From positions 1 through 32,563 of the forward strand of contig CANQJW010000010.1 in assembly GCA_947624345.1 (NCBI GenBank): a stretch of 32,563 nucleotides of DNA, in the 5' to 3' direction. This stretch comes from an uncultured Clostridia bacterium. Lineage in GTDB: Bacteria > Bacillota > Clostridia > Oscillospirales > Ruminococcaceae. The notes beneath the pieces are model-generated. The model was not told the DNA's origin and searched no databases. It was given only the letters and a program-made list of their open reading frames with translations. A program made the position numbers and the translations under genes. Numbering within the stretch: position 1 is the stretch's first letter; each line of letters starts with the position of its first letter. Positions 1-32,563 of the stretch are shown here, one piece after another.

Positions 1-163
1 TTTTTAGCATTTTCATTATACCATATTTTGAAGTTACTTCTCTTTTTTATTGGGTCATATCATTTTAGCACATACATAAATTTATAATTATTCGTGTGTA
101 TTTCTTTCGGATTTATGATATACTAAATAAATAGTGTGCATTAGAAATAATAAGCAAAATGTA

Positions 164-192
164 TTGACATTTCGGTTTGATAGTGTTAAACT
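164..192 (+). promoter_or_regulatory. Putative sigma-A promoter of the T-box/thrS operon
   Basis: TTGACA at 164-169, 17-bp spacer, TGTTAAACT extended -10 (TAAACT 187-192), upstream of the T-box leader. Confidence 0.55.
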
Positions 193-214
193 ATATTTGT
201 GTATTAAATAGTTA

Positions 215-432
215 CTGCGATGAAAGGGAAGCTGAATATCAAAATTGTATTCTAAAGAGAATTTTGCCTTGGCTGAAAGCAAAATGAATATGTGATTTTC
301 AGATACCGCCCTTGAGCTCCGTCTAATAAACGGCGTAGGTCTGCGTTAAAGGCACTAATGAGTCGCAATTTTTTTGTGAGAAATTGGGTGGAACCACGAT
401 TTATCGTCCCAAGGGTGTTTATCCTCGGGACT
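215..432 (+). promoter_or_regulatory. T-box leader (tRNA-Thr sensing, inferred)
   Basis: T-box core GGGTGGAACCACG at about 386-398; Stem I base AAGGG (224-228) pairs with CCCTT (309-313); candidate specifier ACC (305-307, Thr) just 5' of CCCTT; terminator GTCCCAAGG...CCTCGGGAC at 406-431 followed by T7; thrS lies downstream. Confidence 0.85.
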
Positions 433-440
433 TTTTTTAT
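406..440 (+). terminator. T-box intrinsic terminator
   Basis: GTCCCaAGG / CCTcGGGAC stem followed by TTTTTTT. Confidence 0.8.
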
Positions 441-456
441 TTTTCAGGAGGTGCTT

Positions 457-786
457 ATGAGCTTCAAGAAAAAAGGAGCGTTTATAACTTTCTTTTTGTC
501 GGTAGCTGCTGAGATTGCGGTTATGGTGATATTTTTGCTTGCAGTAAATCACAAAATGATTATGTATGTAGCACTTCTTCTGGCAATAATGCTTTTTGTG
601 CTTGTTTATTGGGCGAACACCGCATTCAAAGAGTTAAGCGTTAATAAAGAGGGCAAGAGCATTCTTTCAAAACGAACAAATACTATTTTTAATATAGTAA
701 GTACAGTATTGAGTGTAGGTCTGTTGCTTGTGGGCGTGTTTGTATTTGTGGATTATTACTATTATCCTATTTTCAGTAAACGATAA
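457..786 (+). CDS. Small hydrophobic membrane protein (about 109 aa)
   Basis: The in-frame ATG at 457 (MSFKKKGAFITFF...) has an AGGAGG ribosome-binding site; the 5' part of the listed ORF overlaps the T-box. Several hydrophobic segments. Confidence 0.75.
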   Translation: MSFKKKGAFITFFLSVAAEIAVMVIFLLAVNHKMIMYVALLLAIMLFVLVYWANTAFKELSVNKEGKSILSKRTNTIFNIVSTVLSVGLLLVGVFVFVDYYYYPIFSKR

Positions 787-817
787 AATTTGATTATTAT
801 TAGGAAGGAAGATAAAT

Positions 818-2728
818 ATGATTAAGTTAACATTGAAAGACGGAAGCGTAAGAGAAGTTGAAAGCGGAATTTCTGCCGCTGAAATTATAAAGGGCATTGG
901 AATGGGTCTTTATAAGGCAGCTTGTTCTGTTAAAATCAACGGCGAGGTAAAGGACATAAGAACAGTTATAGACAGCGACTGCGAATTTGAGGTTCTGACA
1001 TTTGACGATCCTGACGGAAAGAAAACTTTCTGGCATACGGCATCGCATATTCTTGCTCAGGCTGTTAAGCGTCTTTATCCTGAAACTCTGCTCGCAATAG
1101 GTCCTGCTATTGACAACGGTTTCTATTATGATTTTGACAGGGAAACTCCGTTCACAACAGAGGAGCTTGAGAAAATAGAAGCCGAGATGAAAAAAATCGT
1201 TAAGGAAGGTCTTGAGCTGGAGCAGTTTGAGCTTCCACCTGAAGAGGCTATAAAGTATCTTGAGGAGCAAGGCGAGATATATAAGGTTGAGTTATGTAAG
1301 GAACATTCTGATAAGGGCGAGCCTATCTCTTTCTATAAGCAGGGAGAATTTACCGACCTTTGCGCAGGACCTCACCTTATGACGACCGCACCCGTCAAGG
1401 CTTTTAAACTTACCTCTTGTACGGGTGCCTATTGGCGTGGAAGCGAAAAGAACAAGATGCTTTCGAGAATCTATGCAACAGCATTTCCTAAAGCTAGTGA
1501 GCTTCAGGAATATCTCGACCGCCTTGAGGAGGCTAAAAAGCGGGATCACAGAAAGCTTGGCAAAGAGCTTGGACTTTTCACCCTTATGGACGAGGGTCCC
1601 GGATTCCCGTTCTTCCTGCCAAAGGGTATGATTTTAAAGAACACGCTTATTGACTACTGGAGAGAGGTTCACACCAAAGCCGGCTATCAGGAAATTTCTA
1701 CGCCTATGATGATGAACAGGGCGTTGTGGGAGCGTTCGGGACACTGGGATCACTACAAGGACAATATGTATACAACGGTGATAGACGAAACTGACTTTGC
1801 AATCAAGCCTATGAACTGTCCCGGAGGACTTTTGGTTTATAAAACTCAGCTTCACTCATATCGTGACTTGCCTTTAAGGCTTGGCGAACTTGGACTTGTT
1901 CACCGACACGAGCTTTCAGGAGCTTTACACGGACTTATGAGAGTACGCTGCTTTACGCAGGACGACGCTCATATCTTTATGACAAAGGAGCAGATAAAGG
2001 ACGAGATAAAGGGAGTGGTTGCACTTATTGACGAGGTTTACAGTCTGTTCGGTTTCAAATATCATGTTGAGCTGTCGACCCGTCCGGAGGATAGTATGGG
2101 AAGCGATGAGGATTGGGAAGCAGCTACCGATTCACTGAAGGACGCACTTGAGGAAATAGGTCTTGACTTTGTTATCAATGAGGGCGACGGAGCATTCTAC
2201 GGACCTAAGATAGACTTCCATCTAGAGGATTCACTGGAAAGGACATGGCAGTGCGGAACTATCCAGCTTGACTTCCAGCTTCCTGAAAGATTTGAGCTTG
2301 AATACACTGGCGCTGACGGAGAAAAGCACCGTCCTGTAATGATTCACCGAGTTGTGTTCGGAAGTATAGAAAGATTTATAGGAATTCTTATCGAGCATTT
2401 TGCAGGAGCATTTCCGCTTTGGCTTGCTCCGGAACAGGTTAAGATCATTCCTGTATCGGATAAGCAGCTTGACTATGCAAAGGAGCTGCTCTCTAAGCTA
2501 GAGGCTGAACATATCAGGGCATCTATTGATGACAGAAGCGAGAAAATGGGATATAAGATCCGTCAGGCTCAGCTTGAGAAAATACCATATATGCTTGTTG
2601 TCGGAGACAAGGAAATGGAGGACGGCACAGTTTCAGTGCGTTCTAGAAAAGACGGAGACGCAGGAAAGATTGCAGTAGATAAGCTTGTAGCTAAGCTTGT
2701 GGAGGAGATTAAGACAAAGGCAAGATAA
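818..2728 (+). CDS. thrS: Threonyl-tRNA synthetase
   Basis: 636 aa with TGS-like N-terminus, FWHTASHILAQAVKRLYP, AIGPAIDNGFYYDF, MNCPGG, and a class II core plus anticodon-binding C-terminus; ribosome-binding site GGAAGG. Confidence 0.97.
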   Translation: MIKLTLKDGSVREVESGISAAEIIKGIGMGLYKAACSVKINGEVKDIRTVIDSDCEFEVLTFDDPDGKKTFWHTASHILAQAVKRLYPETLLAIGPAIDNGFYYDFDRETPFTTEELEKIEAEMKKIVKEGLELEQFELPPEEAIKYLEEQGEIYKVELCKEHSDKGEPISFYKQGEFTDLCAGPHLMTTAPVKAFKLTSCTGAYWRGSEKNKMLSRIYATAFPKASELQEYLDRLEEAKKRDHRKLGKELGLFTLMDEGPGFPFFLPKGMILKNTLIDYWREVHTKAGYQEISTPMMMNRALWERSGHWDHYKDNMYTTVIDETDFAIKPMNCPGGLLVYKTQLHSYRDLPLRLGELGLVHRHELSGALHGLMRVRCFTQDDAHIFMTKEQIKDEIKGVVALIDEVYSLFGFKYHVELSTRPEDSMGSDEDWEAATDSLKDALEEIGLDFVINEGDGAFYGPKIDFHLEDSLERTWQCGTIQLDFQLPERFELEYTGADGEKHRPVMIHRVVFGSIERFIGILIEHFAGAFPLWLAPEQVKIIPVSDKQLDYAKELLSKLEAEHIRASIDDRSEKMGYKIRQAQLEKIPYMLVVGDKEMEDGTVSVRSRKDGDAGKIAVDKLVAKLVEEIKTKAR

Positions 2729-2775
2729 GATAAATCAATGGACAATTATAATGGAAAATTGATTTATATGTGAGA

Positions 2776-2813
2776 AATCCGGATATCGTTTTGGTATCCG
2801 GATTAGTTTTTAT
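2776..2813 (+). terminator. Intrinsic terminator downstream of thrS
   Basis: Perfect 10-bp stem AATCCGGATA / TATCCGGATT with 9-nt loop, followed by a T-rich tract. Confidence 0.85.
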
Positions 2814-3046
2814 TATTTTTTTGAGAATTATTTTCCTGTTATGAGGAAATCTATAGATTTATTAGAAGGTATATTACTATTAGCGTCTATTAGCGTCCAG
2901 AAAAAATCCGGACGCTTTTCTCTTGTCTCCGGCTTCGTATTTCTAACCTTTAACTTCTAATAGAACCCTTAATAAATTGTGAATAAAATTAAACATTTTA
3001 TTGCCCCACATTTATATTTATAAAAAGTTTATCTTTTTAAGTGTAT

Positions 3047-3312
3047 GTTGCACAAATGGTTTGGCATATATTTGTACAAAGTAAACAGTTTATGTTAATT
3101 TGCACAAAATAAAGTATTATTTTAATCTTGTCAAAAACCTTGACAAACAGTAGTAATATTGCTATAATTATACCTGTAAAAGTATATTCATTTTGAGCAA
3201 AATCACAACAATGTATCTCTAAAAATGCGTTTTTGTAGTTCGTTCAGGCTAAAAGCGCCTAAATGTATTGCATATCTTGTTCAAAAAACACATTATGTGC
3301 AATTTGCACAAA
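3047..3312. promoter_or_regulatory. Cluster of candidate operators, TTTGYACAAA
   Basis: GTTGCACAAA 3047-3056, TTTGTACAAA (perfect palindrome) 3071-3080, TTTGCACAAA 3099-3108, TTTGCACAAA 3303-3312, bracketing the consensus promoter. Confidence 0.5.
3140..3168 (+). promoter_or_regulatory. Consensus sigma-A promoter of the sugar ABC operon
   Basis: TTGACA (3140-3145), 17-bp spacer, TATAAT (3163-3168). Confidence 0.85.
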
Positions 3313-3392
3313 ACATAATTAAATACTATGTCAGAGAGAAGCTGTGAGCGTTATTCTTTCCACAAAAGCCGTTTTCTGTGATTTCACGACGG

Positions 3393-3470
3393 GAAACCAC
3401 TCACTACCCGATTATGATGGAGGTCGCAGATAAGGTTTATACATTAGAGGACGGTGAGATTGTTGGCTGA
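3393..3470 (+). pseudogene. Probable 3' remnant of an ABC-transporter ATPase gene
   Basis: The reading frame gives ETTHYPIMMEVADKVYTLEDGEIVG*, resembling the H-loop and C-terminal signature of LolD/MacB-type ABC ATPases; no intact upstream ORF. Confidence 0.5.
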
Positions 3471-3576
3471 TGATTTCACTCAAAAGATATCAACCCAATG
3501 GTGAATATATCAAAATTTAAGTCGTAGCTTGGCTTAAACCTAAAAGCAGAATTTATTTTAGAAAGGTGGATTTATA

Positions 3577-6537
3577 GTGAGAAAAAAATTGTTAAAGCGT
3601 ACGCTTTCTTTTATATTAGCGCTTGCTATGATAGCTACAAGCGCTTCTGCTGTTATGGCAGATGACGCAGAAAACTCAAGTGCTGATAAAAGTACGCAGA
3701 CAACAGCTGTTGAAGATATAGATAATATTGATTTATCATCTTCAAGCAATACTATTTCTTACACTGAGTACCGTGAAAAATATGCTGAAGCAGAAAGACC
3801 AGCTGTTTCGGATAATGAAGGGTACATCTACGGGGGAAATCAAACAAAATTCAAAGCCGGTAAAGGAGCAGAGGTTTCAAAAACAACGGTTGACGGAAGG
3901 AAGGCTCTTGATTGGTCAAATCAGGAGGGTAAGGTTTCTTTCCCGATTAAGGTTGCAAAGACCGGAGTTTATAACATGAAGATTGTTTATGAAATTCCTG
4001 CAGGAGGTGCAACAGAAGTTGAGTTGGATTTAAAAATCGACGGCAAGACACCTTACGATACCGCTTCGAGAATTACTCTTGATAAGAGATGGGTGAGCGA
4101 ATCGGAGATCCAGCAGGACTATCACGGCAATGATATAAGACCTGGTCAAATTGAGCAGGTCTGCTGGCAGGAAAAATACCTTGCAGATATAGACGGACTT
4201 TATGACGATCCGCTTTGGTTCTATATTGAAGAGGGAGACCACACTATTTCTTTTGAATCTACCAAAGCAATGGTTGCTATTGAAAGCATAAAGCTGTATC
4301 AGCAGGAAGAACCTGACGCTTATCAGGCTCCTTCAGAGGCAGAGCTTTCTAAAAATAAAGACGCTGATGTTGTTATGCTTGAGGGCGAAGACGCAGCATA
4401 TAAGACAGACAGAGTTCTTTATCCGACAAGTGATAAGGATTCTTATCTGACATCGCCTTCAGATCCTAACAAAACAAAGTATAACACCATCGGTGCTGCA
4501 AACTGGTCACAAGCTACGCAGACAATTACATGGACATTAAATATTGAAACCTCGGGTTATTATAAACTTGGAATAAGAGCAAGACAAAACCAGATGAGAG
4601 GATTCTATTCAAACAGAAGAATTCTCATAGACGGGGTTGTTCCGAACGAGGAATCGGATCAGGTTAAATTCTATTACAACACAGAATGGGATGTAACAAC
4701 TCCGAAGGACGCCGACGGTAATATTATTTATTATTATCTTGAAGCAGGCAAGCACGAGCTATCTATGGAAGCTGTTCCTGGTGAAATCGGAGAGGTTATG
4801 TCGGTGCTCGACGACGTAGTTTATGAAACTACAAGCTATTACAGAAGAGTAAGACAGATTACAGGACCGGATCCTGACGAATACAACAACTATATGATTG
4901 ATGTTGCTATTCCATCTATCGTTCCTGATTTTAAAGAGCTGGCAAAAACTTTAAGAGATACAAAGGCATACATAGAAGGCTTGACAGGTACTGCCGGAAC
5001 AGAGGCAGTTACACTTGAAAAAATGGCTTTGGTTCTTGACCAGTGTATAGAAAGACCTGACGATATTCCGTCGCTTCTTTCTCAGATCAAGGATAACATC
5101 ACATCTGTTTCTTCGTGGGTAAGAGAATACAGAGGTCAGCCTCTTGAAGTCGATTTGATTGAGGTTGCTCCGGCAAGCAAAGACTTCACTTCCGCAAAGA
5201 AAACATTCTTTGGCGGACTTAAGTTTGGATTTGACGCATTTATAGGTTCATTCTTCTCTGACTATAACTCACTTTCAGCAGAGAGCGAAGACAGCATTAC
5301 GGTTTGGGTTTCACTAGGACGTGACCAGGCTCAAGTAGTAAACCAGATGGTTGACAGTGATTTCAATCCTAATTCGGACACAAAGGTTTCTATCAACCTT
5401 GTACAAGGAGGAGTTGTTGAAGCAACTCTTGCAGGAAAGGGTCCGGACGCGGTATTGTTCCTCGGAGGAGACTTCCCTATTCAGCTTGCTGCAAGAGGAG
5501 TTCTTACCGACTTGACAACCTTTGACGATTACGACGAGGTTATGTCACGCTTCCAAAAGGATGCTACTACACTATATAAATACAATCAGGGCGTTTACGG
5601 AATTCCTGTAAGCCAGCTTGTCCCGATGATGTTCTATCGTACAGACATTCTGGCAGAGCAGGGAATCAACCCTGAGAGAGATTTACAGACCTGGGATCAG
5701 TTGATTTCAATACTTCCTCAGTTACAGAGAAACTATATGGAGGTAGGTTTAATACTTCCGATAGCACAGAACTTAGGTAACGGTATTACGACCGTTTCTA
5801 CAACTACAGAGTGCGGAAGCACATTCGCATCGCTGATTTTACAGCAGGGCTTGAACTACTACACTGAGGACGAGACAAAGACTACATTTGATACTCAGGA
5901 AGCTGTTTCTGCATTTGAGAAATGGACGAAGTTCTATACTACATACAGCTTTGACCAGACATATGACGCATTCTCAAGATTCAGAACGGGAGATATGCCG
6001 ATTTTGATTAAGGAATACAACTTCTACAATCAGTTGGCTGTTGCGGCTCCTGAAATCAAGGGCTGCTGGAACTTTAAACAGATCCCTGGAACAGTTCAGG
6101 AGGATGGCTCGATAAGCCACGCTTCAAACTCTTCGGGAACTTGCGGAGTTATCTTCAAGAAGTGCAAGAACCAAGAGGCTGCATGGAATTTCTTAAAGTG
6201 GTTTACTTCTACCGAATCGCAGGTTGAATATGCAAATGATATTGAAGCTATTATGGGTACAATGGGTAGATTTGATACAGCCAACCTTGAGGCATTAGAT
6301 GGCGAGTCATGGTCGACAACTGAGGTTGCAAAGATAAAGGCTCAATTTGCAGAGCAGGTTGAGATTCCGGTTATTCCGGCATCTTATGCAGTTACAAGAA
6401 ATGTTATGAACGCATTCAGAGAAACTGTAAATAACGCATCAAACCCAAGAGATACGTTAATGTGGTACAACAAGGACATCAACGCTGAGATCAAACGTAA
6501 GCTTGAAGACCTTAGTATGTACAAATATGATGAATAG
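3577..6537 (+). CDS. Extracellular solute-binding protein with N-terminal carbohydrate-binding-like regions, ABC sugar transport
   Basis: 986 aa; signal peptide MRKKLLKRTLSFILALAMIATSASA; C-terminal half has family 1 solute-binding features (GPDAVLFLGGDFPIQLAARGVLTDLT; WNFLKWFTSTESQVEYAND). N-terminal half is beta-rich. Confidence 0.85.
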   Translation: MRKKLLKRTLSFILALAMIATSASAVMADDAENSSADKSTQTTAVEDIDNIDLSSSSNTISYTEYREKYAEAERPAVSDNEGYIYGGNQTKFKAGKGAEVSKTTVDGRKALDWSNQEGKVSFPIKVAKTGVYNMKIVYEIPAGGATEVELDLKIDGKTPYDTASRITLDKRWVSESEIQQDYHGNDIRPGQIEQVCWQEKYLADIDGLYDDPLWFYIEEGDHTISFESTKAMVAIESIKLYQQEEPDAYQAPSEAELSKNKDADVVMLEGEDAAYKTDRVLYPTSDKDSYLTSPSDPNKTKYNTIGAANWSQATQTITWTLNIETSGYYKLGIRARQNQMRGFYSNRRILIDGVVPNEESDQVKFYYNTEWDVTTPKDADGNIIYYYLEAGKHELSMEAVPGEIGEVMSVLDDVVYETTSYYRRVRQITGPDPDEYNNYMIDVAIPSIVPDFKELAKTLRDTKAYIEGLTGTAGTEAVTLEKMALVLDQCIERPDDIPSLLSQIKDNITSVSSWVREYRGQPLEVDLIEVAPASKDFTSAKKTFFGGLKFGFDAFIGSFFSDYNSLSAESEDSITVWVSLGRDQAQVVNQMVDSDFNPNSDTKVSINLVQGGVVEATLAGKGPDAVLFLGGDFPIQLAARGVLTDLTTFDDYDEVMSRFQKDATTLYKYNQGVYGIPVSQLVPMMFYRTDILAEQGINPERDLQTWDQLISILPQLQRNYMEVGLILPIAQNLGNGITTVSTTTECGSTFASLILQQGLNYYTEDETKTTFDTQEAVSAFEKWTKFYTTYSFDQTYDAFSRFRTGDMPILIKEYNFYNQLAVAAPEIKGCWNFKQIPGTVQEDGSISHASNSSGTCGVIFKKCKNQEAAWNFLKWFTSTESQVEYANDIEAIMGTMGRFDTANLEALDGESWSTTEVAKIKAQFAEQVEIPVIPASYAVTRNVMNAFRETVNNASNPRDTLMWYNKDINAEIKRKLEDLSMYKYDE

Positions 6538-6553
6538 GAGGGAGTAATAAGTA

Positions 6554-7507
6554 ATGGCAAAATCAAATGAAGCTATTGAAGTGCAGCCTGTATTGATGAA
6601 AGATAGAGGCAAATTAAGATACACCCTTCATCAAATGAGAGTAAATATCGGTTGCTATGGAATGCTTGCTCCTTTCATGATATTGTTTACAATATTTATG
6701 ATTATCCCCGTTATAATGTCACTTCCTATGGGATTTACAAACTTTAATATGGTGCAATTTCCAAAGTTTATCGGATTATCTAACTTTTATACCTTGTTTT
6801 TAAACGATGATATATTCCTAACAGCGGTTAAAAACACATTGGTGTTCGCAATTTTCACAGGTCCTTTCAGTTATGTTTTGAGCTTTTTCTTAGCTTGGCT
6901 CATAAATGAAATGCACCCAGCACTTAAAACAATATTCACATTCGTGTTCTATGCTCCTTCAATGACACCGTCAGTTTATGTAATCTGGCAGCTGTTGTTC
7001 TCGGGAGATACCTATGGATATTTTAACTCGGTATTACTAGACTTAGGCTTCATAAACGCACCGGTTCAGTGGCTGACAGATACAGCTTATATGTTCGGAG
7101 TTGTTATCGTAGTTCAGCTATGGATCTCAATGGGTGCAGGATTCTTAGCACTTCGTGCAGGGTTCCAGAACATTGACAAGTCTATGTACGAAGCAGGAGC
7201 TATCGAGGGAATTAAAAACAGATGGCAGGAGCTTTTTACCATCACAATTCCTTCAATGGGACCACAGCTTTTATTTGCAGCTGTACTCCAGATTTCGGCA
7301 GCATTCACAGTCGGAGTTGTTGGACAGTCACTTATCGGTCTTCCGTCAACCGACTATAAGGTTCACACGATTATGAACCACGCTACCGACTATGGTACGA
7401 TTCGTTACGAAATGGGATATGCTTCGGCAATATGTTTCGTTTTGTTTGCGGCAATGCTGTTGGTTAATAAGTTTATTAACTGGCTGCTTGCTAAGTACTT
7501 AGATTAG
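6554..7507 (+). CDS. ABC sugar permease, MalF-type
   Basis: 317 aa, multi-TM, EAGAIEGIKNRWQELFTITIPSMGPQL permease loop. Confidence 0.9.
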   Translation: MAKSNEAIEVQPVLMKDRGKLRYTLHQMRVNIGCYGMLAPFMILFTIFMIIPVIMSLPMGFTNFNMVQFPKFIGLSNFYTLFLNDDIFLTAVKNTLVFAIFTGPFSYVLSFFLAWLINEMHPALKTIFTFVFYAPSMTPSVYVIWQLLFSGDTYGYFNSVLLDLGFINAPVQWLTDTAYMFGVVIVVQLWISMGAGFLALRAGFQNIDKSMYEAGAIEGIKNRWQELFTITIPSMGPQLLFAAVLQISAAFTVGVVGQSLIGLPSTDYKVHTIMNHATDYGTIRYEMGYASAICFVLFAAMLLVNKFINWLLAKYLD

Positions 7508-7523
7508 GGGAGGTGAATACGAT

Positions 7524-8420
7524 ATGTCTAAAAAGAGAAAGAAAAAGGATATAGAAAAGCTGAAGGTCAAAGACAAGAAAAAGAGAGTTAACGGCTCCCT
7601 TGGCGGAGATATAGTTATTTTCTTGTTTCTGTGCCTGCTTGGAATATTTATGATTTTCCCTATCTATTATGCACTTATCCAATCATTCAAACCGGTGCAT
7701 GAGCTGTTCGTATTCCCGCCAAAGCTGTATGTTTTAGATCCGACTTTGACAAACTATTCGGATATGTTCAAGATAGCAGCAAGCCTCTGGGTACCGCTTT
7801 CAAGATACATTTTTAACAGCGTCTTTGTTACGATCGTTGTAACAATAGCTAACCTGTTCGTATCCTGTATGGCAGCGTTTGTACTTGCAAAGTGCAAATT
7901 CCCGGGAAGCAATGCAATCAACAAGATTATTGTAACAGCACTTTTGTTCACATCACAGGCATTATGGATTATGCAGTTCTTAGTAATGGCTTATCTTGGT
8001 ATGATCAATACATATTGGGCACTCATTCTTCCGAGTATTGCAGCTCCTATGAACCTGTTCTTGATGAGACAGAGTATTTCAACAATTCACGATTCAATGA
8101 TAGAAGCGGCAAAGGTTGATGGTGCCGGACTGTTCAGAATCTGCTGGGGAATAGTTATTCCAAACTCAAAGCCCGCATTGATGACACTTATTATTTTTGC
8201 ATTCCAGGCAGCATGGCAGATTCAGGGCGGAGCTCTGATATACTCGGAGGAGCTCAAAACGCTTCCGACAATCTTGCAGCAGATAACCGCTGCGGGTATT
8301 GCCCGTCAGGGCGTAACCTTTGCGACAGCAGTATTACTGTTAATTCCGCCGCTGGTCGTATTCATGATAGCTCAGGGTAATGTAATGGAAACAATGGCTA
8401 ATTCAGGAATTAAAGACTAA
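7524..8420 (+). CDS. ABC sugar permease, MalG-type
   Basis: 298 aa, multi-TM, IEAAKVDGAGLFRICWGIVIPNSKPAL permease loop. Confidence 0.9.
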   Translation: MSKKRKKKDIEKLKVKDKKKRVNGSLGGDIVIFLFLCLLGIFMIFPIYYALIQSFKPVHELFVFPPKLYVLDPTLTNYSDMFKIAASLWVPLSRYIFNSVFVTIVVTIANLFVSCMAAFVLAKCKFPGSNAINKIIVTALLFTSQALWIMQFLVMAYLGMINTYWALILPSIAAPMNLFLMRQSISTIHDSMIEAAKVDGAGLFRICWGIVIPNSKPALMTLIIFAFQAAWQIQGGALIYSEELKTLPTILQQITAAGIARQGVTFATAVLLLIPPLVVFMIAQGNVMETMANSGIKD

Positions 8421-8457
8421 CGGATAAACATTTAAAATAATATGTAAAGGAAATTAG

Positions 8458-10092
8458 GTGATAATGGTGTCGAGAATGAAAAAAATTATTAAAAATTTCA
8501 TCTCATTCGGACTCGCACTAAGCTTGACAGCAACATTAGCTATAACTTCATATGCGAGCGAGCCTTATGTATCATACAACTATGACGCTTGGGGAGATGT
8601 AATTGAGTCACAAAGCGGATACAGAGTTGATGAAACAATTACAGGCTATGAGATGGAGCTTACTAAGCTGGCTGATCCGAAGAGTGATTTATTTGTCAGC
8701 GAAGATGAGCCTGTTAATCTTTCAGGCGCTTCTGATATCTTCTTTGAAGAGAATACAAACGAATTCTGGATTGCAGATTCAGGTAACGACAGAATTTTAA
8801 GAACGGATAAAAATCTAAAACTTATCGGCTGTTATAAGGGCGTAACAGATTCCAAGACATCTGTTGATCCGGAAACAGGTCTTTCAACCTTTTCAAATCC
8901 GACAGGTGTATTTGTAAGCATAGATGAGGAAACAAGCAAGCCGATAATTTATATTGCAGATAACAAAAACGCAAGAGTTGTAAGAGCTGAGGTTGAATCG
9001 AAGAATTCTGCAAAATGCACTCTTGAGTATGTAAAGCCTGAATCAGAGCTTTATGAAAACGCTTCACAGACATTCAACCCGTCAAAGGTTTTGATCGACA
9101 GCACAGGAATTCTGTATGTAGTAGTTTCATCAGTAACAACAGGAGCTGTTGTTTTTGACACAACAGGTGAATTTACGGGATTCTACGGAGCTAACAGAGT
9201 TGAGATCACAGCCGCTGTTATCCGTCAGGCTATCTGGAGAAAGTTTGCATCGAATGATCAGATCGCTTCAATGACAAGAAATGTACCTGTTGAATATGCA
9301 AACTTTGACATTGACAGCGAGGGATTTATCTACACGGTAACAGAGGCGGCTAATGCTTCTACCGACGCGGTTAAAAAGCTGAATCCTGCGGGAAATAACA
9401 TCTGGAACACCGCTACCGGTAATGAGTTCAAATTCGGTGATTTACCAGAGTATGCCGATTGTGACACAAGCAATTACTCATCAAGACTTACAGATATTGT
9501 TATTGCGAATGACGGAATTATAAATATACTTGACTATGAAACAGGCCGTGTCTTCCAATACACTCAGGACAACGATTTGCTGTTCATATTTGGAACAAAG
9601 AACAATACCTCAGACCAGAAAGGTACATTCACTGCTCCGAACGGTATTGAGGCTGTAGGCGAAAAAATCTATGTTATAGACGGCAAGAAAAACGATATAA
9701 CAACATTTGTTGAGACTACCTTTGGAAAATATGTTCACGAGGCGGCGGCTCTTTATGAAAAAGGACTTTATGAAGATGCTATCGAACCGTGGAACGAGGT
9801 AATAAAGAGAGACGGAGGATATGCATTAGCATATTACGGACTTGGCAAGGCTTATCTCAATACTGGAGATTATGATAAGGCTATGGAATACTTCAAGATT
9901 TCCGTTTCAAAGGGATCTTATGACAGAGCATATCAGTATGACAGAGATGATTTCTTAAGACAACACTTTACAGCTATTATAGTTATCTTATTTGTATTGA
10001 TTGTCGCAATACTGGTGATAAGAAGGCTGATAAGAAAGGGCAAGATAAAATTGCCGAAGATAAGTAAGAAAACCGCAAAGGAGGGGAAATAA
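8458..10092 (+). CDS. Secreted/membrane-anchored protein with NHL/beta-propeller-like and TPR-like regions
   Basis: 544 aa; signal peptide; repeats such as DIFFEENTNEFWIADSGNDRILR and GVFVSIDEETSKPIIYIADNKNARVVR; TPR-like YALAYYGLGKAYLNTGDYDKAMEYFK; C-terminal TM helix. Confidence 0.75.
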   Translation: MIMVSRMKKIIKNFISFGLALSLTATLAITSYASEPYVSYNYDAWGDVIESQSGYRVDETITGYEMELTKLADPKSDLFVSEDEPVNLSGASDIFFEENTNEFWIADSGNDRILRTDKNLKLIGCYKGVTDSKTSVDPETGLSTFSNPTGVFVSIDEETSKPIIYIADNKNARVVRAEVESKNSAKCTLEYVKPESELYENASQTFNPSKVLIDSTGILYVVVSSVTTGAVVFDTTGEFTGFYGANRVEITAAVIRQAIWRKFASNDQIASMTRNVPVEYANFDIDSEGFIYTVTEAANASTDAVKKLNPAGNNIWNTATGNEFKFGDLPEYADCDTSNYSSRLTDIVIANDGIINILDYETGRVFQYTQDNDLLFIFGTKNNTSDQKGTFTAPNGIEAVGEKIYVIDGKKNDITTFVETTFGKYVHEAAALYEKGLYEDAIEPWNEVIKRDGGYALAYYGLGKAYLNTGDYDKAMEYFKISVSKGSYDRAYQYDRDDFLRQHFTAIIVILFVLIVAILVIRRLIRKGKIKLPKISKKTAKEGK

Positions 10093-10093
10093 T

Positions 10094-10723
10094 ATGTATG
10101 AATTTTCAGAACTCGGTTGGTTAAAGCATGTTATTTTCCATCCGGTTGAGGGCTATGATGATTTAAGGTGGAAGAAAAAAGGCTCAATGAAAATAGCCTT
10201 GGTTATCGTACTTTTGCTTTTCGTTGCCATGGTAGTCAACAGACAGCTTACGGGATTCCAGTTTAATACTGCGTATGTAAAGATATTTAATATTGTTCCG
10301 CTGTTTGTGCAGAGTATAGTTTACTTCTTTACATGGGTAATAGCAAACTGGGCTTTGTGTACGCTCTTCAACGGAGAGGGAACAATAAAGAGAATATGTA
10401 TTTATTCGGCTTACGCATTAGTACCGTATATTGCCGGTACATATTTAAGCGTGTTCATCTCGAACTTTATTGTAAGAGATGAGGCAGTGTGGATGAATGT
10501 AATCTATTATGTTGGTCTTGGCTGGTCAGTTGTGCTGATGATTCAGGCAATAAGAATCGTTCATCAATATACCTTCCCACAGACACTTCTGTCAATTGCA
10601 TTTACACTGGTTGCAATGCTGGTAATTTTATTCTTATTAGTTCTTCTGATAAGCTTGTTCCAGCAGGTATATGTATTTATCGCATCAATCTACACAGAGT
10701 TGACATATCGGTTCAGGGGCTAA
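10094..10723 (+). CDS. Yip1-like integral membrane protein
   Basis: 209 aa, about five hydrophobic segments, WLKHVIFHPVEGYDDLRWKKKGS N-terminus typical of bacterial YIP1-family proteins. Confidence 0.65.
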   Translation: MYEFSELGWLKHVIFHPVEGYDDLRWKKKGSMKIALVIVLLLFVAMVVNRQLTGFQFNTAYVKIFNIVPLFVQSIVYFFTWVIANWALCTLFNGEGTIKRICIYSAYALVPYIAGTYLSVFISNFIVRDEAVWMNVIYYVGLGWSVVLMIQAIRIVHQYTFPQTLLSIAFTLVAMLVILFLLVLLISLFQQVYVFIASIYTELTYRFRG

Positions 10724-10737
10724 AGGAGGTAATGATT

Positions 10738-13092
10738 ATGCATGAAAAATTAAAAAGATTCATTGTATCTGTATTAGTTGTTACTCTGATGCTTCCCTTC
10801 GGAAATCTGGTAGGTTCAACTGATGAAGAAAATGATGCGGATCAAACAAGCACATCTTCAAGCTCGATTGATATTCCGGCAAAAGTAACTGACAAGCAGG
10901 CACTTAAAAACTGCAAGAAGGCAGCAGAGGCCGGAAATCTGGAGCTTTGGTATGATGAAGAAAACGAGAGAGTGTGTATTATAGACAACACCACATCAAC
11001 ACCTAACTATTGGTGGAGCACACCTATAAATGCGTTATCTGATGATACACCGCTAAGCACCAGCTCAAGTGGTGATAGCTATATGAAGGACACCCAAAGA
11101 CAGCAGCTGAATTCAGGTTTGGCGGTTGAATACGGAGATCAGGCAAAGAGAACTGTTTCACCTCTGTATTCAGGAGTTTCTTCAAGAACAAGGGATATCT
11201 GTACAACTACAATAAAGACCACAGACAGCGGGATAATTATTACATATGATTTTACGGATGGATTTACTATCCCAGTTGAATATTCCTTGAATGAGGAATC
11301 TTTAAAGGTATCGTGTGATACTACAAAAATCAAAGAGAAGAACACTTCTGTTACTGACGGAAAGGTTTTAACCGAGATAAGTCTGACGCCTTCCTTTGGT
11401 GCTGCATCATCTGAAGATGACGGCTATATGATAGTTCCGGACGGAAGCGGAGCTGTTATTGAGTATAACAACGGAAAGTCAAGCTATACAAGTTCATATT
11501 CTCAAAAAGTTTACGGAAGAGATTATACAATTGTTCCGCTGACGGCTTCTAAGGTTACAGAACAAGCCTTTATGCCGGTTGCGGCAACAGTTACAGGGAA
11601 AAAAGCTTTAGTAGCGGTTGCAACAAGCGGTGACGCTAATGTTTCTGTTAATGCACAGGTAAACGGACAGAATAAGCAGACTTATAATAATGTATATTTC
11701 GAATTTGAGGTAAGAACCTCTGATGATTTCTATCTGAGTGGTGAGTCTGATCCTCTTAAGGTTTTCCAAGAGGGTAAAATCGCTCAAAAGGAAATTGCAG
11801 TAACCTATTATCCTATCGCTAAAGAGGAAGATGTAAACTATGCAGATTGTGCAAAGGTTTATAGAAACTATCTGATTGAGAATAAGGGACTTACATCAAC
11901 GGTTTCAGAAAATGAATCAAACACATACATTGATTTGTACGGCGGAGTTGTAATGCAAAAATCCATTTTAGGATTACCGTTCAATCTGAAAACCTCGGTT
12001 ACTTCATTCGATCAGGCAAAGACAATTTTACAAAAGCTTCAGGATAACGGCGTAACGAATATCATTGCAAATTACAACGACTGGACAGATAAATCTATCA
12101 CAAAGAAGATTTCGACAAAGGCAAGCCCGTCAGGCACATTAGGCGGAAAGAAGGATTTTAATGACTTGATGTCCTTTGCTGAGTCTAATGGAATTCAGGT
12201 TTATCCGGCGCTTGATAATATGGAGATGGAAAGCAGCTCTTGGGGTTACTTTACATTCACAAGTACCGCTACACGAGTTTCAAACGCTTATTCACGACAG
12301 ATAAAGTATAATCCGGCATTCGGAGGGGCTACTGATACTGCCCCGGCACTTTTGACACCAACCGCTTATTCAAAGGTGTTTGACCAGATTATATCAAGCT
12401 ATAAGAAACAAAACCTTAAAAATGTTTCATTCGGCGGATTTTCTTCCAAGCTTGTTTCAGACTTCTCGAAAAAGAATTTTGCAAGCAGAGAGGATACAAT
12501 GAATACCATTATCAATGGATATGAACAGGCGAGAGAAGATGTTGGCACAATTTTAGCTGACGGTGCAAACGCTTATATACTTCCATATGTTGACCATATT
12601 ACGAACATTCCGGTTAATTCAAGCGGATTCAATATCGTTGACTATGATATACCGTTCTATCAGATGGTAGTTCACGGATATGTACCTTATTCAACACAGG
12701 CAATAAACAAGAGCTCTAATTCAGAAGATACTTTCTTGCTTGCACTTGCATACGGTTCAGCACTTCACTATGATATGCTGTATGAGCAGAGCTCAAAGCT
12801 TTCAGATACTGCATACGGTGATTTGTACTATGCAAACTATGAGGGCTGGATTGAAACGGCTGCTGCTGAGTCAAAGGCTGCTTCACAAGTCTTGAATGCA
12901 GTAAGCGAAAAGGTAATAACTAATTATGAAATCGACAGAGAGAACAACATTTTAACAACAACCTATGGAAGCGAGGACGGAACTGCTTCTGAGTCAGTTG
13001 TTACGGTTGATTTGAATAACGGTAAGATTTCAGTCGACGGAAATGAAGTTGATCTCAGTGAAATTATCGTGGAAGGAGGCTCACAAGGCTAA
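10738..13092 (+). CDS. Secreted DUF5696-like protein
   Basis: In-frame ATG at 10738 (MHEKLKRFIVSVLVV...) sits 8 nt from AGGAGG; the upstream part of the listed ORF overlaps the previous CDS. Signal peptide and large extracellular region; family call from memory and operon context. Confidence 0.65.
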   Translation: MHEKLKRFIVSVLVVTLMLPFGNLVGSTDEENDADQTSTSSSSIDIPAKVTDKQALKNCKKAAEAGNLELWYDEENERVCIIDNTTSTPNYWWSTPINALSDDTPLSTSSSGDSYMKDTQRQQLNSGLAVEYGDQAKRTVSPLYSGVSSRTRDICTTTIKTTDSGIIITYDFTDGFTIPVEYSLNEESLKVSCDTTKIKEKNTSVTDGKVLTEISLTPSFGAASSEDDGYMIVPDGSGAVIEYNNGKSSYTSSYSQKVYGRDYTIVPLTASKVTEQAFMPVAATVTGKKALVAVATSGDANVSVNAQVNGQNKQTYNNVYFEFEVRTSDDFYLSGESDPLKVFQEGKIAQKEIAVTYYPIAKEEDVNYADCAKVYRNYLIENKGLTSTVSENESNTYIDLYGGVVMQKSILGLPFNLKTSVTSFDQAKTILQKLQDNGVTNIIANYNDWTDKSITKKISTKASPSGTLGGKKDFNDLMSFAESNGIQVYPALDNMEMESSSWGYFTFTSTATRVSNAYSRQIKYNPAFGGATDTAPALLTPTAYSKVFDQIISSYKKQNLKNVSFGGFSSKLVSDFSKKNFASREDTMNTIINGYEQAREDVGTILADGANAYILPYVDHITNIPVNSSGFNIVDYDIPFYQMVVHGYVPYSTQAINKSSNSEDTFLLALAYGSALHYDMLYEQSSKLSDTAYGDLYYANYEGWIETAAAESKAASQVLNAVSEKVITNYEIDRENNILTTTYGSEDGTASESVVTVDLNNGKISVDGNEVDLSEIIVEGGSQG

Positions 13093-14075
13093 TGACAAGT
13101 AATGATAAGATTAAAACACCTACAAAGGAAGAAGTTAAGGCCCTGAAACCTCCTAAGGGCGTTAAGCAAAAGGGCATAAAGATTCCGTATGAAAGAAGAA
13201 AAGCACTTTACGGGTATGCATTCATCGCATTATGGCTGATAGGAACAATTTATTTCTTTATCCTGCCGCTGTTTGAGTCGCTGGTTTATTCTTTTAATGA
13301 GACTCAACCTCAACGGGGAGTTATGCATCTCGACTGGAACGGCATAGGACACTATCGTGACGCTTTCAGAAAAGACCCTGACTATTCGCAGTTTCTGGTT
13401 GAAATACTAGGTTCAACAGCATTGAAAACACCACTGATTATTATATTCTCAATATTCGTGGCAGTTATATTAAACCAAAAGTTCAGAGGAAGAACCTTTG
13501 CAAGAGCAGTATTCTTCCTGCCGGTTATTATTGCGACAGGACCTGTTATCGAAGTTATCAACGGTAATATGAGTACCGGCGGATACTCAGCAGGAGGCGG
13601 AGAGCAGTTTAACACGCTCTTTGAAACAAACCTTGTTGACCAATTGCTGGAGTTTCTCGGTATCTATGGTATAAGCGAATCTCTTACCAATACGATTACG
13701 ACGGTAACCTCTGATATATTCAACCTTGTATGGAATTCAGGTATCCAGATTCTTCTGTTCCTTGCAGCACTACAGAACATACCGTTCTCTGCTAAAGAGG
13801 CAGCTCAGATGGAGGGTGCAACCGCATGGGAATACTTCTGGAAGATTACTATTCCATACATAAGCCCGATGATACTTGCAAGCTTAGTTTATACAGTTAT
13901 CGACTCGTTCGTTGACCCGGAGAATAAGGTTATGAAGCTTATTCTGACGCAGGGAAGCGACTGGAACTATGGATATATGGCCGCCATGGCGTGGGCATAC
14001 TTCCTGATAGTCGGAGCGGCGCTGGGTATAATTGTTGTGATTATCAATAAGTTTGTATATTACGAAGTAGGATAA
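13092..14075 (+). CDS. Second ABC sugar permease, MalF-type
   Basis: 327 aa, EAAQMEGATAWEYFWKITIPYISPMIL loop; start overlaps previous stop (TAATG). Confidence 0.9.
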   Translation: MTSNDKIKTPTKEEVKALKPPKGVKQKGIKIPYERRKALYGYAFIALWLIGTIYFFILPLFESLVYSFNETQPQRGVMHLDWNGIGHYRDAFRKDPDYSQFLVEILGSTALKTPLIIIFSIFVAVILNQKFRGRTFARAVFFLPVIIATGPVIEVINGNMSTGGYSAGGGEQFNTLFETNLVDQLLEFLGIYGISESLTNTITTVTSDIFNLVWNSGIQILLFLAALQNIPFSAKEAAQMEGATAWEYFWKITIPYISPMILASLVYTVIDSFVDPENKVMKLILTQGSDWNYGYMAAMAWAYFLIVGAALGIIVVIINKFVYYEVG

Positions 14076-14087
14076 GGGGGGATATAG

Positions 14088-15134
14088 ATGGCAACTAAAA
14101 AAGAAGAAAAGCGCTTTGAAAAGGAAATGAAAGCCGCTAAAAAAGCTAAGATGAAGGCTATGAAAGCAGCTGGAATCACTTTAAATATCACCCCTGAACA
14201 GAGAAGATATAACAGGCGTAAAGCTTTTGTAAGTTCAGTCTGGCCGATATTCAGATTCTTTATTCTGCTTGGCTTGTGTTTTATCATTCTATATCCTTTG
14301 ATATTTATGTTCTCAACAGCGTTCAGACCGAATGAACAGATGAATGACCCGTCAATTGTATGGATTCCAAAGAGTCTCACTCTTCAGAATATTCAGCAAA
14401 CCTGGGATGTTATGAAGTACGGAGCAACAGTTTTGAATACTATTAAGCTTAATCTTGTAGCGTCAATTCTTCAGGTTATTACCTGTGCGATCACAGGCTA
14501 TGGATTTGCAAGATTTAATTTCAAGGGTAAAGGCTTATTATTCGTAATTGTTGTTCTGATGATTATAGTTCCGCCTCAGATTACAACTATTCCGCTTTAT
14601 ATGCAGTATTCATACTTCAACCCACTGGGATTAGTTAAGCTGTTCACAGGCGATACAATTTCTCTTATCAACAACGGACTTACAATGTATTTGCCGGCGT
14701 TGTTCGCTAACGGTTTGAGATCCGGACTCTTCATTCTCATATTCAGACAGTTCTTCAGAGGACTTCCGAAAGAGCTTGAAGATGCGGCTTACCTTGACGG
14801 TTGCGGACCACTTAAAACCTTTATCGTTGTAATGGTTCCTAATGCTTTGTCGTCATTCCTGACAGTATTCCTTTTTTCAGTTGTATGGTACTGGAATGAC
14901 TACTATGTATCATCATCCTTCTTCAATCAGAATGATACTGTTGCATTGATGCTGAAAAACCTTACAGCAACCCTTCAGGCAGAGCTCTTTAACAACCAGA
15001 CGGTTGGTCCTCGTCAGATGATAGTATGGCTCGAGTCAGGTTGTATCTTAGCGATAACCCCTATACTTGTAATGTATATATTCTTACAGAAATACTTTAC
15101 AGAGGGTATTGAGCGTTCAGGACTTGTTGGATAA
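14088..15134 (+). CDS. Second ABC sugar permease, MalG-type
   Basis: 348 aa, LEDAAYLDGCGPLKTFIVVMVPNALSSFLT loop. Confidence 0.9.
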   Translation: MATKKEEKRFEKEMKAAKKAKMKAMKAAGITLNITPEQRRYNRRKAFVSSVWPIFRFFILLGLCFIILYPLIFMFSTAFRPNEQMNDPSIVWIPKSLTLQNIQQTWDVMKYGATVLNTIKLNLVASILQVITCAITGYGFARFNFKGKGLLFVIVVLMIIVPPQITTIPLYMQYSYFNPLGLVKLFTGDTISLINNGLTMYLPALFANGLRSGLFILIFRQFFRGLPKELEDAAYLDGCGPLKTFIVVMVPNALSSFLTVFLFSVVWYWNDYYVSSSFFNQNDTVALMLKNLTATLQAELFNNQTVGPRQMIVWLESGCILAITPILVMYIFLQKYFTEGIERSGLVG

Positions 15135-15153
15135 TTTGATACTATATATTTAG

Positions 15154-15182
15154 CCGACCGGTTTATTATCGGTCGGTTTTTG
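15154..15182 (+). terminator. Intrinsic terminator of the sugar ABC operon
   Basis: CCGACCG / CGGTCGG stem followed by TTTTT. Confidence 0.85.
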
Positions 15183-15259
15183 TTTATAGGATTTTAATGC
15201 TAGTGATATATGAAAATATAAAAAATAACATCATATAGAGTTGTAAAGGGTAAAGCAAA

Positions 15260-15604
15260 TATGTTATAATAACCTCAAGCAACAGTGTTTCACACTGTTA
15301 TTGTGCTGTCGCACATTTTCGGCTTTCGCCGAAAGGCTTGAGAACATTGTAACAACAATTTAAGGCTTACGCCTTTTGCTTTGCTAACGCAAAGCAGTGA
15401 AGCTGTCGCTTCACTGAAATTATGTTATAATAACCTCAAGCAACAGTGTTTCACACTGTTATTGTGCTGTCGCACATTTTCGGCTTTCGCCGAAAGGCTT
15501 GAGAACATTGTAACAACAATTTAAGGCTTACGCCTTTTGCTTTGCTAACGCAAAGCAGTGAAGCTGTCGCTTCACTGAAATTATGTTATAATAACCTCAA
15601 GCAA
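15260..15604. repeat. Two identical tandem 161-bp multi-hairpin units plus a partial third (23-bp direct repeat)
   Basis: Copies at 15261-15421 and 15422-15582 are identical by eye; TATGTTATAATAACCTCAAGCAA occurs at 15260, 15421 and 15582. About seven inverted repeats per unit. Confidence 0.97.
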
Positions 15605-15633
15605 AATGAAAAATTAAATTAGTGAGGTAAATT

Positions 15634-17919
15634 ATGAAAACATCAAGCGAGCTTTGGTATGATAAATGGGCTGAGGACTGGAACGAAGCGCTTCCGGTCG
15701 GCAGTGGAAGAATCGGCGGAATGGTATATGGAAATCCGTATTATGACAAAATTTCGCTCAACGAGGATTCAATATGGTCGGGCGGATACAGAAAGAGAAA
15801 CAATATGTCTGCACTTGAAAATCTGCAAAAGGTAAGAGAGCTTTTGTTTGAGGAGAGAATTTCCGAGGCGGAAGAGATAGTGTATGACGCATTTTGTGGA
15901 ACCCCTGTAAATCAGCGGCACTATATGCCGTTGGGTGATTTTATCATTGACCAGAGAGGCTTGGGGGATATAGAAAATTTCAGAAGAAGCCTAGACCTTG
16001 AAACGGCAGTGCAGACTACACAGTTTTCATCAAACGGAGTAAACTTCACTCGGGAGGTTATCGCATCATATCCTGATAATGTTCTTGTCATTAACATTAA
16101 GGCTGATAAAAAGGAAAGCATAAGTATACGTTTACATATCGACGGCAGAGACGACTATTTCGACGATAACTCGCCTGTATCGAACGATGAAATTCTTTTT
16201 TACGGCGGAATGGGCGGAGAAGACGGAATTAACTTTGCGTCATATATTAAAATCATTCCGACTTTGGGAACAACAAAGCACTTAGGAAGCTTTATAAAGG
16301 CTGAGGGCTGTGATGAAGTAACTATTTTAATATCCTGCCGGACAAGCTATCGTTTTGAGGATTATAAAAAAGAGGCAAAAGATGATATTGAAAGGGCTTC
16401 AAAGCTGTCGTTTGAAGAGATAAAAGAACGCCATATCAAGGACTATAAGAAGTATTACGACAGGGTTAAATTACAGCTTGAGGATAACAGCGAGGGAAAG
16501 TCAGAGCTTCCGACAGACGAGCGTCTGGCTAATATTCAAAACGGCGGAAAGGATAATAAGCTTATTGAGCTTTACTATAATTTCGCACGGTATCTTATGA
16601 TTGCCGGAAGTCGTGAAGGCACGCTGCCTTTGAATCTTCAGGGAATATGGAACAAGGATATGTGGCCTGCCTGGGGCTGTAAGTATACGATAAATATAAA
16701 TACTGAGATGAATTATTGGCCTGTTGAAAGCGCCAATCTTTCTGAGCTGGCAACTCCGCTCTTTGACCTTATAGAGAAAATGCGTCCTAACGGAAGGGTT
16801 ACGGCAAAAGAGATGTATAACTGTGGGGGCTTTGTTTGTCATCATAACACTGATCTTTGGGGAGATACTGCTCCGCAGGATTTGTGGATGCCTGCAACAC
16901 AGTGGCCTATGGGTGCGGCATGGCTTTGTCTGCATATCTGGGAGCATTATATGTTCACTAGGGATAAAGATTTCTTGAAGGAAAAGTACGACACAATCAA
17001 AGAGGCCAGTGAGTTCTTTGTGGATTTTCTTATTGAAAATAAAAACGGTCAGCTTGTAACCTGTCCGTCTGTTTCGCCTGAGAACACATACCTGACAGAA
17101 TCGGGCGGAAAGGGTTCGCTTTGTATAGGGCCGTCGATGGATAGCCAGATAATATATGAGCTGTTTACAGCGGTTATAAAGGCGAGCGAGATTTTAGGCA
17201 TTGATGCAGATTATGCTGAAAAGCTAAAATCAATGCGTGAGAAGCTCCCCTCACCTGAGATTGGAAAGTACGGTCAGATAAAAGAATGGGCTATTGATTA
17301 TGATGAGGTTGAGCCGGGACACAGACATATCTCACAGCTGTTTGCTTTATATCCGGCTGATATGATATCAACCAGAAGAACACCAAAGCTTGCAGATGCT
17401 GCAATAGCAACGCTTGAAAGGAGACTTTCTCACGGAGGAGGTCATACAGGCTGGAGCCGTGCGTGGATAATCAATCTTTGGGCAAGGCTTAATGATGGAG
17501 AGAAGGTTTATGAGAATATAGCGGCACTTTTATCTCATTCAACGAATAAGAATATGTTTGACAATCATCCGCCGTTTCAGATTGACGGAAATTTCGGAGG
17601 TGCAGCAGGAATATCAGAGGCTTTATTACAGAGCATAAATGATGAGCTGATTTTGCTTCCGGCCCTTCCTCGGGAGTGGGGAAGCGGTAAGTTTGAAAAC
17701 CTTAAAGCAAGAGGAGGATTTACTGTATCCTGCAAGTGGAAAAATTCAAAGCTTAAAGAGGCTCTAATTGTTTCAAACAGCGGTGAAACCTGTAGTCTTG
17801 TTGTGAACGTTCCTGTTAAGGTTTTCTGCGACGGTGAGGAGATTAGCTGTGTGGAAAAGAACGGAGCCGTTGTATTTGATACTTGCGTTGGAAAATCCTA
17901 TGAGGTAAAAACTTCATAG
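15634..17919 (+). CDS. Glycoside hydrolase family 95-like protein (alpha-L-fucosidase or related)
   Basis: 761 aa; WNEALPVGSGRIGGMVYGNPYYDKISLNEDSIWSGG N-terminus, LQGIWNKDMWPAWGCKYTININTEMNYWPVESANLSE, FQIDGNFGGAAGISEALLQS. No signal peptide. Confidence 0.9.
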   Translation: MKTSSELWYDKWAEDWNEALPVGSGRIGGMVYGNPYYDKISLNEDSIWSGGYRKRNNMSALENLQKVRELLFEERISEAEEIVYDAFCGTPVNQRHYMPLGDFIIDQRGLGDIENFRRSLDLETAVQTTQFSSNGVNFTREVIASYPDNVLVINIKADKKESISIRLHIDGRDDYFDDNSPVSNDEILFYGGMGGEDGINFASYIKIIPTLGTTKHLGSFIKAEGCDEVTILISCRTSYRFEDYKKEAKDDIERASKLSFEEIKERHIKDYKKYYDRVKLQLEDNSEGKSELPTDERLANIQNGGKDNKLIELYYNFARYLMIAGSREGTLPLNLQGIWNKDMWPAWGCKYTININTEMNYWPVESANLSELATPLFDLIEKMRPNGRVTAKEMYNCGGFVCHHNTDLWGDTAPQDLWMPATQWPMGAAWLCLHIWEHYMFTRDKDFLKEKYDTIKEASEFFVDFLIENKNGQLVTCPSVSPENTYLTESGGKGSLCIGPSMDSQIIYELFTAVIKASEILGIDADYAEKLKSMREKLPSPEIGKYGQIKEWAIDYDEVEPGHRHISQLFALYPADMISTRRTPKLADAAIATLERRLSHGGGHTGWSRAWIINLWARLNDGEKVYENIAALLSHSTNKNMFDNHPPFQIDGNFGGAAGISEALLQSINDELILLPALPREWGSGKFENLKARGGFTVSCKWKNSKLKEALIVSNSGETCSLVVNVPVKVFCDGEEISCVEKNGAVVFDTCVGKSYEVKTS

Positions 17920-18042
17920 AGGTAAATTGAATCAATATACCAGAATTTACAGAGGTGTATAAAATCGCCGGAAACAGGTATTAAATCAGATTTAGTTGAG
18001 AAAATAAACAGTGATAAATATATGTGAAAACATTGCTTAATA

Positions 18043-18071
18043 TTGACAAAAAACACGAAAAAAGGTATAAT
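18043..18071 (+). promoter_or_regulatory. Consensus sigma-A promoter
   Basis: TTGACA (18043-18048), 17-bp spacer, TATAAT (18066-18071). Confidence 0.85.
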
Positions 18072-18120
18072 GATCTCAGAGATTGACGGTTTATATGAGA
18101 ACAAAGATAAGGAGGATATA

Positions 18121-18906
18121 ATGAGCAAGGAAAGGTTCAGACTTGAAAATAGGCTCGGTACAAGCGGTGTGATATTAACTGTTATTCTGGTTGTTACAAC
18201 TATAATTACAGGATTGCTTTTAATAGTTTCAAACTTTTTAAGATTTGTTTTAATTAGTTCCAACGGAATGCAGAAATTTCTTGAACCCTTTGGTGTAGAA
18301 AGCTCAGCAATTGGGGAAACTTTCGACATAAGCCGTTCGGTAAGCTGGATAGGCTCAACACCAATGTTTATTTTATTGATAGCTGTAATTTTATTTTTGC
18401 TTATTATATGGGTTTCTCTTTATAAATTAAACTCAGTTTATGCTTACAGAGCGTTCAGAGGCTATGGAGTATCATTGATATGCATCTCCGGCTTATTGAT
18501 GGCTTTGGGATTGATAGCAGGTCCTATTGTAAATGGCGTAGCGAAGAGTTTTTTTGCTAACTATGAAAACGCATTCACTATCGGAAAATGGCTGTTAATA
18601 ATTTCATCGCTTCCTGTTTTTGCGTTAAGTTTGATTGTACTTCTTGTGTCGTTATTTGTGACCTTCCCTGCAAAGACGGATATGAAACGCCCCAGAAAAG
18701 ACGGCGAAAAAGATGTATCCTTTATTATGGACGATGAAGACGCCGAACAGGCTTTTGACTACTCTCTTTCTGATAAGGCTTTCCTGCCGTCAAATGATGT
18801 TGAACCTGCAGAGAAAGAAGCAGCCCATAACACTTGTCCTAACTGTGGGGCGGTGACGAAGGACGGCGAATTATTCTGCACAAGGTGTGGGACTAAGCTA
18901 AGATAG
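18121..18906 (+). CDS. Membrane protein with C-terminal zinc ribbon
   Basis: ATG at 18121 preceded by AAGGAGG; hydrophobic segments; C-terminal CPNCGAVTKDGELFCTRCGTKL. The listed upstream start (18043) overlaps the promoter. Confidence 0.75.
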   Translation: MSKERFRLENRLGTSGVILTVILVVTTIITGLLLIVSNFLRFVLISSNGMQKFLEPFGVESSAIGETFDISRSVSWIGSTPMFILLIAVILFLLIIWVSLYKLNSVYAYRAFRGYGVSLICISGLLMALGLIAGPIVNGVAKSFFANYENAFTIGKWLLIISSLPVFALSLIVLLVSLFVTFPAKTDMKRPRKDGEKDVSFIMDDEDAEQAFDYSLSDKAFLPSNDVEPAEKEAAHNTCPNCGAVTKDGELFCTRCGTKLR

Positions 18907-19019
18907 CTGTAAGCATTTAGAGTCATATATTTACAAATATCAATTTAAAATTTAATAAAAGGGCTTTTTATATTGTAATATTAACGAAATTTAGGCTTTG
19001 TATTTGTTTAGAATTACTA

Positions 19020-19048
19020 TTGAATGTGTGGCAATAATAGTATATAAT
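19020..19048 (+). promoter_or_regulatory. Putative promoter of the oligopeptide operon
   Basis: TTGAAT (19020-19025), 17-bp spacer, TATAAT (19043-19048). Confidence 0.55.
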
Positions 19049-19205
19049 ATAAGCATATATAAGGTATTAAACTCGAAATGGTTTCGAGTGTAATAAAAAA
19101 GCAAGGACAAAGGTGCCGCGAATCACATTTACATTAACTATGTGTGTTTTGTAACTGTTTTTGCAGGCATTTTTTGTTTTTGAAAAACAGAAAGGAAGAA
19201 AAGAC

Positions 19206-20774
19206 ATGAAGAGGAAAGTTTTATGTGCATTGCTTGCTGCAACAATGGCAGTATCTTGTCTTGCAGCTTGTGGTGACAAGTCATCAGACAGCAAGTCAAG
19301 CAAAGATACTTTAGTATATGCACAGGGTGCTGACCCAAGAGGTCTTGACCCACAGATCGTTGATGACGGTGAGTCAGCAAAGGTTACAAACCAGATTTAT
19401 GAAGGACTTTTAACTTATGCTGAAGATTCAACAGAAGTTTTGCCATGCTTGGCTGAGTCATGGGACATCTCACCTGACGGACTTGAGTACACATTCAAGC
19501 TCAGAGAAGGCGTTAAGTTCCACGACGGAACTGACTTTAACGCTGAGGCTGTTAAGTTCAATGTTGAGCGTAACACGATCAACAAGACAGAGGATATGAC
19601 ATATGCTGATTTCGTATGGGGATATGTTGACAAGAGTGAAGTGGTTGACGACTACACAATCAAAATCACACTGAAACAGCCTTCAACACCGTTCCTTGCT
19701 AACCTTGCAATGGTATTCGGCGCACCTATGGTAAGCCCAACCGCTGCTCAGAGCGGCGACCTTATGAACAAGCCTGTAGGAACAGGTCCTTACAAGTTTG
19801 TTAAATGGAACAAGGACGAGGATGTTCAGCTTGTTGCTAACGAGGATTATTGGGATAAAGACAACATGGCTAAGACCAAGAATGTTGTTATCCGTACAAT
19901 CAAGGATGCTTCAACTAAGATCGTTGAGCTTCAGTCAGGTAATGTAGATATCATTGACGGTATCGACACAACTCAGATGGAAAATCTGAAGAAGGACAGC
20001 AATATCACAGTTTCTCAGACACCTGGTATGAACGTAAACTATATGGCATACAACATTGAGAGACTTGACAAGGAAACCCGTGTTGCTATTTCACAGGCTA
20101 TAAATGTTGATGAAATGGTTGAGACACTCTATAACGGATATGCTGAAAAGGCTACAACGGTACTTCCTTCATTTGTACCCGGATATAGTGCAGACGTTAA
20201 GCAGATTGCTTACGATAAGGACGCTGCTAAGGCTACTCTTGAGAAGAAGGGCATTAAGTCAGTTCACATGATTACATACACCAACCCAAGACCTTATAAC
20301 ACTGCAACTGGTCAGACACTTGCTGAGGCAATCCAAGGATACTTAGCAGAGGTTGGAGTAGAGTGTACAATCGACTCTTATGACTGGACAACATATAAGG
20401 ACAGAACAATCGCAGGCGACTACGATATCTGCTTCTATGGTTGGTCAGGAGACAACGGTGACCCTGATAACTTTATGAACCTTATGAGCGATACAAACGC
20501 AGGTATGAACGTAGCAAGATACAACCTTGCTAAGAATAAGGAAGATAAGGCAGATTATAAAGAGTATGCACAGATGATCTCTGACGCTGCTAAGGAGCCT
20601 GCTGGCGATTCAAGAAACGCAATGTATGCTGAAATGGAGCAGTATGTTGCTGACCGTGCAATCTGGCTTCCTATCTCACATCAGCAGGATCTTACAGCTT
20701 GCAAGTCAAATGTTAAGAACTTCATATATCACTGCACAGCTACAGTTAAGCTGTATAATGTTACAAAAGACTAA
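19206..20774 (+). CDS. Peptide ABC transporter substrate-binding lipoprotein (SBP family 5)
   Basis: ATG at 19206 (MKRKVLCALLAATMAVSCLAACGDKSS, lipobox LAAC); LAESWDISPDGLEYTFKLREGVKFHDGTDFNAEAVKFN. Confidence 0.95.
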   Translation: MKRKVLCALLAATMAVSCLAACGDKSSDSKSSKDTLVYAQGADPRGLDPQIVDDGESAKVTNQIYEGLLTYAEDSTEVLPCLAESWDISPDGLEYTFKLREGVKFHDGTDFNAEAVKFNVERNTINKTEDMTYADFVWGYVDKSEVVDDYTIKITLKQPSTPFLANLAMVFGAPMVSPTAAQSGDLMNKPVGTGPYKFVKWNKDEDVQLVANEDYWDKDNMAKTKNVVIRTIKDASTKIVELQSGNVDIIDGIDTTQMENLKKDSNITVSQTPGMNVNYMAYNIERLDKETRVAISQAINVDEMVETLYNGYAEKATTVLPSFVPGYSADVKQIAYDKDAAKATLEKKGIKSVHMITYTNPRPYNTATGQTLAEAIQGYLAEVGVECTIDSYDWTTYKDRTIAGDYDICFYGWSGDNGDPDNFMNLMSDTNAGMNVARYNLAKNKEDKADYKEYAQMISDAAKEPAGDSRNAMYAEMEQYVADRAIWLPISHQQDLTACKSNVKNFIYHCTATVKLYNVTKD

Positions 20775-20786
20775 ATTTTAGATTTT

Positions 20787-20855
20787 AACAACAAGCAAAT
20801 ATAGAGAAGAACGAAAACAACGGCGTTTTCTCTATATTTGCCGTTGTTGTTTTTA
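20787..20855 (+). terminator. Intrinsic terminator/attenuator between substrate-binding protein and permease genes
   Basis: 14-bp perfect inverted repeat GCAAATATAGAGAA (20795-20808) / TTCTCTATATTTGC (20828-20841), extended by AACAACA/TGTTGTT, then T-tract. Confidence 0.8.
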
Positions 20856-20864
20856 TCAGTTTTA

Positions 20865-20911
20865 TTTTCAGCATACATTTCAATATGTATTAAAAAAATA
20901 TATGCTGAAAA
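20865..20911. repeat. Inverted repeat TTTTCAGCATA / TATGCTGAAAA
   Basis: 11-bp perfect arms at 20865-20875 and 20901-20911. Confidence 0.8.
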
Positions 20912-20963
20912 GAGAACTAATAGTTTTCTGACTTTAAGGGGAAGAGATAAGGAAGAAGGTATA

Positions 20964-20995
20964 GCGTGAAAAATACTTTTTCACGCGCGTTTTTG
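20964..20995 (+). terminator. Hairpin with short T-tract upstream of dppB (terminator-like)
   Basis: GCGTGAAAAA / TTTTTCACGC, 10-bp stem with 3-nt loop, then GCGTTTTT. Confidence 0.6.
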
Positions 20996-21042
20996 AACCG
21001 ATGACGGCTCGTGAAAGCGCAGAAAGGAAAGGTGATTTAAAG

Positions 21043-22059
21043 ATGATCAAATACATCATCAAGCGATTGCTGATGCTTATCCCTGTACTTATAGGCGTAT
21101 CAATAATCGTATTCTTTTTATTAAGAGTATGTGCCCCTGATCCGGCGCCTGTTGTATTGGGACAACACGCAACCGAACAATCTATGCAAGAATGGCGGGA
21201 CGCAAATGGCCTGAATGACAATATTATTATTCAATATTGGAACTTTATAAAGGGTGCTGTTACGGGTGATTTTGGCGAATCGTATTACACAAACAACTCG
21301 GTACTTAATGAAATCGGTTCTAGATTTCCTGCAACAATAGAGATTGCGATTTTTGCGATCATAGTTGCAACCGTTTTCGGAATTTTAATAGGAGTTGTCG
21401 CCGCAGTTAAGAAAAACAGTATTATTGATAATGCGAGTATGGTCTTGTCGCTTGTGGGAGTTTCAATTCCGATATTCTGGCTTGGAATATTATTTATCAT
21501 CTTATTTGTTAAGATTTTAGGTTGGCTTCCTGCCAGCGGACGAATTGATGCGATGCTAAGACCTGAGGGAGGCACGGGATTTTACCTTATAGACACTCTT
21601 GTTCAGGGAGACTTTGAAGCGTTTAAGAATGCCTTGTGGCATTTAATTTTACCGGGTGTAACTTTAGCGCTTTACACCCTTGCAATCATTTCGAGAATGA
21701 CAAGGTCAAGTATGCTTGACGCTTTAAATCAGGATTACATAAGAACGGCTCGTTCAAAGGGCATCAGCGAGGGCAAGGTAGTTATAAAGCACGGCTTGAG
21801 AAATGCACTTATGCCAATAGTTACTGTAATAGGACTTCAGTTTGGCGCATTGCTGGGAGGTGCAGTTTTAACCGAGACGGTTTTTGCATGGCCCGGAATA
21901 GGAAGCTATACTGTTGAATGTATAACCAAATCAGACTTTCCTGTTATTCAAGCAGTTGTATTGATAATTGCAACGATATTTGTGCTTATGAATTTGATCG
22001 TGGATATAATTTATGCATTTTTAGATCCGAGAATTAAATACGGCAAAAAGGAAAGCTAA
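21043..22059 (+). CDS. dppB: Peptide ABC transporter permease, DppB/OppB-type
   Basis: MIKYIIKRLLMLIPVLIGVSIIVFFLLR; TARSKGISEGKVVIKHGLRNALMPIVT loop; start reassigned to ATG at 21043. Confidence 0.92.
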   Translation: MIKYIIKRLLMLIPVLIGVSIIVFFLLRVCAPDPAPVVLGQHATEQSMQEWRDANGLNDNIIIQYWNFIKGAVTGDFGESYYTNNSVLNEIGSRFPATIEIAIFAIIVATVFGILIGVVAAVKKNSIIDNASMVLSLVGVSIPIFWLGILFIILFVKILGWLPASGRIDAMLRPEGGTGFYLIDTLVQGDFEAFKNALWHLILPGVTLALYTLAIISRMTRSSMLDALNQDYIRTARSKGISEGKVVIKHGLRNALMPIVTVIGLQFGALLGGAVLTETVFAWPGIGSYTVECITKSDFPVIQAVVLIIATIFVLMNLIVDIIYAFLDPRIKYGKKES

Positions 22060-22127
22060 TTTGAGATTTTTTATGTTTTCAAACGCGAAATTTGTAGTTT
22101 TTAAATGCTTAATGCAAAAATATCGAG

Positions 22128-22166
22128 AGGAGGTATGCTCCTAAACCACCGGAGCATGTAACTATA
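22128..22166 (+). promoter_or_regulatory. Structured translation-initiation region of dppC
   Basis: AGGAGG at 22128-22133, hairpin ATGCTCC (22135-22141) / GGAGCAT (22151-22157), start ATG at 22167. Confidence 0.7.
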
Positions 22167-23075
22167 ATGGCTAAGAAAAAAGCTTTGGCAGCTAATGGAG
22201 CCCAAGTCCAAGAGGCTGTTGTTATTGAAAAGCCTGAATCCCGCTTTAGAGCAATGTGGGATACGCTAAAGAAGAATAAGGCGGCGTTGTTTGGTCTTTT
22301 TGTAATTATTGCTTTAGTAATAATCGCAATTATCGGTCCGTTTATAACGCCTTATGCACCTAATAAGCAGGTTATGAGCGAGGCATATCAGGGCCCGTCT
22401 TCAACTCACTGGTTCGGAACAGACAATCTGGGAAGAGATATTTTCAGCCGTATAATCGTCGGAACAAGAGTATCTCTCTTTGTGGGAGTTGCGGCAGTTG
22501 CATTCTCACTTCTCATCGGAACAGTTCTGGGTTCAATTTCAGGATATTTCGGCGGCAAGATCGATGCGATTATTATGAGAATTATGGATATTATGCTGTC
22601 GATCCCGTCAATATTGCTGGCTATTACGCTTATGGCAGCTTTGGGTAAGGGAATAGATAAGGCTATTATCGCTATCGGAGTTGTTTCGATCCCTGAATAC
22701 GCAAGAATCATAAGAAGCTCGATTTTGTCCACAAAGGAAAACGATTACGTAGCTGCGGCAAAGGTTATAGGAAACAGTGACAGAAGAATCATATTCCATC
22801 ATATTATTCCAAATGTAGTTTCTTCAATAGTTGTAAGAGCAACGCTTGGAATTTCAACAGCTATTCTTGATACTGCTGCGTTAGGATTTTTGGGACTGGG
22901 CGTTAAGCCGCCTACGGCGGAATGGGGAGATATGCTTGGACGTGTAAGGAGTATGATTTTGGTATATCCTTATATGCTTATTTTCCCAGGACTTGCTATA
23001 ACACTTGCGGTGCTTGCGTTTAACCTGTTCGGAGACGGATTAAGAGACGCACTTGACCCTAAGTCAAGAAGTTAG
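22167..23075 (+). CDS. dppC: Peptide ABC transporter permease, DppC/OppC-type
   Basis: 302 aa, HWFGTDNLGRDIFSRIIVGTRVSL; VAAAKVIGNSDRRIIFHHIIPNVVSSIVV. Confidence 0.94.
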   Translation: MAKKKALAANGAQVQEAVVIEKPESRFRAMWDTLKKNKAALFGLFVIIALVIIAIIGPFITPYAPNKQVMSEAYQGPSSTHWFGTDNLGRDIFSRIIVGTRVSLFVGVAAVAFSLLIGTVLGSISGYFGGKIDAIIMRIMDIMLSIPSILLAITLMAALGKGIDKAIIAIGVVSIPEYARIIRSSILSTKENDYVAAAKVIGNSDRRIIFHHIIPNVVSSIVVRATLGISTAILDTAALGFLGLGVKPPTAEWGDMLGRVRSMILVYPYMLIFPGLAITLAVLAFNLFGDGLRDALDPKSRS

Positions 23076-23087
23076 GAGGTTTGTGAG

Positions 23088-24062
23088 ATGTTATTAGAGG
23101 TTGAAAACTTACAAACGGAATTTAAGGTTAAAAGAGGAACAGTCAAGGCTGTTAATAATGTAAGCTTTGGCGTTGAGAAAGGCGAGATACTGGCTATCGT
23201 TGGAGAATCGGGCTCAGGTAAGAGCGTTTCTTCCCTTTCAATAATGGGACTTATCCGCAATCCCGGAAAGGTAACCGGCGGAAAGATTATGTTCCACGGA
23301 GAGAATCTGGTTGAGAAGACGAAAAAGGAAATGAACAAAATCAGAGGGGACAAAATCTCAATGATTTTCCAAGAGCCTATGACCTCACTTAACCCTGTAT
23401 ATAAGATTGGCGACCAGATTATGGAGTCGATATTGATACACACTGATCTTTCAAAGGCGGAGGCAAGAAAAACAGCAATAAAGATGCTTGATCTTGTTGG
23501 TATTCCATCTCCTGAGCAGAGAATGGAGGATTATCCGCACCAGATGAGCGGAGGAATGCGTCAGAGAGTTATGATTGCTATGGCACTTTCCTGCAATCCT
23601 GAGGTTTTGATTGCCGATGAGCCGACAACTGCTCTTGATGTTACTATTCAGGCTCAGATTTTGGAGCTTATAGACGAGCTTAGAAAGAAAATCGGTATGG
23701 CTGTTTTGCTGATAACCCACGATTTAGGCGTTGTTGCCGAAACGGCTGACAGAGTTGTTGTAATGTATTGCGGAAGAATTGTTGAACAAGCTGATGTGAA
23801 GGACATATTCACAAAACCGCTTCACCCTTATACAAGGGGATTGCTAGAGTCTATTCCTCTACTTGAGGAGGACAGGGACAGACTATTTATGATCAAGGGT
23901 GTAGTTCCTGATCCGACTAAGCTTCCAAAGGGATGTTCTTTTGCAGACAGATGTGACAATTGTATGGAGAAATGTAAGGAGCATATGCCTGCACTTGTTG
24001 ATGTGGGCGGAAGAAAGGTTAGATGCTTTTTACACAGTGATGAAGAGGAGATTGATGTTTAA
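23088..24062 (+). CDS. dppD: Peptide ABC transporter ATP-binding protein, DppD/OppD-type
   Basis: Walker A GESGSGKS, signature MSGGMRQR, Walker B LIADEPTTALD, C-terminal Cys-rich oligopeptide motif. Confidence 0.95.
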   Translation: MLLEVENLQTEFKVKRGTVKAVNNVSFGVEKGEILAIVGESGSGKSVSSLSIMGLIRNPGKVTGGKIMFHGENLVEKTKKEMNKIRGDKISMIFQEPMTSLNPVYKIGDQIMESILIHTDLSKAEARKTAIKMLDLVGIPSPEQRMEDYPHQMSGGMRQRVMIAMALSCNPEVLIADEPTTALDVTIQAQILELIDELRKKIGMAVLLITHDLGVVAETADRVVVMYCGRIVEQADVKDIFTKPLHPYTRGLLESIPLLEEDRDRLFMIKGVVPDPTKLPKGCSFADRCDNCMEKCKEHMPALVDVGGRKVRCFLHSDEEEIDV

Positions 24063-25039
24063 TGGAGAATAGAGAAGTTCTTTTGGAGGTTCAGAATTTA
24101 TCGAAATTCTTTACCGTAAACACCAGCTTTTTCGGAAAGCCTATTGATGTTTTAAAGGCAGTCGATAATGTTTCATTTAAAATCTATAAGGGCGAAGCGC
24201 TCGGTCTTGTAGGTGAGTCGGGCTGCGGAAAGTCAACAATCGGAAAGATGCTGGTTAATCTTTATACGCCGACAAGCGGAAAAATCATTTACGACGGCGT
24301 GGAGCTGACATCACTAAAGCAAAGGGAAAGGAAAAAATACTGCAAGGATATTCAGCTTATTTTTCAGGATCCTTACGCTTCATTGAATCCTAAGATGACA
24401 GTCGGAGACATTATTGCAGAGCCGATAATAATAAACAAAATTCTGCCTAAAAATGAGGTGGAGAAAAGAGTTAACTATCTGCTTGACTGCGTTGGACTTG
24501 CAAATCACCAGAGAAACAGGTACCCTCACGAGTTCTCGGGAGGACAAAGACAGAGGGTAGGCATTGCAAGGGCTTTGGCTGTAAATCCTAAGCTTATCAT
24601 ATGCGACGAGCCTGTTTCGGCTTTGGACGTATCTATTCAGGCTCAGGTTTTAAACCTTCTTGACGACTTGAAGGACGAGTTCGGATTGACATACTTATTT
24701 ATCGCCCACGGACTTAATGTTGTTAAGCATATAAGCGATAGAGTGGGAGTTATGTATCTTGGAAAGATTATGGAAATTGCTGAGAAAAACGAGCTTTACA
24801 ACAATCCGATGAATCCATATACACAGGCTCTTTTATCGGCGATTCCATCGGTAGATATAACCCGCAAGAAGGAAAGAATAATCCTGAAAGGCGATGTTCC
24901 TACACCTATCAATCCGCCGGAAGGATGCAGATTTGCGTCACGTTGCTTTTACGCTAAGGATAAGTGTCATGAAGTGTGTCCACAGCTTGAAGATGTAGGA
25001 GACGGACATCTTGTTGCGTGCCATTTTTGCGAAAAATAA
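24062..25039 (+). CDS. dppF: Peptide ABC transporter ATP-binding protein, DppF/OppF-type
   Basis: Walker A GESGCGKS, signature FSGGQRQRVGIARAL, Walker B LIICDEPVSALD; TAATG overlap with previous gene. Confidence 0.95.
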   Translation: MENREVLLEVQNLSKFFTVNTSFFGKPIDVLKAVDNVSFKIYKGEALGLVGESGCGKSTIGKMLVNLYTPTSGKIIYDGVELTSLKQRERKKYCKDIQLIFQDPYASLNPKMTVGDIIAEPIIINKILPKNEVEKRVNYLLDCVGLANHQRNRYPHEFSGGQRQRVGIARALAVNPKLIICDEPVSALDVSIQAQVLNLLDDLKDEFGLTYLFIAHGLNVVKHISDRVGVMYLGKIMEIAEKNELYNNPMNPYTQALLSAIPSVDITRKKERIILKGDVPTPINPPEGCRFASRCFYAKDKCHEVCPQLEDVGDGHLVACHFCEK

Positions 25040-25062
25040 ACAACATAGAGAGAAGAATATTT

Positions 25063-26139
25063 TTGAAAAAAGAAAGACTCAGCAAAGTAATATCAAAGCT
25101 TAAAGAAAACGGCGTTTCACAAATGCTGATAAGCGATCCTGCGTCGATATTCTACCTGACAGGGAAAATGATAGACCCGGGAGAGAGATTTTTGGCTCTT
25201 CTTATTAAAGAGAATGGCACAATCACTCTCTTTGTCAATACGCTTTTCACCGTTCCTGAGGATTTGGGAGCAGAAAAGGTGTGGTTTTGCGACGAGGACG
25301 ATCCTTGTGCAATAGCAAAAGAGTATATTGATGCAGACAAAACTCTTGGGGTTGATAAAAATCTTCCTGCAAAGTTTTTGTTAAGGCTTATGGAGCTTGA
25401 CAGTGATGGAGATTATAAAAACACATCTATATGTGTTGATGCGGTTCGTGCCTGCAAGGATGCTGAAGAGATCACTCTTATGAGGGAGGCCTCAAGGGTA
25501 AACGATGCGGCAATGAGTGAGCTTAAAACCCGTATTCGTGCAGGTATGACCGAGCGTAAGCTGGCATCACATCTTAAGGAAATTTACGCATCAATGGGGG
25601 CTTATGGATATTCATTTGACCCGCTTGTGGGCTTTGGGGAGTGTGCTGCTATCGGGCATTATGAAGCAGGGAACACTAAGCTTTGCGAGGGCGATTGTAT
25701 TCTTATAGATATGGGCTGTGTGAAGGATGGGTATTGTTCGGATATGACAAGAACATTCTTTTATAAGAAGGTCAGTGACGAGCATAGAAAGATTTATGAA
25801 ACCGTTCTTAAAGCGCAAAAGGCGGCCGAGGCTATGATTAAGCCGGGAGTTCGCTTTTGCGATATTGATAAGACTGCAAGAGATATTATTGTGCATGCAG
25901 GCTTTGGCGATAAATTCACCCACCGCTTGGGACATTCTATTGGCATCGAGTGTCATGAGTTCGGAGACGTTTCATCGGCTAATGAAAATATAGTCCAAGA
26001 GGGTATGATTTTTTCAATAGAGCCGGGAATATATATTGAACACGATGTCGGTGTGAGGATTGAGGATCTGGTTCTTGTAACGCATGACGGAGTTGAGATA
26101 CTAAATACTTTCGATAAAGAGCTTATGATAATAGACTAA
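25063..26139 (+). CDS. M24 family Xaa-Pro peptidase
   Basis: HYEAG, DMGCVKDGYCSDMTRTF, HRLGHSIGIECHE, EPGIYIE metal-binding motifs. Start likely TTG 25063 (GAGAGAAG upstream) rather than 25018, which overlaps dppF. Confidence 0.88.
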   Translation: MKKERLSKVISKLKENGVSQMLISDPASIFYLTGKMIDPGERFLALLIKENGTITLFVNTLFTVPEDLGAEKVWFCDEDDPCAIAKEYIDADKTLGVDKNLPAKFLLRLMELDSDGDYKNTSICVDAVRACKDAEEITLMREASRVNDAAMSELKTRIRAGMTERKLASHLKEIYASMGAYGYSFDPLVGFGECAAIGHYEAGNTKLCEGDCILIDMGCVKDGYCSDMTRTFFYKKVSDEHRKIYETVLKAQKAAEAMIKPGVRFCDIDKTARDIIVHAGFGDKFTHRLGHSIGIECHEFGDVSSANENIVQEGMIFSIEPGIYIEHDVGVRIEDLVLVTHDGVEILNTFDKELMIID

Positions 26140-26222
26140 ATATTTTGTGCAATTTTTTTAGAAAATGATAAGAGCAAGAGATTTTGCTTGCTTTCGTTTT
26201 ATATAGATGGAGATTAACTTTT

Positions 26223-27662
26223 ATGACAAATAAAGAACTAAAAACATTTAGAGACAGCGTTTCAGAATACTTTGAGGAAAACAAGCAGGAGATGTTTAAA
26301 ACTCTTGCACGACTTGTTGAAATAGAAAGTGTTTTTGGCAAAAAGGATTTGAAGAGCAATAAGCCTTTCGGCGAAGGACCTGCTAAGGCTTTAGATACGG
26401 CAGGGGATATACTTCACGAATTTGGGTTTATCTATCAAAATCACGAAAACTATATGGTTACATTTGATTTTGGAGGAGAGCAAAGCGACAAGCCGGCGCT
26501 TGGAATTATTGCTCATCTTGATGTTGTACCGGCTGGTTCGGGATGGACATATGAGCCTTTTAAGCTTACAGTGAACGAAGACGAGGGCAAGCTTTATGGA
26601 CGGGGAACAATCGACGATAAAGGTCCTGCGGTTGCCGTTTTGTATGCCGTTAAGGCGATGAAAGATCTAGGCATAAAGCTGAACAAAAAGGTCAGAGTTA
26701 TGCTTGGATCAAGTGAAGAAACAGGCATGGAGGATTTGAAGTATTACTCAAATAAGGTAGGACTTCCCGATAAAATGCTTACACCAGATTCTGCTTTCCC
26801 TGTTGTTAATGTTGAAAAGGGCGTTTCTCACATTATTATGGTGGGAAGCTATAATAATAAAATAGACGGTGCCGTTATTGAAAGCGTTACGGGAGGAACG
26901 GTAATAAATGCAGTTCCCGACAGAGCTTATGCAATTGTAAAGGGCGTTGAAAAGAGCGTTGTTGACAAAAAAATATCTGAAATGCCTATGAATGTCAGGT
27001 TTGTTGCCGAGGAGATTGACGGTAAGATAAGGATCACATCAATCGGTAAGTCTGCACACGGCTCGCTGCCCGAACTCGGAGAGAATGCAATAACTGCACT
27101 GCTAAGATTGTTAGCGGAGCTTCCGTTTGATAAGGGCGGAGCATATGACCTTGTGTGTGAACTTAATAAGATTTTCCCTTATGGAGAATATCATGGAGAG
27201 GCTCTTGGGTTATTCTGTGAAGATGATGTTTCGGGAAAAATTACTGAGGTTTACAGTCTAATTGATATAGAGGGCGGAAAATACAAGGGCGGAATGGACA
27301 TTCGTTTTCCTGTTTGCACCAGTCTGAAAGAGATTTATGCTAAGCTTGACGAGCATCTGGGCAAGCTGGGACAGACCTATGTTGACGACGATGCTATGGA
27401 GCCGCATTATGTAGATGAAAAATCTGATTTTATTCAGACGCTTTTGAAGTCATATAAAGAGCTTACAGGCTTAAAGGGCGAATGTCTTGCCGAAGGCGGG
27501 GCAACATATCTGCATAACAGCAAAATGGGCGTAGGCTTCGGAGCAGAATTTCCCGGAGAGAATAACAATATGCACGGTGCTGACGAGCATATTAAAATAA
27601 GCACTTTTATGAAAATAGCAAAAATATACGCAGATGTTATATTTAAGCTATGTTCTGAATAA
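26223..27662 (+). CDS. M20 family dipeptidase (PepV/Sapep-like)
   Basis: GIIAHLDVVPAGSGWTYEPF, GRGTIDDKGPAVAVLYAVKAMKDLG, GSSEETGMEDLKYY; start reassigned to ATG 26223. Confidence 0.93.
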   Translation: MTNKELKTFRDSVSEYFEENKQEMFKTLARLVEIESVFGKKDLKSNKPFGEGPAKALDTAGDILHEFGFIYQNHENYMVTFDFGGEQSDKPALGIIAHLDVVPAGSGWTYEPFKLTVNEDEGKLYGRGTIDDKGPAVAVLYAVKAMKDLGIKLNKKVRVMLGSSEETGMEDLKYYSNKVGLPDKMLTPDSAFPVVNVEKGVSHIIMVGSYNNKIDGAVIESVTGGTVINAVPDRAYAIVKGVEKSVVDKKISEMPMNVRFVAEEIDGKIRITSIGKSAHGSLPELGENAITALLRLLAELPFDKGGAYDLVCELNKIFPYGEYHGEALGLFCEDDVSGKITEVYSLIDIEGGKYKGGMDIRFPVCTSLKEIYAKLDEHLGKLGQTYVDDDAMEPHYVDEKSDFIQTLLKSYKELTGLKGECLAEGGATYLHNSKMGVGFGAEFPGENNNMHGADEHIKISTFMKIAKIYADVIFKLCSE

Positions 27663-27698
27663 ATACAAGCACAACTCATTACCGAGAGGTGAGAAAAT

Positions 27699-28544
27699 AT
27701 GAAAATTGGAATCGTCGGACTTGGTCTGATAGGCGGATCGCTTGCAAAGGCTATAAAGAAAAATACCAATCATCTTTGCTTTGCATATGATATAAACAGT
27801 AATGTTATTGCCGATGCAATTCAGCAGGATTCTATTGACGGAAGCTTTACCCCAAAAGAGCTTTCCTCATTTGATATTGTTATCATAGGGCTTTATCCTG
27901 ACGATACTATCAACTTTATAAATGAAAATCTGTCACATTTTAAAAAGAGCGGAATCGTAATAGATACCTGTGGTGTTAAAGAGGAGATAATCAAGTCGGT
28001 TGATAAAAAGCTTAACGATATGGGTGTTTGCTTTATAGGCTGTCACCCAATGGCAGGACGGGAGTTTTCGGGCTTTGAATATTCGCTTGACAATCTTTTT
28101 GACAAGGCGAGCTTTATTATAACGCCTACGGATAACACAAATCCTGAGTCACTGGAAAAGATAAAAGCATTCTCAAAGGAAATAGGTTTTCTTAAAAATG
28201 TAATATCAACCCCGAGAAAGCACGATGAAATAATTGCATTTACTTCACAGCTTGCACATATTGTTTCAAGCGCTTATGTAAAAAGTCCCTCTTTGCTTAA
28301 GCAGTCGGGCTTTTCAGCAGGAAGCTTTAAAGATCTTACACGAGTTGCGAAGCTGAATGAAAATATGTGGACGACCTTGTTTATGATGAATAAGGCTGCT
28401 CTTTTAGATGAAATAAATCATATTATTGAGCATCTGAATGAATACAAAACAGCGCTCGAAAACGAGGATAGCAATACGCTTTGTGATTTATTAAGAGAGG
28501 GTAGAGAGCTAAAAGAAAAGTCTAACGAGCTTAACGCAAGGTAG
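27699..28544 (+). CDS. tyrA: Prephenate dehydrogenase
   Basis: MKIGIVGLGLIGGSLAKAIKK Rossmann motif; GCHPMAGREFSGFEYS; 281 aa. Confidence 0.88.
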   Translation: MKIGIVGLGLIGGSLAKAIKKNTNHLCFAYDINSNVIADAIQQDSIDGSFTPKELSSFDIVIIGLYPDDTINFINENLSHFKKSGIVIDTCGVKEEIIKSVDKKLNDMGVCFIGCHPMAGREFSGFEYSLDNLFDKASFIITPTDNTNPESLEKIKAFSKEIGFLKNVISTPRKHDEIIAFTSQLAHIVSSAYVKSPSLLKQSGFSAGSFKDLTRVAKLNENMWTTLFMMNKAALLDEINHIIEHLNEYKTALENEDSNTLCDLLREGRELKEKSNELNAR

Positions 28545-28571
28545 ACAAGAATTATATAAAAAATCAATCTG

Positions 28572-28601
28572 AACTCATCACACTTGTGGTGAGTTTTTTA
28601 T
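28572..28601 (+). terminator. Intrinsic terminator downstream of tyrA
   Basis: AACTCATCAC...GTGGTGAGTT stem followed by TTTTTT. Confidence 0.8.
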
Positions 28602-28740
28602 TTTGATCATTGCTTACTCGTACTGAAAGTTTGTTAAAATAGAAATCTGAATTTAATATTTTGTTAATAAAAATACGATAAAATGGAAAGGCGGTTCACG
28701 AGAATACATACTTAGCGATATTTGCAAGGAGATGTCGGTT

Positions 28741-29988
28741 ATGCAGCAATATGGAATAGGCAAATCAGATTTGAAAAGACAAAACCGTATGCAGGTGCTG
28801 AAAATTCTTAAAAGTCAGGGACCTACATCAAGAATTGATATTGCAAATATGCTTGATCTCACACGAGCTGCTGTCACCATGATCACAAATGATATGATTT
28901 CGCAGGGAATTATTCAAGAGATAGGTGAATATCAGAATGTTGTTAATAAAACCCCCAGAGGAAGAAAGAAAATTCTTATTGACATCAATCAAAACTATAA
29001 GTTTGTATTGGGTGTGTTGATTGACAACGATATGATAAGCGTTGGCATTTCAACCCTTTCGGGTGCGGTTCTTGATAAAAGAAACCTTGATATAAAGGCT
29101 GAAATGATCTATAATGAAATTGTGGATTTTATAACCGAGTCGATTGATTCTATTTTACTGGATAATTGTCTGGGGCTTGAAAAGATTTTGGGGATTGGCT
29201 TTGGGGTGTTCCCCGAAATGTATGAAAACGCTGGCGTTGAAATAGATGATAACGGCAAACCCGATTTCACGAAACTTGCTGTTGATATTTATGAGAGATT
29301 TAGGGTTCCGCTTATTTTCGACAACGCTGTAAAAGGTATGGCAATGGCGAATATAGATTTTCAGCAGGAAAGAGATATAAGCAGAAATAACATAGCCTTC
29401 CTAAGATACGGAGAGAGTATTCATTTTGTGGTTGCGAATCTGGATAATTCGACAGGCTCTTTTGATAACAGAACCGATTTTGTTGATAAAATTATAGTTG
29501 ACCCAACAGCGGCAGGGAGTTCGGGAGGTTCGGTAAAGGCTGAAGTAAGCAGTATAGGTATCAAGAAAAAAATCTGCAATGCTTATTCACGGGAAAACAC
29601 TGCTATACTTTATGAGCTTACTGACGGCGATATAAGCAGGGTAGGTTATGATAATATAAGGGAGGCCGCCATTAAGGGCGATAAGGCAGTTCGTGAAATT
29701 ATTGATAACGCGATAAGGCTAGGTGCTGTTTTAATCAATAATTTATATTGCTATACCAATCCGCAGAGAATAGTTCTTCATAACCTGAGAGCCAACGAGA
29801 GTGAATTTGACTATATCAAGAAAGAGGTTGCAAAAATTGCTGGCGGTAATGTCGCCTCAAGAATAGATATGAGTATTATTGAAAGAAAGCATAGCTTTTT
29901 GTCGGGCTGTGCAATAGCTATTAGATATCTGTTTTTTGAAAGAGGCGGCGTTGACAACGCAGAAATGAATATAAAAAAATCCTTTTAG
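28741..29988 (+). CDS. ROK family transcriptional regulator (NagC/XylR-like)
   Basis: N-terminal winged HTH (LKILKSQGPTSRIDIANMLDLTRAAVTMITNDMISQGII) plus ROK-like domain. ATG 28741 is 9 nt from AAGGAG; ATG 28732 directly abuts it. Confidence 0.85.
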   Translation: MQQYGIGKSDLKRQNRMQVLKILKSQGPTSRIDIANMLDLTRAAVTMITNDMISQGIIQEIGEYQNVVNKTPRGRKKILIDINQNYKFVLGVLIDNDMISVGISTLSGAVLDKRNLDIKAEMIYNEIVDFITESIDSILLDNCLGLEKILGIGFGVFPEMYENAGVEIDDNGKPDFTKLAVDIYERFRVPLIFDNAVKGMAMANIDFQQERDISRNNIAFLRYGESIHFVVANLDNSTGSFDNRTDFVDKIIVDPTAAGSSGGSVKAEVSSIGIKKKICNAYSRENTAILYELTDGDISRVGYDNIREAAIKGDKAVREIIDNAIRLGAVLINNLYCYTNPQRIVLHNLRANESEFDYIKKEVAKIAGGNVASRIDMSIIERKHSFLSGCAIAIRYLFFERGGVDNAEMNIKKSF

Positions 29989-30021
29989 ATATTTGATGAT
30001 ATATTTAAATAGGTATAATTT

Positions 30022-30052
30022 AACCGCTGAGATAATTCCCAGCGGTTTTTTT
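30022..30052. terminator. Intrinsic terminator after the ROK gene
   Basis: AACCGCTG / CAGCGGTT stem followed by T7. Confidence 0.85.
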
Positions 30053-30072
30053 GTATGCCTTGGCTTAGATTG

Positions 30073-30324
30073 TTAAACAAACATATCTTCATCAATATCG
30101 TCTTCAAGCTCCTCGCCGTTTAAAATAGCCCTAAGAGAGTCTATTTCATCTTCGGTAAGAGTTATGCCTTTTCCCATTCTTGTGTGATCAGGACTCCATT
30201 CTCTTAAATCGTATTTTGGTTCTCTTTCGTTCCAGGAAACCTTATTGAGCTCCTTTGTCCAGCCCTTGGCGTTTGTCGATAGAACTCCAAGCTCCTCTGT
30301 AATTTCAAATTTCAGTTCTGCCAT
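30073..30324 (-). CDS. YdbC/PC4-like ssDNA-binding protein
   Basis: MAELKFEITEELGVLSTNAKGWTKELNKVSWNEREPKYDLREWSPDHTRMGKGITLTEDEIDSLRAIL; start at CAT 30322-30324 with GGAGG upstream on minus strand. Confidence 0.85.
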   Translation of the reverse strand: MAELKFEITEELGVLSTNAKGWTKELNKVSWNEREPKYDLREWSPDHTRMGKGITLTEDEIDSLRAILNGEELEDDIDEDMFV

Positions 30325-30342
30325 TTTTATAACCTCCAAAAT

Positions 30343-31800
30343 TTATTTGATGAAAGGTAAAAACCTTAAAACCTTTTTCGGTAATACGATTTTTGCAACC
30401 TTAAACATACATCTGTAATTGAGTAAAAATACTATTATAAACAATATAATCAAAGATGTGTATTTGATATATGTTTGTCTGATATAATTAGCAAGCGTCA
30501 TAAGTATTAATAATATGCAGTTTGTGACAAGCTTCTTAATACCAAGGTCAAATCTCTGATATTTTTGAGTGTCAACTGCTCTTATTATAAATACGGTAAG
30601 ATATGACGCCAGTGTGGAAATTGCTGCTGCATATAGTCCTATTACAGGAAGAAGAGTTATATTGATAAGTATATTTATCACGCCTGCGATAAGGCTTGTC
30701 ACAAGCGAACGCACAGATTTTTGTGCCACTGAATAAATCGTTCCGAAGAATGTTACATAACAGGTGAATATCGTTGCAAATATCAGTATCGGAGCATAGT
30801 TGATAGACTCTCTGAAAGCAGGACCTATCCAGAAGTTTGTTACAGGGGTAACTAATAGAAGTATGAACGCTGATACTATATATAATACCGATTGGTTAGA
30901 GTCGAAAACATTTTTATAAAAGTGTTCCTGATCCGCTGAATCCTTTTCGGTTATCGCCGACATATTCCACGCCATTCCGAAAATCATATATACCGTTGAT
31001 ACAATGTTAGGAATTTTATATGATGCCGAGAGTATTCCGTTTTTATCCTGACCTAAGAAATAGGTTGCAAGAAAAGAGTTTGAAGAGTTTGTGATAAGCC
31101 ATAAAAGCTGCGCAGGAATAAGCGGAACACAATATTTCAGCATTTGCTTTGCAAGGGAAAAATCAAGATTTCTGAATTTAATATATTGCCATAGCCTTGC
31201 GACAAATATAAGAAAGATTATAGATAAAAGATCAGATATTATAATCGCAAGCAGGTATCCTGTAACTCCGATTTTAAATACAAGCAAAAACAGTATTGTC
31301 AATATAAGCGTGCTGAATGTGGTGAATATACTGCAAAAGGCGTAAAGCTTAATCATTTCAAGAGCTCTTACAAAGTATGAATATAAAAGCTTCAGGCTTG
31401 ACGTCGCAACATAAATATATAACAAAACAGAATAGTTATCTATAAATCTATGGATCAGACTTGTTCCGCTGACAAACGGAATAACTATTCCGAGAAGGAC
31501 TAAGCCGCCGATATTTGCAATATTGCCTATGGTGAAAACGCTCGCATTGTCATAATTCTTGTCAAGGCCATATCTTGTTATAGCCTCTGAAACTGCAAGC
31601 GACACGATAGGTACAAGCCAGTTTGCCATTTGGATAATAACATCGGTTATGCCGAATTCGGCATCTGTCAAAGCATATGTGTAAATCGGCACTAATAGAA
31701 GCACCAGAATCTTTGAGCTGAATTGACCTATGGCAAATATTATAGTGTTTGAAAAGAGCTTTTTATAACTGCTCTTTTTTTCTCGAATTTCCTCAGACAT
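30343..31800 (-). CDS. Polysaccharide/oligosaccharide flippase (Wzx/MATE-like)
   Basis: 485 aa, about 12-14 TM segments; SNTIIFAIGQFSSKILVLLLVPIYTYALTDAEFGITDVI N-terminus typical of Wzx-type flippases. Confidence 0.88.
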   Translation of the reverse strand: MSEEIREKKSSYKKLFSNTIIFAIGQFSSKILVLLLVPIYTYALTDAEFGITDVIIQMANWLVPIVSLAVSEAITRYGLDKNYDNASVFTIGNIANIGGLVLLGIVIPFVSGTSLIHRFIDNYSVLLYIYVATSSLKLLYSYFVRALEMIKLYAFCSIFTTFSTLILTILFLLVFKIGVTGYLLAIIISDLLSIIFLIFVARLWQYIKFRNLDFSLAKQMLKYCVPLIPAQLLWLITNSSNSFLATYFLGQDKNGILSASYKIPNIVSTVYMIFGMAWNMSAITEKDSADQEHFYKNVFDSNQSVLYIVSAFILLLVTPVTNFWIGPAFRESINYAPILIFATIFTCYVTFFGTIYSVAQKSVRSLVTSLIAGVINILINITLLPVIGLYAAAISTLASYLTVFIIRAVDTQKYQRFDLGIKKLVTNCILLILMTLANYIRQTYIKYTSLIILFIIVFLLNYRCMFKVAKIVLPKKVLRFLPFIK

Positions 31801-31907
31801 ATTTTTTGCCTTTCCTGATGTTGGTGATACTATTATTAGTATAACATATTATTTATTTTTTGCAATATCAATTATAATTGACAATGGATAATTACAAAAA
31901 GTTAGAA

Positions 31908-31942
31908 CAGCGTTCGAAATTTTTTAGAACGCTGTTCTCTTG
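31908..31942. repeat. Inverted repeat AGAACAGCGTTC / GAACGCTGTTCT
   Basis: 12-bp perfect arms with 11-nt loop, followed by CTCTTG-rich simple sequence. Confidence 0.85.
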
Positions 31943-31987
31943 CTTCTTGCCTCTTGTCTCTGGTTTGCAAAATTTTTTTGCAAACCC

Positions 31988-32016
31988 TTGACACCTCTCT
32001 CAAAATATGTTATATT
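31988..32016 (+). promoter_or_regulatory. Strong sigma-A promoter
   Basis: TTGACA (31988-31993), 17-bp spacer, TGTTATATT extended -10 (TATATT 32011-32016). Confidence 0.8.
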
Positions 32017-32045
32017 ATAGATATCAAAGTCAAGGAGGAACTACT

Positions 32046-32096
32046 ATGTACAACGCAAATCACCCAGTATTTGTAAACGGGGGGGGGGGGCATTAA
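32046..32096 (+). CDS. Short ORF (16 codons) containing a G12 tract
   Basis: AAGGAGG ribosome-binding site, ATG at 32046, MYNANHPVFVNGGGGH then TAA; G12 at 32079-32090. Confidence 0.4.
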   Translation: MYNANHPVFVNGGGGH

Positions 32097-32252
32097 GCCA
32101 ACCATTATTTGTTGTGTACAGAGTAGTTATATAGAATTTAATATTGGAAATAGGGCGTAGTATGCTTATGGGCGTATGGCGTCTTTTTGTATTTTTTTGG
32201 ATGTAATTGCAAATTACATAGATATTATTAAAAAAGAAAGGTGGTTTCAAAA

Positions 32253-32563
32253 ATGAAACTTAAACGAATTTTGTCATTGCTTGCGTCATTGGCAATGGCT
32301 GTAACTGCGGTTACTGGCGCTATGAGTGTGTCGGCGAGCGAGGTTGCAAGCGGAAAATGCGGAGATAATGTAACCTGGACGCTTGATTCAGACGGAGTTC
32401 TCACTCTCTCCGGTGAGGGCCCCATGTATTTCCCTGATGACAATGGATATCTGAAGACATATAAAGACTGGGAATATTCTGAATACGCAAGTCAGATCAA
32501 AGAGCTTATAGTCGAAGAGGGTGTTACAACTATTGGCCCGTCCGCATTCGGACACACTACATT
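32253..32563 (+). CDS. Secreted BspA-like leucine-rich repeat surface protein (truncated by window end)
   Basis: GAAAGGTGG ribosome-binding site; MKLKRILSLLASLAMAVTAVTGAMSVSASEVASGKCGDNVTWTLDSDGVLTLSGEGPM...QIKELIVEEGVTTIGPSAFG, typical start of LRR_5/BspA proteins. Confidence 0.85.
   Translation, partial: MKLKRILSLLASLAMAVTAVTGAMSVSASEVASGKCGDNVTWTLDSDGVLTLSGEGPMYFPDDNGYLKTYKDWEYSEYASQIKELIVEEGVTTIGPSAFGHTT

Follow-up and report, generated by a model that had tools for sequence, protein, structure and literature searches.

The closest known kinds of element to the cassettes described here are the Correia elements (CREE) of Neisseria and the BOX elements of Streptococcus pneumoniae. REP/BIME and PATE elements, which are moved by Y1 transposases, have imperfect hairpins, act through a folded single strand, and leave no target duplication. 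Integron attC sites are recognized by the shape of the folded strand, with sequence left free, and their cassettes lie in tandem. Correia elements are about 100–157 bp long and their first six bases can serve as the −10 of a sigma-70 promoter whose −35 is native (PMC2649163). They possess terminal inverted repeats and TA insertion sites, and one strain has 15 potential promoters of the native −35 kind (PMC2649163). BOX elements are modular, tandemly extendable, hairpin-forming intergenic repeats for which a mobilizer is not evident (PMC10969869, together with general knowledge).

The cassettes resemble Correia elements in being small, gene-less, apparently mobile and intergenic, with hairpins that would lie in the transcript, and they too can make up a promoter with a native −35. 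They differ in having two cloverleaves with freely varying hairpins, in nearly always using an existing −10 box as their site, and in lacking terminal inverted repeats: the left end reads AACCTCA and the right end ATGGTATAAT, with no inverted match between them. Assignment to the classical MITE class was rejected on this inverted-repeat test. Like CREE and MITEs, the cassettes are short, gene-less, dispersed, multi-copy repeats absent from orthologous sites. The likeness to BOX elements is one of modular build rather than sequence, and, unlike BOX, the cassette units consist of two cloverleaf modules in alternation and are linked to the −10 box. Imperfect hairpins and a proposed action through a folded single strand recall REP/BIME and PATE elements; in contrast to these, the cassettes have no associated Y1 gene that could be found, target a promoter box, and form four-way junctions rather than single hairpins. 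The tandem order and the proposed shape recognition with free sequence are reminiscent of integron attC sites, but the cassettes lack attC core sites, carry no gene, and are dispersed at promoters rather than gathered in one array. To our knowledge, no mobile repeat that homes to a core promoter while sparing the host gene has been described. The literature searched contained no earlier description of the cassette family, which is not proof of absence, and the family is apparently a small non-autonomous mobile repeat so far undescribed in that literature.

The window, meaning the whole stretch of DNA analyzed, comprises 32,563 nucleotides from an uncultured Clostridia bacterium of the Ruminococcaceae. 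Positions 15260–15604 form a perfect tandem array of two identical 161-bp units followed by 23 further bases. Tandem Repeats Finder reports this interval with a period of 161, 2.1 copies and a 100% match, and calls no second tandem array in the window. The array and its surroundings contain the following features, all on the plus strand:

15241..15246, plus strand: TTGTAA, a native −35-like hexamer belonging to the GH95 promoter, which lies in unique flank and is separated from the first −10 by 18 nt; TTGTAA also precedes the single −10 of element-free sister species
15265..15270, plus strand: box B1, the −10 hexamer of the host (TATAAT), at the array's left edge
15271–15273 and 15343–15345, plus strand: AAC linkers of unit 1 cloverleaf 1
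15274..15342, plus strand: unit 1 cloverleaf 1, closed by the stem CTCAAGC/GCTTGAG around hairpins 15281–15299, 15302–15315 and 15317–15334
15346..15431, plus strand: unit 1 cloverleaf 2, box B2 (ATTGTAACAACAATTT) paired with AAATTATGTTATAAT, enclosing hairpins 15362–15375, 15377–15396 and 15395–15416
15426..15431, plus strand: TATAAT common to the right end of unit 1 and the left end of unit 2, extended −10 TGTTATAAT
15435..15503, plus strand: unit 2 cloverleaf 1, identical to the unit 1 copy
15507..15592, plus strand: unit 2 cloverleaf 2, with box B3 at its end
15587..15592, plus strand: box B3, a TG-extended TATAAT with the GH95 start codon 41 nt downstream; presumably the restored promoter
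15593..15604, plus strand: AACCTCAAGCAA, truncated start of a third unit, like remnants at the right end of other arrays
15634..17919, plus strand: GH95 gene downstream of the array (Pfam PF14498/PF22124)

A preliminary description of this DNA had recognized the two identical units, the partial third and the position upstream of a GH95 gene, all of which hold. Every stem that it named is present, although its unit coordinates were low by one (CTCAAGC lies at 15–21 and GCTTGAG at 77–83). The 23-bp direct repeats that it placed at the flanks are likewise real, the biologically meaningful repeat being the promoter box TATGTTATAAT plus the conserved unit start AACCTCA. Its second module, closed by AATTT/AAATT, exists but is larger than it had proposed, with the whole of box B2 taking part in the pairing. 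It offered no firm interpretation and missed the key feature, namely that the array lies exactly on a promoter −10 box. Elsewhere in the window, the intergenic positions 32079–32090 are 12 consecutive G on the plus strand (C on the minus strand), which may represent a phase-variable contingency tract or a limit of the sequencing.

The general formula of a unit is TATAAT-AAC-[stem + 3 hairpins]-AAC-[stem + 3 hairpins]-TATAAT, and neighboring units of tandem arrays have one TATAAT in common. In the family consensus, cloverleaf 1 consists of CTCAnnn, three hairpins and nnnTGAG, and cloverleaf 2 of ATTGTAnCAT, three hairpins and ATGnTATAAT. The 184-nt unit of the window folds at −69.7 kcal/mol; dinucleotide shuffles give −38.4 ± 3.9 (z = −8.1), and none of the 200 folds as well. 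The right end of an array is often a truncated further unit, comprising 12–40 nt of cloverleaf 1 and followed by the native leader, as in L104, L107, L124, L151 and window positions 15593–15604; such truncated units may result from deletion in the last unit or from abortive insertion.

The preliminary description had left open that the unit occurs only at this locus, which is not the case. A BLAST search with the unit recovers additional copies elsewhere in the same genome, at 97–99% identity or partial (contigs C54, C17, C12, C41 and C32, one copy being diverged), and weaker matches in four sister species. The pattern of two inner boxes alone (TATAATAACCTCA ... TGAGAACATTGTA) detects the family in 6 of 15 genomes from the genus. 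Across 85,462 species genomes, a looser pattern returned 71 stretches with 90 copies, 3 of which are chance matches in coding DNA. The roughly 87 copies in other Clostridia MAGs have the boxes in common, part of this conservation being fixed by the search pattern itself, and their hairpin sequences are almost entirely different. Almost every carrier is a Clostridia MAG; the sources include rabbit, deer, goat, buffalo, chicken and termite. An even sample of the order yielded 18 copies in 7 of 396 genomes, from three families, with 0 matches to a reversed control pattern; the distribution of the family is therefore patchy. Because the search pattern is exact, all these counts are lower bounds. 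Plasmid collections contained no cassette copies, and two patterns run against viral contigs gave chance coding matches only. A phage- or plasmid-borne element was rejected, as neither collection held genuine copies. Many cassettes lie at contig ends of their carrier MAGs (e.g., G061:C43:10, G062:C22:129 and G064:C24:62), and true copy numbers are probably higher than those counted. The family spans several Clostridia genera from gut habitats, and many transcripts, unrelated to one another, have their start region changed by it.

Arrays start at a promoter −10 box, and the native −35 usually lies 17 nt upstream, in unique flank. The −35 match peaks at a spacer of 17 only, with a mean of 3.29 of 6 and at least 5 matches in 17 of 65 first units, and this signal is absent upstream of inner array units. 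TG precedes TATAAT at 78% of insertion sites; for the remaining TATAAT sites of that DNA the figure is about 12%. The downstream ORF is codirectional in 59 of 70 arrays, usually starting 30–75 nt after the last TATAAT. By Pfam, the downstream genes are unrelated and include GH95, a sugar kinase, a flippase, an EPSP synthase family member, PcrA, PhoH, YajC, TetR and an M23 peptidase, among others. A regulon under the cassettes was ruled out by this diversity of Pfam families.

At three loci (GH95, flippase and PhoH), element-free orthologous promoters have one −10 box, and carriers have the cassette between two TATAATs; these comparisons are between species, not strains, and the transposition event itself is not seen. 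The GH95 promoter is empty in eight close sister species (G004, G006, G012, G008, G014, G009, G011 and G002), with one TTGTAA-N17/18-TATAAT. It is filled in this genome (G000) and in G003 by two cassettes each, of different sequence, at exactly the −10 site. The flippase promoter holds one cassette in G004 and two of another sequence in G003, and is empty with a single TATAAT in G012, G006, G008, G014, G002, G011 and G009. It is also empty in the window, where the flippase orthologue occupies 30343–31800 and its promoter (31843 region) has TATACT as −10. From the last TATAAT to the flippase start codon there are 33 nt in G004 and 32 nt in G012, so the cassette is the sole addition. Mapped onto the tree of the two proteins, occupancy of the flippase promoter is explained more simply by two insertions at the −10 than by a single one followed by four or more precise losses. 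The third locus, the PhoH promoter, was compared in another genus of the family: G228 has the insertion, and the eleven relatives examined lack it. Insertion of cassettes at the −10 box is well supported by these sequence comparisons. TATAAT flanks both sides in 18 of 27 single units, where it may be either a 6-bp target duplication or a part of the element. In L107 and L098, which represent the same promoter in two species, a new unit type stands ahead of a truncated older type, an order that fits entry of new cassettes at the promoter-proximal TATAAT.

The tandem array is thus likely to represent a family of small, non-autonomous mobile DNA cassettes that target the promoter −10 box and leave an extended −10 promoter behind. 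The mobile unit would be AAC-cloverleaf 1-AAC-cloverleaf 2-TATAAT, about 161 bp, inserting in one orientation exactly at an existing −10 hexamer (TATAAT, usually TGnTATAAT) to give TATAAT on both sides. It may move as a folded single strand or cruciform, recognized mainly by shape and by the boxes TATAATAACCTCA, TGAGAACATTG and TGnTATAAT, with a recombinase presumably supplied in trans. Judging from its sequence and its distance to the gene, the TGnTATAAT at the right end would restore an extended −10 promoter and make insertion tolerable to the host. The terminal TATAAT may itself be a target or recombination site that gives rise to tandem arrays, and either insertion into it or unequal exchange would fit tandem growth. 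Transcripts from the native promoter would have hairpins in their 5′ leader. No mobilizing enzyme was found for the family, and unpaired end motifs of 10 carrier genomes, screened for a version that bears a gene, proved to be only decayed or truncated cassettes and chance coding matches. A more specific proposal, offered tentatively and with more doubt than confidence, is that the cassettes are promoter-homing mobile elements of a novel type, for which a dedicated recombinase reads paired DNA four-way junctions by shape, leaving hairpin sequence almost free, and inserts them into −10 boxes, perhaps when melted by RNA polymerase, while supplying a new −10 that keeps the host gene on. If the shape of the double four-way junction is recognized, the family would offer a new example, beside integron attC, of folded-DNA-guided recombination. 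The idea is directly testable through the rule that insertion falls exactly on the −10 box.

Single-sequence folds recover the 3 + 3 hairpin architecture in 32 of 38 non-redundant copies, whereas shuffled cloverleaf 1 interiors form three branches in 33 of 380 cases (9%). Single-sequence folds were used because the variable hairpins are misaligned in a plain MAFFT alignment, on which RNAalifold returns the cloverleaf 1 stem only. Hairpin sequences are highly diverse (191 different among 216). In the closing stems, 95.7% of cells are paired, against a control value of 87.4 ± 0.8, and the covariation score is 0.245, against 0.084 ± 0.011, with slid controls at or below 0.059. Both closing stems covary above both controls, partly through changes on both sides. 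Box B2 matches the right-hand box B3 rather than the host's left-hand box: L085 and L114 have TGCTATAAT as left box and TGATATAAT or TGGTATAAT as right box, and certain subfamilies show a joint change of B2 and B3, which there read TTCTGCG/CGCAGAA or TTCCGCG/CGCGGAA. Selection for an RNA structure is expected to favor G.U over A.C on the transcribed strand. G.U pairs in the hairpins are rare and not commoner on either strand (41 on plus, 53 on minus), and because they show no transcribed-strand preference, the hairpin pairing looks DNA-level, as in a folded single strand or cruciform, rather than RNA-level. The B2-B3 stem is an exception, with two conserved G.U pairs that favor the plus strand and a fixed G.T opposite the invariant TATAAT, which may force these pairs. 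The preliminary description had suggested an RNA or mobile repeat family, for which dispersed copies with covarying stems would speak; both were found, and it is the mobile alternative that the empty sites support, with the RNA alternative not favored.

A cis-regulatory leader RNA (riboswitch, attenuator or 5′ stabilizer) would start at or just after TATAAT-AAC, with cloverleaf 1 as the mRNA 5′ end controlling expression or stability. The native −35/−10 does place the start site at the first cloverleaf, the arrays are codirectional with the downstream gene and fold strongly, and the same promoter is occupied in two species twice. This reading is nevertheless improbable, given the rare and strand-equal G.U pairs, the lack of a conserved unpaired core beyond the DNA boxes, the lack of a function common to the downstream genes, the empty site in most sister species, and the lack of an Rfam match at gathering or relaxed thresholds. 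The twice-occupied promoters also bear on a different scenario, in which homologous recombination (gene conversion) has homogenized old insertions at a few promoters within each species and has also spread them, transposition today being slight or absent. The near identity of units within one locus and the GH95 site common to G000 and G003 are consistent with it, as is the exchange of modules between subfamilies: cloverleaf types recombine, with cloverleaf 1 alike in G004 and G003 and cloverleaf 2 alike in G000 and G004. The occupied GH95 promoters of G000 and G003 and those of L098 and L107 could indeed be old insertions whose sequence was replaced by recombination. As a general account, gene conversion is unlikely, since ancestral occupancy of the flippase promoter would need at least four precise losses and near-identical copies occur within one genome at unrelated promoters without flanking homology.

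Within the mobile-cassette reading, a Y1 HUH transposase (IS200/IS605 or RAYT-type) might mobilize the cassette in the manner of REP/BIME or PATE elements. The hairpin ends, the absence of terminal inverted repeats and the fixed target on one side are all compatible with this, and Y1 genes are present in 7 of the 10 element-rich genomes, as well as in 5 of the 6 carriers within the genus. However, three element-rich genomes and this genome (all MAGs, some incomplete, this genome included) gave no match, inspection of Y1 genes showed ordinary IS200-like copies whose ends differ, and Y1 is also present in element-free genomes, which together leave Y1 involvement rather doubtful. The complementarity of B2 to both TATAAT boxes would suit a detailed version, equally doubtful, in which the folded single strand uses B2 as a guide-like box paired with the cleavage site TATAAT and inserts 3′ of the target. 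One Y1 gene near a cassette in G061 belongs to a separate IS200-like copy beyond the target gene. The 100% identity of the units and the many copies at contig ends might also raise the prospect of a short-read MAG assembly artefact. This is scarcely credible, as arrays in other genomes have non-identical units (five in L084, three in L136) and empty sites join cleanly; the assembly doubt touches only the copy number of two in this array.

Several copies depart from the standard architecture. In a termite MAG, cassettes L243–L246 represent a minimal variant of 98 bp: cloverleaf 1 has a single hairpin, cloverleaf 2 contains different material, and TATAATAACCTCA and GAGAACATTG are retained as boxes, so three hairpins are not obligatory. 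L122:1-400 is a tandem of cloverleaf 1 only, with a 91-bp period, in which cloverleaf 2 has been lost and box B2 is joined directly to the next AAC. On the reverse strand of L127:5840-6200, a chimeric cassette resembles a fusion of two subfamilies, with GCGGAATAATAACCTTAAGG interrupting cloverleaf 1.
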